This document shows, piece by piece, positions 1-64,000 of a stretch of 64,000 bases of DNA. The DNA comes from Akkermansia sp. (GTDB taxonomy: Bacteria > Verrucomicrobiota > Verrucomicrobiia > Verrucomicrobiales > Akkermansiaceae): contig JAFQDN010000003.1 in assembly GCA_017415995.1 (NCBI GenBank), forward strand, positions 1-64,000, given 5' to 3'. The number at the start of each line of letters is the position of its first letter. Position 1 is the stretch's first letter. The notes beneath the pieces were generated by a model. The model was not told the origin of the DNA, did not search any database, and saw nothing but the letters and a program-made list of their open reading frames with translations. Both the position numbers and the translations under genes were made by a program.

Positions 1-132
1 GAATTCCGCTCCCGTCTTCGCTGCTGCGCAGCTACGCCGTGGCAGGCGCTTACGCTCGCAAAAATTCCCCCATCATCCCCCCTTCAGCTTCCGATTTATC
101 GAGCCGTTTGAAATCAACTGAAAACTTAAACA
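1..132 (+). repeat. Dispersed repeat, copy A
   Basis: Bases 1-60 (GAATTCCGCTCCCGTC...) recur inverted at 15243-15302. Bases 93-132 (from GATTTATCG to AACTTAAACA) recur directly at 15761-15800 with 38 of 40 identical. No gene is credible here. The window begins exactly at the repeat end, which would fit a contig broken at a repeat (inference). Confidence 0.85.
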
Positions 133-192
133 GCGCTAAAACAAAAGCAACACCTAAGAGCCCTCCAAAAAAATTGCTGCCGGGAATAAAAA

Positions 193-219
193 CCCCGCTG
201 CACAGGAAGTACAGCGGGG
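193..219. terminator. Bidirectional terminator after nifJ
   Basis: CCCCGCTG (193-200) and CAGCGGGG (212-219) form an 8-bp perfect stem with an 11-nt loop. T-runs lie on both sides: TTTTT on the minus strand, and TTTTTT two bases downstream on the plus strand. It lies 37 bp beyond the nifJ stop. Confidence 0.8.
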
Positions 220-255
220 CGTTTTTTGAGGGTTCAGAGACAAAGCTCAGAGGAA

Positions 256-3200
256 TCAGGCCTCATCGGAGGGCAAGGAGAAGTCGATGCCGGCGAGAGC
301 CTGGTAGAGGCGCCAACGGCGGGCAATATCGGCAGCCTCCATGTCCAGGAGCTTATCGAAGTTAGCCTTGTTGTTCTTAGCCAAGAGGCGGAATCGGTTT
401 TCAGCCAACAGGGCCTCGCGGACGTCCTTCTTGGGCTTCTTGCTCTTGAGTGTAAGGGGATTCTTACCCTCCTTGGCGCGGTCCGGGTTGTAATTGTAGA
501 GCAACCAGCGGCCACAATCAACAGCATCCTTCTGGCGGTCCAAGCCCTGAGCCATATTGATACCATGATTAATGCAGTGGCTGTATGCAATCACGAGTGC
601 GGGGCCATCATACTCTTCAGCCTCCATCAGGGTGGTGAGGGCGTGCTGGTCATCGGAGCCCATGGCAATGGAACCGACGTAGACATTGCCGTAAGTCATG
701 GCCATGTAGCCGAGGTCCTTCTTCACCTGGTCTTTACCCTTGGTAGCAAACTTAGCCACGGCGCCACGGGGAGTGGACTTGGAGCACTGACCGCCGGTGT
801 TGGAGTACACCTCCGTATCCAATACGAGCACCTTAACATTGCGTCCGGAAGCCAGGATGTGATCCAAACCACCATAGCCGATGTCGTAGGACCAGCCGTC
901 ACCACCGAGAATCCAGACCGACTTGCGAACCAAGTAGTCAGCCTGAGCCTTGAGGGCGGCAAGCTCCGCATTATCGCCACAGGCAGCCTTGATGGCAGCA
1001 ACCGTGGAGCGGGCGTTGGCAATATCAGCCTCCGTCTTCTGCGGGTTATCCAGCAACTCCTGCACCAAGGCCTCACCAATGACGGGGGCTGCGGCGCCGA
1101 GGAGCTCCAGAGCATACTGCTGCTTCTTATCCAAGGAGACGCGGAAGCCGAGACCGAACTGAGCGTTATCCTCGAAGAGGCTGTTACACCATGCGGGGCC
1201 ACGGCCATCGGCATCATGCGTCCACGGAGTGGTGGGCAAGTTGCCGCCGTAAATAGAGGAGCACCCCGTAGCATTCGCCACAACGAGGCGGTTACCGAAG
1301 AGCTGGCTGAGCAACTTGATGTAGGGGGTCTCACCGCAGCCGGCGCAGGCACCGGAGAACTCAAAGAGCGGGCGGAGCAACTGAGCATCCTTCACCTTGG
1401 CGTTGTCCGTAACAGTGCGGTCATTGTCCGGCATCTTCTCAAAGAAGTCCCAGTTTGCGCGCTCCGGCTGCAGAGCCTCGGCGGCGGGGGTCATGGTAAG
1501 AGAAGCCGTGGGGCACACCTTGGAGCAAAGCGTACAACCTGTGCAGTCTGCGGCAGAAACCTGGATGACGTACTTCATCCCTGCCCAATCCTTGTGCATC
1601 TTGCTGGCATCAGCCGTCTTGAATGTTTCCGGAGCACCTGCAAGGTCAGCCGGGTTAATCATCTTGGCACGGATGGCGGCGTGGGGGCAAACCATGGTGC
1701 ACTTACCACACTGAATACAAGCCTTGCTGGTCTCCGTCTTCTCGGGGTTCCATACGGGGATTTCCAGGGCGAGGTCACGCTTCTCATACTGCGTTGTACC
1801 GCTGGGGAACGTGCCGTCTACGGGCATCTCTCCCACGGTTACGGAATTACCGTTGCCGGTCACAATCTTGCCGAGCACATTGCGGACAAAAGCGGGCGGG
1901 TTGCCTGCCAAGGCATCCGGAATATCGTGGCCTGTAATGGCAGTACCCAAGGGCACCTCATGCAGGTTTGCCAAGGAAGCATCTACAGCGGCGATGTTCT
2001 TGGCAACCACTTCCTCACCCTTCTTGCCGTAGGTCTTCTTAATGGCCTCCTTGATGTAGCCGAGGGCTTCCTCAGCGGGGATAACACCGGAGAGGTTGAA
2101 GAAGCAGGTCTGCATAATCATGTTGATGCGACCGCCCATACCGGTAGCCTTGGCAACCTTGAAAGCGTCGATGCAGTACACTTTGATGTTCTTGTCCAGA
2201 ATCTGCTGCTGCATGCGGGCGGGCAGGCTGTCCCACACCTTCTCCGGAGCAACGGCCGTGTTGATGAGGAAGGTGCAGTTCTGTGCGGCATTCTTCAGGA
2301 AATCAAAGAGATTGAGCAAGCTCGGCTGGTGCAACGCAATGAAGTTGGCGCTGGTAATGAGGTAGGTGCTGTGAATCGGCGTGGTACCGAAACGCAGGTG
2401 GGATACCGTGGAGGAACCGGACTTCTTGGAGTCGTATTCAAAGTAACCCTGCACATACAAATCCGTATGTTTACCGATAATCTTAATGGCATCCTTGTTA
2501 GCACCTACGGTACCGTCGGAGCCAAGGCCGTAGAACATGCAACGCGTTACGGTGTCCGGCTCGGTGGAGAAACTCGGGTCATAGGCAATGCTCTTGCCCG
2601 TTACGTCATCTTCAATACCAACGGAGAAATCCGTCATAGGCTCATCCTTGGAGAGCTCATCGAACACGCCCTTAACCATAGCGGGCGTAAATTCCTTGGA
2701 GCCCAAGCCATAGCGGCCACCGACCACCTTCGGCATAGCGAAGGGAAGCGTTCCGGCTACCTGAGCATCAGCCAAGCTCTGCACCACATCCTGCAAGAGG
2801 GGTTCGCCAAGGCTGCCGGGTTCCTTTGTGCGGTCCAACACGGCAATCTTCTTCACGGTGGCAGGCAAAGCAGCAATGAGCTCCGCTGCCGGGAACGGAC
2901 GGTAGAGGCGCACCTTGAGCACACCAACATCCTCACCCATTGCGGTTACCGCCTCCAGAGCAGCCTCTGCGCCGGAGCCCATCATGATGATAACGCGGGT
3001 GGCAGTCGGGCTGCCGATGTACTCTACCAAGTCATAGTAACGGCCGGTCAGGTCACCGAACTTCTTCATGGCGCCCTTCACAATGGCGGGAACAGCGGCA
3101 TAGAACTTGTTGACGGTTTCTCTGCCCTGGAAGTAGACGTCCGGGTTCTGGGCAGTACCGCGAATCACGGGAGCATCCGGGGTAAGAGCGCGTGCGTGGA

Positions 3201-3807
3201 AGGCATCCACCCACTCTTGGTTAATCATGGCACGCAGCGTATCGTCCGAAATGTCGGCAATCTTGCCTACCTCATGTGAGGTACGGAAACCATCAAAGAA
3301 ATTGATGAACGGAACACGGCTCTCCAGCGTAGCGGCATGGGCAATGGCAGCCATGTCCGGAGCTTCCTGCGTACTGGCACCGCAGAGCATGGCAAAGCCG
3401 GTAGAGCGGCAGCTCATCACATCGCTATGGTCACCGAAGATGGACAACCCCTGTGCAGCAAGAGCGCGCGCAGCTACGTGCAATACGCACGGTGTAAGCT
3501 CACCGGCAATCTTAAACATGTTCGGAATCATCAGAAGCAAGCCTTGAGAAGCCGTAAACGTCGTAGCCAAGGAACCCGTCTGGAGGGCGCCATGCACGGC
3601 ACCGGCAGCACCGGCTTCACTCTCCATCTCCACAATGCTGGGGACTGTCCCCCAGAGATTCTTGCGATCTACAGCAGTCCACGTCTCTGCCGATTCACCC
3701 ATCGGCGACGACGGGGTAATGGGATAGATAGCGGCTACTTCTGAACAACGGTATGCCACGGAAGCCACAGCCTCATTGGCATCTATAGTGCTGTATGTAG
3801 TGCTCAT
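256..3807 (-). CDS. nifJ: Pyruvate:ferredoxin (flavodoxin) oxidoreductase
   Basis: Single-chain enzyme of 1183 residues that oxidatively decarboxylates pyruvate to acetyl-CoA and passes electrons to ferredoxin or flavodoxin, a central step of anaerobic metabolism. The N-terminus has the pyrimidine-binding motif YPITPSSPMGE (residues 28-38). Two [4Fe-4S] ferredoxin motifs lie at CIQCGKCTMVCP (697-708) and CTGCTLCSKVCP (755-766). The C-terminal domain has CAGCGE (821-826) for the third cluster and the thiamine diphosphate signature starting at GDGW (969-972). Length is normal. The start at 3807 (MSTTYSTID) is chosen because the family begins there; the frame stays open to 3927. A TATAAT at 3839-3844 could be its -10 box; no Shine-Dalgarno is visible. 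Confidence 0.97.
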   Translation of the reverse strand: MSTTYSTIDANEAVASVAYRCSEVAAIYPITPSSPMGESAETWTAVDRKNLWGTVPSIVEMESEAGAAGAVHGALQTGSLATTFTASQGLLLMIPNMFKIAGELTPCVLHVAARALAAQGLSIFGDHSDVMSCRSTGFAMLCGASTQEAPDMAAIAHAATLESRVPFINFFDGFRTSHEVGKIADISDDTLRAMINQEWVDAFHARALTPDAPVIRGTAQNPDVYFQGRETVNKFYAAVPAIVKGAMKKFGDLTGRYYDLVEYIGSPTATRVIIMMGSGAEAALEAVTAMGEDVGVLKVRLYRPFPAAELIAALPATVKKIAVLDRTKEPGSLGEPLLQDVVQSLADAQVAGTLPFAMPKVVGGRYGLGSKEFTPAMVKGVFDELSKDEPMTDFSVGIEDDVTGKSIAYDPSFSTEPDTVTRCMFYGLGSDGTVGANKDAIKIIGKHTDLYVQGYFEYDSKKSGSSTVSHLRFGTTPIHSTYLITSANFIALHQPSLLNLFDFLKNAAQNCTFLINTAVAPEKVWDSLPARMQQQILDKNIKVYCIDAFKVAKATGMGGRINMIMQTCFFNLSGVIPAEEALGYIKEAIKKTYGKKGEEVVAKNIAAVDASLANLHEVPLGTAITGHDIPDALAGNPPAFVRNVLGKIVTGNGNSVTVGEMPVDGTFPSGTTQYEKRDLALEIPVWNPEKTETSKACIQCGKCTMVCPHAAIRAKMINPADLAGAPETFKTADASKMHKDWAGMKYVIQVSAADCTGCTLCSKVCPTASLTMTPAAEALQPERANWDFFEKMPDNDRTVTDNAKVKDAQLLRPLFEFSGACAGCGETPYIKLLSQLFGNRLVVANATGCSSIYGGNLPTTPWTHDADGRGPAWCNSLFEDNAQFGLGFRVSLDKKQQYALELLGAAAPVIGEALVQELLDNPQKTEADIANARSTVAAIKAACGDNAELAALKAQADYLVRKSVWILGGDGWSYDIGYGGLDHILASGRNVKVLVLDTEVYSNTGGQCSKSTPRGAVAKFATKGKDQVKKDLGYMAMTYGNVYVGSIAMGSDDQHALTTLMEAEEYDGPALVIAYSHCINHGINMAQGLDRQKDAVDCGRWLLYNYNPDRAKEGKNPLTLKSKKPKKDVREALLAENRFRLLAKNNKANFDKLLDMEAADIARRWRLYQALAGIDFSLPSDEA

Positions 3808-3980
3808 AATGTAAAATGTGTATGTGAAAATCTCTGAAATTATAGGCGACACAGCCACGCCCCAATGGTAAGGCATGATGCTTTCACCGCCCTTATCATA
3901 CACCGTGAAGCGTGCAGAATCAATCAAAAAAAGTTTGAGCCAACTATATTTTTGCGAAAATACAGGCTACTTCCGACAAA

Positions 3981-4004
3981 AAACTGCCGCAGATGCGGCA
4001 GTTT
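3981..4004 (-). terminator. Rho-independent terminator
   Basis: AAACTGCCGC (3981-3990), loop AGAT, GCGGCAGTTT (3995-4004). Read on the minus strand it is followed by a T-rich run (TTTGTCGG). The stem is 10 bp and perfect. Confidence 0.75.
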
Positions 4005-4172
4005 TACGGAAGCGTATGTAATTTTATGAAGCTTTGGTATAAAGAGGAAACGCTTATAGTTCCCCGCCGGTGTGTGAAATATCGTTTACATCAGGAGGAC
4101 GGTACAGGCTGCGGTTTTGTTCACACTTTTTTGACGCACTCCGACATTTTTTTACTCGATGGTCAAAAAAAG

Positions 4173-4213
4173 GCAAGCACTCATGCTGCGGAGGAACGCA
4201 ACAGAGTGCTTGC
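4173..4213 (-). terminator. guaB terminator
   Basis: GCAAGCACTC (4173-4182) pairs with GAGTGCTTGC (4204-4213), a 10-bp perfect stem with a 21-nt loop. On the minus strand it runs into CTTTTTTTG. It lies just downstream of the guaB stop codon. Confidence 0.75.
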
Positions 4214-4235
4214 GGAAAGGATGAACCGGGATAAC

Positions 4236-5690
4236 TTAACGGCTGTAATTGCCGGGGTCCTGCGTAATGGTCACATCATGCGGGTGGCTTTCCTGGAGAC
4301 CACCGGCTGTAATCTGCACAAAGCGAGCATGCTCACGCAGCTCCTGCAGATTCTTGGCACCGAGGTAGCCCATACCGGAGCGTAAACCGCCCACCAACTG
4401 GAAGATAACATCCGCCAGCATACCCTTGTATGGCACACGAGCTTCCACACCTTCCGCCACCAGCTTGCCACTGCCATTCTGGCCATAGCGGTCGCCGGAA
4501 CCGGCACGCATAGCACCCAAGGAGCCCATACCACGGTAAGTCTTGAAGTTACGGCCTTGGTAGTGCACCACGGCACCGGGGCTTTCCTCACAACCGGCAA
4601 GCATACCGCCCATCATGATGAGGTCTGCACCGGCTGCAAGAGCCTTAACGGCATCACCGGAGTAGCGGATACCGCCGTCGGCAATCACGGTAACACCGGC
4701 CGGGCGCGCCACCTTGGCCACCTCCTGAATAGCGGTAAACTGGGGCATACCCACACCGGAGATGATACGAGTGGTGCAAATAGAGCCCGGCCCCACGCCC
4801 ACCTTAATAGCACTGGCACCGGCGGAGATGAGGTCGCGGGCGCCGTCCTGAGTCACTACGTTACCGGCTACAACAGGCTTGCCGAGCTCACGGAGCTTCT
4901 CGATAACATGCAGCACGCGGCTGGTGTGCCCCGTAGCGGCATCAATGAAAAGAGCATCTGCACCGGCATCCACCACGGCCTGTGCTCGCGCCATGAACTC
5001 CGGACCCGGCCCCACGGCGGCACCGCAGCGCAAACGGCCGAACTCATCCTTGGTGGACTCTTGGAATGCCTCACGCTTGCGGATGTCGGTGTCCGTAATC
5101 AGGCCGGCAAGGCAGCCTTTTTCATCCACCAAGGGCAGTTTTTCGATTCGGTTACGGTAAAGGATTTTGCGGGCTTCCTCCGGGGTAGTGGTGGGCGCAC
5201 CTGTGATGAGGCGGCTCATGGGAGTCATTACGTCAGCCACGCACATAGCATCCAAATCATGGCCGTCGAACACGCGCATATCGCGTCCGGTGATGATACC
5301 CTCCAACTTATTGTCCGCATCCACCACCGGGAAACCGGAGAAGCCGTGCTCAAGCATAATGCTCTTAACCTGGCTAAGACGCATCTCACGGGAGACGGTG
5401 ATGGGTTTGGTGATAACGGCGTTCTCAAAGCGCTTGACTCGTGCCACCATCGAGGCTTGGTCATCAATGCGGTTGTTACGGTGAATAACACCCAAGCCGC
5501 CTTCACGCGCCATTGCAATGGCCATGTCCACCTCCGTCACGGTGTCCATCGGAGCGGAGAGAATGGGCAACCGCAGGGGGAACCCCGGAAGAAGTTGAGA
5601 AGAAGGATCGGCCTCGCCGGGAAGAATGGTGCTCAGGCACGGAAGCAAGAGCACGTCGTCAAATGTAAGTCCAAGCTGAATTTCTGCCAT
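4236..5690 (-). CDS. guaB: IMP dehydrogenase
   Basis: Oxidises IMP to XMP with NAD+, the committed step of GMP synthesis in the cytoplasm. The protein has 484 residues, the usual length. It begins with the family signature [10 protein letters not shown], and two CBS domains are inserted at about residues 92-205. The catalytic loop is [11 protein letters not shown] with Cys305, followed by [10 protein letters not shown] and the flap motif [19 protein letters not shown] perfect TATAAT on the minus strand (5698-5703) ends only 7 nt before the ATG, so the mRNA may be leaderless. Its own terminator lies at 4173-4213. Confidence 0.97.
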
Positions 5691-5697
5691 AGCGGAG

Positions 5698-5703
5698 ATT
5701 ATA
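5698..5703 (-). promoter_or_regulatory. -10 box of guaB
   Basis: TATAAT on the minus strand. The usual 6-7 nt to the transcription start would place it at the guaB ATG (5690). The best -35 candidate is TTGCAA at 5719-5724 with a short 15-bp spacer. Confidence 0.5.
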
Positions 5704-5787
5704 ACGTATGGCCACCTTTTGCAAGCCTAATCTGCCAAAAATTGCATTTTTTTGCATTTTTTTGCCTAAAAAAGCCCAAAATGGGGG

Positions 5788-6294
5788 TCAAATGTACTTT
5801 CTTTCACGGAAAAGATGCGCTTTGAGGGGGTCGGAGGCGGCAAGATGAGTAAAGCCGATGGCAAGGGCATCCGCGGCATCAGGGGCCGGGGTTTCCGAGA
5901 GACCGAGCAAGGCACGCATCATAAAGGCCACCTGCTGTTTACCGGCCGCGCCCCTGCCGACGGTAGCTAACTTCACACAAGTGGGGGGGTATTCCATAAT
6001 GCGGAGGCCATAACGAGCAGCTGCCAGCACGGAAGCGGCTCTGGCAGAGCCCATGTAGATTGCCGTGCGGTGAGATTGCACGAAAATAATGCCCTCAATG
6101 GCCAGCTCATCCGGTTGCCATTGCTCGATAAGAGCACACACCTTCTCATGAATGGCAAGCAAGCATGCGCTTTGCGGCAACCCGTTTTTGAGGGAAAGCG
6201 TACCGTACTCTAAAGCGACGGCATGCTTATGGTCGCCATCCAACACGGCAAACCCCGTATTGCGAATCGCGGGATCTATGGCTACAATCCTCAT
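5788..6294 (-). CDS. ruvC: Crossover junction endodeoxyribonuclease RuvC
   Basis: Resolves Holliday junctions as a dimer with RuvAB during recombinational repair. The protein has 168 residues, typical for the family. The four acidic catalytic positions are Asp7 (VAIDPAIRNTGFA), Glu67 (LAIEG), and Asp139 and Asp142 (APDAADALAI). The RNase H-like fold motif KQQVAFMMRALLGL precedes the last pair. It lies between ispE and guaB on the same strand, 72 bp after ispE and 97 bp before guaB. No ruvA or ruvB is in the window. Confidence 0.95.
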   Translation of the reverse strand: MRIVAIDPAIRNTGFAVLDGDHKHAVALEYGTLSLKNGLPQSACLLAIHEKVCALIEQWQPDELAIEGIIFVQSHRTAIYMGSARAASVLAAARYGLRIMEYPPTCVKLATVGRGAAGKQQVAFMMRALLGLSETPAPDAADALAIGFTHLAASDPLKAHLFRERKYI

Positions 6295-6366
6295 GTTGCA
6301 CTACCGCTACGGTGAGGGGGAGCAGCGCCTGCCCCCCTCCCTTACACTCGGAAAAAGGCCGGAAGA

Positions 6367-7206
6367 TTACTGCGGATTGACCGTTCCGCAGTAGGTCCAC
6401 AGGGTGGAATCCAACTCCTCCTTGGCGGCAGCAGCCAAAGCACGCGCCTGCTCCGGAGTTTCCGTAAGGGCAAACAGCGTGGAACCGGAGCCGCTCATCA
6501 ACGCGGCGCGCACGCCTTCTTGGCTCAGCATCCACATCTTCCATAAGCCCAGCACCGGGAACTTGGTGAAAACGGAGCGCTCCAACTCATTGACGATTTT
6601 GATACCATCCACAGTTTGAGCACCATAGTTGACGCCCTTCATGCGGTGAGCCCCATTCAACCCGCGGTATGCACTGGGTGTGGAAACCGCAAACTGCGGC
6701 TTAATCAGCACAATGGGGCTGCTCCACCCGGCAAGCTCCGGCTCCGGTGTTACAATCTCCCCCCTGCCCGTGCAACGGCTGATGACGGGGTTAAGGAAAA
6801 ACGGAACATCACTGCCGATGGCGGCCGCCATAGCGTGCAGCTCTTCGTCACTGTAATTGGTGCCGATGATTTCATTGAGCGCGCACAGGGTAACCGCAGC
6901 ATCTGCCGAGCCACCGCCCAACCCCGCCCCAAAGGGGACGTTCTTGGTAAGGGTGATACGCTGTTTTGCTTTGCGCCCATATGCTTTCTCAAACTCGCGC
7001 ACGGCTTTGATAACGAGGTTATTCTCATCCAACGGAATACCGGGAGTATCACACAACAGGGTTGTTGTGCGGGAATTATGAAAATCCAGTCTATCCTCCA
7101 AATCAAGTTTTGCCATCAGAAGGTCCACATTGTGGTAACCATCCTCACGCTTACCCATAACACGCAAGGAGAGATTGATTTTTGCCGGTGCGCTATACGT
7201 GGTCAT
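6367..7206 (-). CDS. ispE: 4-diphosphocytidyl-2-C-methyl-D-erythritol kinase
   Basis: GHMP kinase that phosphorylates CDP-methylerythritol in the MEP isoprenoid pathway. The protein has 279 residues. The N-terminal SAPAKINLSLRVMGKREDGYH is diagnostic of IspE, and the ATP-binding glycine-rich loop PFGAGLGGGSADAA spans residues 91-104. The C-terminal GHMP motif is MSGSGSTLFAL. A TAGAAT box ends 6 nt before the ATG with TTCACA 17 bp further upstream, so transcription may begin at the start codon. It is probably co-oriented with ruvC and guaB rather than strictly co-transcribed, since guaB has its own -10 box. Confidence 0.95.
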   Translation of the reverse strand: MTTYSAPAKINLSLRVMGKREDGYHNVDLLMAKLDLEDRLDFHNSRTTTLLCDTPGIPLDENNLVIKAVREFEKAYGRKAKQRITLTKNVPFGAGLGGGSADAAVTLCALNEIIGTNYSDEELHAMAAAIGSDVPFFLNPVISRCTGRGEIVTPEPELAGWSSPIVLIKPQFAVSTPSAYRGLNGAHRMKGVNYGAQTVDGIKIVNELERSVFTKFPVLGLWKMWMLSQEGVRAALMSGSGSTLFALTETPEQARALAAAAKEELDSTLWTYCGTVNPQ

Positions 7207-7212
7207 GCACGC

Positions 7213-7241
7213 ATTCTACACGAAAAATTGCCCATTGTGAA
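7213..7241 (-). promoter_or_regulatory. ispE promoter
   Basis: On the minus strand TTCACA (7236-7241), 17-bp spacer, TAGAAT (7213-7218). The -10 box ends 6 nt before the ATG, implying a leaderless message. Confidence 0.5.
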
Positions 7242-7499
7242 GCCAAAATCATGCTATACGCAAAAAAACGCAAATTCACCCGCCATTACAAAAAACACAC
7301 GCAGCGGAATAGTTATGAATCACTTAGCCAAATCATCGGATTCCTCCCCTCTCCCACGATAAAAAAATAATGAAAAATTAAGCATTTTTTTATTGCTTTT
7401 CTTGGAGCATGGGTATAGTATGAGTATTGCAGAAAGGTGCATACCCGCGTCTTCCCTGCAATCAGAAACAACCAACAAACATAGAAGGAGGTACCAACC

Positions 7500-8102
7500 A
7501 TGCAGACATCGAATGTTGACACTAACATTGTCGTAACGGGGCGTCACGTTGAAGTGACGGATGCAATTCGCGAGTTCGCTACCAAAAAAATCCAGGCTAT
7601 TCACATTGATTATCCTCGGATAGTGGAAGCTCGTGTGGTAGTGGATGTGCAAAAAGACCGCCAGGTGGCAGAAATCGTACTGTTCTGTGCAGATCACATC
7701 ACCATTCAGGCGTCTACCGTTGGAGCCGACCTCTATGCCGCTATTGATGAGACGGTCACCAAGATTATGCGCCGCATGCGCAAACACAAGACGCGCCTCA
7801 TGAAGCACTTCCGTCCGCACCGTTCCAAGAGCATCCGCAAACTGGAGGAAAAGGTTTACGATGAGGATGTGCTGGATTACGAGGATTTCGATGCTCCGGA
7901 AGACCCGAAACCGGTACGCATCACCCGCGAGGGTTACGAGCTGAAGACCATGTACAAGGAGGATGCCATCATGGAGCTGGAAATCTCCGGCAAGCCTTTT
8001 GTGCTCTATCGCAACGCACGCCGCAATGTGCTGCAGATTGTGTACCGCCTCCGTGAGGGCGAGTACTCCATCATTGAGCTGGGTAACGAGCTCAAGGCTT
8101 AA
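7500..8102 (+). CDS. hpf: Ribosome hibernation promoting factor, long form
   Basis: Binds the 30S decoding region in stationary phase and, in its long form, dimerises 70S ribosomes into 100S particles. The 200 residues comprise an N-terminal RaiA/YfiA domain (about 8-105, starting at NIVVTGRHVEVTDAIREFATKK) and a C-terminal dimerisation domain (about 140-195, with VRITREGYELKTM and ELEISGKPFVLYRNA). The start is set by AAGGAGGT 8-9 nt upstream of the ATG, one of the few strong Shine-Dalgarno sites in this window. A TATAGT at 7414-7419 may be its -10 box. It ends in a clear terminator. Confidence 0.95.
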   Translation: MQTSNVDTNIVVTGRHVEVTDAIREFATKKIQAIHIDYPRIVEARVVVDVQKDRQVAEIVLFCADHITIQASTVGADLYAAIDETVTKIMRRMRKHKTRLMKHFRPHRSKSIRKLEEKVYDEDVLDYEDFDAPEDPKPVRITREGYELKTMYKEDAIMELEISGKPFVLYRNARRNVLQIVYRLREGEYSIIELGNELKA

Positions 8103-8135
8103 TGGCACAGCACGTACCGCAAGGTATCTTAAATC

Positions 8136-8168
8136 AACCGCCGGCAGCTCCCCTGCCGGCGGTTTTTC
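8136..8168 (+). terminator. hpf terminator
   Basis: AACCGCCGGCAG (8136-8147), loop CTCCC, CTGCCGGCGGTT (8153-8164), then TTTCTT. The stem is 12 bp and perfect. Confidence 0.9.
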
Positions 8169-8169
8169 T

Positions 8170-8709
8170 TCAGTTTACCGCAGCCATAGGAGCAAAGCCG
8201 AACAAGCCGGCCACCATGCGAGCCCCCGGTGCCCGCAACGCGCTATTGTACTCTGCAACGGAACGGTTGTACACCCCGGCAAGCTCCTCCTGCCTATATA
8301 AGGAAACGGACATGGCAGCGCACAACTCGCGCAGATGCGGGTCCTCGCGCATGTTGCGGGTGGTCTCCAGCGTGTGTACGGAGTGACTGACTACACGGCG
8401 CAAATGACGCTCTGCCGAGCCCAAGCCGGCAAAATTACCACGGCGCGGAGCTCCGGCCGTTGCTGACAACGCACGCTCGGAATCCTCTGCCCACCGCCGC
8501 ATATCCCGTGGCAACATGTCTCCTTGCGGCAAATATGAGGCAAACGCCTGCAAAAAATCCCCCAAACATTCGTTACGCAAGCGCGTGGCATCCGTCCACT
8601 GCAACCACGCGCCCTGTACACGCTCATACAAATGAAACAAACGAAGGTACGATGACACAACCCATGCGCCCATGGCCACCAGCAATGCAAAGGCTACTAA
8701 ATACTCCAT
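8170..8709 (-). CDS. LemA-like single-pass membrane protein
   Basis: Hypothetical 179-residue protein. One N-terminal membrane segment (about residues 3-22) is followed by a helical domain. The C-terminal VYNRSVAEYNSALRAPGARMVAGLFGF resembles the conserved LemA ending (YN...V..YN......P....A..FGF), and the N-terminal part has the matching helical hairpin layout (YERVQGAWLQW). The function of LemA proteins is not established; some are tied to envelope stress. The gene faces hpf convergently and ends 68 bp after the hpf stop. Assignment rests on the C-terminal motif only. Confidence 0.65.
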   Translation of the reverse strand: MEYLVAFALLVAMGAWVVSSYLRLFHLYERVQGAWLQWTDATRLRNECLGDFLQAFASYLPQGDMLPRDMRRWAEDSERALSATAGAPRRGNFAGLGSAERHLRRVVSHSVHTLETTRNMREDPHLRELCAAMSVSLYRQEELAGVYNRSVAEYNSALRAPGARMVAGLFGFAPMAAVN

Positions 8710-8770
8710 GCATGCGTTTTATTACATCTGCGCCGGAATGACAAGTAGTTAGACTATCAATTAGCATGCA

Positions 8771-8807
8771 AACCACCCGGCGCAGCATATTACCGCGCCG
8801 GGTGGTT
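8771..8807 (-). terminator. Hairpin downstream of tig
   Basis: AACCACCCGGCGC (8771-8783) pairs perfectly with GCGCCGGGTGGTT (8795-8807), loop 11 nt. It is 24 bp beyond the tig stop. No strong T-run follows on the minus strand, so termination may be inefficient. Confidence 0.7.
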
Positions 8808-8831
8808 AAAAATAAGTTTCAGCAGGCAGCT

Positions 8832-10136
8832 TTACTCAGCAATGGTAACCTTGGCATTGCGTGCCAACAGGTCCAGCACCTTAGAGGTAACGATGGACAG
8901 GCGGATGCCCGTCATGCGGTTCTCACGGTGCAGTTTGCGAACAAAGTTCTTGAGGTTTTTCTCACGTGCCTGGCGGGCCATATTCTGAATGGCGTCAAGC
9001 ATCTCAGCCTCCGTAGCGGTAACGTGCTCACGGCGAGCAATCTCCTGCAAGGCAAAGTATACGCGCAGGTTGCGCTCCGTCTCAGCCTTGGCGGCCTCGC
9101 GCACGGCATCCATGTCCTTAACGGACTCATAGTCACCGGCCTGAATGGCAGCGTACATCTTGCGCTGAGCCGTATTCTCGTTCTCACGCTCCACCAAGTC
9201 AGCCGGAAGAGCAAAGCTGAGCTGGTCCGCAAGCTTCTCGGAAATCTGGTCAGCCTTGGCCTCATCATTGCTGCGCTCCTTGTTGCTCTTGATGTTCTCA
9301 CGCACAATGTCGCGGATTTCCTCCAGAGTCTTACCGGGAAGAGCAGAGGCAAAGAGCTCCGCGGTAATCTCGGGCACTTGCTTCTCGCGCACTTCCTTAA
9401 CCGTGCAGTGGAACACTACCTCCTTACCGGCAATGTCGGACAGCGGGAAGTCCGCTTTAAGCTGAGCCACAATCTCCTTGCTCTCACCGGCGGCAACACC
9501 TACCAAACCGTCCGCAAGCTCGGGAATGAAACGGTCATCCTCCAAGTTTACCCAGTAGTCCTCACGCCCCTCCATGAACCCGACGGGCTTGCCGCAGTAC
9601 TCAGCCGTGGGCTTGCCCTCCACCGTGGTCTTGAAATCCACCACCACGACGTCGCCCTTGGCGGCAGTGCGCTCTACAACCTCATGCTTAGCGGAGGTCT
9701 CAGCGTACTTGTTGAGCATATCATCCACCTCGGCGTCCGTCACATCCGTGGTGGGTACGCTTACCTCAATACCCATGTACTCCGGAAGCTCAAAGTCCGG
9801 CACTATGGTCAATACACAGGTCAGGGTGTAGGAGCCGTCCTCCTGCATCTCACCTTGGGGAGTGCCGAAATCAAGTACCTTGAGGTCCGGATTCTCATCC
9901 AGGCACTTATCCTGAATATCGGACTGCAAACGGGACTCCAATTCCTCCTTAATCTCGGAGGCATAACGCTTGGTAATCACGCTTTTGGGCGCTTTACCGG
10001 GGCGGAAGCCGGCAATGCGGACATTCTTGCCGTAGTAGCCCACAATGCCATCCCGGACGGAGGCTACATCAGCTGCCGGTACGGTAGCCTTGAGCTCCAC
10101 CTGGCAATCACTTGTCTTGTTAATGGTAATTTCCAT
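8832..10136 (-). CDS. tig: Trigger factor
   Basis: Ribosome-bound chaperone and peptidyl-prolyl isomerase that meets nascent chains at the exit tunnel. The 434 residues show the three family domains. The N-terminal ribosome-binding domain carries GFRPGKAPKSVITKRY (about 43-58) around the ribosome-binding signature. The FKBP-type PPIase domain follows at about 150-240 (KGDVVVVDFKTTVEGKP). The long helical C-terminal domain ends with NARRQAREKNLKNFV-like text. A promoter TTGCCA-17-TAAAAT lies at 10176-10204, giving a leader of about 33 nt without a clear Shine-Dalgarno. Confidence 0.95.
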   Translation of the reverse strand: MEITINKTSDCQVELKATVPAADVASVRDGIVGYYGKNVRIAGFRPGKAPKSVITKRYASEIKEELESRLQSDIQDKCLDENPDLKVLDFGTPQGEMQEDGSYTLTCVLTIVPDFELPEYMGIEVSVPTTDVTDAEVDDMLNKYAETSAKHEVVERTAAKGDVVVVDFKTTVEGKPTAEYCGKPVGFMEGREDYWVNLEDDRFIPELADGLVGVAAGESKEIVAQLKADFPLSDIAGKEVVFHCTVKEVREKQVPEITAELFASALPGKTLEEIRDIVRENIKSNKERSNDEAKADQISEKLADQLSFALPADLVERENENTAQRKMYAAIQAGDYESVKDMDAVREAAKAETERNLRVYFALQEIARREHVTATEAEMLDAIQNMARQAREKNLKNFVRKLHRENRMTGIRLSIVTSKVLDLLARNAKVTIAE

Positions 10137-10175
10137 AATTCTTGAGGATTGAAAATTGCAGAAAAATGTCTGTTG

Positions 10176-10204
10176 ATTTTACACGAAAACACCCTGTTTG
10201 GCAA
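10176..10204 (-). promoter_or_regulatory. tig promoter
   Basis: On the minus strand TTGCCA (10199-10204), 17-bp spacer, TAAAAT (10176-10181). Both boxes match consensus at 5 of 6 positions. Confidence 0.65.
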
Positions 10205-10354
10205 GCCGATAGTGAGTAATGACAAAGTTTTTGTACAAAAAGCGAGTTATCCCTCCCGGGATGGCGCATATTTTTTTGCTTGTCATGCGAGGGGATTTTT
10301 GATATTAAGAGAAAAGATACAGGTTTTCACCTTCACACGCACTATTTAATAGTC

Positions 10355-13300
10355 ATGAGAACAAAATACCTATTCCCCCTGATAGCGCTCAGCATGGCAA
10401 CAACCATGGCAGGTGAGCGAGAATGCTTTGATTTTGACTGGAAGTTCAAATACTTCGGCGGTTATGACCCCGCATTGGCAGGTTCTGCCGCGTCTGCAAA
10501 CACACACCACCAAGGTGGGCACGCTGCCTCTAATGCAGTGGACGGCAATTTGGACACCCGTTGGTGCGCACCGGATCCCAAAGCCGGCCACAAGCTGATG
10601 GTGCGCCCCGGGTTTGATGACCCGGTGCAGCTCTTCTTCATTTACTGGGAGAAGGTGTGCAACTTTGACGTCACCATTACCGTAAAATGCAAAAACGGCA
10701 AAACCATCACGGAAAAGTTCAACGCGGGCGGTCAGGCTGCCGCCTTCGTCATGATGAAAGATGACCCGCAACCGATTGACTACGTCATCATCAGCATCGA
10801 CGGCGGCACCTCTCGCACTCAATGGGCGAGCATCAAAGAAGTCATCTTCACCGGGGTGGACAACAAGCCCATCCCCGTCAAGCAAGGTGAAACCGCCTAT
10901 GTGCACGCCCTGCCCACCGCCTCTGAGGAGGGCTACAAGCCCGTGCAGCTCCCCCATGACTGGGCTATCGAGAGCCCCTTCATGGCAGATGAGCCGAACG
11001 AGACAGGCAAGCTGCCGTGGAACGGCTGGGGCTGGTACCGCAAGCACTTTGACGTACCCGCAGACTTCGACCCCGCCAAAGACCGCTATTTCTTGGACTT
11101 CGATGGCGTGATGGCCAACCCCAAGGTGTACGTGAACGGAGAGCTCGCCGGTGAGTGGGCTTACGGCTACAACTCATTCCGTGTGGACCTCACCCCGCAC
11201 CTGAAGGCCGGCCAAAAGAACCTGATTGCTGTGATGGCCAGCAACCTGTCGCTTTCTTCTCGCTGGTACCCGGGTGCCGGCATTTACCGTCACGTCTGGC
11301 TGGAAAAGACAGCTCCTGTGCATTTGGCTCAGTGGCCCACTTACATCACAACTCCGCAAATCAGTGCCGATAACGCTACCGTTAAAATCCAAACAGGTAT
11401 CATCAACAGTGGCACGGAATCCGTAGAGGTTGAGGTACAGCAACAAGTGGCCGGCATTAAAGCCCAGCCCACCACCATCACCATTACCCCCGGTACGGAA
11501 AGCATTGTGGAGCAGGAAATCCACATCCCCAATCCCAAAATATGGAGCTGCGAGGAGCCTAATCTCTACACGGCGGAAACCACCATCCTCATCAATGGCA
11601 AAGCGGTGGACACCAAGCACAGCCGCTTCGGCATCCGTTCCGTTGAGTGGCGCAAAGACGGCTTCTACCTCAATGGTAAGCGCGTTCCTCTCAAGGGCGT
11701 TTGCGAACACCATGACCTCGGCGCCCTCGGCGGTGCCTTCCACAAGCGCGGTTACGAGCGCAAGATTGAAAAGCTCAAAGCCATGGGCTGCAACTCCATC
11801 CGCATGACCCACAACCCGCCCGCCCCGGAGGTGCTTGACCTCTGTGATGAGCACGGCATCCTCGTCATTGATGAGCTCTTCGACATCTGGAAACGCCAGA
11901 AGTATGAAAAAGTGAACGGCTACCACATTTATTGGGATCAGTGGTGGAAGAAGGATGTGCGCAACTTCATGCTGCGCGATCGTAATCACCCCTCCATCAT
12001 TGCTTGGAGCGGTGGTAACGAGGTCCCGGAGCAAAGTGCCCCCAAAAACCCCAAACGCCATCAGGAAAACCTGGCCATTGCCCACGGCCTGCGTGATGAA
12101 ATTCGTAAGTACGATACCACTCGCCCCTACACCGTCGGCTGCAATGACCAAAATGCCTTCCGCAACGGCTTCGTTGACACGATGGATGTGTACGGCTTCA
12201 ACTACAAGCCGCACCTCTATCCCCTCTTCCGCCAAATGCACCCGGATAAGCCTTACTACGGCTCCGAGACCTGCTCCTGCGTCGGCACGCGTGACACGTA
12301 TGCCTTCCCCCTCAGGTGGCATGTGCAGGGCGGTTATGAAAAGGTGAGTATTGCCCCCTTCCAGGTCAGCGCCTACGGTGTTGCCTCCACCCACTGGGGG
12401 TATTGCCCGGACATTGAGTTCCATGCTCATACCAAGGCTCCGGATCTGGCAGGTGAGTACGTGTGGACCGGCTTCGACTACCTCGGCGAGCCCACCCCCT
12501 TCAACCAAGACGCCACGATTGAGGGCAACATCAAGCACCTGCCGGAGGCCGAGCGTAAGGCTATTATGGCTCAGTACGCGGCCATGGGCGACAAAGCACC
12601 CAGCCGCTCCTCTTACTTCGGTATTATTGACCTCGCAGGCTTCCCCAAGGACATCTATTACCTCTACCAAAGCCGCTGGAATCCGGAGCTGCCTCAGGCT
12701 CACATCCTCCCCCACTGGAACTGGAAGGGCCGTGAGGGAGAAACCACTCCCGTCATGGTATTTACCTCCGGCGACGAGGCTGAGCTCTTCGTCAACGGCA
12801 AGAGCCAAGGCGTCCGCAAACGCGGTGACGGCGAAACCTTCCGCCAAAAGGGTAAAGATTCCAAAAATAACAATGTGCCTTACCTGGATGTCAGCAAAAA
12901 CCAGTACCGCTTCACCTGGGAGGATGTCGTCTACGAACCCGGCACCGTTGAGGTTGTCGTGAAGAAAGATGGTAAGCCTTGGGCCACGGCAAAACGCGTC
13001 ACGACGGGTGACAGCGTATCCGTTCAGCCCGTGGTGGACCGCCCCTCCATTATCAACGATGGTCACGACCTCGCTCACCTCGAGCTCGCACTCACGGATA
13101 AGGACGGCAACGTTGTTCCCACGGATTGCCGCAAGGTGGAGTTCTCCATTGATGGCCCCGCCGTCCTCGCCGGTTTCTGCAACGGCAACCCCGTGGACCA
13201 AACCTGCCTCCAAAACCCGCAGCAATGCTTCTTCAACGGCCGTATTCTTGCCGTTGTTCGCAGCAAACGCGGTGAATCCGGCACGGCCACTGTCACCATC

Positions 13301-13357
13301 AGAGCCGAGGGCTTGCCGGAAATTAAGGTGCCTGTCAAGGTGGCTCCGGCTCAATAA
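10355..13357 (+). CDS. Secreted GH2-family glycoside hydrolase, beta-galactosidase-like
   Basis: Probable exo-glycosidase of 1000 residues, exported or periplasmic, fitting host-glycan or dietary-glycan breakdown. The start at 10355 gives a signal peptide (MRTKYLFPLIALSMATTMAG). A discoidin/F5-8-type-like module (about residues 20-165, NAVDGNLDTRW) precedes the GH2 sandwich, immunoglobulin-like and TIM-barrel domains. The predicted acid/base is Glu556 (WSGGNEVPEQ) and the nucleophile Glu638 (YYGSETCS). Further GH2 marks are RMTHNPPAPEVLDLCDEHGILVIDE and EYVWTGFDYLGEP. C-terminal Ig-like domains follow. Substrate cannot be fixed from sequence; beta-galactosidase is the best guess. Confidence 0.88.
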   Translation: MRTKYLFPLIALSMATTMAGERECFDFDWKFKYFGGYDPALAGSAASANTHHQGGHAASNAVDGNLDTRWCAPDPKAGHKLMVRPGFDDPVQLFFIYWEKVCNFDVTITVKCKNGKTITEKFNAGGQAAAFVMMKDDPQPIDYVIISIDGGTSRTQWASIKEVIFTGVDNKPIPVKQGETAYVHALPTASEEGYKPVQLPHDWAIESPFMADEPNETGKLPWNGWGWYRKHFDVPADFDPAKDRYFLDFDGVMANPKVYVNGELAGEWAYGYNSFRVDLTPHLKAGQKNLIAVMASNLSLSSRWYPGAGIYRHVWLEKTAPVHLAQWPTYITTPQISADNATVKIQTGIINSGTESVEVEVQQQVAGIKAQPTTITITPGTESIVEQEIHIPNPKIWSCEEPNLYTAETTILINGKAVDTKHSRFGIRSVEWRKDGFYLNGKRVPLKGVCEHHDLGALGGAFHKRGYERKIEKLKAMGCNSIRMTHNPPAPEVLDLCDEHGILVIDELFDIWKRQKYEKVNGYHIYWDQWWKKDVRNFMLRDRNHPSIIAWSGGNEVPEQSAPKNPKRHQENLAIAHGLRDEIRKYDTTRPYTVGCNDQNAFRNGFVDTMDVYGFNYKPHLYPLFRQMHPDKPYYGSETCSCVGTRDTYAFPLRWHVQGGYEKVSIAPFQVSAYGVASTHWGYCPDIEFHAHTKAPDLAGEYVWTGFDYLGEPTPFNQDATIEGNIKHLPEAERKAIMAQYAAMGDKAPSRSSYFGIIDLAGFPKDIYYLYQSRWNPELPQAHILPHWNWKGREGETTPVMVFTSGDEAELFVNGKSQGVRKRGDGETFRQKGKDSKNNNVPYLDVSKNQYRFTWEDVVYEPGTVEVVVKKDGKPWATAKRVTTGDSVSVQPVVDRPSIINDGHDLAHLELALTDKDGNVVPTDCRKVEFSIDGPAVLAGFCNGNPVDQTCLQNPQQCFFNGRILAVVRSKRGESGTATVTIRAEGLPEIKVPVKVAPAQ

Positions 13358-13395
13358 GCCCCCTGCCCCGCTCTCCCTTCCATCCCTCGCTGCGC

Positions 13396-13417
13396 ATCCC
13401 CGCAGCGGGGGATTTTT
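13396..13417 (+). terminator. Terminator of the GH2 gene
   Basis: ATCCCC (13396-13401) and GGGGAT (13408-13413) form a short G+C-rich hairpin followed by TTTT. Confidence 0.7.
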
Positions 13418-13539
13418 GTGTTCCGACGGGAACGCGGCCTGAGCGCCGGTTTTTTCAAACTCAGCTCCATCAAAAACGGCGTAACGCCCCGGACAAATTG
13501 TTTTTTGCAAACGTACAAGCTATTTTGGGTAAAAGCATC

Positions 13540-13582
13540 TTGACAAACGCCATTTCACACCATAATATAACCACATATGGTG
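13540..13582 (+). promoter_or_regulatory. hip operon promoter and overlapping operator
   Basis: TTGACA (13540-13545), 17-bp spacer, TAATAT (13563-13568), only 8 nt before the ATG at 13577. The inverted repeat CACCATA (13558-13564)...TATGGTG (13576-13582) covers the -10 box and the start codon. Inside it CCACATATGG (13571-13580) is one base off the palindrome CCATATATGG found downstream of the operon. This layout suits autorepression by HipB. Confidence 0.7.
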
Positions 13583-13801
13583 AAACAAGAAGAAATCGGC
13601 GCCCTCATCAAAGCTCGCAGAATGAAAGAACGCGTGAGCTTGGAAGATTTAGCCGCTTTGACCGGAGTTGGCATTAATACCCTGAGCCGCCTGGAGCGAG
13701 GGGAGGGCAACACGCGCCTCAATGTTTTGCTCACCGTCACCAATGCATTGGGACTCCACCTCACCGTTACTCCCAACAAAACATCATACTGTGATTCATG
13801 A
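13577..13801 (+). CDS. hipB: HipB-like helix-turn-helix antitoxin/repressor
   Basis: Small cytoplasmic DNA-binding protein of 74 residues. An XRE/HipB-type helix-turn-helix spans about residues 8-62 (SLEDLAALTGVGINTLSRLE is the core). HipB proteins repress their own operon and neutralise the partner kinase. The ATG lies inside the operator-like repeat and about 9 nt after the -10 box, so the message may start at the codon itself. It overlaps the next gene by ATGA, indicating translational coupling. Confidence 0.85.
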   Translation: MVKQEEIGALIKARRMKERVSLEDLAALTGVGINTLSRLERGEGNTRLNVLLTVTNALGLHLTVTPNKTSYCDS

Positions 13802-14142
13802 GGGAAAGAAAAGCCACCGTTTACGTCAAAAACAAACCTGCCGCGGTGCTGGTTGAGCACGCGCAGCGGGGAAGCCGGCGTTACGAGTTACAATATCTGC
13901 CGGACTATTTGGAGCAAAAACCTTGTTTTCCCATCAGTCTGCGGCTTCCCCCCCGCCCCGCCCCCTACTTTGCAGAGCACCTTTTTCCCTTTTTCCAAAA
14001 CATGCTGCCGGAGGGTGAAAATAAAAAATTGACGTGCAAAGCCTGCAAGTTGGATGAGGATGACCTCTTCGGCATGCTGGTACATTTAGCTAAGTATGAT
14101 ACCGTGGGCGATGTAACCGTGCAAGAAATCACGAACTCATGA
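13798..14142 (+). CDS. hipS: HipS-like protein (detached HipA N-terminal subdomain)
   Basis: Protein of 114 residues that matches only the N-terminal subdomain of HipA (PISLRLPPRPAPY..., LFPFFQNMLPEGENK, LAKYDTVGDVTV). In the HipBST systems described in E. coli the corresponding HipS, not HipB, is the main antitoxin against the HipT kinase. Here the subdomain ends in its own stop and the kinase begins at an overlapping ATGA, the HipBST order. Both gene junctions are clean overlaps, so a decayed, frameshifted hipA is unlikely. Function is inferred from architecture. Confidence 0.8.
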   Translation: MRERKATVYVKNKPAAVLVEHAQRGSRRYELQYLPDYLEQKPCFPISLRLPPRPAPYFAEHLFPFFQNMLPEGENKKLTCKACKLDEDDLFGMLVHLAKYDTVGDVTVQEITNS

Positions 14143-15083
14143 AACCGCTTTTCTCAGAATACACCCCGGCAGAACGCGCCCAGATGTTCGAGGGCAAGGC
14201 GGCCTCCCCTCTTTTACCGTACCGTTACAAGGCTAAAGGATTAGGAGATGACTTACCGGCATCCACCGGCTCGCTCTCCGTATCCGGTGCTCAACAAAAA
14301 CTGGGAGTATGCCTTGAAAATGGCCTCCTGCGCATCGCGGAACCGGGTGAGCAAAGTACGCACATTCTGAAACCCTGTGCCGACGGCCGTTTTACCCTGA
14401 ATCACGATATGCCCGCCAATGAGTTATTTTGCCTCAGCATGGTGGCAAAACTATTCAAAATTCCTGCGGTCCACGCCACGCTATGCTTTTTCAGTGACGG
14501 AGTGCCGGCATACCTGACGAAGCGCTTTGACGTATTGCCGGACGGCTGCAAACGGCACGTCGAAGATATCGCCTCGCTTTCTGAAACGGAGGTTCAGGGA
14601 GATAGCCTCAAAAAATATCAGGGCAGTTACGAGCAATTAGCCGCCATCATCGCGGAAACCTCCACGGCTCCCCTGCTGGATTTACGTACCTTTTTCAAAC
14701 TGGTGCTGGTAAACTATTTACTGTGCAACGGCGACGCCCACGCCAAAAACTTTTCCATGATGGAGCATGATGACGGAGCTTGGAGATTGGCTCCGGCGTA
14801 TGATATTCTGAATACGCGCCTGCATGTGGCGGACTCCCCTTTTGCTATGGGCTCAGGCCTATTTTCTGATGGCCACAAATGCCATAAGAGTGGCATGCGG
14901 AATCACTTTACTGAATGGGCTGAGTGCATCGGCCTGAATGCCAAATTCGCAGCAAAAGAAATCAACAGAGCACTCACAACCCTCCCGGAACTATTGCTGC
15001 AACTGCAAAAATCGCATCTCTCTCAAAAGGCGCAACGCGTTTTCCGATACCATATCCGCCGGCGATTCCTGAGTTTGAAATGA
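14139..15083 (+). CDS. hipT: HipT-like serine/threonine protein kinase toxin
   Basis: HipA-fold kinase of 314 residues lacking the HipA N-terminal subdomain. Seen motifs: the Gly-rich-loop region SLSVSGAQQK (45-54) with Ser47 and Ser49 in the S-x-S arrangement that is autophosphorylated in HipT; ATP-binding Lys78 (HILKPC); the catalytic loop NGDAHAKNFS with Asp199 and Asn204; and the metal-binding LAPAYD with Asp222. Known HipA and HipT kinases inactivate aminoacyl-tRNA synthetases (GltX and TrpS respectively) and halt growth. The target here is not readable from sequence. All catalytic residues are intact. Confidence 0.85.
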   Translation: MKPLFSEYTPAERAQMFEGKAASPLLPYRYKAKGLGDDLPASTGSLSVSGAQQKLGVCLENGLLRIAEPGEQSTHILKPCADGRFTLNHDMPANELFCLSMVAKLFKIPAVHATLCFFSDGVPAYLTKRFDVLPDGCKRHVEDIASLSETEVQGDSLKKYQGSYEQLAAIIAETSTAPLLDLRTFFKLVLVNYLLCNGDAHAKNFSMMEHDDGAWRLAPAYDILNTRLHVADSPFAMGSGLFSDGHKCHKSGMRNHFTEWAECIGLNAKFAAKEINRALTTLPELLLQLQKSHLSQKAQRVFRYHIRRRFLSLK

Positions 15084-15090
15084 GCGCTTT

Positions 15091-15104
15091 AACCATATAT
15101 GGTT
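15091..15104. promoter_or_regulatory. Palindrome AACCATATATGGTT, operator-like site
   Basis: Perfect 14-bp palindrome 8 bp after the hipT stop. Its core CCATATATGG matches the site in the hip promoter (9 of 10) and a further copy at 15152-15165. It may be a second HipB binding site. Confidence 0.55.
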
Positions 15105-15151
15105 AAAATTAGGCATCAACTCGTCTACAAACAAAACCGGATACCCAAATT

Positions 15152-15165
15152 CACCATATATGGCG
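15152..15165. promoter_or_regulatory. Second downstream CCATATATGG site
   Basis: CACCATATATGGCG carries the same 10-bp palindromic core, 61 bp from the copy at 15091, followed by a T-run (15167-15174). It may be operator-like. Confidence 0.45.
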
Positions 15166-15215
15166 ATTTTTTTTGCTCTGATTCCCCTTTGCTCAATTCT
15201 GATACAGCAACTACT

Positions 15216-15302
15216 CGATAAATCGGAAGTTGAAGGGGTGTTTGCGAGCGCCAGCGCCTGCCACGGCGTAGCTGCGCAGCAGCGAAGACGGGAGCGGAAT
15301 TC
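15216..15302 (-). repeat. Dispersed repeat, copy B (inverted)
   Basis: Reverse complement of the sequence at the start of the window: about 50 bp next to the GAATTC end are identical. Its inner 41 bp (15216-15256) are also a perfect inverted match to 15729-15769. Confidence 0.85.
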
Positions 15303-15303
15303 T

Positions 15304-15717
15304 GAACCTGCGTCAGCGGGTGACCTAACTTAGCCTAGGGCGTAAGCCCTAGGAAATGGGTAAAAAAACAAATCCGAACCCGCGAACCGTTGAGGCTTGC
15401 CGAAACGGTATGCGGGTGGCATAACCCTCCCGGAGTACGTAAGTGCGAAGAAATCCCGTATGCATTAATTCGTCTTATGACATCGCATTATCAATGGGAT
15501 ATTAACGCACAAACAAAACACGCGCCACCCCGGCTCGGAGCTCCCGTCTCCGCGTCTCGCTACGCTCGCTTGCTACGCCGTGGCTGGCCGGTCCTCGCAC
15601 TATATGCCGCCCTCGTCGCCCTCGCTAGCGCTCTGGCAGCTCGGGCTCTATTTCATTTTGCTTGTTACCTAGGGCTTACGCCCTAGGCTAAGTTAGATCA
15701 CCCGCTGACGCGGGTTC
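15304..15717. mobile_element. 414-bp MITE-like element with 50-bp terminal inverted repeats
   Basis: The ends 15304-15353 and 15668-15717 are inverted copies identical at 48 of 50 positions. Each arm holds the palindrome CCTAGGGC-GTAA-GCCCTAGG. The interior has no transposase; the 98-codon frame at 15390-15686 has no recognisable domain. The second half (about 15535-15600) contains a diverged copy of the GCTCCCGTC...GCTACGCCGTGGC repeat. No target-site duplication is evident. It may be a non-autonomous element or an imprecise repeat cluster. Confidence 0.6.
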
Positions 15718-15728
15718 TGATTTAGGCT

Positions 15729-15800
15729 CGCTGGCGCTCGCAAACACCCCTTCAACTTCCGATTTATCGGGCAGTTTGAAATCAACTGAAAACTTAAACA
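15729..15800 (+). repeat. Dispersed repeat, copy C
   Basis: 15729-15769 is a perfect inverted match to copy B and 15761-15800 matches copy A (93-132) at 38 of 40 positions. With copy B it forms the outer arms of a nested inverted repeat around the 414-bp element. Confidence 0.85.
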
Positions 15801-15862
15801 TCGACTGATGAAAATGAAGCCACGCCAAAGCAAAGCTGTAGCGGGTGACAGCGCACCAACTA

Positions 15863-15915
15863 ATCACCCGTAAGACCGGGACGCTGCTGCATGCGCGCCC
15901 AATCTTACGGGTGAT
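15863..15915. repeat. 13-bp inverted repeat beyond the surface-protein gene
   Basis: ATCACCCGTAAGA (15863-15875) and TCTTACGGGTGAT (15903-15915) are perfect inverted copies with a 27-nt gap. They lie 26 bp after the surface-protein stop codon (minus strand). With no T-run this is a weak terminator candidate or a processing stem. Confidence 0.5.
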
Positions 15916-15940
15916 GCTATACCTGAATTGCAGGGCTGCT

Positions 15941-18376
15941 TTACTTTCGTCTGCGTCGCACCGCTAAAGCTGCCAGCGCCAGCAGGCTCAGCGTTGCTGT
16001 GGCAGGTTCGGGCACGACTCTATTAACACCGACTAGATACACAGCCCCCTGTTCATATACCAGCTTGGTATTCTCGTTAATCCAATCACCAGAAAAGTAA
16101 TCCATAGCATTCAACGTGACCATTGAGCTTTTTTGAGTTGCTGTGATATTATCAAAAACAAACTTGACAGTCTTGACGTCTGTAAAGAGCATGACCTCTG
16201 AATCTTCATTGTATTGTGCTCCCAACGTCAAGATCAAATTAATTTCGTTACCGGGTTTAGAGTTGAACGAAAGTGTACCGTCAATGACGCTCAGATGAGC
16301 ACCATCAGCCTTATATGTGGAATTAGCTGCCAAATTTAAGTCGCCGCTTATAATCCCCCCCAGCTTTTCGTTGAAAATAGATACGCTATCTTCTTCCGCA
16401 AGCGTTATAACAGAATCAGGCAATGGGATATCTGTACTCTCCACAGCTAAAGCTGCGCCATCTGCAATGGTGATGGTTTTCGCCGTTAATTTGGCGCTTC
16501 CATTCACTCCTTTTAAAGTCAGTTGCCCGGTACTGTTAATCGTTACATTATACCCGGCAGCATTTACTTCTGCATCCAGCACTTTCAAGGTTGCATTGCC
16601 TGCCGCTACCAGATTGACATCGTGCGTTTTCAGAACAGCATTTTCTTCGACTCGTAACGTACCGGCATGCAGGTTTACCGTACTCAGTATTTCGCTCGTG
16701 CGTGAGTTTCCAATTTCCGCAGCCGTTCCGGCAATCCCCCCTTTTACTTCTTTCAAAGCCTCTTCCGTATATTTCCCGCTGAAGATGATGTCGCCGGTCT
16801 GTGCCACGGTTTCACCGTTGCTGTTGGTGTATTTACTGTTCAGAGCCAGACTGCCCCCCACATATACGCTGTCTTGAAATTCAATAAAGTGCCCTTCTGA
16901 CGCGGATAATACCACATCTCCGGTAGCATAGAGTCCTCTCAAACGATAGGTGTACGGATTACTTTCAGTATTATTTCCATGCCGTTCATAGTTCTGCTTG
17001 AAGATAACACTGTCGTTGCCCTGTATGGTGACAGTTTCGGCGTAGATAGCGCCACCATAAGCACCCTCGCTGTTTTTAGTGCTCTTTGCACTGTTTCCGT
17101 TAAACATGACGCTTCCGTTTTCGCTGAATAATAGGGACTCTGAAATCGCAGAAATCGCACCACCTGTAACAAAACGTGTACCGGAAGAATAATTATCTTC
17201 AAAGAGCACGTTTTGATTATCGTTGATTATAACAAAGCCGATAGATCCAATAGCTCCACCATTAGAGGATAGAGTGGAGCTTGTCGTACTAGCGTAATTA
17301 TTCGTGAAAGAGATACTATCATTCTTGTCGATTGTCAAGGTGTCATCGCAGAAAACAGCCCCGCCGTTTGCCGCACCATCTGCAGGTGAAACATAATTCC
17401 CATCGAAGGTTACACTTTTATTTTTGCTGATTTCTCCACCGGTTTCAATATGAATCGCCCCACCAAAAGCAGAGTATTGGCTCCCCGCTGTATAGCAATA
17501 ATTACTCTTGAAGGTTACAACATTATTTTCACTAATGTAAAGGAAAGAACTGCTTAAAATGGCTCCGCCTAGACAGGATTCGGCACCCTTTGTACAATTC
17601 CCTTCAAATGTTACGCTTTCATTTTCGCTGAGAGTTGTAGTACCGCTGTTGTTGTAAATCGCCCCGCCATGCGCTGAGCCGTAGCCAGTGGCATAATTGT
17701 TGTTAAATATTACACTTTTATTTTTGCTAAGAGTTATATCTCCATCGTAACTATAAATTGCCCCTCCGTAGATTTCAGGCGAGTATATTGAACTGTACGT
17801 AGATGATGAATAATTGTCTGAAAAAATAACGTTTTCATTCCTATTGAGCGCTATGGTTCCATTGTAGCTGTAAATAGCGCCTCCGCAGGTAAGGTCTTGT
17901 GCGCTGGTAGAGGTATTTTTACTGAAAACAACTTTGATGTTATCCTCTATGGCAACAGAACCTGAGTTTTGCGCGAATATGGCACCTCCAGAGTAATTGT
18001 TAACAAACTCACTAGCGCCGGCAGAAAAGGTTAATTCATCCAATCCTAAAAGAGTAAGGATTTCTTGGTCTTTAATATACACGTCGCTGTTTGAGGTAAA
18101 AGCAAGCGATGAACGAGACGCTGTATCAGCAGAGGTAAATAAACGAGACCCAGCAGCTAAGCTAATCACCCTTACACTTGAAAACGTTAAATCATTTTGC
18201 AAAAGGAAAGCATAATCAGCGGAATTCCCGACCGCATCAGTTACTTCTTCAGGGGTAGTAACATCGAATGCTGTATATGAAGACGGAACTTCTGCCGCAA
18301 GTGTAAGATTAGGCAGGGCTGCTGTAATGAGTGTGGCAACTGCACAGAGCCGTCGAACAGGGAGGTGTAATTTCAT
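15941..18376 (-). CDS. Pmp-like surface protein with PEP-CTERM anchor
   Basis: Exported beta-helix-type protein of 811 residues. A signal peptide (cut near LTLAA, about residue 28) is followed by a region at about 120-460 holding ten GGA[IV] motifs and eleven FxxN motifs (such as FSDN, FNNN, FEGN, FDGN). These are the paired repeat motifs of chlamydial polymorphic membrane proteins. The C-terminus is a PEP-CTERM sorting signal: VPEPATATLSLLALAALA then RRRRK. Such proteins are processed by exosortase; none is in this window. It lies 18 bp after the membrane-protein gene and probably shares its promoter. A role in adhesion is inferred only. Confidence 0.85.
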   Translation of the reverse strand: MKLHLPVRRLCAVATLITAALPNLTLAAEVPSSYTAFDVTTPEEVTDAVGNSADYAFLLQNDLTFSSVRVISLAAGSRLFTSADTASRSSLAFTSNSDVYIKDQEILTLLGLDELTFSAGASEFVNNYSGGAIFAQNSGSVAIEDNIKVVFSKNTSTSAQDLTCGGAIYSYNGTIALNRNENVIFSDNYSSSTYSSIYSPEIYGGAIYSYDGDITLSKNKSVIFNNNYATGYGSAHGGAIYNNSGTTTLSENESVTFEGNCTKGAESCLGGAILSSSFLYISENNVVTFKSNYCYTAGSQYSAFGGAIHIETGGEISKNKSVTFDGNYVSPADGAANGGAVFCDDTLTIDKNDSISFTNNYASTTSSTLSSNGGAIGSIGFVIINDNQNVLFEDNYSSGTRFVTGGAISAISESLLFSENGSVMFNGNSAKSTKNSEGAYGGAIYAETVTIQGNDSVIFKQNYERHGNNTESNPYTYRLRGLYATGDVVLSASEGHFIEFQDSVYVGGSLALNSKYTNSNGETVAQTGDIIFSGKYTEEALKEVKGGIAGTAAEIGNSRTSEILSTVNLHAGTLRVEENAVLKTHDVNLVAAGNATLKVLDAEVNAAGYNVTINSTGQLTLKGVNGSAKLTAKTITIADGAALAVESTDIPLPDSVITLAEEDSVSIFNEKLGGIISGDLNLAANSTYKADGAHLSVIDGTLSFNSKPGNEINLILTLGAQYNEDSEVMLFTDVKTVKFVFDNITATQKSSMVTLNAMDYFSGDWINENTKLVYEQGAVYLVGVNRVVPEPATATLSLLALAALAVRRRRK

Positions 18377-18394
18377 GGTTCAAATAAGGTTAGA

Positions 18395-19216
18395 TTATTT
18401 AGAATTGGGGATTGAAATCGTGTGGTCTGTCATCCTAATGACATGCTGATATCGGTGATAGTCAAAAACAATTTCTAGGAGCAATAGCATAACAGCAACC
18501 GTTAAACCATCTTGCACATTGGCATTAGCATCGATCTTCAGCACAAAACATGAACCGGCAATCCAAGCAAAACAACAACTCTGCACACAGTGAATAAAAT
18601 CAGACCACGTGGACACCTTTCGAGCAATAGCATGACTCATCTGCAAGTCGGGCAACAATTCAACTTTTTCTTTTTGCTCTTTGGTGGCGCTGTTCTTTTT
18701 AAGCTCTTCTTCAATAAACCAACATTGTTGTGTACGTTGTATGACAAGGCTCAATCCATTCGTCAGCAGTAATCCAAAGAAAACAAATATAAGCACTGCT
18801 ATGATTAGCGCAAGAATGGAATGAAACCAAAGCACACAAAGAAATAGAAGAATTCCAAAAATAACAAGGCTAAAGATACCGGAGCTCTTTGACTTAAGTG
18901 AAATATGCTTGTGGAACAATTCAAATAATCCTTGTACGCAATAACTGTACAGATTTTTCTCCAAATGGTATATTATCGTACCTATAATACAGGAACAAAT
19001 TCCTACCACCGCTAATTTTCCGGCATCCCAAGCTAAAGGGGCACTGTGTTGTATGCGCAAACTATTCTGTGTTACTTCATAAGCAGTCGCGTTCTCACAC
19101 AAAAAACAGTTGCAATGGGATGTTGCATACAGAAGAAAAGGAATAAAGAAGACTACGCCACAAAAGAATTGACGCAGAAAATTTTGTATCGAAAACTTAG
19201 GCAGAAACGAATCCAT
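18395..19216 (-). CDS. Multi-pass membrane protein, function unknown
   Basis: I do not recognise this 273-residue protein. It has about four or more hydrophobic stretches: near residues 14-28 (FFCGVVFFIPFLLYA), 66-84 (AVVGICSCIIGTIIY), 111-155 (LVIFGILLFLCVLWF then LALIIAVLIFVFFGLLL) and about 215-255. Cysteines and charged loops lie between. An ATG at 19216 is preferred; a GTG at 19222 would add two residues. Base composition is more A+T-rich than the flanking housekeeping genes, suggesting acquired DNA. It precedes the Pmp-like gene and lies next to the 17-bp inverted repeat. Confidence 0.7.
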   Translation of the reverse strand: MDSFLPKFSIQNFLRQFFCGVVFFIPFLLYATSHCNCFLCENATAYEVTQNSLRIQHSAPLAWDAGKLAVVGICSCIIGTIIYHLEKNLYSYCVQGLFELFHKHISLKSKSSGIFSLVIFGILLFLCVLWFHSILALIIAVLIFVFFGLLLTNGLSLVIQRTQQCWFIEEELKKNSATKEQKEKVELLPDLQMSHAIARKVSTWSDFIHCVQSCCFAWIAGSCFVLKIDANANVQDGLTVAVMLLLLEIVFDYHRYQHVIRMTDHTISIPNSK

Positions 19217-19236
19217 ATTCACTTATGTAGCTATAA

Positions 19237-19389
19237 TACGTATTCATAATGCGTACGGCATCCTATCAAACACCGTGACAATTATCGAGTTAAATTTTGC
19301 ATTCCGGATGCCTTGAAAAGTGCGTGCACGGTAATTTTTATTTGGATATCCGCAAAAAATGTGCTTGACTTGCGCATTATGAATACGTA
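19237..19389. promoter_or_regulatory. Candidate invertible promoter segment (17-bp inverted repeats)
   Basis: TACGTATTCATAATGCG (19237-19253) and CGCATTATGAATACGTA (19373-19389) are exact inverted copies around 119 bp. The right arm contains the recombinase ATG (19379). The 119 bp hold TTGACT at 19365-19370, two bases from the right arm. If inverted, TTGACT would sit 17 bp before TATTAT, formed by the last two bases of the left arm plus 19233-19236, and would face the membrane-protein gene. In the present orientation the same -35 position reads ATGCCG. Confidence 0.6.
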
Positions 19390-20380
19390 CACAACCGAAG
19401 AGGTAGCAGCATTGGAGATATTGCGAGGGACGGGCGTTAACATCGTGGAGGCAGCACTGGTGGCGAGGGCGGCGCTGGAGGCGGGTAGATACAAAGTGAA
19501 GCGTGCGATGAAGTGCGTAGCACTGGGCGCGGAGGAGTTGAAGCGGCAGGAGAAGACGGTAAGCTTTGAAAAGGCGGTGGCGGAGGCGCTGGAGGCAAGA
19601 AAAGGGCGGAGAGCGAGGACGCTGAGCGACTACCGCTATGTGACACGGCGATTCATGAAGCGCTGCGAGGGGTTGGCACAGCGGCGTGTGCGCAGTATAA
19701 GGCCGGAGGAGTGCGCGGCGTACATCGAGCAAGCCTTCACCACGCCGAGCCAGCGGGCAAAGGCAAGGCGTATACTCAGCGCAGTGTTCGGCACGGCGGT
19801 GAAGCGTGGCTGGTGCAGCGAGAACCCGGTGCATAAGGTGGATGTGCCGGTGGTGAAGGAGCAGCGCATCCGCATCCTGACACCGGAGGAGATAGAGCAA
19901 CTGCTGAGCACGGCGCGCAGCTACCGCGGGGGCTGCTGCCTGCCGGCGGTTGGCATGATGCTGTATGCGGGCATACGCCCGCATGAGGTGGCGCGGCTCA
20001 CGTGGGAGCAAGTGGATTTGGAGGGCGGAACCATCAGCATCCTTCCGCAGCACAGCAAGACCGGAGGCGCGCGCCTGGTGACCATCCACAAGCCGCTGGC
20101 GCGGCTGCTGGCACAATTCCGCCAAGAAAAAACGGCCAAAATATGCCCGAGGCAATGGGTGAAGCGCTGGCGCCAGCTGCGCACCCAAGCGGGGTGGAAT
20201 ACCCGCAACCACCGCTGGCAGCAGGATGCCCTGCGCCACACCTTCGCGAGCTACCACCTGCGCCACTTCCGCAGCTACAGCGAGCTGCAATACGAAATCG
20301 GCCACCGCGACACCAACCTCCTGCGCACACGCTATGTGGACATGAGCGGCGTGCGCCGCTCCAAGCGTTTTTGGTTGTAG
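19379..20380 (+). CDS. Tyrosine recombinase / phage-type integrase
   Basis: Site-specific recombinase of 333 residues. The N-terminal half has a SAM-like core-binding domain (about 62-145). The catalytic domain shows Arg200 (YAGIRPHEVARL), Lys227 (SKTGGAR), Arg286-His287 (DALRHTFASY), His309 (GHRD) and the nucleophile Tyr319 (LRTRYVDM). Where most members have His in HxLRH, this one has Asp283 (DALRH). The start at 19379 is an ATG inside the right arm of the 17-bp inverted repeat; an upstream TTG at 19313 is less likely. Its position beside the inverted repeat suggests it acts on it. It has its own terminator. Confidence 0.88.
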   Translation: MNTYTTEEVAALEILRGTGVNIVEAALVARAALEAGRYKVKRAMKCVALGAEELKRQEKTVSFEKAVAEALEARKGRRARTLSDYRYVTRRFMKRCEGLAQRRVRSIRPEECAAYIEQAFTTPSQRAKARRILSAVFGTAVKRGWCSENPVHKVDVPVVKEQRIRILTPEEIEQLLSTARSYRGGCCLPAVGMMLYAGIRPHEVARLTWEQVDLEGGTISILPQHSKTGGARLVTIHKPLARLLAQFRQEKTAKICPRQWVKRWRQLRTQAGWNTRNHRWQQDALRHTFASYHLRHFRSYSELQYEIGHRDTNLLRTRYVDMSGVRRSKRFWL

Positions 20381-20409
20381 TAGCCCGGAACCCATGCGCA
20401 CAGGCAGCA

Positions 20410-20442
20410 CGCGCGAGCCCGAACAGCGCCCGCGCGATTTTT
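20410..20442 (+). terminator. Recombinase-gene terminator
   Basis: CGCGCG (20410-20415) pairs with CGCGCG (20431-20436) with further inner pairs, followed by ATTTTTAT. Confidence 0.65.
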
Positions 20443-20497
20443 ATAGGGTACGGGGCTGAGGCATAGCCCTCCTACAAACGCCACCGCAGTAAGCAAA

Positions 20498-20528
20498 CCC
20501 GCTCGGTTGGGTGAGCCAACCGAGCGGG
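20498..20528 (-). terminator. rpoC terminator
   Basis: CCCGCTCGGTTGG (20498-20510), loop GTGAG, CCAACCGAGCGGG (20516-20528): a 13-bp perfect stem 31 bp after the rpoC stop. On the minus strand it is followed by TTTGCTT. Confidence 0.85.
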
Positions 20529-20559
20529 GAAAGTTCAGGAGCTTGCGGGAGCGGGAGGA

Positions 20560-24834
<4,275 letters not shown>

Positions 24835-24898
24835 ATAAATGGTGTTTTTGAAGGTTGGGGTGCCACCTGCTTTGAGTCAGCAGGTGGCGGTTACAGGT

Positions 24899-27800
24899 TT
24901 ACATCTCATCATCCTCCTCTTCATCGGAGGAATCATCCATCTCATCATCGTCGTCGACGTCGTCATCGTAAGCATCGAAGTCGGCGTCTTCAGACTCCTC
25001 AGCGAAGAGCTCATCGTCATCGCCCTCAGCAAGCAACTGGAAGAGGTCGTCCGTGGTCTGCGGAGCATTCTCGCGGTCTTTCTTCTCAAGCGGCTGTACA
25101 TTCAGGCAGAGAGCCTGCATTTCCTTGATGAGCACGTTGAAGGATTCCGGCGTACCGGCCTCCAGGGAGTTGTCACCCTTGACGATATTCTCGTAAATGC
25201 GGGTACGGCCCTGAACGTCGTCGGACTTAACCGTAAGGATTTCCTGCAGCGTGTAAGCGGCACCGTAAGCTTCCATAGCCCACACTTCCATTTCACCGAA
25301 GCGCTGGCCACCGTGCTGAGCCTTACCACCCAAGGGCTGCTGGGTAACAAGGGAGTAGGTACCAACGGCACGAGCGTGCACCTTATCAGCCACAAGGTGA
25401 TTGAGCTTGAGCATGTAGGTATAGCCAACCACCACGGGGTAGTGGAAGTACTCACCCGTCAGGCCGTCAATCAGGCGGCTCTTACCGGCAACGGAACCAT
25501 CCTTGCCATCGCCCACCCAAGTGAAACCGGGAACCTTCTTAGCCTGGCTCATGTAGTCCCAAATCTTGGACTCCTCGATACCGTCGAACACCGGAGTGGC
25601 AACCTTGAAGCCGAGAGCCTTGGCAGCAACGCCGAGGTGAGCCTCCAGCACCTGACCCACGTTCATTCGGGAAGGCACGCCCAAGGGGTTGAGGATGATG
25701 TCCACCGGGGTACCGTCCTCCAAGTAGGGCATATCCTCGATGGGGAGCACACGGGAGCACACACCCTTGTTACCGTGACGACCGGCCATCTTATCACCGA
25801 CACCGAGTTTACGCTTGGTAGCAATGTAGACCTTAACTTCCGTCACAACACCGGGGTCCATCTCAGCACCGGCCTCGAGCTGGTCAAGTTTGCGCTCACG
25901 CTCGTCATCCAAATCCTCGAAGCGTGCGGCGTAGGCATTGATGATTTCAAAAATCTGGTTACGCACGGGGCTCTCGTTCATCTCGATTTGGTCGTGGTGA
26001 ACAGCCAGCTTGCGCAGCAGGGTCTTGGTAATCTTGCGGTTGGCCGGGATAATGACCTCATTGGAGCCGGAGCGCGTTACTTCCAACGGAATCTTCTCAC
26101 CGAGGAGACGGTCAGAGAGTTTGCTGGTAAGTTGCTCAATCAGGGCATCCTTAGCGCGGTCGTACTCGGAGTCCACCTTCTTGCGCTGCTTCTGGCTCTC
26201 CTTCTCGGCGTCCACAGCAGGAGCTCCGGGGGCGGAGGAGCGCACAATACGCACATCCATCACCACGCCCTGGGTACCCGGGGGAACGCGCAGAGAGGTG
26301 TCCTTTACGTCGGCTGCCTTCTCACCGAAAATGGCACGCAGGAGGCGTTCCTCAGGAGCAAGGTCAGTCTCGCTCTTGGGCGTAATCTTACCCACGAGGA
26401 TGTCGCCGGGCTTCACCTCAGCACCGATGCGAACAACACCGTCGCTGCCGAGGTTCTTGAGCGCATCATCACCCACGTTGGGAATGTCTCGCGTAATTTC
26501 TTCCGGCCCGAGCTTGGTATCGCGGGCTTTTTCCTCGAACTCCTCGATGTGAATGGAGGTGTAGGCATCCTCCTGCACCAAACGCTCGGAAATGATGATG
26601 GCGTCCTCGAAGTTGTAACCGTACCAAGACATGTAAGCCACCAGCACGTTGCGGCCGAGAGCCAGCTCACCGCCATCGGTACAGGGACCGTCGGCAAGGA
26701 CATCGCCGGCGTTCACCACGTCGCCACGGGAGACGATGGGGCGCTGGTTAATGCAGGTAGAGGCGTTGGAACGCATGAACTTGCGCAGCTGGTAGACGTA
26801 AATGCCCTTCTCAGCATCCGTGCGGACACTCTCCGGGTCGCTCAGCCAACGTTGCGGGGCAACGGGCAGCTGTCCGTCATGCGTTGTCACAATGTACTCA
26901 GCCGTCGCAGATGCCACAATGCCGGGAGCCTGAGCCACCACAACAGCGCAACTGTCGCGAGCGCACTTGGCCTCAATACCGGTACCGACGAGCGGGGCTT
27001 GGTTCACCATCAACGGCACACCTTGGCGCTGCATGTTTGCACCCATGAGTGCACGGTTGGCGTCATCGTGCTCCAAGAAGGGAATAAGGCCTGCAGCAAT
27101 GGAGATAATCTGCTTAGGAGACACGTCCATGTACTCCACCTTGCGCGGGTCCACCTCAATGAACTCACCACGCTCACGAGCCGTGACGCGATTGCGGACA
27201 AAGTGCCCCTGCCCGTTGTCGTTATCAATGGGATTGTTAGCCTGAGCAATGAGATGGTACTCCTCCTTGTTTGCGGTAAGATACTCCACCTCGTTGGTGA
27301 TGATTACCTCCGTGTCAATCACGTTACCCTTCTTGTCCTTCTTCTCAATCTGACGCACGCGACGGAACGGTGTCTCAATGAAGCCGTACTCATCGATGCG
27401 GGCAAAGGTGCAGAGGGAGTTAATCAGACCGATGTTCGGACCTTCAGGCGTCTCAATCGGGCAGATTCGGCCATAGTGAGACGGATGCACGTCTCGAACC
27501 TCGAAGCCGGCGCGGTCGCGGTTCAGACCACCCGGGCCCAATGCGGACAAACGGCGCTTGTGTGTAAGCTCTGCCAGCGGGTTAATCTGATCCATGAACT
27601 GGGAAAGCTGACTGCGGCCGAAGAAGTCACGCACAACAGCGCTGAGAGCCTTCGGGTTGATGAGCTTGCTGGGGGTGATGTCCGTGCGGGTGGAATCACA
27701 AAGAGTCATACGCTCCTTCACCAAACGCTCCGTACGGGCAAGACCAACGCGGCACTGGTTGGCAATCAACTCACCGACGGCACGCACACGGCGGTTGCCG

Positions 27801-28954
27801 AGGTGGTCAATATCATCCACCTGTCCTTCACCGTGCTTCAAACGCAGCAGGTACTTGATGGCGGTAAGGAAGTCGATGGGTTGGATGAGGCGAATATCCT
27901 CGGAAACGTCCAAACCGAGCTTCTGGTTGAGCTTGTAGCGGCCCACGCGTGTGAGGTCATACTTCTTCTCCTCCTTGAAGAGGCGATCCAGAGCCGTAGC
28001 GGCCTGCTGAACAGAAGAGGGATCACCGGGGCGGAACTTGCGGAAGATTTCCTTGAGGGCGGACTCACGGTCGAAGGCCAAGTCCTTCTTGAGGGTCTTC
28101 ACCAGCGTTTCTTCTTCACGCTGGTCAATCACCTCAATTTCCTTGATACCGAGCTCCAACATCTTCTTGATGGTGGAAAGGCTCAGAGGCTCATAGGCCT
28201 TGGCAATGATGGTGGCTTTCTCGCCGTGCTTGATGTCCTCGAAGGGGATGAGGTACTCGAGCTCGTCACCCGTTGCATCAGCAAGCTTGAGCGTCTGGAT
28301 GGTGTAGAACTGCTCAACGATGGAGCGGTCGCTCTCAAATCCGAGGTAACGCAGGAAGGTTGTTGCAAGGAACTTGCGACGACGACGGCGACGATCCAAG
28401 AAGACGTACATCAGGTCGTTCGTGTCGAACTGCACCTCCAGCCAAGAGCCGCGATCAGGGATGATGCGGAAGGAGAATATGTCCTTACCGTTGGCGTGGC
28501 GTGTCTTCTCAAAGCATATTCCGGGAGAACGGTGCAACTGAGCCACAATCACGCGCTCTGCACCGTTAATCACAAAGGTACCGCGATCCGTTATCATGGG
28601 TATTTCACCCATGTACACGTTCTCGTCTGCGGTGTAATCACCGCATTTCAGGCGGAACTTCACGTAAAGAGAAGCACTGTAGGTTTCACCGGCGCGGATG
28701 GCGGCAAAATCGGAGGTCTTGGGCGGAGATATCTCGTAGGAATCATATTCCAAGCGAATGGCCCCATCATAACTCTCGATAGGGAAATGCTCGGACAGGA
28801 CTGCCTGCAAACCCATCTTGAGCCTCTTATCAGGCTCACTGAAACGTTGCAGGAATTCCTCGTAAGATTTTGTCTGAATCTCAATGAGGTTAGGGGGATC
28901 CATAACCTCTTTGATCTTGCCGAAACTGATTCGCTCTTGCTTAGGCTTTGACAT
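24899..28954 (-). CDS. rpoB: RNA polymerase subunit beta
   Basis: 1351-residue partner of RpoC. The rifampicin-pocket region SQLSQFMDQINPLAELTHKRRLSALGPGGL is intact and wild-type-like at the positions usually mutated in resistance (S, Q, D, H, R, S present). Further signatures are GYNFEDAIIISERLV and GDKMAGRHGNKGV. The start at 28954 (MSKPKQERISFGKI) is preferred over an in-frame ATG at 28981. An acidic tail rich in Asp and Glu ends the protein. It lies in the L11-L1-L10-L12-beta-beta' operon. Confidence 0.99.
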   Translation of the reverse strand: MSKPKQERISFGKIKEVMDPPNLIEIQTKSYEEFLQRFSEPDKRLKMGLQAVLSEHFPIESYDGAIRLEYDSYEISPPKTSDFAAIRAGETYSASLYVKFRLKCGDYTADENVYMGEIPMITDRGTFVINGAERVIVAQLHRSPGICFEKTRHANGKDIFSFRIIPDRGSWLEVQFDTNDLMYVFLDRRRRRRKFLATTFLRYLGFESDRSIVEQFYTIQTLKLADATGDELEYLIPFEDIKHGEKATIIAKAYEPLSLSTIKKMLELGIKEIEVIDQREEETLVKTLKKDLAFDRESALKEIFRKFRPGDPSSVQQAATALDRLFKEEKKYDLTRVGRYKLNQKLGLDVSEDIRLIQPIDFLTAIKYLLRLKHGEGQVDDIDHLGNRRVRAVGELIANQCRVGLARTERLVKERMTLCDSTRTDITPSKLINPKALSAVVRDFFGRSQLSQFMDQINPLAELTHKRRLSALGPGGLNRDRAGFEVRDVHPSHYGRICPIETPEGPNIGLINSLCTFARIDEYGFIETPFRRVRQIEKKDKKGNVIDTEVIITNEVEYLTANKEEYHLIAQANNPIDNDNGQGHFVRNRVTARERGEFIEVDPRKVEYMDVSPKQIISIAAGLIPFLEHDDANRALMGANMQRQGVPLMVNQAPLVGTGIEAKCARDSCAVVVAQAPGIVASATAEYIVTTHDGQLPVAPQRWLSDPESVRTDAEKGIYVYQLRKFMRSNASTCINQRPIVSRGDVVNAGDVLADGPCTDGGELALGRNVLVAYMSWYGYNFEDAIIISERLVQEDAYTSIHIEEFEEKARDTKLGPEEITRDIPNVGDDALKNLGSDGVVRIGAEVKPGDILVGKITPKSETDLAPEERLLRAIFGEKAADVKDTSLRVPPGTQGVVMDVRIVRSSAPGAPAVDAEKESQKQRKKVDSEYDRAKDALIEQLTSKLSDRLLGEKIPLEVTRSGSNEVIIPANRKITKTLLRKLAVHHDQIEMNESPVRNQIFEIINAYAARFEDLDDERERKLDQLEAGAEMDPGVVTEVKVYIATKRKLGVGDKMAGRHGNKGVCSRVLPIEDMPYLEDGTPVDIILNPLGVPSRMNVGQVLEAHLGVAAKALGFKVATPVFDGIEESKIWDYMSQAKKVPGFTWVGDGKDGSVAGKSRLIDGLTGEYFHYPVVVGYTYMLKLNHLVADKVHARAVGTYSLVTQQPLGGKAQHGGQRFGEMEVWAMEAYGAAYTLQEILTVKSDDVQGRTRIYENIVKGDNSLEAGTPESFNVLIKEMQALCLNVQPLEKKDRENAPQTTDDLFQLLAEGDDDELFAEESEDADFDAYDDDVDDDDEMDDSSDEEEDDEM

Positions 28955-29166
28955 GGAGTTGGCGGAGATGATGTTGTGCACCCTGTCCGGGTGCGGGTCG
29001 GTTTACGTCTGGTAAAACCGACACGGATTGGTACGTTAACCGCTCTTTCTGTACCCGCCCGCGTCGATTTTACGCGGCTCGGCTCTTTTACCAAGTTTTT
29101 TACCACTTGATTCTTAACATTTAGGAAGTTAGAGCCATACTTCCCCCTACATTTGAAGACGCGAAT

Positions 29167-29194
29167 GCAGGGGAGGCGTAAAATCCTCCCCTGC
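29167..29194 (-). promoter_or_regulatory. Hairpin between rplL and rpoB
   Basis: GCAGGGGAGG (29167-29176) pairs perfectly with CCTCCCCTGC (29185-29194), loop 8 nt, just after rplL and before rpoB. There is no T-run. In other bacteria this gap holds an attenuator or RNase III site that sets the L12-to-polymerase ratio; a similar role is likely. A second stem, GTCGGTTT/AAAACCGAC, lies near 28999-29021. Confidence 0.55.
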
Positions 29195-29213
29195 GGTCGC
29201 GAAAATCGGCAGG

Positions 29214-29585
29214 TTACTTGATAGTGACCTTGGCACCGGCCTTCTCGAGCTCGGCCTTAGCCTTCTCGGCGTCCTCCTTGGAGGCACCCTCGAGGATGAT
29301 GGCAGGAGCGCTCTCAACGAGCTTCTTGGCGTCAGCCAGACCGAGACCGGTCTTAACGGTGCGAACAGCCTTAATGACGGCAATCTTGTTGCCACCGGCG
29401 TCCGTAAGCTCAACGTCGAAGTCAGTCTTCTCTTCCACGGGCTCAGCAGCAGCAACAGGACCTGCAGCGGCTACGGGAGCAGCGGCGGATACGCCCCACT
29501 TCTCTTCGAGCATTTTTACCAGTTCAGCAGCCTCCAGGATGGTAAGCTTGCCAAGTTCCTCAGCGATTGTATTGAGATCAGCCAT
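29214..29585 (-). CDS. rplL: Ribosomal protein bL12 (L7/L12)
   Basis: Stalk protein that recruits translation GTPases, 123 residues. The N-terminal dimerisation helix pair ([27 protein letters not shown]) is followed by an Ala/Pro-rich hinge (about 32-52) and the globular domain [20 protein letters not shown]... with [16 protein letters not shown]. It follows rplJ by 153 bp, a gap that holds two short stems (29625-29642 and 29691-29720). Confidence 0.98.
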
Positions 29586-29738
29586 TGTAGTATGTGTGTT
29601 TGTTAATTGGTTCTAAGTCGCGGGTGGGGGCTCCCCACCCATTTAAGTTCTTACCGGCCGTAGAGCCGACAAAGAGCCTAATTTTTTCAGGCGGCGGAGA
29701 GGGTGTACCACACCGCCGCCATCTGTTCAAGTCTTTTT

Positions 29739-30269
29739 TTACTCAGCAGACGCATTTTCTTGCTCTGCACCACCATTTTCCTTGTCGACGTATGCCTGGA
29801 TGACGCGGGCGAGGGCGGAACCTGCACCGTTGATGGTACCAAGCAAGGTAGCAAGGAGCACCTCGCGGCTGGGCAAATCACCGAGAGCCTTGATTTTCTC
29901 GGGAGCAAGCTCAGCGCCGTCAAGAATACCTGCCTTGTAAGCAGCCTTCTTGGACTTTTTGGCGAAGTTGTTGATAGCCTTGGCAGCGGCGCATACGTCG
30001 CTGTCGCCCATCACATAAGCAGTCTGACCCTTGAGGGCAGCTGTAATGTCGGGCAAACCGGCGTCGGCGATAGCCTTAGCCATGAAGGTGTTCTTGGCAA
30101 CTACGCAAGAAGCACCGGCAGCAGCCAGGTCAGCGCGCAAACCCGTAAACTCGGGAACAGTCACACCGGTGTAATCGATTACCAGAAGGAAGGGTGAAGC
30201 ATTCACCTTGGCCTTGAGGTCATCGATGATGGTGGTCTTATCGGCGTTCACTTTCTTTTCAGTACTCAT
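29739..30269 (-). CDS. rplJ: Ribosomal protein uL10
   Basis: Base of the ribosomal stalk that anchors bL12 dimers, 176 residues. The N-terminal rRNA-binding domain includes SPFLLVIDYTGVTVPEFTGLRADL and AGASCVVAKNTFMAKAI; the C-terminal helix that binds bL12 is present (RVIQAYVDKENGGAEQ). It is 24 bp after rplA in the operon. Autogenous control by the L10-L12 complex is usual in bacteria but no leader is recognisable here. Confidence 0.97.
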   Translation of the reverse strand: MSTEKKVNADKTTIIDDLKAKVNASPFLLVIDYTGVTVPEFTGLRADLAAAGASCVVAKNTFMAKAIADAGLPDITAALKGQTAYVMGDSDVCAAAKAINNFAKKSKKAAYKAGILDGAELAPEKIKALGDLPSREVLLATLLGTINGAGSALARVIQAYVDKENGGAEQENASAE

Positions 30270-30293
30270 TGTTGTATCAGATGGTTCGATTTA

Positions 30294-30992
30294 TTACTTG
30301 GAGTACTCAACCGGAGACAGGGAGAGGCCCGGGTTCATGGAGCTGGACATCGTAGCGCCTGCAATGTAGGCACCCTTGGCACCGGACGGACGAGCCTTCA
30401 CAACGGCGTTGATGAGGGCGCGAGCGTTCTCCACAAGCTTCTCGTTATCGAAGGAGAGCTTACCGACAGCGGCAGAGATGTTGGCGTTCTTGTCAACCTT
30501 GAAGTCAACACGGCCGGCTTTCACCTCGCGAACAGCCTTGGCGGTGTCATCCGTCACAGTGCCGGTCTTGGGGTTGGGCATCAGGCCACGCGGACCGAGC
30601 ACACGGGCAATCTTACGCACCTGGGCCATGGCGTCCGGGGTGGCGATTGCGCTGTCAAAGTCGAGGTAGCCACCCTGAATCTCCTTGATGAGATCTTCCA
30701 GGCCTACCTTCTCGGCACCGGCTTCCAGAGCAGCGGCAGCAGCCTCACCCTGAGCAAAGACGATGACGCGAACATTCTTACCGGTGCCGTGGGGCAGAGA
30801 AACGGAACCACGGACCATCTGGTCAGACTTACGGGGATCCACCGTGAGGCGGAACGAAACTGTGACCGTCGGGTCAAATTTCGGAGCGGGGAAGCTCTTC
30901 ATGAGCTCCACGGCTTCATCGACAGCATAGTTCTTGGTGGAATCCACCAGCTTAGCTGCCTCATTGTAGCGCTTTGAGCGTTTTTTGGACAT
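30294..30992 (-). CDS. rplA: Ribosomal protein uL1
   Basis: Two-domain L1-stalk protein of 232 residues that helps release deacylated tRNA and often represses its own operon. Motifs: [34 protein letters not shown] near the start and the family signature around [15 protein letters not shown]. The start is set at [15 protein letters not shown] (30992); the frame continues upstream without support. The N-terminal K/R-rich segment is typical. Confidence 0.97.
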
Positions 30993-31042
30993 AATAATTA
31001 GCAGTACGTTCGGGGTTAATATGTTCCCTCCTGCAGAAGGGG

Positions 31043-31471
31043 TTACATACCCTCTACCTCTACACCCATCTGGCGGGCCTGACCGGCAATAATGCGGCAA
31101 GCAGCCTCCGGATCCTTCGTGTTGAGGTCGGGCATCTTAGCGTTAACGATCTCCATCAGCTGAGCTTTGGTAAGCTTAGCAACCTTCTTCTTGTTCGGCT
31201 CACCGGAACCGGACTTGAGGCCGGCAGCCTTCTTGATGAGGTTAGCTGCCGGGGGCTGCTTGGTGATGAAGTCGAAGGACTTATCCTTGTAGACAGTGAT
31301 CACGACGGGAAGAACGTCACCGGCCTGCTTCTGAGTCTTAGCGTTGAACTCTTTGCAGAAGCCCATGATGTTCACACCGGCCTGACCAAGTGCAGGACCT
31401 ACGGGCGGCGAGGGATTCGCGGCACCGGCAGGAATCTGCAGTTTGATTACTTTTACTACTTCTTTTGCCAT
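31043..31471 (-). CDS. rplK: Ribosomal protein uL11
   Basis: 142-residue protein at the GTPase-associated centre. The N-terminal signature [36 protein letters not shown] contains the proline-rich helix bound by thiostrepton-class drugs. The C-terminal rRNA-binding domain ends with [23 protein letters not shown]. It lies between nusG and rplA, 76 bp and 50 bp away respectively, the usual order. Confidence 0.98.
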
Positions 31472-31547
31472 GGTTTTGTTTGTTTTGGGTTACTGCCTCA
31501 GCCTGTCCCGGCAGGGATGCCTCAGCAGCGAAAATTGTCTATCTTAA

Positions 31548-32195
31548 TCAGTTGGAGGCGTTTTTGCCACGCTCTTCCTCAGGCACAAGCTGCACCTGCG
31601 TGTAGTCCAAGTCCAGCGGGTTGGAGCGCCCGAACATGGAAACACCTACACGGAGACGACCGCGCTCGGCATCCACCTCTTCCACAATACCGTGCTCACC
31701 CTGGAATGCACCTTCAAGAACCACAACCTCGTCCTTAACATTGAAGACGATCTTCTGGCGCGGTCCTTCGCTGCGGCGGGCAATCTCATTCATGAGTTCG
31801 CGTACATCCTTGGGAGACATGGGAAGGGGCTCTTTGTTGCGACCGCAAGCAAAGCTGATAACTCCGTCTACAGCCTGAATTTTATACCAGGCATCATTGT
31901 TGAGCGTGCCATCGGGGCGACGGAGGGCAAAGTTCAGGTACACATAGCCGGGGTAAAGCTTGCGATCCTGTACGTATTTCTTACCATTGCGCACCTCCTC
32001 AACCTTTTCAGTAGGCACAAGAGGCTCACTCTGCACGAGAGCCCCCATTTCTTCGTCTTCCTTGAAAAGACGCTTGAGATTATCTACGGCACGGCGCTCC
32101 TTGTTGGAGAGAACATGCAAAACGTACCACTGATCTTTGGCATCAGGGGTAACACGTGCGCGTGAGCTGTTTTTTCTTTCGTACGGGCGAGACAT
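31548..32195 (-). CDS. nusG: Transcription antitermination/termination factor NusG
   Basis: Binds RNA polymerase and links it to ribosomes or Rho. The 215 residues have the NGN domain (about 21-140, WYVLHVLSNKERRAVDNLKRL, YPGYVYLNFAL) and a C-terminal KOW domain (about 160-205, DEVVVLEGAFQGEHGIVEEVDAERGRLRV). An N-terminal basic extension of about 20 residues and an insert around residues 40-65 make it longer than the E. coli protein (181). It follows secE by 50 bp. Confidence 0.96.
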   Translation of the reverse strand: MSRPYERKNSSRARVTPDAKDQWYVLHVLSNKERRAVDNLKRLFKEDEEMGALVQSEPLVPTEKVEEVRNGKKYVQDRKLYPGYVYLNFALRRPDGTLNNDAWYKIQAVDGVISFACGRNKEPLPMSPKDVRELMNEIARRSEGPRQKIVFNVKDEVVVLEGAFQGEHGIVEEVDAERGRLRVGVSMFGRSNPLDLDYTQVQLVPEEERGKNASN

Positions 32196-32245
32196 ATTCA
32201 GCAGGAAAGGGTGTTATGAATGACTCCGGGGGAACTTTTACTTCT

Positions 32246-32473
32246 TCAGGAAAGCACACTGATGAGCGTTGTTACGACCTCGGCCATCACAAAGTCAAAG
32301 AAAGCTACATATCCACCCAGCAATACCATTGCTACAAGCACCATGAGGGTAGACGTCCATAACTCGCGGAATTTCTTAAAGCCTGTAACCTTCGGGTCAC
32401 TTTCCCAAGGCCAGGAGCACTTCTTGAGCTCACCTTTGATGTTGGAGATAAACTGGGAAATTTTGCGGAACAT
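32246..32473 (-). CDS. secE: Preprotein translocase subunit SecE
   Basis: Small 75-residue SecYEG subunit with one C-terminal membrane segment (about 43-68, LMVLVAMVLLGGYVAFFDFVM) and an amphipathic helix with the SecE motif ELKKCSWPWESDPKV. It occupies the usual site between tRNA-Trp and nusG. Confidence 0.95.
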   Translation of the reverse strand: MFRKISQFISNIKGELKKCSWPWESDPKVTGFKKFRELWTSTLMVLVAMVLLGGYVAFFDFVMAEVVTTLISVLS

Positions 32474-32524
32474 GTGTGTGCAGAGTTACGGTTATTTTTT
32501 GAGACAAAAAAAGAGGAAGGTCAA

Positions 32525-32597
32525 CAGGGTATGAGAGACTCGAACTCCCAACACGCGGTTTTGGAGACCGCTGCTCTACCAATTGAGCTAATACCCT
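32525..32597 (-). tRNA. trnW: tRNA-Trp (CCA)
   Basis: 73-nt cloverleaf on the minus strand: acceptor AGGGTAT/ATACCCT, D arm GCTC...GAGC, anticodon loop with CCA in CTCCAAA, T loop TTCGAGT, discriminator G. No CCA end is encoded. It lies between tuf and secE. Confidence 0.96.
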
Positions 32598-32624
32598 TTT
32601 ACCTTGCTCTGTTTTTGGCCTCCC

Positions 32625-32650
32625 GGGGGCGCCTGCGTTCAGGCGCCCCC
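32625..32650. other. Strong hairpin between tuf and tRNA-Trp
   Basis: GGGGGCGCCTG (32625-32635), loop CGTT, CAGGCGCCCCC (32640-32650): an 11-bp perfect stem. On the coding (minus) strand no T-run follows, so it may cap the tuf mRNA end or partly terminate before tRNA-Trp. Confidence 0.6.
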
Positions 32651-32722
32651 TTTTGGCTTTTGGTTCTTACCCTTGGTAGAAGGTGGGCAAAAACCGGATT
32701 GGAGTTAATTTGTTAAGGCTGA

Positions 32723-33904
32723 TTAGGCCTTGATGCTGGCAACCTTACCGGCGCCCACGGTGCGACCACCCTCACGGATAGCGAAGCGCATACCCTCCTC
32801 CATAGCAACGGGAGTGATGAGCTCAACAGTGATGGTTACGTTGTCACCGGGCATCACCATTTCAGTACCCTCGGGAAGAGTTACGGTACCGGTCACGTCC
32901 GTCGTACGGAAGTAGAACTGGGGACGATAGTTGTTGAAGAACGGGGTGTGACGGCCACCTTCTTCCTTAGTCAGCACGTAAACAGCTGCCTCGAACACGG
33001 TGTGAGGAGTCACGGAACCGGGCTTGGCGATAACCTGACCACGAACGATGTCTTCCTTCTTGATACCGCGAAGGAGCAGACCCACGTTGTCACCGGCCTC
33101 ACCCTTATCAAGGAGCTTGCGGAACATCTCGATGTCGGTCACAGAGGTCTTCTGCGTCTCGCGGATACCCACGATTTCAACTTCCTCCATCTTGTTGATG
33201 ATACCACGCTCGATACGACCGGTAGCCACAGTACCACGGCCGGAGATGGAGAACACGTCCTCCACGGGCATAAGGAAGGGCTTCTCAGTCGGACGCTCCG
33301 GAGTCGGGATGTACTCGTCAACGGCAGCCATGAGATCAAGAATCTTAGCGCTGTACTCCGGGTCACCCTCAAGAGCCTTAACAGCGGAACCCGTGATGAT
33401 GGGCAGGTCGTCGCCCGGGAACTCGTAAGAGGAAAGAAGCTCACGGATTTCCATCTCCACGAGCTCAGCGAGCTCAGGATCAGCAAGGTCCATCTTGTTC
33501 ATGAACACAACGATGTAGGGAACACCCACCTGACGAGCAAGCAGGATGTGCTCACGAGTCTGCGGCATGGGGCCGTCAGCAGCGGATACAACGAGGATAG
33601 CGCCGTCCATCTGGGCAGCACCGGTGATCATGTTCTTAACGTAGTCAGCGTGACCGGGGCATTCAACGTGAGCATAGTGACGATTCTCAGTCTCGTACTC
33701 AACGTGAGCGGTGGAAATGGTGATACCACGCTCGCGCTCCTCGGGAGCGCCGTCGATCTGATCATAAGCCTTGAATTCTGCCTTACCCTGCTCTGCAAGA
33801 ACCTTGGTAATTGCAGCAGTAAGAGAAGTCTTGCCATGGTCAACGTGACCGATTGTACCCACGTTCACGTGGGGCTTGGTGCGCTGGAATGATTCTTTGG
33901 CCAT
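32723..33904 (-). CDS. tuf: Elongation factor Tu
   Basis: GTPase of 393 residues that delivers aminoacyl-tRNA to the ribosome. G1 is GHVDHGKT (19-26), G2/G3 include RGITIST and DCPGHAD-like ECPGHADYV, and G4 is NKMD. Domains II and III follow at normal length. Flanked by tRNA-Thr and tRNA-Trp, as in many bacteria. Confidence 0.99.
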
Positions 33905-33955
33905 AATGAAATATTGATTAGTTTGGGCTGCTTATTCTTGCATGAGCCGGAAACA

Positions 33956-34027
<72 letters not shown>

Positions 34028-34073
34028 GTTTTGGCTCTTGATGTCCCCTTGCGAGGGAACGTAAAGCGAGGAC

Positions 34074-34102
34074 AGTTTACTCTTTTTTGAAACAGATGTC
34101 AA
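34074..34102 (-). promoter_or_regulatory. Promoter of the tRNA-Thr/tuf/secE-nusG block
   Basis: On the minus strand TTGACA (34097-34102), 17-bp spacer, TAAACT (34074-34079), about 40 bp before the tRNA-Thr 5' end after the transcription start. Nothing else like it is seen before rplK. Confidence 0.7.
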
Positions 34103-34224
34103 TCACAATTTCATATTTTTTTCATTTTTTTATATTTTTCTTCACAATATATTGATTATCAGATACCCTAAATTTTAGATTTTTTTATTGAAAAATGGAA
34201 AAGGTAGGTTCAAAGTAGGCACGT

Positions 34225-34704
34225 ATGAAGAAAATCGCACTTACAAGCGTAGTAATGCTGAGCGGCGCAGCCGCATTCAGCGCAGAAGCCCCGGCCGACA
34301 ATCAGACAAAGCCAGCCAACTGCCCCGCAGCATGCTGTGAGCAAGCAAAAGGCGGCGATGACAACTGTGATTGCTGGGTGGACATGGAAACCATAACCAT
34401 CGAAGCCGCAAACGGGAACCCGATTGCGCAGTACGTTATAGCTTGGGTAACCGAGAACGGCACCGATGAGACAAGCGCCGACCCTGACAAGGCTAAGGAA
34501 ATGTACACCAAGGCACTGCCCGGGTTGGAAAAAGCAGCTGAGGCAGGGGATCCGGCAGCCTGCTGCGCACTTGCCAAGATGTACGCAGACGGCAAGGGCG
34601 TAGAAAAGAACCCGGAAAAAGCCAAGGAGCTGATGGAACGCTGCCAAAAGCTCATGGAGGCCAAAAAGGCACAGAAAGCTGCCGAAAACAGCGACAACAA
34701 GTAA
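34225..34704 (+). CDS. Secreted Sel1-repeat-like protein
   Basis: 159-residue exported protein. The signal peptide (MKKIALTSVVMLSGAAAFSA) is followed by a Cys-rich stretch (CPAACCEQ, CDCW). The C-terminal half has one good Sel1-like TPR unit (about 113-148: AAEAGDPAACCALAKMYADGKGVEKN...KAKELMERC) and a weaker one at about 65-100. Sel1 repeats mediate protein contacts. The role is unknown. The A+T-rich upstream region (34103-34224) probably holds its promoter; a hairpin follows the gene. Confidence 0.75.
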   Translation: MKKIALTSVVMLSGAAAFSAEAPADNQTKPANCPAACCEQAKGGDDNCDCWVDMETITIEAANGNPIAQYVIAWVTENGTDETSADPDKAKEMYTKALPGLEKAAEAGDPAACCALAKMYADGKGVEKNPEKAKELMERCQKLMEAKKAQKAAENSDNK

Positions 34705-34736
34705 CAATACGCAGGCTCACACATCATGAGCTTTCC

Positions 34737-34759
34737 GCACCGTCCTCACCGGACGGTGC
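34737..34759 (+). terminator. Hairpin after the Sel1-like gene
   Basis: GCACCGTCC (34737-34745), loop TCACC, GGACGGTGC (34751-34759), followed by GTTTGCT. It sits between convergent genes. Confidence 0.6.
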
Positions 34760-34768
34760 GTTTGCTAT

Positions 34769-35533
34769 TCAATACAAAACCTGTTTCAGGTACAAGCCCT
34801 CCGCAGGAGCGCAAAACCGTGTTTTCTCCCCCTCACAGCAATCCAGCATGGCAGCGAGTTGCGGGAGCGGCATTTTACCCATCGCCACTCTGTGCGCCGT
34901 ACCGACCAACATGCGCACCATACGGTACATGAAACCGTTACCGTAAAAGCGCAGACGTAACATATCGCCCCCCTGCTCTTCTTGCACTGTTGCAGAGTAA
35001 ATGGTGCGCACATAAAAATCGGCCGGCGGCACCTCCGGCTCATTACCTCGCTTGGCAGCAAAACGGCGGAAATCATGAGTTCCCTCATACACCGCCAACG
35101 CAGCACGCAACGGCTCGACAGACACTCCACCGGGACAATGCCAACACCTGTTTTGCCGGAACGGACTGAGCACAGCAGCCGTACATATCAGGTATTCATA
35201 AACCTTACCGCGGGCATTAAAACGCGCATGAAAATCACCGCTAACCGGTTCTGCGTCTAAAATGCGGATACTCCCCGGCAGATGCGCATTCAACGCTGCA
35301 ACCCAATTCTGCACACTCATGCGGCAGGCGTCCGGCACATCTGCATGAAAACACTGAGCATGTGCATGAACGCCGGAATCCGTTCTGCCCGAGGCCGCTA
35401 TCCGCAGCGGCTCTTTCAGAATTGAGCAAAACGCGCGCTCTATCTCATCCTGAATAGCCATGCCACAGGCTTGGCTTTGCCACCCTCGCCAAGGGGTGCC
35501 ATCATACGCGCAAGTAAAGAGAATTCGAGCCAT
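34769..35533 (-). CDS. truA: tRNA pseudouridine(38-40) synthase TruA
   Basis: Isomerises uridines 38-40 in the tRNA anticodon arm. The 254 residues carry the catalytic Asp52 in ASGRTDSGVHAHAQ. Further TruA marks are YDGTPWRGWQSQ near the start, FHARFNARGKVYEYLI and GNGFMYRMVRMLVG near the end. The start at 35533 (MARILFTCAYDG) is preferred because the family begins there. It follows the acidic lipoprotein gene by 89 bp with a hairpin between them. Confidence 0.95.
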   Translation of the reverse strand: MARILFTCAYDGTPWRGWQSQACGMAIQDEIERAFCSILKEPLRIAASGRTDSGVHAHAQCFHADVPDACRMSVQNWVAALNAHLPGSIRILDAEPVSGDFHARFNARGKVYEYLICTAAVLSPFRQNRCWHCPGGVSVEPLRAALAVYEGTHDFRRFAAKRGNEPEVPPADFYVRTIYSATVQEEQGGDMLRLRFYGNGFMYRMVRMLVGTAHRVAMGKMPLPQLAAMLDCCEGEKTRFCAPAEGLYLKQVLY

Positions 35534-35563
35534 TTTGCTTTCTTGTTCAGTCGGAATATCAAG

Positions 35564-35597
35564 GGAGCCGCAAGCACCGGAATGGTGTTGCGGCTCC
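35564..35597 (-). terminator. Hairpin between the acidic lipoprotein gene and truA
   Basis: GGAGCCGCAAGCACC (35564-35578) pairs with GGTGTTGCGGCTCC (35584-35597) with one bulge. The minus-strand continuation is CTTGATATT, only weakly T-rich. Confidence 0.6.
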
Positions 35598-35622
35598 AGA
35601 AGTTGCACAGCCTCCGGTACGA

Positions 35623-36660
35623 TTAAAGACCGAGGTCAAAGTCAGAACCATCGGAGAAGTCATCCAGGCTATCATCGCCGGAGTCCTCAGCGGCAGGCTC
35701 CTCATCATCGGAGGAATCATCAGCAGCGGGTTCCTCACCATCGGAAGAATCGTCAGCAGCGGGCTCCTCATCATCGGAAGAATCGTCAGCAGCGGGTTCC
35801 TCACCATCGGAAGAATCATCAGCAGCGGGCTCCTCATCATCGGAAGAATCGTCAGCAGCGGGTTCCTCACCATCGGAAGAATCGTCAGCAGCGGGTTCCT
35901 CACCATCGGAAGAATCGTCAGCAGGGGGTTCCTCACCATCGGAAGAATCGTCAGCAGCGGGTTCCTCACCATCGGAAGAATCTCCGGCAGCGTCCTCAGC
36001 CGGAGCAGCGGACTCCGCTGCAGCCGGAGCAGTATACTCAGGAGTAGCAATCACATCAGCCTCACCATCAAACACAAAGAGAGAAGAGTTCGCCTCTTCG
36101 CGAATTCCCAATGCATTCTTCAAATCCACGCTACCGAAGCAGGGTTCAAAATTGCATACGGTATTATTGGCGTCACCGTCAAAGTTTGTATTCTTCTTCT
36201 TAAAGGTTGCAATATACTCCTCGCCCAACTTCAACTCGGAAGCAGCTTGTGCGGACTTGGTAGCGCCCTTGGCACCGACGGCACGCTTCAAACGTTCTTC
36301 ATCAATCTCACCATCGTGAGACAAGGACGGATAACTGGCGGTAACACGGGCAATCTGCTCGGCCAAAGCATCGAGAGCCTCCACATACTCCTTCTCCGGA
36401 GCGCCTTCCGAAGTACCGACACTACGCAACAGCGCGGTGCTATTAAGCGCACTGGGACGCCCGGCAGCACGCTGCCAGCGCTTCATGAGCGCCTCTACAC
36501 GAGGAGCCGCAGCCTGAGCTGAATCATAGTCTGTAACTTTCTGAAGAACGGAAGTGAGCTCCTGAACGAGCTGAGTACATGACATCTCTTCTTTCTGGCA
36601 GGAGCTGAGAGCGCACACTGCCACAAGAGCACTTGTCGGTATGAGGAAAATCTGTTTCAT
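35623..36660 (-). CDS. Lipoprotein with acidic 11-residue tandem repeats
   Basis: Probable outer-membrane or periplasmic lipoprotein of 345 residues, unknown role. The start at 36660 gives a signal peptide with lipobox LSSC (Cys about 21). Residues about 25-200 form a helical domain without recognised family. The C-terminal third consists of nine copies of DDSSDGEEPAA (D/G and P/A variants), extremely acidic and probably disordered; calcium or cation binding is possible. The protein ends SDGSDFDLGL. A promoter TTGACA-17-TAATTT precedes it. Confidence 0.8.
   Translation of the reverse strand: MKQIFLIPTSALVAVCALSSCQKEEMSCTQLVQELTSVLQKVTDYDSAQAAAPRVEALMKRWQRAAGRPSALNSTALLRSVGTSEGAPEKEYVEALDALAEQIARVTASYPSLSHDGEIDEERLKRAVGAKGATKSAQAASELKLGEEYIATFKKKNTNFDGDANNTVCNFEPCFGSVDLKNALGIREEANSSLFVFDGEADVIATPEYTAPAAAESAAPAEDAAGDSSDGEEPAADDSSDGEEPPADDSSDGEEPAADDSSDGEEPAADDSSDDEEPAADDSSDGEEPAADDSSDDEEPAADDSSDGEEPAADDSSDDEEPAAEDSGDDSLDDFSDGSDFDLGL
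35690..35985. repeat. Coding minisatellite, about nine 33-bp units
   Basis: Tandem 33-bp units encoding DDSSD[GD]EEP[AP]A. From the N-terminal side the variable residue reads G G G G D G D G D, so the last six units form three 66-bp pairs. Unit number could change by slippage or recombination. Confidence 0.9.
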
Positions 36661-36686
36661 GGAGGAATAAGATATGCTACATTTCA

Positions 36687-36715
36687 AAATTAGCAGGAAT
36701 TACACGCGGTGTCAA
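36687..36715 (-). promoter_or_regulatory. Promoter of the acidic lipoprotein gene
   Basis: On the minus strand TTGACA (36710-36715), 17-bp spacer, TAATTT (36687-36692), giving a leader of about 20 nt before the ATG at 36660. Confidence 0.65.
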
Positions 36716-36870
36716 GGTAAAGTGTGCTGTTTGGCAAAAAAAATGAGAGATTAGGGGCAGATAATCGGCAATTCCGGGTAAAATTACTCTAAACGCCCCT
36801 GATTTAAGCCTGATTTCATTACTTTTCGATGAGCAAGCAGAACAGTTCACCATAGCCACGTTCACTTCCG

Positions 36871-37356
36871 TCATGCAGTGGGCGGATTCGGTAAAATTCC
36901 GGTATAAATTCCCGGTTCCGAGTTTTCAATAACGGTTGCCCCCACCCAGCGGGAGTACAAATCCACCGGGCCGGCACCACCGATAATGGCATAAGCATAA
37001 CCCAAATGGCGCATTTGCTCCAAGGCTGTGACAAACAAAGCCTTGCCAATGCCGCCACCACGCGCAGCCTCACTCACCCCCATGGGGCCGATGAAACCGC
37101 GAGCCGTGGCATCCACACACACGAAGCCTAAAATTTGAGAATCACGGGTTGCAATAAAGCACCCGGAAGGCGAGTGAGCCATAGCCACCCGGCACTCACA
37201 AACCCAGCGCATACTGAAATGGCGACCGACCCAATCCTCCAAGGTGTGCGACTCAAAGGGGTTACAGCGGCGAATCACCACACCGTTTTCCGCCAGCGCC
37301 GCGCGCATGGGCGCTGCATCCGGCAGCTGAAACAGCCGCACCAACATGTCTTGCAT
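36871..37356 (-). CDS. GNAT-family N-acetyltransferase
   Basis: Acetyl-CoA-dependent acetyltransferase of 161 residues, substrate unknown. The acetyl-CoA loop is in FIGPMGVSEAARGGGIGKAL (about 98-117; R/Q-x-x-G-x-G/A signature as RGGGIGKA). The motif-B region YAYAIIGGAGPVDLYSRWVGA follows. The start at 37356 is supported by AAGGAAG about 10 nt upstream, a good Shine-Dalgarno for this window. It follows the five-gene envelope operon but a terminator separates them. Confidence 0.88.
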   Translation of the reverse strand: MQDMLVRLFQLPDAAPMRAALAENGVVIRRCNPFESHTLEDWVGRHFSMRWVCECRVAMAHSPSGCFIATRDSQILGFVCVDATARGFIGPMGVSEAARGGGIGKALFVTALEQMRHLGYAYAIIGGAGPVDLYSRWVGATVIENSEPGIYTGILPNPPTA

Positions 37357-37384
37357 AATGATTAACTTCCTTTCTGAAAAAAAT

Positions 37385-37417
37385 AGGCGGAGAGCCACAT
37401 CACATGACCCCCCGCCT
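37385..37417 (-). terminator. Terminator of the ExbB/ExbD/TPR operon
   Basis: AGGCGG (37385-37390) and CCGCCT (37412-37417) form the stem base around a 21-nt loop. On the minus strand a run of seven T follows. Confidence 0.65.
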
Positions 37418-37433
37418 GTATTAAAATGAGAGC

Positions 37434-38465
37434 TTACTTCTTCTTAGACTTTGTGTTCTGGAAGAGAGCGGCAGCCTTGTTAATAATGGAAGACTTCTCC
37501 GGCTCAACACCGTACACGTTGATAAGCATGTAAGCGAGAATGACGGCATCCTGGAAGTTCTGAGAAGCCTTTTTGAACTTCTCGGGCGTCGGGTGGCCGA
37601 AATTCTTAACCTCCTTCTGGACACCGGGCATACCCCACAGCAAAGCCTGAGCACGCTTCAGGCCCTCAACGGGGAGCTCCATCTGAGCACCATGAGAGCT
37701 GATACCGGCGCGGCAATAGCAGTCGATAGCCTTACTGGCAGCCTTTGCGTTGGCGTCCGTAATCGTATACCCGCTGCGCTCCTCGGCCGGGACTCCGTTC
37801 TCGTAAGCTACACCGATGGCAAACTGCAGCCAGCCGTAAAGCTTCGGTGTAACGGCTTTCTTGAGCTCACCGTTGGACAACAGGGAATTGACGGATTCTT
37901 CCACCTTTGCACCGGTATTCTTGGAGGCAGCAGCCAGCACCTTAGCAGTTGCAATGAGCACTTGGTCCTGCTTAGTGAGCAACTTCTTCATATCCTCCGG
38001 GAAGGATTCCGCTGCCTGCTTTGCTGCAGCAAAGTCCATCATACGGATGGCGCACTCCACCTCCATGCGGAATGCCTGCAAGTACGGCCCCTCCGGCAAG
38101 CCTCGCCAGTTTTCAAGGGACTTACGGGCAGCTGCCAGCTTCGGCAAAGCCTCAGCAAAGCTCTCAGCGGCATACAGCTTCTTGGCCTCTATCAAGTTCG
38201 GCGGCGTAAGCACATAGAAGGTTGAGAAGTGTTTCTCAATGGCCACATCAGCCGTAGTATCCACGTCCTTCTGGTACGTGTAGTAACCGGCTTTTGTGGA
38301 GGCCACGATATCCAACTCCTGCATCTTAGCACGAGCTTTCTCACCATCCTTGGCCTTGCGAACAACTCTGGCCTTAAGGGAGGGTTTCTTCTCCTGAGCC
38401 TCAGCTTGGATCGAGAACCCGACCATCGCGGCTAATCCGACAGCTAATACATTACTGATTTTCAT
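37434..38465 (-). CDS. Secreted protein of the ExbB/ExbD/TPR operon, unknown function
   Basis: 343-residue exported protein with a signal peptide (cut near AEAQ, residue 24). A Lys-rich start is followed by helical segments that resemble TPR spacing (AKKLYAAESFAEALPKLAAARKSL, about residues 90-115) but no full repeat is certain. It ends NTKSKKK. It is the last gene of the operon, 30 bp after the large TPR gene, so it probably acts with it in the periplasm. Confidence 0.7.
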   Translation of the reverse strand: MKISNVLAVGLAAMVGFSIQAEAQEKKPSLKARVVRKAKDGEKARAKMQELDIVASTKAGYYTYQKDVDTTADVAIEKHFSTFYVLTPPNLIEAKKLYAAESFAEALPKLAAARKSLENWRGLPEGPYLQAFRMEVECAIRMMDFAAAKQAAESFPEDMKKLLTKQDQVLIATAKVLAAASKNTGAKVEESVNSLLSNGELKKAVTPKLYGWLQFAIGVAYENGVPAEERSGYTITDANAKAASKAIDCYCRAGISSHGAQMELPVEGLKRAQALLWGMPGVQKEVKNFGHPTPEKFKKASQNFQDAVILAYMLINVYGVEPEKSSIINKAAALFQNTKSKKK

Positions 38466-38495
38466 GTGATGTAAAGTTTGGTTCAGGGTTAATGA

Positions 38496-41400
38496 TTATT
38501 GATATTTTGCACGGTCAGCAGCCTCTGCACGGATTTCATCGCGCACGGTGCCATCGCCACGGTACTGCTCCACAAGAGCACGCACCTTAGCCACGGAAGA
38601 ACGTTCCTCGCGGGTCATCTGCTCCGTCAGCGGGTCAACCATTTCCAAGTACTTGGCACCGCGGTTCCAAGCCGTCCACTTATCAGAGTGATTGAAGGTA
38701 CCATCCTGATTATCAGCATAGCTGCCCTTATTGCGAGCCCAAAGCAACTTGAGCATCTTCTCACAAGCCGGAGCGGATACGCTGATGTTACCGAGGTAAT
38801 CGCGGTACATGTTGGAGTAGATTTGGATAGCCTCCTCGCTCTTACCGGTCTTATCAAAGGCATCAGCCTGCATGGACATCATCTCAAGCGCAGCATCGGA
38901 ATCGGCATCCATCTCCAAGAACTTCTTGGTGATTTCCAGCACGCGGTTGTAGTCTCCGGCATTCATAGCCTGACGAGCCTGACCGAAGCGAGCTTGGTTG
39001 ATGACGGCATACTCAGCTTGAGAATTAATGACCTTCTCGTACAGCTTAGCAGCTTCATCCTGCTTACCCTTGTCATCGGTAGCGGAAAGAGCATCTGCCA
39101 AACCGAGCATATTTTCCTCCATCATGCTGCCGCCACGATTGAGAGCAGCACGGAAGTACGGCTCAGCACGGTTAATGGCATTGTTGATGGCGCTCATGTT
39201 ACCGGAACCGAGCGGAGCGCGGCGACGCATGTACTCACCGATGGTATAGCAAATCTCATTGGTAAGGTCCTCCGGCTTGTACTCACGAGCCAAGCCGGCG
39301 AGCTCAGACTCAATCTGGGCATCAAACTCAGCATGCTTGCTCTCGTCTGCCTCACCCTTGGCCTCTTCCAAAGCAGTAAGCACCTCCATGCGCAGTGCTG
39401 CCTGGGTGAACTTATCACCGGCATCAACACGGGAAGCCAAACCAGCAATGTAGCTCTTGCGTGCCTCCAAATCCTTAAACTCATTCTTCTCCACCTTCGT
39501 GTTGATAATGGAGGTAATGGTTCTTGCGATTTCCGGATTCAGCTTGTTCTGAGACTGGGCATAGGCGGCCTCGCGTACCACGATGTCCTCGGCACGCTTA
39601 ACGGCAGCAGCCAAGCGATCACCGCCGGACTTGGCAGCATCGGAAAGGTCCAAACGTGCCATCTGCAAAGCAAAGCGGTTGGTCTCAGAACCGGCGTCCA
39701 CCTTCTCCCAGAAAGTCTGCATGTAGCCGACCCAGCGAGCATTCTTGGCAGCGTCGTCCTCCTTGGAGCCGTCTTCCTTGGTAAGGCCAATCATGCGGCC
39801 ATTGATAGCGAGTTTATTGAGAGCCTCGCCGGCAGTACCTTTACCCTTACCTTCGGGACGAGCCAAGGAAATCTCGCAAGCTTCCTCCAACTGGCGGATG
39901 GCGATTTCGAACTTAGGTTTATCCTTCGTACCGATGATAATGTTGGCGTTCAGGATAAGAATGGTCGGATAATAGTCATGCTTCTTGAAGGAGGCAATGA
40001 ACTTATCGCACAGCTCCTGAGCAGCGGGGAAGTCATCCTTAGAGCTGCGCAGCAACAGAGAGTTGATGGCATAGTAGTAGATGTGCGGCAGGACGACATC
40101 ATCCGGGCTGGTGGTCGGATACTTCGTTTCATAAGCCTTCACGCCATCGAGAATCTTGCTGAGATTCTCCTCATCCACTACGCCTGACTTACGGATATTG
40201 TCGTAATAGAGAGCAACCAACATGAAGCGGAGCTGCTTATCATAGGTGGTTCGCGTTTCGGCGGATTCCTGCGTGGCACCCTCAATTGCACCATCAGCCA
40301 ACACCTGCTCGGCAGCCTTGATAGCTTCATCGTTTTGTTTGAGATTACGATATGCCTCCACGATGCACATGCGCGCCTGCAAATAATTACCGGAGGTCTT
40401 GCCTACCTCATCATCTTTAAGTGCAGCAACGACCTGCTCGGCATACGTTTTAACCTCATCCCACTTCTTATCCTTGTATGCCTGAGACATACGGTTAAGC
40501 GTAAGACTGAGAGCACCGTCCTTACCGAGGTCGTTCGGGTCAAGCTTATTCTCCAACGCCAAGGCTTCCTCAGAGTCACCGGTAGCGCGCAGCAACTGAG
40601 CATACGCCTGTTGCAGTTTGCCGGCGATGGACTTCTTCTCACTGTCCACCAAATCCGGATAGCGCTTTACCAAAATATGATAACCGGCCTTTGCCAAACG
40701 GAAGGAGCCGTATGTGAGAGCAATGGAAGAATTCAGCTGCGTGGAGTAGGCGTCCAACTCTGTGTGGTCGGTAATCTTCTCACCGAAGCGCTCACTCATA
40801 ATCTTATAATCGGAGCCGATGTAGCGCACGCCATCGCGGTCCACCACCGGCAACTTAGCGGTACCGATGACCTTGGTCATCTGCTTAAGGGCATCAACCG
40901 TCTCCTGCATGTTGGGCACCATACCGAGCAGAGCAATTGCGGAACGCGCGTTATCGTTCGCTGCCTTCATGTCATTCTTGGCAATAGCATCACCCAAGCG
41001 CTTCACGCAATCGTTAGCGGGCTTCAGGAAGCCGGCGCCGTGGCGTGCCATGCGCACAGGACCCAAGCTGAAGCTCTGGGGATTGGACACAATAATGTCG
41101 CGCACCCAACCCACAGTTTCCGGGTTCTTCATGGCCACGTTAATCACCGTGGCAAGACCGGCCATAGCCATCTCATCCGGCAGCACGCTCTTAGACTTAC
41201 GCCCACGCTCCAAATAAGCACCGGCCTTCTTGAAATCCGGTTTCTCGCAAAGGATGTATGACTGCATCAACATGAAGCAAATCTGACCGTCCAGCTTCAT
41301 GTCCTTTTCCATCTTAGAGACATCACCCTTCTGGTACTGCTCCAAATAAGCCTCCAACAAGGGAATGGCTTCATCAAAAGCTTTCGGGTTGGGGTCAATC

Positions 41401-41852
41401 TTCTTCTTGGCATCACCCACACCCTGCTGATAACGGCAAAGTGCTTTCTGATAGTTTGCTGCCGTAAGATACGGGTCAAAACCCTGCCCATTCAGCAATT
41501 TTCTGCGCTTCGCTTTGTCGCGGAGTGCTTTCTCTTGGAAAGCAGGATTCTTCGTTATCTCGTCAAATGTCTCGAATGCCTTGTCGTAATCATTGGACTT
41601 TACCAGTAGCTCACCCTTCTTCCATACGAAGAACGGCTCGTAGAATCCATACTGAGCAACGGTTCGGCTCTTCTTGTTAGCAAAGTACTTGAGCATTTCA
41701 TCGCACTTTGCCAGAGCATCTTGATACTTCCCGGCTTCCTCAAGTTTATTGATTTGTTTAAACTTGCCGGCAGGGTCCTGCGCCTGGCAAACGTAAGGTG
41801 CACTTACGGCTGCCAGCGCCAACACTGATAAGGCGGTTGTGTGTCTGAGCAT
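38496..41852 (-). CDS. Large periplasmic TPR-repeat protein
   Basis: 1118-residue exported protein. The signal peptide ends near VCQAQ (residue 25). Helix-turn-helix TPR-like units recur along the length: about residues 38-60 (AGKYQDALAKCDEMLKYF), 440-550 (KKWDEVKTYAEQVVAALKDDE, KQNDEAIKAAEQVL) and 985-1060 (MNAGDYNRVLEITKKFLEM, GKSEEAIQIYSNMYRDYLG). Such proteins commonly accompany ExbB-ExbD-ExbD genes in planctomycetes and verrucomicrobia, where they may couple the proton-driven motor to an envelope partner. That role is inferred. Confidence 0.85.
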   Translation of the reverse strand: MLRHTTALSVLALAAVSAPYVCQAQDPAGKFKQINKLEEAGKYQDALAKCDEMLKYFANKKSRTVAQYGFYEPFFVWKKGELLVKSNDYDKAFETFDEITKNPAFQEKALRDKAKRRKLLNGQGFDPYLTAANYQKALCRYQQGVGDAKKKIDPNPKAFDEAIPLLEAYLEQYQKGDVSKMEKDMKLDGQICFMLMQSYILCEKPDFKKAGAYLERGRKSKSVLPDEMAMAGLATVINVAMKNPETVGWVRDIIVSNPQSFSLGPVRMARHGAGFLKPANDCVKRLGDAIAKNDMKAANDNARSAIALLGMVPNMQETVDALKQMTKVIGTAKLPVVDRDGVRYIGSDYKIMSERFGEKITDHTELDAYSTQLNSSIALTYGSFRLAKAGYHILVKRYPDLVDSEKKSIAGKLQQAYAQLLRATGDSEEALALENKLDPNDLGKDGALSLTLNRMSQAYKDKKWDEVKTYAEQVVAALKDDEVGKTSGNYLQARMCIVEAYRNLKQNDEAIKAAEQVLADGAIEGATQESAETRTTYDKQLRFMLVALYYDNIRKSGVVDEENLSKILDGVKAYETKYPTTSPDDVVLPHIYYYAINSLLLRSSKDDFPAAQELCDKFIASFKKHDYYPTILILNANIIIGTKDKPKFEIAIRQLEEACEISLARPEGKGKGTAGEALNKLAINGRMIGLTKEDGSKEDDAAKNARWVGYMQTFWEKVDAGSETNRFALQMARLDLSDAAKSGGDRLAAAVKRAEDIVVREAAYAQSQNKLNPEIARTITSIINTKVEKNEFKDLEARKSYIAGLASRVDAGDKFTQAALRMEVLTALEEAKGEADESKHAEFDAQIESELAGLAREYKPEDLTNEICYTIGEYMRRRAPLGSGNMSAINNAINRAEPYFRAALNRGGSMMEENMLGLADALSATDDKGKQDEAAKLYEKVINSQAEYAVINQARFGQARQAMNAGDYNRVLEITKKFLEMDADSDAALEMMSMQADAFDKTGKSEEAIQIYSNMYRDYLGNISVSAPACEKMLKLLWARNKGSYADNQDGTFNHSDKWTAWNRGAKYLEMVDPLTEQMTREERSSVAKVRALVEQYRGDGTVRDEIRAEAADRAKYQ

Positions 41853-41927
41853 ATTTTTATTGTTTGGTTAAGGTTGTTTGCTCCCGTCGGGAGCCCATCG
41901 TGAAAGTTTTCTGTTTTCGGATGCATC

Positions 41928-41968
41928 AGGGGGGAGGACAGCGACGATTGCCGCCCGGCCTCCCCCCT
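41928..41968 (-). other. Intercistronic hairpin before the TPR gene
   Basis: AGGGGGGAGG (41928-41937) and CCTCCCCCCT (41959-41968) pair perfectly. It lies between the second ExbD gene and the TPR gene; no T-run follows, so it may be an mRNA-stability stem. Confidence 0.55.
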
Positions 41969-42014
41969 GTACGTATTCGGTCTGATTGCGGGTTGCAGTT
42001 CAGTTGTTCACCCT

Positions 42015-42509
42015 TTAATCAGCCACACCTTCGCACTTGACGGATACGGCCTTAATCTTAGCCTGCGTCAAGGCGGACATGACGTCCATAACGCGCTGAT
42101 GCTTGGCAAGCGGAGCTGCCGTCAGCACAAGGGGTTTGGGGTTATTCGGGTCATCATTGAGAGGAGCCAGCTTGCCTACAAGCTCAGCCAAGTCGCGTTC
42201 CTCGTAGTAGCCGGGGTCTCCGGGACGGAGTTTAAAATCCGTCGGGCCTGCCATCTGCACGCGAGCACCACTCTGGTCCTCCCACACCACGGCGTTATCC
42301 TCCGTGATTTTGATATTGAAAGGCTTGTTATTGCTGGAAGAAGCAGCACCGGAGGATGAGGGAAGAGCCATATCGAACTTCTTCTCACTCACCAGAGACG
42401 TTGCCACCAGGAAGTAAATAAGCAGAAGGAAGCAGCAGTCAATCATTGAGGAGATTTCCGTTTTCGGATCCTCCTGATCTTCAGTCTGAAGTTTTCTGTG
42501 TCTTGCCAT
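42015..42509 (-). CDS. exbD: ExbD/TolR-family biopolymer transport protein (second copy)
   Basis: 164-residue inner-membrane protein. One membrane segment (about 22-42, MIDCCFLLLIYFLVATSL) contains the proton-path Asp24. The rest is a periplasmic domain ending VMDVMSALTQAKIKAVSVKCEGVAD, which matches the ExbD/TolR fold. With ExbB it forms a proton-motive-force-driven motor. It lies 29 bp after the first exbD. The two copies differ clearly in the periplasmic domain, so a mixed complex or separate partners are possible. Confidence 0.9.
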   Translation of the reverse strand: MARHRKLQTEDQEDPKTEISSMIDCCFLLLIYFLVATSLVSEKKFDMALPSSSGAASSSNNKPFNIKITEDNAVVWEDQSGARVQMAGPTDFKLRPGDPGYYEERDLAELVGKLAPLNDDPNNPKPLVLTAAPLAKHQRVMDVMSALTQAKIKAVSVKCEGVAD

Positions 42510-42538
42510 AATCTTGAGTTATGTTGAGAGTTTAGATT

Positions 42539-43123
42539 TTACTTCTTGGCAGGCAGCGAGCCGAACACAATATCCGGCACCTCGGCGTTGTTGGCAGCAC
42601 CAATCACATTGAAGGTACGGGACCAATCGGCACGGGCGTCTGCACGAATGTAAACACGGAACTGCTTGGGATCAATCTTTGTGGCCTCCAAAGCTTTTTT
42701 CTCATCCTTGATGAAATCTTCAAGCTTCTTAACGACATCCTCACCGGTACCGCTGGTAAAGTACTTGACCTCACCCTTATGAGTTTTCACGCCGTAATGA
42801 ATGCGTGTGATATCATTGCACTTGTAGGTTTCCATCAACTTGTTAATACGCGTCTGCTCATTGGGAGCCATGGGGTCATTGCTCTTGGCAAACTCCTGCA
42901 TTTTCTCCGGAGCAAACACGTTGATGACGATACACCCCTTTGCATCCTCCAAATCCGTAGGCTTGGTAGCCTGTGGCATTGTTACGCTCGGATCCTTGGA
43001 CACGGTCAGTGCCGTAGCGTTCACAATGAAGAAGATAAGCAAAAGGAAGCAACAGTCAATCATTGAGGACATATCCAGTTTCCCGTAATCCTCGTTCGCT
43101 TGCTGTACTTTTTTCTTACCCAT
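42539..43123 (-). CDS. exbD: ExbD/TolR-family biopolymer transport protein (first copy)
   Basis: 194-residue inner-membrane protein with an N-terminal membrane helix (about 21-40, MIDCCFLLLIFFIVNATAL) containing Asp23, and a longer periplasmic domain (FRVYIRADARADWSRTFNVIGAANNAEVPDIVFGSL). The domain has an insert of about 40 residues relative to the second copy (GEVKYFTSGTGEDVVKKL). It lies 77 bp after exbB. Confidence 0.9.
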   Translation of the reverse strand: MGKKKVQQANEDYGKLDMSSMIDCCFLLLIFFIVNATALTVSKDPSVTMPQATKPTDLEDAKGCIVINVFAPEKMQEFAKSNDPMAPNEQTRINKLMETYKCNDITRIHYGVKTHKGEVKYFTSGTGEDVVKKLEDFIKDEKKALEATKIDPKQFRVYIRADARADWSRTFNVIGAANNAEVPDIVFGSLPAKK

Positions 43124-43200
43124 GGGGAAATGAAAAGTTTAAGGTTTATGTCAGCCGGCGTCGGTGTGAGCACCGGCTGACCCGAAAGCGGTGTCAGGCA

Positions 43201-44058
43201 TTAAGCCTGGGGAGCACTCTCCCACTCCTGATCCTGCTCGGTGGCATAGCCCTCCTCATAACCTTCCTCAGCACCCAAGCCCTCAGGGATACGGGCAAGC
43301 TGAGCCTCGGCATTGATGACGTTGATGGAGGTGTTCACCATTTCAGAAACAGCGTTCACAGCCTCAGACTCAAGCTTCTGAGCATGCTTCTTGATGAAGA
43401 AGAAAGCGGGGATAGAAATAATGGAAACAATCAGACCCCAGAAGGTAGTCAGAAGTGCCACAGAAATGTCACCTGCGAGCTGGGAGGGGTCAGCCTGACC
43501 GGAAGAAGCAAGCACGCCGAAGGCGCCCACCATACCCTGAATGGTACCGAACAGACCGATCGAGGGACCGAGGGAACCTACCAAGGCGAGAATATCAACC
43601 GGGAACATGATGTTGGCGCGCTCGTTGTTAGCGAAGTCAGCGATAGCGTCTTCAATGGAATCCTTGCCGAGGTCCTCGGGACGAGTAGCATCAATATTGG
43701 GCAGAGCATAAGCAACCAAACGGCCCAAGTAAGTGGGGCTGGTAGTAGCAAGCTCAATGGCAGAGCGCACGCGACACTCGCCCATAAGAGCGATAAGCTG
43801 GCCACGGAGATCATCCGGGCAGAACTTGTTCTTATTGATGGACATCAGGCAGTATACAGCCAAGAAAATGGCAAACGCCAGAAGAATAACGAGGGGAATC
43901 ATCGTCCATCCACCATCAATAATCCACTTGTCAAGCATGGTCTTATCGCCACCGCCGGTTTTGGCAGCCTCCTGGGCGAAAAGATTAGACATTGACACCA
44001 TAGCTACAGCTCCGAAGGAGAGAGCACGAACACCGAAACGAGCGAACATTGCTTTCAT
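43201..44058 (-). CDS. exbB: ExbB/TolQ/MotA-family proton channel protein
   Basis: 285-residue inner-membrane protein. A cleavable-type N-terminal signal (residues 1-29) precedes three membrane helices: about 49-70 (WTMIPLVILLAFAIFLAVYCL), 150-180 (PVDILALVGSLGPSIGLFGTIQGMVGAF) and 195-215 (ISVALLTTFWGLIVSIISIPAFFF). The second and third carry the TolQ/ExbB signature GTIxGM and TTxxGL. A Glu/Tyr-rich tail ends the protein. It heads the operon exbB-exbD-exbD-TPR-343aa. A TTGCCA at 44121-44126 is a possible -35. Confidence 0.93.
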   Translation of the reverse strand: MKAMFARFGVRALSFGAVAMVSMSNLFAQEAAKTGGGDKTMLDKWIIDGGWTMIPLVILLAFAIFLAVYCLMSINKNKFCPDDLRGQLIALMGECRVRSAIELATTSPTYLGRLVAYALPNIDATRPEDLGKDSIEDAIADFANNERANIMFPVDILALVGSLGPSIGLFGTIQGMVGAFGVLASSGQADPSQLAGDISVALLTTFWGLIVSIISIPAFFFIKKHAQKLESEAVNAVSEMVNTSINVINAEAQLARIPEGLGAEEGYEEGYATEQDQEWESAPQA

Positions 44059-44181
44059 AATTAGTAAAAATGCGGTTGATGCAAAATTAACGTCTATTAT
44101 TTAACCTAATTTTCCCCGTTTGGCAAGCACGATTTTCAAAAAATGGGCATTTTTGCCTAAAAAAGCCATCCGGAGCAGAAA

Positions 44182-45282
44182 TCAGCGGTTGACAGCGCGC
44201 AGAACTTTGTTTAAGAAATCCGTATTTTCCATGATACCGGAAAAGAGTTCAGCACCGGGACCGGCAGCATAAACCGGCACGGCAACACCGGTATGGGAAG
44301 TCGTAGCAAACACACCTTTAACGCTGCGTTTGTGCACAGAGCCATCCAAAATAGACAAACCGCCGGTTTGATGATCCGCCGTTACAACCAAGAGCGTATC
44401 CGGGTGAGCCTGCATCCAACGCAGCACAACACCGAGCGTTTTATCAAAATCCAGGGTTTCGCGCACCGCCAGCTCCAAATTCGCCGCATGTGAGGCCGAG
44501 TCAATTTCAGAGCCCTCAATCATGAGGAAAAAGCCATTCGGCGCATTTTCCAGCACAGAGAGGGCCCGCTCCACGTGAGTTGGCAAAGCATCCCCTCGCT
44601 GCGCAGCGTAAGGGCAATCATTCGGAGCATACAGTGCAACATAGCGCCGGGGCTCTGCCTTGAGTGCCTGCATATCCTCCACCGAAAACGCAGAAGCTCC
44701 ACCACCCACCACAACCCAAAACGGGCTTTTGAGCAAATCCGCAGCAATTTTCGGCGTATTTTTACGGGAGGCGGTGTGTGCATAAAAGGCAGCAGGCGTA
44801 GCATCCGTAATGGCTTTTGTCACAACAAGGCCGACAGCCTTTTCATATGGAGGGGCAGCAAGACGCATAGCTAACGAGCTCAACTGACACCCGTCCGGCG
44901 CTTGGCCGAGCATACCGTTATTCGTTTTTTCGCCACAGGCAATCGCCGTACCACCCGCCGCAGAGTCCGTAATCGTGCGGTTAGCCGCCGGTGTACGACT
45001 AAACCCGGTATAAGGCAAACATTCCAAATGCAACTTACCACCATTACACAGCCACGCAGCCCACACGTGCTCCGCACTCATACCATCCCCAATCATCAGG
45101 ATAACATTGCGAACCTTCGGAACGCTTGCTATGTAATGCGGAGATTCCTTGTCGGAAAAACTATATGCCACCACCTCATGTTGCGGCACATTCTCCACCA
45201 CCTGCACCTGCCCTGCCCCGGCACCCCAAGCCACCGGGAGCAACCAACTACACAAAACTATCAAAGCTCTCACACCCCACAC
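44182..45282 (-). CDS. Alkaline phosphatase (PhoA family)
   Basis: Exported phosphomonoesterase of 366 residues. A signal peptide (about residues 1-20, ending VAWGAGA) precedes MIGDGM (metal ligand Asp66), the nucleophile Ser107 in TDSAAGGTA, MIEGSEIDSASHAANL, VVTADHQTGGL and SHTGVAVPVYAAGP. These are the family's metal and phosphate sites. The length is short but complete. No Pho-box can be identified. It ends 123 bp from exbB, which reads the same way. Confidence 0.93.
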   Translation of the reverse strand: MWGVRALIVLCSWLLPVAWGAGAGQVQVVENVPQHEVVAYSFSDKESPHYIASVPKVRNVILMIGDGMSAEHVWAAWLCNGGKLHLECLPYTGFSRTPAANRTITDSAAGGTAIACGEKTNNGMLGQAPDGCQLSSLAMRLAAPPYEKAVGLVVTKAITDATPAAFYAHTASRKNTPKIAADLLKSPFWVVVGGGASAFSVEDMQALKAEPRRYVALYAPNDCPYAAQRGDALPTHVERALSVLENAPNGFFLMIEGSEIDSASHAANLELAVRETLDFDKTLGVVLRWMQAHPDTLLVVTADHQTGGLSILDGSVHKRSVKGVFATTSHTGVAVPVYAAGPGAELFSGIMENTDFLNKVLRAVNR

Positions 45283-45317
45283 TCTACCACATTCCCCTCC
45301 CTGCTACAAGTAAAAAA

Positions 45318-45341
45318 GGCCGCACCCATCACGGTGCGACC
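45318..45341 (-). terminator. Terminator of the small lipoprotein gene
   Basis: GGCCGCACC and GGTGCGACC arms (45318-45326 and 45333-45341; one mismatch) enclose a 6-nt loop. On the minus strand TTTTTT follows. Confidence 0.75.
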
Positions 45342-45369
45342 CTGAAAAAAGCATTCGTACGTCGGTGTA

Positions 45370-45546
45370 TTATTTACCGGGCTTGACAGGAATCACCTTC
45401 GTGGGAGTCTGCACAGGCGTAATATCCTGACCGCAGCAGTTACCATGCGGCATCGGACGCAGCGGCGGCATGGACTGAGACTGGCAGCAGCAGGACGTAA
45501 ACCCTACCGCACATGCAATGGAAAGAATGAGAGTGGTGGCTTTCAT
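45370..45546 (-). CDS. Small Cys-rich lipoprotein
   Basis: 58-residue exported peptide. The start at 45546 gives a short signal sequence (MKATTLILSIACAVGFTSC) with lipobox FTSC; CCC and PHGNCCG follow, then a Pro/Val-rich tail. No family is recognised. A clean terminator downstream supports expression. Confidence 0.65.
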   Translation of the reverse strand: MKATTLILSIACAVGFTSCCCQSQSMPPLRPMPHGNCCGQDITPVQTPTKVIPVKPGK

Positions 45547-45689
45547 AAGAAAAAAATGTCGTATGAAGTTATCGAACACAGTAAAGCAAATTTATGCAGA
45601 GTAGTCAACACTTAAATTACATCCGGGCTCATTTTTTGACATTTCCGGCGCTTTTCGGCATAAAAAAAACAGCAGCGCGGAAGTTTTGC

Positions 45690-45718
45690 TTGATAAACAC
45701 GCACGCGTGTGCGATAAT
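45690..45718 (+). promoter_or_regulatory. Promoter of the AsmA-like gene
   Basis: TTGATA (45690-45695), 17-bp spacer, GATAAT (45713-45718), 11 nt before the ATG at 45730. Confidence 0.6.
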
Positions 45719-45729
45719 GACGCGACATT

Positions 45730-47409
45730 ATGGCCAGACGCAAAAGAAGTTCTCTATTTCCCAAGAAAGGAAAGTTTGCTGCCGGTACGCGTGGCAGGAA
45801 AGTACTGATATGGACAGGTTCCATCCTCGGCGGCCTGTTTTTATTGACCATACTCGGCTTTTTTCAGCTTCTGAACTGGTTGCAAGGAGATAGTTTTCGC
45901 GCCATCATGGCAGAAAAGATGACGCTCAAAACACGTTCCGACGTCACGATACCGGAGAACCTGCGCATAGATGGGCCACGCATAACATTGCCGCAAATCG
46001 GCGTTACCCACACCGGGATTGTAAAAAAAGCCACCGCCAAAAGCATAACCGCCGAGGTGGAGCGAGGCGAACTGCTGGAGCGTTGCCTACACATCACAAA
46101 ATTGGTAGTGGAAGACCTGCACCTCACGCTCGACACCCTGAAAGAGGCAGATAAAAAGTACCCGGATGCGCAAAGCGATTCATTTTTCAGCAGATTCACT
46201 CCGGACACCACCATCCTGGACAGCGTGGAGTGCACCAACGCCGGAGCAGACTTAACCGTTCGCCGCAGCAACGGCAAACACGGCACCTACTCCCTCAAGG
46301 GATGCACTTTCAGCGCCTCACCGGCCACCAAAAACAACAACAGCTGGCAAATCAGCGTCAAAAACGGTCGCGTCAGCACCCCTCACAGCTACTTACCTGA
46401 CGGCAACATCAAATCAGCTTCACTCCAATACGCCGACAAGCGCATATCGCTGACGGATTGTCACATTGTGCTCACACAGGGCAACCTCGATGTCAACGGC
46501 TTTTACCAAACAGATGACAAAAGCTGGAGTGCCTCATTCGGCGTCGGCAATGCCGACATCGGGCGCCTGCTCAACGACCGCTGGAAAGAGAGGTTGCAAT
46601 CAGAAATCTCCGGAGCCATCAAACTTGAAGGCAAAAGCCGGAAATTGCGCAAGGCAAGTGGCCACATTGTACTGCACAAAGGGCAGTTGAAGGCTCTGCG
46701 TTTTATCCCCGGCCCCATCGACATTCCCGGTCAAGAGTTGCTCACGGATTACATTGAAGACAACTTTACCACCGTAGAATTGAAGGAAGCAACCTGTCAA
46801 ATTCTCTACCCGTACTCGGACACCTCCCGCAACATTAAAAACGCTTGGTTGTTCGGCAACATCAACATACGCACCAAAAACGATGTCATCCGCATCCACG
46901 GACGCGTTATCATCGAGCAAAGCGGCACCCTCCACGGCGTTATCACCATCGGCATCAGTGAAGAAGTCAGCCGCGATATCCTTGAGCGTACCACCGGACC
47001 GCTTGCTTCCGTCATCAATAATTGCATCCCGAAACTTTTCAACGCCAAGGGGGAACCCGGCTACCACTGGGTTAATATCAACCTGAGCGGCAGTAGTGAT
47101 GACCCGCAACAGGATTTCAGCGTACGTTTGGAGGAAATTGTCCGAGCCTCCGGAGCTGAGGCCCTTGTGGACGAGACCATCAAGACCGCGCGCAAAGGGC
47201 TCAACATCATCCCCGGACTCAGCGGTGACGACGAATCAGGAAACACGCAAGAAGGGGACGAAGAAGAACCACCCACCTCCCCCAAGGCTGACGGAGAAAA
47301 GCCGGCACAAGACACCAAGGGAGACAAAGCGCCGTCCCTCATCGATACCGCAACGGACACCGCAACTGACGCCATTAACAGTGGCTTGGATGCCATCCCA
47401 TTTTTCTGA
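45730..47409 (+). CDS. AsmA-like membrane-anchored protein
   Basis: 559-residue protein. A basic N-terminus and one membrane helix (about 25-48, VLIWTGSILGGLFLLTILGFFQLLNW) are followed by a periplasmic beta-rich domain of repeated strands resembling AsmA/DUF-type envelope proteins (for example LQSEISGAIKLEGKSRKLRKASGHIVLHKGQL). The C-terminal about 70 residues are Asp/Glu/Thr-rich and likely disordered. AsmA-like proteins are implicated in lipid transport to the outer membrane; that is only an inference here. The -10 box ends 11 nt upstream of the ATG. Confidence 0.6.
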   Translation: MARRKRSSLFPKKGKFAAGTRGRKVLIWTGSILGGLFLLTILGFFQLLNWLQGDSFRAIMAEKMTLKTRSDVTIPENLRIDGPRITLPQIGVTHTGIVKKATAKSITAEVERGELLERCLHITKLVVEDLHLTLDTLKEADKKYPDAQSDSFFSRFTPDTTILDSVECTNAGADLTVRRSNGKHGTYSLKGCTFSASPATKNNNSWQISVKNGRVSTPHSYLPDGNIKSASLQYADKRISLTDCHIVLTQGNLDVNGFYQTDDKSWSASFGVGNADIGRLLNDRWKERLQSEISGAIKLEGKSRKLRKASGHIVLHKGQLKALRFIPGPIDIPGQELLTDYIEDNFTTVELKEATCQILYPYSDTSRNIKNAWLFGNINIRTKNDVIRIHGRVIIEQSGTLHGVITIGISEEVSRDILERTTGPLASVINNCIPKLFNAKGEPGYHWVNINLSGSSDDPQQDFSVRLEEIVRASGAEALVDETIKTARKGLNIIPGLSGDDESGNTQEGDEEEPPTSPKADGEKPAQDTKGDKAPSLIDTATDTATDAINSGLDAIPFF

Positions 47410-47417
47410 TAAACAAT

Positions 47418-47654
47418 ATGAGCCATTTCTCCTATCCATCCCAATACGTAGACTGCATCTGTACCATACAGGAGAGGTTTGCCCCCACAGCATACCACGC
47501 CACACTGCCGAACGGCAAACAAACCGTGGCATTCATCCAAAAAAAGGAGCAGCATTTGTTGGACATCATCAAACCCGGAGACCGCGTAGAATGCACTATT
47601 TGCCCGGCCGATTTTGACCGAGCACGCATACGCTCCATCTACTCGGGTGAGTAA
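47418..47654 (+). CDS. IF-1-like S1/OB-fold protein
   Basis: 78-residue protein with the outline of translation initiation factor IF-1: a region ATLPNGKQTVAFIQKKEQHLLDIIKPGDRVECTICPADFDRARIRSIY lines up with IF-1's L-x-NG-x-x-x-x-A-x-I...RILPGDRV-x-x-x-x-S-x-x-D-x-x-x-GRI. The GDRV and R-I pillars are retained. It differs from housekeeping IF-1 (which should be elsewhere) and could be a specialised paralogue or an RNA-binding protein. It lies 8 bp after the AsmA-like gene in the same direction, so probably co-transcribed. Confidence 0.7.
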   Translation: MSHFSYPSQYVDCICTIQERFAPTAYHATLPNGKQTVAFIQKKEQHLLDIIKPGDRVECTICPADFDRARIRSIYSGE

Positions 47655-47659
47655 TTAGC

Positions 47660-47688
47660 TTGCTTTTCAAAGTAAACACCGTTACAAT
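47660..47688 (+). promoter_or_regulatory. Promoter of the sugar transferase gene
   Basis: TTGCTT (47660-47665), 17-bp spacer, TACAAT (47683-47688), 9 nt before the ATG at 47698. Confidence 0.5.
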
Positions 47689-47697
47689 ACCTGCAAC

Positions 47698-49104
47698 ATG
47701 ACGCGCAGTAAAAATATATTTTCTCTCTTTTTGCCGTTCATCGATTTGCTGCTGGCTCTGGCATGCGCCTATTACGCGCCGATGCTGACCAATATCGTAG
47801 GTCCGTTATTCGGCTGGTATCCGGTACAGGAGTTCAACGCATTCATTGCCACCCCCTTCATGGCAGGGGCGGCAGTGGCAGCGGTTCCGATTCTGCTGCG
47901 CATGGTGGGTTTTTACCACCGCAACAACCTCCAGCGCATCTCCACCGCGCTTCGCCAACTTTTCACTTTTGTCGTGTACTATCTGTGCATGATGGGGCTT
48001 TACGAGCTCATCCGACAAAGCGAAGGCTCCACACAAATGAATCACATCATCTTGGTGTGCATAGTTCTCATCTCGGTGGTGCTCTTCCTTCGTTTTTATA
48101 TTTTGCGATTCCTACAAATGAATACCGGACTGGGGCGCAGGCACTTGCGCGCCGTCTTGCTGGCAGGCACAGCGCAAGACATAGAACAGGGATGGTCTAC
48201 ACTGCCGGATTTCTGGAAGCGCAGCCTCCGGGTTGTTGCAAAGGTCACTCCGGACACTACGCAGGATGAAGTACAACAACTTATCGAGGAGAACCATGTG
48301 GACCGCCTGGTGCTCATGGGGGGATTAAGTGCCTATCATGCAAACGAGGAGACCATCACTCGCTGCGAGTTGCAGGGTATAGATATATACGTACACCTCA
48401 AAGACAGCCACCCCATCAATTTGCGAGCCGATGTGAGCGACATCGGCGAAAACCGCGTACTCATCCTGACCTCCACACCGGTATACTCTTGGTCAAGAGC
48501 ATTCAAGAGCGTCTTTGACCGCCTGATGGCAGCCATTGCCATCATCCTTTCCTCGCCGCTGTGGCTCATTGCAGCCATCGGCATCAAACTCAGCGACCCG
48601 AAGGGACCGATATTCTTCCGCCAACAGCGTTCCGGCTTATACGGGCGCCCCTTCAGCATGTGGAAATTCCGCTCCATGTATGCGGATGCCGAGGCACGCT
48701 TAGCAGAGGTTAAAGCCACCTACGGCAATGAGATGGAAGGCCCCATCTTCAAACTCACCAATGACCCCCGCATCTTCAAATTCGGGCATTTTATCCGCAA
48801 GTTTTCCATTGATGAATTACCGCAACTGCTCAACATCCTCATGGGTGATATGAGCATAGTCGGGCCGCGCCCCCTGCCGGTGTATGAGACAAAAGAATTC
48901 CCGGAAATCTCGCAACGCCGCCGTTTGAGTGTCAAGCCGGGCTTAACCTGCTACTGGCAGGTAGAGGGACGCAGCAATAGTGAGGGGTTCAGTTTCATGG
49001 TGAACAAAGACCTCAAGTATATTGACAACTGGAGTCTTTGGACGGACTTCAAGCTTATTCTGCGCACCATTCCGGCAGTTCTTTTCGGTAGAGGAGCCAA
49101 GTAA
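47698..49104 (+). CDS. Exopolysaccharide sugar transferase (polyprenyl-phosphate phosphoglycosyltransferase)
   Basis: 468-residue membrane enzyme that attaches the first sugar phosphate to a lipid carrier in polysaccharide synthesis. The N-terminal part has several membrane helices (about 10-135) and a CoA-binding-like domain (about 145-255). The C-terminal bacterial sugar transferase domain (about 262-468) has FDRLMAAIAIILSSPLWLIAAIG, FFRQQRSGLYGRPFSMWKFRSM, FSIDELPQLLNILMGDMSIVGPRP and KPGLTCYWQVEGRS. It resembles WcaJ/CpsE-type enzymes. No polysaccharide gene cluster surrounds it; the next gene begins 4 bp after its stop. Confidence 0.92.
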   Translation: MTRSKNIFSLFLPFIDLLLALACAYYAPMLTNIVGPLFGWYPVQEFNAFIATPFMAGAAVAAVPILLRMVGFYHRNNLQRISTALRQLFTFVVYYLCMMGLYELIRQSEGSTQMNHIILVCIVLISVVLFLRFYILRFLQMNTGLGRRHLRAVLLAGTAQDIEQGWSTLPDFWKRSLRVVAKVTPDTTQDEVQQLIEENHVDRLVLMGGLSAYHANEETITRCELQGIDIYVHLKDSHPINLRADVSDIGENRVLILTSTPVYSWSRAFKSVFDRLMAAIAIILSSPLWLIAAIGIKLSDPKGPIFFRQQRSGLYGRPFSMWKFRSMYADAEARLAEVKATYGNEMEGPIFKLTNDPRIFKFGHFIRKFSIDELPQLLNILMGDMSIVGPRPLPVYETKEFPEISQRRRLSVKPGLTCYWQVEGRSNSEGFSFMVNKDLKYIDNWSLWTDFKLILRTIPAVLFGRGAK

Positions 49105-49108
49105 TCCT

Positions 49109-49582
49109 ATGTTCCACATCGTACTTTTCCATCCGGAGATACCGCACAACACCGGCGCAGCCGGACGCTTGGCGGTGGCCACCAATTCACGACTGCACCT
49201 CATCAAGCCCTTGGGGTTCAGCTTGGATGAAAAGCATGTTCGCCGCACCGGGCTTGATTATTGGCCCCATGTGGACTTGCATTTATGGGATTCACTGGAT
49301 AAGCTGGAAGCCACTGCTGCTCCCGGTGCTCATTTTTGGTATCTTTCCACCAAGGCAACCCACTCCATTTGGGATGCCTCCCTCCCCATACAAGATGGAG
49401 ACTACTTGGTATTCGGGCCGGAATCCAAAGGGCTCCCGGAGCGCTGGATAGATGCCCACCCCGACACGGCACTACGCATCCCGATGCCCGGGGAACACGC
49501 CCGCTCACTCAACCTTTCCACCTCCGTAGCCATCATGCTTTACGAGGGGCTCCGCAGAACTCTTCCGCCCGCACAATTATGA
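49109..49582 (+). CDS. trmL: tRNA (cytidine(34)-2'-O)-methyltransferase TrmL
   Basis: 157-residue SPOUT methyltransferase that 2'-O-methylates the wobble base of leucine tRNAs. Motifs: FHPEIPHNTGAAGRLA near the start, LVFGPESKGLPE, and the knot sequence IPMPGEHARSLNLSTSVAIMLYEGLR. The start at 49109 is fixed by homology; the frame is open further upstream. It ends in ATGA, overlapping the next gene. Confidence 0.95.
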   Translation: MFHIVLFHPEIPHNTGAAGRLAVATNSRLHLIKPLGFSLDEKHVRRTGLDYWPHVDLHLWDSLDKLEATAAPGAHFWYLSTKATHSIWDASLPIQDGDYLVFGPESKGLPERWIDAHPDTALRIPMPGEHARSLNLSTSVAIMLYEGLRRTLPPAQL

Positions 49583-50148
49583 AAAACATCGTCTACTTTG
49601 ATTTGGAAACGCGTCGCTCAGCGGCACAAGTCGGAGGCTGGCACGAGGCCTCCAAAATGGGCATGTCCGTCGGGGTTACGTACTCCACCAAGGACAATGC
49701 CTACCACATTTACACGGAAGACCAGGTAGATGCACTCATTGAAGAGTTGCGCCAAGCGGACCTCGTTGTGGGGTACAATCACATCGGGTTCGATTACCAA
49801 GTTTTGCAGGCTTTCACCTTCTGGACTCTGGCGGATGTATCCAACAACCTCGACATTTGCACGGACCTCACCTCCCGCATCGGACACCGCCTTAAATTGG
49901 ATTCCGTAGCTTCCGTTACCCTCGGCAACTCCAAGACTGCCGAGGGGCTGGATGCCCTCAAATGGTGGGCGGAATATGAGCAAACGGGAGACCCGCAAAA
50001 AATGCTCGACATTGCACGCTACTGTTGCTTTGATGTCAAAGTCACCATGGAAGTCTACAAGTTCGGCGCGGAAAACGGCTATGTCAACTACGTGGACAAA
50101 AAGGGCAACACCATCCGCGTAGAGGTGGACTGGAAATTAGATTGGTAA
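49579..50148 (+). CDS. RNase H-like exonuclease domain protein
   Basis: 189-residue protein with a DnaQ/YprB-type 3'-5' exonuclease fold. The first catalytic pair is in VYFDLET (Asp8, Glu10), the second motif is VGYNHIGFDYQVL and the last is YCCFDVKVTMEVY. Such domains are often linked to helicases; here it stands alone. It overlaps trmL by 4 bp (ATGA), so the two are translationally coupled. Substrate unknown. Only 8 bp separate its stop from the converging autotransporter gene and no hairpin terminator is seen. Confidence 0.8.
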   Translation: MKNIVYFDLETRRSAAQVGGWHEASKMGMSVGVTYSTKDNAYHIYTEDQVDALIEELRQADLVVGYNHIGFDYQVLQAFTFWTLADVSNNLDICTDLTSRIGHRLKLDSVASVTLGNSKTAEGLDALKWWAEYEQTGDPQKMLDIARYCCFDVKVTMEVYKFGAENGYVNYVDKKGNTIRVEVDWKLDW

Positions 50149-50156
50149 GTTTTTCC

Positions 50157-53100
50157 TCAGAAACTGTAACCGGCGCCGATATTGAAGCTGTGGCTTGTTA
50201 CATTTTCCATGAGTTCAAGATTGTATGAGGCGTTCACATTCCAATCTTCATTCAGCTTGTAAACTCCGCCAACACTCATATTGATACCGACCCGGCCGGG
50301 ATTGGAGCCATACGTACGGTAGCCACTGAGGTTCGCTTTCGGGTTACTGCGAATCATGTCACCCACAAGGCCTAGCTCACCATATACCACCGTGTTATCC
50401 GACAGCCGGAGCGAAGCTCCTGCCCCGATTTCACCACGGAGGTTTTGTAATGAGCCCGTGCTCAGGCCGGCACATTTTCCGCTATCAGTAGCCAGATATT
50501 GCAAACCTGCAAAGGCGCGCAGAGAGGTACGTTCACTGATAGAATGAGCCCAAGTTACGCGAACATCTGCCTGCAAAGCCTCCTGCTCCCAGTCACACGG
50601 AATCCCGGCAAGCAATGCCTCAGTTTCCGTGCGCGTGTAAGCAAGCATCCAACTGAGAGTCAGGCTCTCACAAGGTGAATAATTACCGTATATACCTACA
50701 TGCGCGGAATCATGCTCCACCGGGAATGCCGAGAAGGTACTTACCTTACCCCAACTGTTACCGATGGCAAGCCCCAATAGCGAGTTTTCCGTCAGGCGGG
50801 CTTCCACACCAAAACTTGCTCCGCTGAGGGAAAAATCCGCACCGGCATGCCCTGCTTGCGATGAAATACGGCTGCAGGTTCCCATGGTAGCCAGCCAAGC
50901 GGCCCCCTTTCCATCAGCCAAGGCAGTGGCGTGAGCTCCCCGGCTTGCAACAGCATTGCAGAACGAGCGAGAAGCACCGACTGTCCCCCAAGTGCTCTGC
51001 ACCAACGTATCAGCAAACTTACCCAAAATAGCATCCACAGCGGTAGCGGCAGCGCCGTCATTTTCAACAGCAGATAACAGTAATTCTTCCGCCGTGGCAG
51101 CTTCCTCCTCTGTTCGCTCTGCCCCGGCAAGCTCTGCGGCGTCATATTCCGGGGCCTCGTAAACATTTTCCCGCACCTCGGCAGCATAGGCATTCCAGGC
51201 ATCCAAATCCGTTACCACCAAGGTAATAGATTTGCGCTTAGAATCAAAGGCAAGACTTGCCATAGAGTCAGAAATACCCAGCATCTCGTTCAAATCGGCG
51301 TCCAACGTCAGGTTATCCCCCATTGTTTTGAAACTGAGTATCTTGAACGCTTTTTTTCTCTTAAAATCTTTTTCTGAGACTGAAAAGCCGAGATTGAGAG
51401 TAAAGTCAGCATCTTCTTCAAAGGAAAGCATTCCCCCCACCTTAATTGTCTGTAATTTGGATGAAGTAAGCGCAATCGAGCCGCTTCCCAATGTGAGATT
51501 TTTGGCAGAAAGCGCCCCGCTGAGCACCAAGGTAGCATCATCCAGCACCATATTTCCTTTCACGCTGAGCCCCATGGACTTGCCGGCAGAAGTGGGATCA
51601 TACAAATGAAGCAGGGAACCCTGAAGAAGAGAAACATCAGCCGCAGACATCTTGCCACCTACGTACATCTCAGCACCGACAAGTATGGCCTCTCGGTTAA
51701 TTTTGACACTTTGGGCCTTGGCACCGTGCAGTAACAATACGGACGCTTCCAAATCCAAACTTCCGGCTTTGAGCGCTCCGTACATTTCCATGGTGGAGCC
51801 ATCAGTTACGGTGAGTGCATTAGTTACAGAAAGAGCTTTAGCGTTGACATTAAGAGCATCAAAATAGCTGTTTTTCAATTCTAAAGAAGCAGCCGTTACC
51901 TTACCGGCGGACACGAGAGAAGCGCCGTCTTCCAACACGATTGCGGAGGATTTGCTGTTCATGGCAAGTCCGGCAGAGGAAACGGACAGCTCTGCATTGT
52001 AACCGGAAAGCAGCAATTTACCGGACTGTATACGCCCGGTGCCACCAAGCACGGCAGCACCAATCACATGCACCGTTCCGGCACCGCCCAAAGTTCCATT
52101 CACCACGCCGCCGTCAATCTCCACCGCATCGGCGTGTACCAATGAGCCTTTCATCAATTCACCGCAAATACGCAATGACCCCTGATATTTTTTACCATTT
52201 TTGAGCATGGCACGCCCATCCTCTTCAATGATTATATCATTCAGGAGAGTCTTATTAGCTAAATCCAACGTTCCGCCATACAAGGAAACAGCACCCACCC
52301 CCAACGAGGAATCGCCACTCACGCGCACAGTACCTTCATGGATGACTGTACCGCCTGTATAGGAGTTCGATGCGTTCAACACCAATGTGCCCGTTCCGTA
52401 TTTTGAGAGCTGCCCCTCTCCGCTAATGGATGCATCCGGAGTTTTTTCCTTAAAGGTAAGCGTTTTGCTACCATCCACCGTAATAGATTCCGGCATAACC
52501 TCACCGACAATGGTTATCTTGCCGCCGTTAGCAAACAAAAGTGAATCGCCGTTGTAAAAGCGAGTATCCGTAATGAAATTCCCCTCCGTCTCAAAGGCAG
52601 AAGAATGAGCGCCATGGCTGAGCACGCCCGTTCCCCCTTGCCAAGATAGCGCCAAAGAGCTATCGCCGGGCATTTTTACCACATCAATGCTTACACCTTG
52701 AGCAGAATCATGATGCGTTACCAACACGAAGTCTCGGGAGGAATAGGATGAACCGGCATAAACAGACAAGAGCTCCGGATCTCCCACCAATGCCCCAACG
52801 GTAAACAAAGTACCTGTATATGAATCAGTTACGCCATTTTCCGGCAGGGTCAGGCAAATGACTGTTTCTTTGAGAATCGACAATTTACCGCTGATGCACA
52901 GGCCATCAGTTCCCAATACCAAGCTGCCGCCTTTAAGGCTGAGATTACCCTCTACTTCCCCATGCAGCACCTCCAGACGAGCACCGGCGGAAAGCGTAAG
53001 TTCACCTTTTACCTTACCCTCGTTCAGGATAAATTCATTGCCACTGCGTATCGTGTATTTCGAGTCGGCAAAATCCAGGCATCCGCCGTTCACGCTTACG

Positions 53101-56100
53101 CAAGGGGCAGAAATCTTGCCTCCGGGTACCAATAAGGTACCGGAATCCACCGCCAATGCTCCGGTAAAGGTATTGGCTCCTTTCAGCACAACTGTACCAT
53201 CCCCGCATTTGCGCACACCCCCCACACCGGTAAGAGCGCCTGACACCGTACCGGAATACAACTGAGCCTCTTGCTCCAAATTAACCGAGCTTCCGGACTT
53301 CAAATCACCGTACAGAAACAAGCAACCGCTATAATTTCCGCCCTTTCGGACAACGGCACTTCCCCCCTCTTCAATGACAATTTCATTCGCGACGGCTTTA
53401 CCATTCAAGTCCAACGTACCGCCGGAAAGAGAGATGACACCGCTACCGAAGGAAAGAGCCCCGCCGGCCTTGACGGTACCACTCTCAATGACAGTACCTC
53501 CGCTGTATTCATTTTCCGCGTTCAGAGTCCATGTGGATGTCCCTCGCATCGTCAGGCTCCCTGTTCCGCACAAACGTCCGAAATCAGCTGCGCCACGTCC
53601 TGAGCTTTTAAAGGTGAGTGACTTATTCCCGGAAACCACGATAGATTCCGGGCAAACATCACCTACCAAGGTCATCGTTCCACCCTTTTCAAACACCAAA
53701 GAGTCTCCGTTATAAAAGCGATTATCCAGCAAATAATCCGGGCCGTCAAAAAGGGAGCTGTTTCCCATGTTTTGCAAGACACCGCGCCCACCTTTCCAAT
53801 AAAGAGTGGTATGGGCATCCGCCCCCAATTTGATGATTTCCAAGGAAACCGACTCAGAATCAGCACCTGAAATCCGGAGGCCGAAATCACGCATGGAACT
53901 TCTGCCGGAAGTCACAATCTGCAAATTCTGCACATTGCCGATAAACTCAGAAGCCGTAAGCAAGGAGGTGGGTACACCTGTTGCAAGGCCGGAATCTATC
54001 GCGCTGATATCCAGCTGCGTAACATTTTTCACCGCAAATTTCCCCTGAATATCCAAGCCACACCCCTCCAACGCCAGCATACCGCCACTCAGTGTCAGAT
54101 TTCCCTCCAGCACACCACCGGAAACCGCAAAGATGCTGTCGCGGTCCAATATGATATCGCCCACAACTCTGCCGGAACGCAGTTTTACGCCGGCGGGCAG
54201 TGACGAACCGCGCAAATGAAGAGTACCTCCGTCCACTAATACCCCACCACATCCCAAAGAGGAGCTATTCCCATAAGAAAGACTGCCTCCGTACAGAATT
54301 GTCCCTCCGAGGTATGTATTTTCACGCGCAAGCTCCACATCACCGGAATAGATGACCAAAGAAGACGCCCCATTCAGAGAGGCCTGAATCCGGTGCTGTC
54401 CGCTCCCCCGCACCTGCACCAAGGTATCCGTCAGAGAGCCACTGAGCATACCGGAGGAAACCACCACTTCTCCGTCTTGAGACAACACCTCCACCTCAGC
54501 ATCCAAGTACAACGTTCCGTCCTGCACGTCGATACGTTGCAAGTGTCCACACGCGGACTCCTGTGCAGAAGAGGCATAAACATAATCACCACCCCGCAGG
54601 TAATACGTTGAATAATCCACTGCACCACCGGCAACAGCCAAACCATCGGACTGCAATTCCAACATTCCGCCATCAAACACACCGGCATGGAGCAACTGCA
54701 AATCCACCCCACATACACTCCCCCCCTGCACCACTTGTACAGAGAACCCTGCTGCCCGCGCAAAGCCACTGCTACTTATTCGTCCGCTGCCATCCACGTA
54801 TGCTTCATCAAATTTGTTCAGGCTCAGATGACTGAGGTTAAATGTACCGCTCAGCACCAAAGCACCGCTGTTTTCAATGGTCGCATAGAGGGAAACAGTT
54901 TGCTGAGCATTCAGCGTTGTTATACCGGAGCTGCTGACAGCCCCATAGCCCAGAGCCGTTGCGGAGCACAGCGTAATGGTTGCGTCCTGCAAATGAGTTC
55001 CTCCTATGTGGGAGTTGGTGGCGTCAATACTAACATCACCGGTACACACCAATGAGGTATCCCCCCGCAGCCCCCCGCTGAGGGTACCGGCACTCAATAA
55101 CACCGCACCTGCATCTGCATGGACGGTAACGGACTCATCCGCATGCAAGGAGCCACCACTCATCTGCACCTGCTGCAATCTGCCTTCCGAGAATATGCGC
55201 GCCTCACTTACACGCACACTATCCTCTGCATTCAAATAGTAGGTCGACCAATCAGCAGCGGATTCCGGCGCAGCAATGCGCACCGTTCCATCCTCTGCCA
55301 GTCTATAAGTATTGCCCCGGTATTCCACCACAGCATCTCCCGACACACGGCCTCCCTCCACAACCTGTAACAATGAGATGGCACCGCTACGGAACCCGCT
55401 CGTTTCATCATCCCCCTCCGCTGTAAGATAAGTCCACTCTTCCGTGGGGGTAAGGCGCAACTCATCCACGTTGAAAACTCCGCTCAGCATCAACTCCCCG
55501 GAGTTACAAATGCTTTGCTGTAACACGACGGTGTCCGTAGCCGTCAGCCCGGTAACGCCGGACGTGTGTACCACCCCTGCACCAAGCGCATGAGCATGCC
55601 CCAATGTGACATCTGCATCCGTAAAAACACTGCCACCCGTGTGTGTATTATCCCCGCTCAGAGTCAATCGCCCCGTGACCTCCAATGAGGTATTACCACT
55701 GAGCACAGCACTCAGAATACCATCCTCCGCCTGAATCACTGTATCTTGCAGAGTACCACTGATATCGCCCGCTGTCAGATGCATAGTACCGGAAACGGCC
55801 ACGACCTCCACACTCATATCCGCCTCCAGCAAACCGCCGTTGAGCTCTACTTTTTTGAAATAGCCGGGTTGCGCAGCCGCCGCCGCACTCACAGCTACAG
55901 TATCACCACTGTTAAGCACGTAAACATTGTAGTTACGATACGTTGCAACAACAGCACCTATACCGCAACTCCATATTTGGCACCCGTAGCCATCACACAT
56001 TACCCGCGCGCCCTCCTCCAAAACAACCGTACCACCGCTGGTAAAGCGTATCATATTCGGTATGGTAATACGAAATCCGCTGGTACTCAAATCACCATCA

Positions 56101-59100
56101 ATCCCCGTATATGACTTATAATCTTTGGTATAAGCCAGAGCATAGAAATTAAACACACCTCCACTCAGGGTCAGAGTACCGGAGTTCTGAATCGCCCCCA
56201 TGATGTTTACTTTCTCTTCTGCAATGAGCGTGGTATTACCTTGTGTTACGGTTTTGCAACTACCCAAAGCCTTGAGGGAGGAGAGCCGTACTGTACTGTT
56301 ACTGAAAGAGTTGATGCCATAGTGGGAATTGGTGCCGCTCAACGTAAAATCCGCACCGGAGGCATAAATGGAAGAAATACTGCTGACGGCAGCACTCAGC
56401 TCGCCACCGGTAATGTTCAAGCGTGTGTTTTTGATAGTACCGGAGAGCGTTCCCTTGCTCAGTTCCACCACCCCGCCGGTGGCGGTAAGTTGGGTAGACG
56501 CATCGGCATACAACGTGCCACCGGTCATTTCCACATGCTCCAGTTTTCCGCCGGATGCCGCCACTGCCGCACTCACCCGCACACTATCCCAGGTCTTCAG
56601 GTAATAGGTATCATACAGCGTACCGCTGCCATTCTCGTAGGCATAGCCATCATTATTCAGTACCAAGGAATAATCCCCATGCGTTACCGTTGCATCCGCA
56701 ATCAGAGTTCCGCCGGATACCAGCTGCACCTTTGCCCCTCCCGGGGTGAAAAATCCACTCGCACCTACCGTACCGGAAGCATCCGTGTAACTATCATCAA
56801 CAACAACCAGAGGTAGCTCCGATGCATCATAATTCCCAATCATCGTAAGCGAGCCTTTGTTATCAATCACATGTCGGATAACGGAAAACTTGTTGTCTTT
56901 ACCTTCAAAATTTTCCACGGAAGCATCCAACGTAGTGACACCCGTTATCGTGATGCCTCCAAAGCCGAAAAAGGAAGAATGGCACACATCAAAATGCCCA
57001 CCATTCAAGAAAGTACCACCGGTGTGATTATTATTTGTACCTGAATCCAACACAACATTACCGGAAGCCGTAAAGGAAGAAGTCCGCCCCATCGAAGCTT
57101 TCATGATACCTCCGGTTGCAATAACAGCAGTATCCCCCAAACCGCCCTTTATCGTATCACCCAGCAAGTAAACAGTTGCAAAACTACCCTTAACAAGCGT
57201 TACCATAGCATCGGAATATAACGTTCCCCCGTTGACAACTATGCGAGTTACCGCACCTGCGGAGGCCTGCAACACCTCACTGGAACGCACGGAGCTACCA
57301 CTTGTCACATCGTATTGAACGTAATCCACCTGCAAGCCGTCCCCGGAAACGGCCACACCATTGCCACCCAATGTGTATTTTGTTCCGTTATGGGTCAATG
57401 TCAGATTATTTGCAACGGTATTCCCGCCTTCCACCAGCGTAAAATAGCTGTGTTCATTAACACTGAAACCATTTTGACCGATATTCCCATTGACATCTAT
57501 TTTACCGGCTGGTACATGGGTAACATCTGTGATTCCTCCCGCCTCAATTGCCCCGGAAAGAGCCAGAGTACCGTTGTTGCGAATGGGGGCGGAGACGTTC
57601 CAGACGATACCGTCTGAAACATGAATAGAAGAACTTCCGGAGGCTGAGATGGCGTTATTCACCCCGGCAGCTCCGATAGTGAGTCGCGCATTTTCCAAAA
57701 CAACGGCTCCGGAGCCCAGCGCAGATGCATGGGCTGCCACCAGCTCACCACCGCTGATTCTTGTGCCACCGGTGTAGGTATTAGCAGCGTTCATGAGCAA
57801 GGTGCCATTCCCGGTCTTGGTAACTCCGCAATCTCCCATGATGAAAGATGACTCATCCGCAGCAGTAATACTGACGGCACCCTGCGTATTTTTAACGTCC
57901 AAAGAAAGAGCCGACACCTCGCCTTGAATGGTAATCGTATAATCTTGCGAGCCTGACACCACCAAGTTTTGCCCGACCGTTTCCACCTCAGCCCCATTCC
58001 AGGAAGAACTGCTCCACACGCCGTCCCCGCTGCGCCACGTCAGGTTTATTTGGGGTATGCAATACAGCACACCGTCAGTGATTTCGAAGCGAGCATCCGA
58101 AGATGTAAACACGTCAGTCCAAACGGAAGAATCCCCTGCAAGAGTAAACAGAGCATAGCTATCACCGGTTATCTCCGGTTGTTCCGTAAACAACAGCTCC
58201 AGCATTCCTCCGGTTACGGAATTACCGCTCAGCGTGAGCAAGGGGACTCCGGTGAGCGGGGAGTCAATGCAAAGAGTTGCTCCATCCTCCAGATTCAGGG
58301 CACCCAGCTGTATGGTGTTGCCGCTTCCCACAAGCGTCAGGCATGAGCCACTGCCCAGCGTCAGCTGTTCGGCAGCTAACGAGGATTGGCTCAATTGCAG
58401 CACAGCCCCGCTCTGTAATTGCATATTTCGGATAGTCAGGGAAGAGCCTGCCTCCAAGCTCAGGGTATAGTCCGCATAGCTCGCCGTATTCGCTTCCAAA
58501 CTCAAACCGCTGAAAGCAGCGCTACCCTGTCCGGTAGTGCTCAAACGCTCCATGCTGAGCGCTCCTCCGCTTCCGGCACGGAAGGTGTAGTTCTGCTGCG
58601 TGTTGTCAAGTATCAACTCCTGCACATCAAACTCCCCCTCCACTGTTACCGTGGTACTTGCAGCCGCATCCCCGAACTTCACGGAACGCCCTGCATGAAA
58701 ATAGCTGTAGTAGGTGGTATCACCCACATTCACAAGCCATCCGCTCGCAGCATCCGGAAGCTGCAACAGGGTTTCATTAGCATACCAAGTTGCCGTTGCC
58801 CCGCTCCATTCCAAGGGCGTCTCAGCCGCATAGTACTGTACTTTGGCATTCTCCAGCGCCGTTTGAGCGCTCATATAACCGACACCGCGAAGATAAAAAT
58901 TGCTCCAACTTGTCGTGCAGGCTTCATCCTTGTAAAGAATGGCATATCCGGAGGCATCTTTTTTCAGATAATAAGTTGTCAACCCGTACGCGCTGTCGTC
59001 AGAATCCGCCACCAATATTCCTTTCAAACTTCCGTCATCATGGAGCAACACTCCATAACAGGTAATGGCATGGCCCACGGCCACGTTTAATCTTGCAATG

Positions 59101-59846
59101 CTGAGCTGCGCGATGCGTCCTTGCTTGCTTTGAACATAACCGCCGTTACCGTCCTCCTCGTACCCTATTCCATCAAGCAAACGAGCCTTAATCTCATCCA
59201 TACTCATGCCGGTACCTATACTGTAATTAGACGTCATCACCTGTGATTTCCAATATCCGCCTGCACCGGTCGTTTTGACGCCTTCATTGGAATCACTCCC
59301 ATGGCAATACCAGCCTGTGGCGTAGCTGAGGTTACCGGCGACATCATTCCAGTTATCATAGAATGCCATGCCGACTTTCAGCGACTGGGCCCCGCGCAGG
59401 GTCGTCAAATCTGCCGGATTATACGTATACCCATATGGTAGTTCTTTATCCCCTGTATACAAGGCTCCGTAATAGGTCTGCCAATATTGGATGAGGTTTG
59501 ATGCCGAATATGCCCAGCACATCAGGGTATCGCTCATCATACCGGAAAATGAATCATACGTTACCGAGCTTGTCCCTGCCGGTAAGCGCGTCGCCAATTC
59601 GCCCAATATGGAAAAATCCCCTCTTTCCACATAACTCAGGTTAATGGCATTCCTGACACTAGAATAATTCCATGTGTAAGAGCCCTTCCCTTGGTCATAA
59701 AATCGGGTGGATGCCGTCACGTTTTCGTAATCCACGTCCTCCACGCACACATACACATCACTCCATGCATTACCGGAGATACTGAGCACTGCCACCATAC
59801 TCATCATCAGTGCTTTCCTAAGGCTCTTATTCAGTCTGAGTTTCAT
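50157..59846 (-). CDS. Giant autotransporter with IdeS-like (C66) cysteine protease domain
   Basis: 3229-residue type Va secreted surface protein. A signal peptide (about 1-29) precedes a protease domain (about 85-330) that resembles the streptococcal IgG-cleaving enzyme IdeS: Cys110 in DTLMCWAYSASNLIQYW, His259 in VGHAITCYGV, Asp281 and Asp283 in VADSDDS. The His-to-Asp spacings (22 and 24) equal those of IdeS (His262, Asp284, Asp286). About 2600 residues of beta-helix passenger follow, with at least eight autotransporter-associated repeats (such as NTYTGGT...G.L) and long internal repeats. The beta-barrel fills about 2980-3229 and ends YSF. A GGGAG Shine-Dalgarno lies about 8 nt upstream; promoter TTGACG-17-TATGAT at 59921-59949. 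Substrate is unproven. Confidence 0.9.
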   Translation of the reverse strand: MKLRLNKSLRKALMMSMVAVLSISGNAWSDVYVCVEDVDYENVTASTRFYDQGKGSYTWNYSSVRNAINLSYVERGDFSILGELATRLPAGTSSVTYDSFSGMMSDTLMCWAYSASNLIQYWQTYYGALYTGDKELPYGYTYNPADLTTLRGAQSLKVGMAFYDNWNDVAGNLSYATGWYCHGSDSNEGVKTTGAGGYWKSQVMTSNYSIGTGMSMDEIKARLLDGIGYEEDGNGGYVQSKQGRIAQLSIARLNVAVGHAITCYGVLLHDDGSLKGILVADSDDSAYGLTTYYLKKDASGYAILYKDEACTTSWSNFYLRGVGYMSAQTALENAKVQYYAAETPLEWSGATATWYANETLLQLPDAASGWLVNVGDTTYYSYFHAGRSVKFGDAAASTTVTVEGEFDVQELILDNTQQNYTFRAGSGGALSMERLSTTGQGSAAFSGLSLEANTASYADYTLSLEAGSSLTIRNMQLQSGAVLQLSQSSLAAEQLTLGSGSCLTLVGSGNTIQLGALNLEDGATLCIDSPLTGVPLLTLSGNSVTGGMLELLFTEQPEITGDSYALFTLAGDSSVWTDVFTSSDARFEITDGVLYCIPQINLTWRSGDGVWSSSSWNGAEVETVGQNLVVSGSQDYTITIQGEVSALSLDVKNTQGAVSITAADESSFIMGDCGVTKTGNGTLLMNAANTYTGGTRISGGELVAAHASALGSGAVVLENARLTIGAAGVNNAISASGSSSIHVSDGIVWNVSAPIRNNGTLALSGAIEAGGITDVTHVPAGKIDVNGNIGQNGFSVNEHSYFTLVEGGNTVANNLTLTHNGTKYTLGGNGVAVSGDGLQVDYVQYDVTSGSSVRSSEVLQASAGAVTRIVVNGGTLYSDAMVTLVKGSFATVYLLGDTIKGGLGDTAVIATGGIMKASMGRTSSFTASGNVVLDSGTNNNHTGGTFLNGGHFDVCHSSFFGFGGITITGVTTLDASVENFEGKDNKFSVIRHVIDNKGSLTMIGNYDASELPLVVVDDSYTDASGTVGASGFFTPGGAKVQLVSGGTLIADATVTHGDYSLVLNNDGYAYENGSGTLYDTYYLKTWDSVRVSAAVAASGGKLEHVEMTGGTLYADASTQLTATGGVVELSKGTLSGTIKNTRLNITGGELSAAVSSISSIYASGADFTLSGTNSHYGINSFSNSTVRLSSLKALGSCKTVTQGNTTLIAEEKVNIMGAIQNSGTLTLSGGVFNFYALAYTKDYKSYTGIDGDLSTSGFRITIPNMIRFTSGGTVVLEEGARVMCDGYGCQIWSCGIGAVVATYRNYNVYVLNSGDTVAVSAAAAAQPGYFKKVELNGGLLEADMSVEVVAVSGTMHLTAGDISGTLQDTVIQAEDGILSAVLSGNTSLEVTGRLTLSGDNTHTGGSVFTDADVTLGHAHALGAGVVHTSGVTGLTATDTVVLQQSICNSGELMLSGVFNVDELRLTPTEEWTYLTAEGDDETSGFRSGAISLLQVVEGGRVSGDAVVEYRGNTYRLAEDGTVRIAAPESAADWSTYYLNAEDSVRVSEARIFSEGRLQQVQMSGGSLHADESVTVHADAGAVLLSAGTLSGGLRGDTSLVCTGDVSIDATNSHIGGTHLQDATITLCSATALGYGAVSSSGITTLNAQQTVSLYATIENSGALVLSGTFNLSHLSLNKFDEAYVDGSGRISSSGFARAAGFSVQVVQGGSVCGVDLQLLHAGVFDGGMLELQSDGLAVAGGAVDYSTYYLRGGDYVYASSAQESACGHLQRIDVQDGTLYLDAEVEVLSQDGEVVVSSGMLSGSLTDTLVQVRGSGQHRIQASLNGASSLVIYSGDVELARENTYLGGTILYGGSLSYGNSSSLGCGGVLVDGGTLHLRGSSLPAGVKLRSGRVVGDIILDRDSIFAVSGGVLEGNLTLSGGMLALEGCGLDIQGKFAVKNVTQLDISAIDSGLATGVPTSLLTASEFIGNVQNLQIVTSGRSSMRDFGLRISGADSESVSLEIIKLGADAHTTLYWKGGRGVLQNMGNSSLFDGPDYLLDNRFYNGDSLVFEKGGTMTLVGDVCPESIVVSGNKSLTFKSSGRGAADFGRLCGTGSLTMRGTSTWTLNAENEYSGGTVIESGTVKAGGALSFGSGVISLSGGTLDLNGKAVANEIVIEEGGSAVVRKGGNYSGCLFLYGDLKSGSSVNLEQEAQLYSGTVSGALTGVGGVRKCGDGTVVLKGANTFTGALAVDSGTLLVPGGKISAPCVSVNGGCLDFADSKYTIRSGNEFILNEGKVKGELTLSAGARLEVLHGEVEGNLSLKGGSLVLGTDGLCISGKLSILKETVICLTLPENGVTDSYTGTLFTVGALVGDPELLSVYAGSSYSSRDFVLVTHHDSAQGVSIDVVKMPGDSSLALSWQGGTGVLSHGAHSSAFETEGNFITDTRFYNGDSLLFANGGKITIVGEVMPESITVDGSKTLTFKEKTPDASISGEGQLSKYGTGTLVLNASNSYTGGTVIHEGTVRVSGDSSLGVGAVSLYGGTLDLANKTLLNDIIIEEDGRAMLKNGKKYQGSLRICGELMKGSLVHADAVEIDGGVVNGTLGGAGTVHVIGAAVLGGTGRIQSGKLLLSGYNAELSVSSAGLAMNSKSSAIVLEDGASLVSAGKVTAASLELKNSYFDALNVNAKALSVTNALTVTDGSTMEMYGALKAGSLDLEASVLLLHGAKAQSVKINREAILVGAEMYVGGKMSAADVSLLQGSLLHLYDPTSAGKSMGLSVKGNMVLDDATLVLSGALSAKNLTLGSGSIALTSSKLQTIKVGGMLSFEEDADFTLNLGFSVSEKDFKRKKAFKILSFKTMGDNLTLDADLNEMLGISDSMASLAFDSKRKSITLVVTDLDAWNAYAAEVRENVYEAPEYDAAELAGAERTEEEAATAEELLLSAVENDGAAATAVDAILGKFADTLVQSTWGTVGASRSFCNAVASRGAHATALADGKGAAWLATMGTCSRISSQAGHAGADFSLSGASFGVEARLTENSLLGLAIGNSWGKVSTFSAFPVEHDSAHVGIYGNYSPCESLTLSWMLAYTRTETEALLAGIPCDWEQEALQADVRVTWAHSISERTSLRAFAGLQYLATDSGKCAGLSTGSLQNLRGEIGAGASLRLSDNTVVYGELGLVGDMIRSNPKANLSGYRTYGSNPGRVGINMSVGGVYKLNEDWNVNASYNLELMENVTSHSFNIGAGYSF

Positions 59847-59920
59847 TTCTGTCTCCCGTTTTTATTGTTATGAGTTTCCCGGCACATTAACTCTGCGCGA
59901 TTATTTCCTCCTACTCTCCC

Positions 59921-59949
59921 ATCATACTCTTCCCCTTTCCCGGCGTCAA
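59921..59949 (-). promoter_or_regulatory. Autotransporter promoter
   Basis: On the minus strand TTGACG (59944-59949), 17-bp spacer, TATGAT (59921-59926), leaving a leader of about 68 nt. Each box matches 5 of 6 consensus bases. Confidence 0.7.
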
Positions 59950-60059
59950 GCTGTTTTCTCTCTTATTCCTTTTATTTTTCAATTATTTATACCTCATTAT
60001 TCCCAGTATATAACAAGAGTTTTCTTCCCTCCCCTTCCGGCTTCTCCACAAAAATTACA

Positions 60060-60093
60060 ACTTCGCATAATTATTTTTGAACACTTCGCATAA
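60060..60093. promoter_or_regulatory. Direct repeat ACTTCGCATAA upstream of clpB
   Basis: ACTTCGCATAA occurs at 60060-60070 and 60083-60093, 23 bp apart start to start, just before clpB (60112). The spacing of about two helical turns suits a regulator site. No CIRCE element is seen. Confidence 0.45.
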
Positions 60094-60111
60094 CATGCGT
60101 GTCACACCTGC

Positions 60112-62691
60112 ATGATGAACAATAATCTTACCACAAAACTGATGGAAGGGCTGCAAAGCGCCCAAAAGAACGCGCAGAGTGGCGGGCGAGCCCAAATATA
60201 CCCTGCGGAGCTGTTACTGGCCTTAGTAGAGCAGGAAGGCGGGGTATTGAGCTCAGTACTGAAGAAAGCGGGAATATCCCCTGCCCGACTGGCAGAAGAG
60301 CTGAGCAAGGAGCTGAACCGCAAACCGAGGCAAACAGGAGCCGTGGCCCAGAGTCCCGGGATAGGGCCGGAGCTGGATGCCTGCCTGACGGAAGCCGAGA
60401 CGCAGCGCACACGCATGAAAGATGACTACCTGAGCGTGGAGCACGTTGTGCTGGGCATCATGAAGGCGGATGGTGGGCTGCGCCGTCTGTTGGAGCAATG
60501 CGGACTCACGGAAAGCAGCTACTTGGCCGCCCTGAAGGAGGTGCGCGGTAACCAGCGCGTAAGCGACCGCGACCCCGAGGAAAAATTCGAGACCCTGGAA
60601 AAATACGGCACAGACCTCACAGCCCGTGCACGGCAGGGGAAGATTGACCCCGTCATCGGGCGCGATGGCGAGATACGGCGCGTGCTGCAAATCCTCTCCC
60701 GCCGTACCAAAAACAACCCCGTACTCATCGGTGAGCCGGGCGTAGGCAAAACCGCCATTGCAGAGGGACTGGCCCGCCGTATTGTGGACGGCGATGTCCC
60801 GGAAAGCATGAAAGGCAAGCGCTTGGTGAGCCTCAACATCGGCTCCATGCTGGCAGGTGCAAAATACCGCGGCGAATTCGAAGAGCGACTCAAGGCCTTC
60901 ATCAAGGAGGTCACATCCGCCAACGGGGAAATCATCCTCTTCATTGACGAGCTGCACACCTTGGTAGGTGCAGGAGCCGGTGGTGAGGGTGGCATGGATG
61001 CCGCCAACCTCCTCAAACCGGCACTTGCACGAGGCGAGCTGCGCACCATCGGTGCCACCACCTTGGATGAATACCGCAAGTACATCGAGAAAGACGCTGC
61101 GCTGGAGCGCCGCTTCCAACCCGTGTATGTTGCAGAGCCAAGTGTAGAGGACACCATTGCCATACTGCGCGGCCTCAAGGAACGTTACGAGGTGCACCAC
61201 GGCGTACACATTACGGACAGTGCGCTGGTAGCAGCTGCGACGCTGAGCAACCGCTACATCTCGGACCGCTTTCTGCCGGATAAAGCCGTGGATCTTGTGG
61301 ATGAAGCAGCTGCTCGCCTCAAAATTGAGCTGGACAGCATGCCCGCCGAGATTGATGAGCTTAACCGCACCGCTATGCAGTTGGAAATGGAGCGCCAAGC
61401 CCTCGCCAAGGAAAAAGATGCTGATTCTAAACAGCGACTGGAGAAAATAGCCCATGAACTGGCCGATACCAAGGAAAAAGTAAATGCCATGGTAGCGCAG
61501 TGGAAGAGCGAGCAAGAAGTCGTCAACACCGCCCGCAATGCCCAGCAAAAAATAGATACCCTCCGCACGGAAGCGGAGCAGGCGCAACGCCGCGGCGACC
61601 TCGCGCGTGCGTCCGAAATCCTGTACGGCGAAATCCCCGCTGCGGAAAACGCAGCCAAGGAGGCTCGCCACGCCTTGGCGGAGCTGCAAGCCAGTGGCTC
61701 CGGTTTGCTCAAAGAGGAAGTTACGGAAAGCGACATCGCTAAAGTTGTCTCCACTTGGACCGGCATTCCCGCAGCCAGACTTGCTGAGGGAGAGCGAGAA
61801 AAACTCTTGCACATGGAAGAGCGACTCGGCGCCCGCATCATCGGGCAAAAGCAGGCAGTCAAATCCGTGGCGGATGCCGTACGGCGTTCCCGCGCAGGCT
61901 TGCAGGACGAAAACCGCCCCTTGGGTTCGTTCATCTTCCTCGGGCCTACAGGTGTGGGTAAAACAGAGCTTGCCAAAGCGCTGGCGGAGTTCCTCTTCGA
62001 TGACGAGGCGGCCATGGTGCGCATCGACATGTCCGAGTACATGGAAAAACACAGCGTGTCACGCCTCATCGGCGCGCCTCCCGGATACGTGGGGTATGAT
62101 GAGGGTGGCCAGCTCACGGAATCCGTGCGCCGTCGCCCGTACAGCGTTGTGCTTTTTGATGAAATTGAAAAAGCTCACCCGGACGTCTTCAACGTGCTGC
62201 TGCAAGTGCTGGACGATGGTCGCATAACCGATGGCCAAGGGCGTACGGTGGACTTTACGAACACCGTCCTCATCATGACCAGCAACATAGGCTCACAATT
62301 CATCCTCAATGAGCAAGATGCTACCGCCCGCAATGAAAAAGCCATGGACGCCCTGCGCGGACACTTCCGCCCGGAGTTCCTCAACCGTGTGGACGACATC
62401 ATCATCTTCGACCGCTTGCAGGAAGAGGATCTGAAACACATCATCTCCATTCAGCTGGAGCGCGTTGCCAAACGCCTTGCCACACGCGGGCTCAAGTTGG
62501 AGATGTCGGATGCAGCTGCGGCTGTCGTTGCACAGCACGGCTATGATCCCGTCTATGGCGCACGCCCCCTCAAACGCGCCATTCAGCGTGATATTTTGGA
62601 TCCCCTCAGCCTCGCCATCCTGGCAGGCAAATACCCGGAGGGCTCCACCATCCACGTCAATGCCGATAACGGGCACATACGCTTCGACTGA
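60112..62691 (+). CDS. clpB: ATP-dependent disaggregase ClpB
   Basis: Hexameric AAA+ chaperone that, with DnaK, rescues aggregated proteins. The 859 residues show the N-terminal Clp domain (about 5-145), nucleotide-binding domain 1 with Walker A GEPGVGKT (207-214), the coiled-coil M domain (about 410-530) and domain 2 with Walker A GPTGVGKT. The C-terminal D2-small domain ([23 protein letters not shown]) confirms ClpB rather than ClpA or ClpC. Either of two adjacent ATGs (60112, 60115) could start it. Confidence 0.97.
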
Positions 62692-62714
62692 TTATCCACA
62701 AGCCCTCCTCACAT

Positions 62715-62744
62715 GCACGCCTCCGACTATTCACGGGGGCGTGC
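62715..62744 (+). terminator. clpB terminator
   Basis: GCACGCC (62715-62721) and GGCGTGC (62738-62744) enclose a 16-nt loop; TTCTTT follows. Confidence 0.6.
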
Positions 62745-62748
62745 TTCT

Positions 62749-63147
62749 TTATGCGCGGAATACGTACGGCAGCAGCTCCACATCTGCCGGTAACCACTCC
62801 ACACTGCGCAGGGTTGCTGCACTCAGCCAACGGCTGTCCGTGTGTTCGCGTAAGCGGAGCTCGCCTCCTTGTATGCAGCACTCATAGCAATGCATCCGCA
62901 AATGGAATGCAGGGTAATCCCACTCCACGGTGTGCAACAAAGCCCCCGCTTGTATCCGCAACCCTAATTCTTCCGCAATCTCGCGCTCCACGGCTGTTCT
63001 TGCGCTTTCACCGGGTTCAATCTTCCCGCCCGGGAACTCCCAGCCCCCGTTGTGCTTATGCTGCGGGCAACGCGTTGCCAACACGCAGCCATCTTCCCGC
63101 CGTATAACTGCTGCCACTACTTCTATCGTCTTTCTCTCCTCGCTCAT
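62749..63147 (-). CDS. NUDIX hydrolase, MutT-like
   Basis: 132-residue nucleotide-sanitising type pyrophosphatase. The NUDIX box GGWEFPGGKIEPGESARTAVEREIAEELGL (about 34-63) fits G-x5-E-x7-R-E-x2-E-E-x-G. The ending WLSAATLRSVEWLPADVELL is like 8-oxo-dGTP diphosphatases of the MutT/(deoxy)nucleoside class. The start at 63147 is preferred (MSEERKTIEVVAAVI). Substrate is not certain. It converges on clpB. Confidence 0.9.
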   Translation of the reverse strand: MSEERKTIEVVAAVIRREDGCVLATRCPQHKHNGGWEFPGGKIEPGESARTAVEREIAEELGLRIQAGALLHTVEWDYPAFHLRMHCYECCIQGGELRLREHTDSRWLSAATLRSVEWLPADVELLPYVFRA

Positions 63148-63271
63148 CTCTTGGCCCAAACTACCACATTTTACCACGCCGTTAAAGTAAAAAATCCGCT
63201 TTTTTTCCGCCTGTGTTTGTCGTCATACGTACAATTTCCTACATTTTTAGTAAGGTTTACAAATTTTTTGC

Positions 63272-63300
63272 TTGACTTGTTAAAAAAGGATAACTAAAAT
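63272..63300 (+). promoter_or_regulatory. Upstream promoter of the AP2-like gene
   Basis: TTGACT (63272-63277), 17-bp spacer, TAAAAT (63295-63300). Confidence 0.6.
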
Positions 63301-63491
63301 CCGCGCGCCGAGCGCCACGCCGGCTAAACACCTCACCTTTTCTCACACAGATGAACCGTCACCAAAGTACGATTCGCACGCTGACAGCAGGCGCCTTACC
63401 GCGCCTGCTCCCACCCTTTCGACACACTCTCACTTCCAACAATTCAACAATTAAAATCGGAAATAAATTAGCTGTTTTCAACTAATACAAT

Positions 63492-63520
63492 TTGCAAACA
63501 AAACTTACATCAGCTAGAAT
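63492..63520 (+). promoter_or_regulatory. Proximal promoter of the AP2-like gene
   Basis: TTGCAA (63492-63497), 17-bp spacer, TAGAAT (63515-63520), 9 nt before the ATG at 63530. Confidence 0.5.
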
Positions 63521-63529
63521 CCAAGAGCC

Positions 63530-64000
63530 ATGAATTTACGCCACATCACTCGGTTCACATATACCTTCACCAACTTTCAGGGTTGGCGCGTGGCGATCCG
63601 CCGCCAAGGCACCACCCTGACTCGCTATTTTTCCGACAAACAGTACGGGGATCCGGAGCTTGCTCAATCACATGCCATACGTTTCAGGGACATGGTGCTG
63701 CAAGAGTTGGAGCAGTACCCGGAGCGCGCAACGGAAATTCTTTCCAAGCACCGCCCGCGCCCCAAAAAGCTCTACCCCGCCGGCCTCAAACCCACCACTT
63801 TCACCACGGAAGACGCCACTGAGGAGTTGCCGACCGGGCCTTGCAGCGTGCGCAGCAACAAGGTCATGCACAGTTTCCTCAAAAAAGTTTGTCGGCGCTT
63901 GCATTTAGACACCGCCAGCGTCTTCAAACTTTCTCTTTACCTCTTCACCCTGCACTACGGCCAGGTCTCAGCCTCTGCGGAAAACGTTAACAATGCGCAG
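63530..64000 (+). CDS. AP2-like DNA-binding domain protein, 3' end outside window
   Basis: An open frame of 157 codons runs off the right edge. The first about 65 residues (FTYTFTNFQGWRVAIRRQGT...RYFSDKQYGDPELAQSHAI, then RFRDMVLQEL) resemble an AP2-type fold (W-x-V/A-x-I, three strands and a helix ending A-x-x-x-RD) as found in bacterial homing-endonuclease-linked and PVC regulatory proteins. The C-terminal visible part has a basic segment (KHRPRPKKLYP) and no domain I know. Function and total length are unknown. Confidence 0.65.
   Translation, partial: MNLRHITRFTYTFTNFQGWRVAIRRQGTTLTRYFSDKQYGDPELAQSHAIRFRDMVLQELEQYPERATEILSKHRPRPKKLYPAGLKPTTFTTEDATEELPTGPCSVRSNKVMHSFLKKVCRRLHLDTASVFKLSLYLFTLHYGQVSASAENVNNAQ

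Follow-up and report, generated by a model that had tools for sequence, protein, structure and literature searches.

The window examined here, i.e., the whole stretch of 64,000 nucleotides, comes from an Akkermansia genome; of 9 matching loci, the four at 60-70% identity are from Akkermansia or Akkermansiaceae assemblies, and the remaining five are distant, partial matches in other phyla. It contains two 17-bp arms that are exact reverse complements of each other (left arm, TACGTATTCATAATGCG, 19237..19253; right arm, 19373..19389) and enclose an inner segment of 119 bp (19254..19372), for a total span of 153 bp. When mismatches are allowed, the arms lengthen on their inner side to 24 nt, with 88% complementarity. 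A short segment between inverted repeats of ca. 10-40 bp is the structure expected of an inverton, and 19237-19389 has it. To its right, on the plus strand, is the intact gene of a 333-aa tyrosine recombinase (19379..20380), whose ATG (19379-19381) falls inside the right arm and whose open frame reaches upstream as far as 19313. To its left, on the minus strand, is the predicted target operon, with a first gene for a 273-aa membrane protein without Pfam family (18395..19216; 6 further genomes of the genus have a relative) and, 18 bp after it, a second gene for an 811-aa surface protein (15941..18376). This surface protein had been termed Pmp-like in the preliminary description, a label that is right as far as its Chlamydia-PMP repeats are concerned (PF02415, E 2.1e-17), but the Pfam scan reported no autotransporter barrel family, and the protein ends instead in a PEP-CTERM tail (residues 788-810).

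Two hexamers near the arms are predicted to be the halves of a promoter. TTGACT (19365..19370, plus strand) lies inside the segment, in the same position as in the rest of the family, and is the predicted mobile -35 box, at present facing the recombinase. TATTAT (19233..19238, minus strand) is predicted to act as the fixed -10 box of the operon; it shares two bases with the left arm (the outermost two of the arm), and 16 bp separate its end from the membrane-protein ATG. As assembled, the -35 position of the operon is occupied by ATGCCG (19256..19261, minus strand), which still matches TTGACA at three of six positions, so the OFF state may leak. Inversion, under which position x becomes 38626-x, would put TTGACT on the minus strand at 19256-19261, at a distance of 17 bp from TATTAT; going by the letters alone, one orientation thus puts a promoter (TTGACT-N17-TATTAT) before the operon and the other takes it away. 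The preliminary description had given the exact repeats around 119 bp, the ATG within one arm, the 17-bp distance after inversion and the hexamer now in the -35 position, and we could verify all of these from coordinates and letters, the repeat base for base. A promoter scan of 18300-20500 as assembled, which is weak evidence, gave a total of one promoter-like site, which lies within the membrane gene on the plus strand (mean of 2.1 in shuffles), and none on the minus strand, and the same region contained 0 terminators (mean of 3.0 in shuffles), which is equally weak evidence.

Among 200 shuffles of the window that preserved its dinucleotides, a single one produced exact inverted arms of ≥17 bp that were 50-400 bp apart, and the window itself holds a longer repeat (29 bp exact, 15325-15696); the 17-bp repeat is therefore uncommon, and taken alone only suggestive. 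We judge it to be real because repeats recur at the recombinase starts of relatives, as detailed below.

Two other features were noticed on the far side of the operon. The longer repeat is part of a long interrupted inverted repeat (15215-15770), a repeated element whose GATAAATCGGAAGTTGAAGGGGTGTTTGCGAGCGC end is also found downstream of the recombinase of a second copy of the switch (contig C31). Next to it, at 13577-15083 on the plus strand, are three overlapping or adjacent genes for a 74-aa helix-turn-helix-like protein, a 114-aa protein with a HipA N-terminal domain and a 314-aa HipA-C kinase, a trio that we take to resemble the three-gene HipBST toxin-antitoxin set.

The protein encoded at 19379..20380 matches PF00589 (E 2.1e-16) and has the Arg, Lys, (His/Lys), Arg, His/Trp, Tyr set of tyrosine recombinases: at least 123 of 125 relatives retain R200, K227, R286, H309 and Y319, and Asp283 replaces the first His of HxxR, as Asp does in 124 of the 125. 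A serine invertase of the Hin/Gin kind is ruled out, as Pfam gives only Phage_integrase and Phage_int_M matches. The NCBIfam matches of the protein are to Xer-type models and fall far below cut-off. The predicted structure (mean pLDDT 91.8) has the fold of the Tn1549 and lambda integrases (6en2_A, E 6.1e-10, TM 0.62), from which the protein is set apart by an identity of only 16-19% and by the Asp in HxxR, and no PDB sequence matched it at E 0.001. Relatives at E 1e-30 or better occur in 75 of the 76 genomes of the genus; in a sample at the family level 21 of 145 genomes matched, 20 of them from the same genus and 1 from another, and a protein search returned at least 983 relatives at E 1e-30 among 8000 candidates. 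The generic phage-type integrase scores of the protein would also suit an ordinary mobile-element integrase, with the repeats as element ends or attachment sites. Against this, the segments of relatives are inverted in place while their flanks stay fixed, the -10 box is kept on the target side only (both shown below), and the virus collection yielded neither the exact arm nor any relative of the enzyme; we give this explanation very little credence.

For the wider survey we examined 129 distinct recombinase loci, which are part of the listed matches (the best-scoring ones, those of complete genomes and those of the same genome as the window), and searched the 120 with at least 300 bp upstream for a repeat ending between -60 and +25 of the recombinase start. 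Such a repeat was present in 103 of the 120 loci, compared to 26 of 600 random anchors in the same DNA, and with a repeat score of at least 12 the figures were 94 of 120 and 7 of 600; the random anchors imply that ca. 4% of the repeat calls are expected by chance, and the remaining 17 of the 120 loci have no detectable repeat. That 103 of 120 recombinases start at a repeat, and that the right arm overlaps the recombinase ATG at the locus under study, could also mean that the repeat is an operator or regulatory palindrome which serves the recombinase gene only, without any inversion. It would then be surprising that the segments inside the repeats lie inverted, between similar flanks, in orthologues and in a fragment on contig C94, and that TAnnnT stands 17 bp away on the far side, before another gene, in 70 of 101 loci. 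This alternative had already been raised in the preliminary description; it fails to explain the inverted orthologues, and we hold it to be very improbable.

The sequence of the arms follows that of the recombinase. Mean arm identity is 0.40-0.45 for recombinases that are <65% identical, 0.72 at 65-75%, 0.82 at 75-90% and 0.73 at >90%, and the two are correlated in a Mantel test (r 0.536, n 99, 0 of 2000 permutations as high). Such a correlation supports, and does not prove, a matched recognition of site by enzyme, since the shared ancestry of neighbouring DNA contributes to it. The locus is one of many recombinase-plus-switch modules in Akkermansia, in which the repeats track the recombinase's own lineage.

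In 104 repeat-bearing loci the -35 (a TTG-type box beside an arm) was located blind to the -10. It faces the recombinase in 91 of them (predicted OFF) and the upstream gene in 10 (predicted ON; one of these calls, L136, with TTGCCC and atypical arms, is doubtful), and 3 were undecided. On the side of the target gene, 70 of 101 loci have TAnnnT at a distance of exactly 17 bp from the -35 position, compared to at most 9 at any other spacing from 13 to 22 bp. None of the 101 has it at 17 bp on the side of the recombinase, where the maximum at any spacing from 13 to 22 bp is 10 of 101 (at 20 bp). Once loci with similar flanks are removed, the contrast at 17 bp remains (63 of 90 on the gene side, 0 of 90 on the recombinase side). 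TAnnnT at this distance is missing from the gene side of 31 of the 101 loci. The family composite reads TTGACT, 17 bp that are the repeat itself, and TA.a.T, and the hexamer on the arm opposite the -35 has two or fewer matches to TTGACA in 90 of 101 loci (three in the ATGCCG of our locus). Given 70 of 101 on one side and 0 of 101 on the other, we conclude that the -35 alone moves, that the repeat is the spacer and that the -10 stays with the gene. Thus, the earlier claim that inversion switches a promoter stands in so far as an invertible promoter is concerned, but the mobile part is the -35 box and not the whole promoter. The OFF state proposed for the locus as assembled agrees with the 91 of 104 relatives in the same state; this excess of OFF in assemblies could stem from sampling or from OFF being the majority state in the gut.

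At the locus under study TTGACT is also 17 bp from TACACA (19388..19393, plus strand), a weak -10-like hexamer on the recombinase side (three of six matches). It could therefore be asked whether the switch has two outputs, with the -35 driving the recombinase as assembled and, after inversion, the surface operon, so that the recombinase would silence itself: TTGACT-N17-TACACA does aim at the recombinase, and C31 has the same TACACA. Such a transcript, though, would start downstream of the recombinase ATG, and the family speaks against it, with recombinase-side TAnnnT at 17 bp in 0 of 101 loci and in no more than 10 at the best other spacing (20 bp). We regard a two-output switch as quite improbable here. 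The recombinase is probably not under the moving box, as no good -10 is present at the 17-bp spacing on its side, and TACACA might support weak transcription into it. As a general rule for the family, a moving -35 that drives the recombinase was dropped, since none of the 101 loci has TAnnnT at 17 bp on that side.

The same boxes were sought in G005, taken as A. muciniphila ATCC BAA-835, where 25 sites have a TTGAC box beside a CGGATT arm (up to 3 mismatches) and 0 sites have the reversed pattern. A second arm with up to 2 mismatches accompanies 22 of the 25. The -10 matches that flank these sites are mixed on either side, so we limit the 17-bp -10 rule to recombinase-linked loci. The recombinase family has 5 matches in G005. 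A family recombinase encoded there (C1:2437097-2438074, L210) has an inverted repeat just upstream (L204). It adjoins the CRISPR coordinates at which the A. muciniphila genome paper (PMC3048395) places the 'mobile element' integrase Amuc_2006, and it may be an inverton recombinase instead.

The locus itself is represented by a single assembly and a single orientation. The other 75 genomes of the genus yielded no close orthologue of the switch, and the best matches in them are a related switch in G023 (68% over 163 bp) and the start of a membrane gene in G026 (76% over 80 bp). Evidence of inversion comes from its relatives. Among 50 pairs of loci with similar left flanks, 31 have the same orientation, 12 are undecided and 7 scored as inverted, i.e., 4 clear pairs from two loci and 3 weak ones. 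In the first of these loci, the inner segments of L110 and L052, which belong to two species, score 145 as reverse complements and 13 directly, and L110 is also inverted against L117 and L050. In the second, L045 and L046 score 136 and 10, respectively; both of their recombinases have an in-frame TAG, and the open frame of L046 stops just past the catalytic Tyr region (L219). Two proteins among the 120 homologues listed (P0009 and P0010) are identical in their last 290 residues and differ in their first ones, one of them encoding the -35 frame, a difference that would fit two orientations of a switch.

Further copies occur in the same genome. Positions 3258-3329 of C94 (L138) are 96% identical to 19318-19389 and are turned the other way round with respect to the adjoining recombinase remnant, and there TTGACT-N17-TAGAAT points toward a surface gene of at least 1075 aa that is cut by the contig end; a second arm was not found at this copy, and the recombinase is reduced to a piece. 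On C26 (L004, 180-230) a single arm at the contig end faces another MKLHLP gene. The copies on C94 (L138, 3258-3700) and C26 (L004), single arms with TTGACT 17 bp from TAGAAT or TAGACT before MKLHLP surface genes and without an intact recombinase, are apparently switches frozen ON. The near twin on C31 has the same 153-bp span, a recombinase that is 97% identical, TACAAT outside the left arm and the -35 toward the recombinase. The same genome thus holds copies that are frozen or have lost parts (C94, C26), and these, together with 91 of 104 loci in the OFF state, could mean that the present locus is itself a locked relic, once inverted and now fixed OFF, flipping rarely or never. A relic of this kind is nevertheless hard to reconcile with exact 17-bp arms, an intact recombinase with its catalytic residues in place and the retention of a near-identical second copy at C31 (recombinase 97% identical), and we find it unlikely.

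We therefore consider it likely that the 153-bp segment is an inverton flipped by the neighbouring recombinase, which moves a -35 box to or from a fixed -10 box, and that the surface operon is OFF as assembled. The invertible-promoter reading of the preliminary description is upheld by the relatives, which have the -35 in the segment, a fixed -10 on the gene side and orthologues both ways round, and the inverted form that it proposed to look for in related genomes was found as opposite orientations at two orthologous loci (the L110 set and L045/L046). In the mechanism that we propose, the recombinase of 19379..20380 would flip the adjoining copy and in doing so carry TTGACT to or from TATTAT, ahead of the operon for the membrane and PMP-repeat proteins, whose transcription would follow the orientation of the segment. 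In the ON state the promoter would have the 17 bp of the inverted repeat as its spacer, and because repeat and spacer are one, recombination inside the repeat would join or part the promoter halves at constant spacing.

What the related switches face is diverse. The 101 loci gave 94 distinct upstream reading frames. An MKLHLP-like leader opens 37 of them; 19 frames have their start codon 7-11 bp from the -10, and 32 have it at 20-34 bp. Pfam searches with up to 330 first residues of 86 of these 94 targets identified PMP repeats in 14, acyltransferase 3 in 5, SIR2-like domains in 3, GtrA in 2, and HsdM and glycosyltransferase 25 in 1 each. The operon type seen here, in which a membrane protein of the LRQFFCGVVFF kind beside the repeat is followed by a gene with an MKLHLP or MKPHLP leader, recurs in three other species (G026, G043 and G048); in G026 the repeat is adjoined by a recombinase that seems damaged, with an intact one following it. 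At L212, L213 and L214 we also noticed that an unnamed membrane family with a WSDFIHC motif repeatedly precedes the MKLHLP- or MKPHLP-leader surface gene beside the switch, which suggests that this family is a dedicated partner of the leader surface genes. Some switches face predicted defence-type genes, such as the start of an HsdM-like methylase at L048 and, as judged by eye, proteins of the SIR2-like kind at L035, L077 and L134. Across the genus, we lean towards the view that these loci make up an arsenal of modules that each pair one recombinase with one switch, that a module flips the -35 half of its promoter only, uses the recombination site as the spacer and randomly sets a different envelope or defence-type gene ON or OFF (PMP-repeat, MKLHLP-leader, acyltransferase, GtrA-type, HsdM, SIR2-like), and that copies such as that on C94 were frozen ON after the loss of their recombinase.

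FimB/FimE-fimS and Mpi-type invertons carry a whole promoter inside the segment. The present locus resembles them in its tyrosine recombinase, its inverted repeats and the promoter switching of surface structures, and differs in that only the -35 is inside the segment and the repeat is the spacer, without a close sequence relation. Akkermansia has been reported to be rich in invertons, and since Akkermansia invertons are known in print, we assign the switch to this known kind. Their arm motif, CGGATT..AATCCG, is said to go back to Jiang et al. 2019; unlike it, the arm here is CGCATTATGAATACG, a degenerate form to which only the looser CGNATTNNNAATNCG fits exactly, and a dedicated recombinase adjoins it. 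CGGATT is present in 50 of 101 spacers of the family.

According to the accessible text of PMC11892184, 32 of the 39 members of inverton group 138 come from A. muciniphila and PEP-CTERM genes are enriched nearby; the present locus is alike in genus, in its short intergenic segment between inverted repeats and in a PEP-CTERM gene close by. That text names no enzyme for the Akkermansia group and describes nearby invertases as generally beyond regulation by the inverton; the absence of a -10 on the recombinase side fits this. At the G005 positions of an A. muciniphila inverton published there (2092093-2092283) we found no inverted repeat, and the numbering of the assemblies may differ. The cps1 capsule inverton of Akkermansia occurs in both orientations in culture, in mice and in human stool, as given in the accessible text of PMC13343947, whose main text, so far as accessible, contains neither 'recombinase' nor 'integrase', and the half-promoter layout of the present locus was not found described for Akkermansia invertons in the accessible parts of these two papers. 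Within the literature searched (Jiang et al. 2019 only as cited elsewhere), what the locus adds to the known Akkermansia invertons is thus a dedicated recombinase family and a split promoter, neither of which was found described. The first points to a genus-specific family of recombinases with matching sites, and the second suggests that the target gene and its ON or OFF state can be read from an assembly by a simple rule, in which the -35 is mobile, the -10 is fixed and the repeat is the spacer; both are testable in a cultured commensal.
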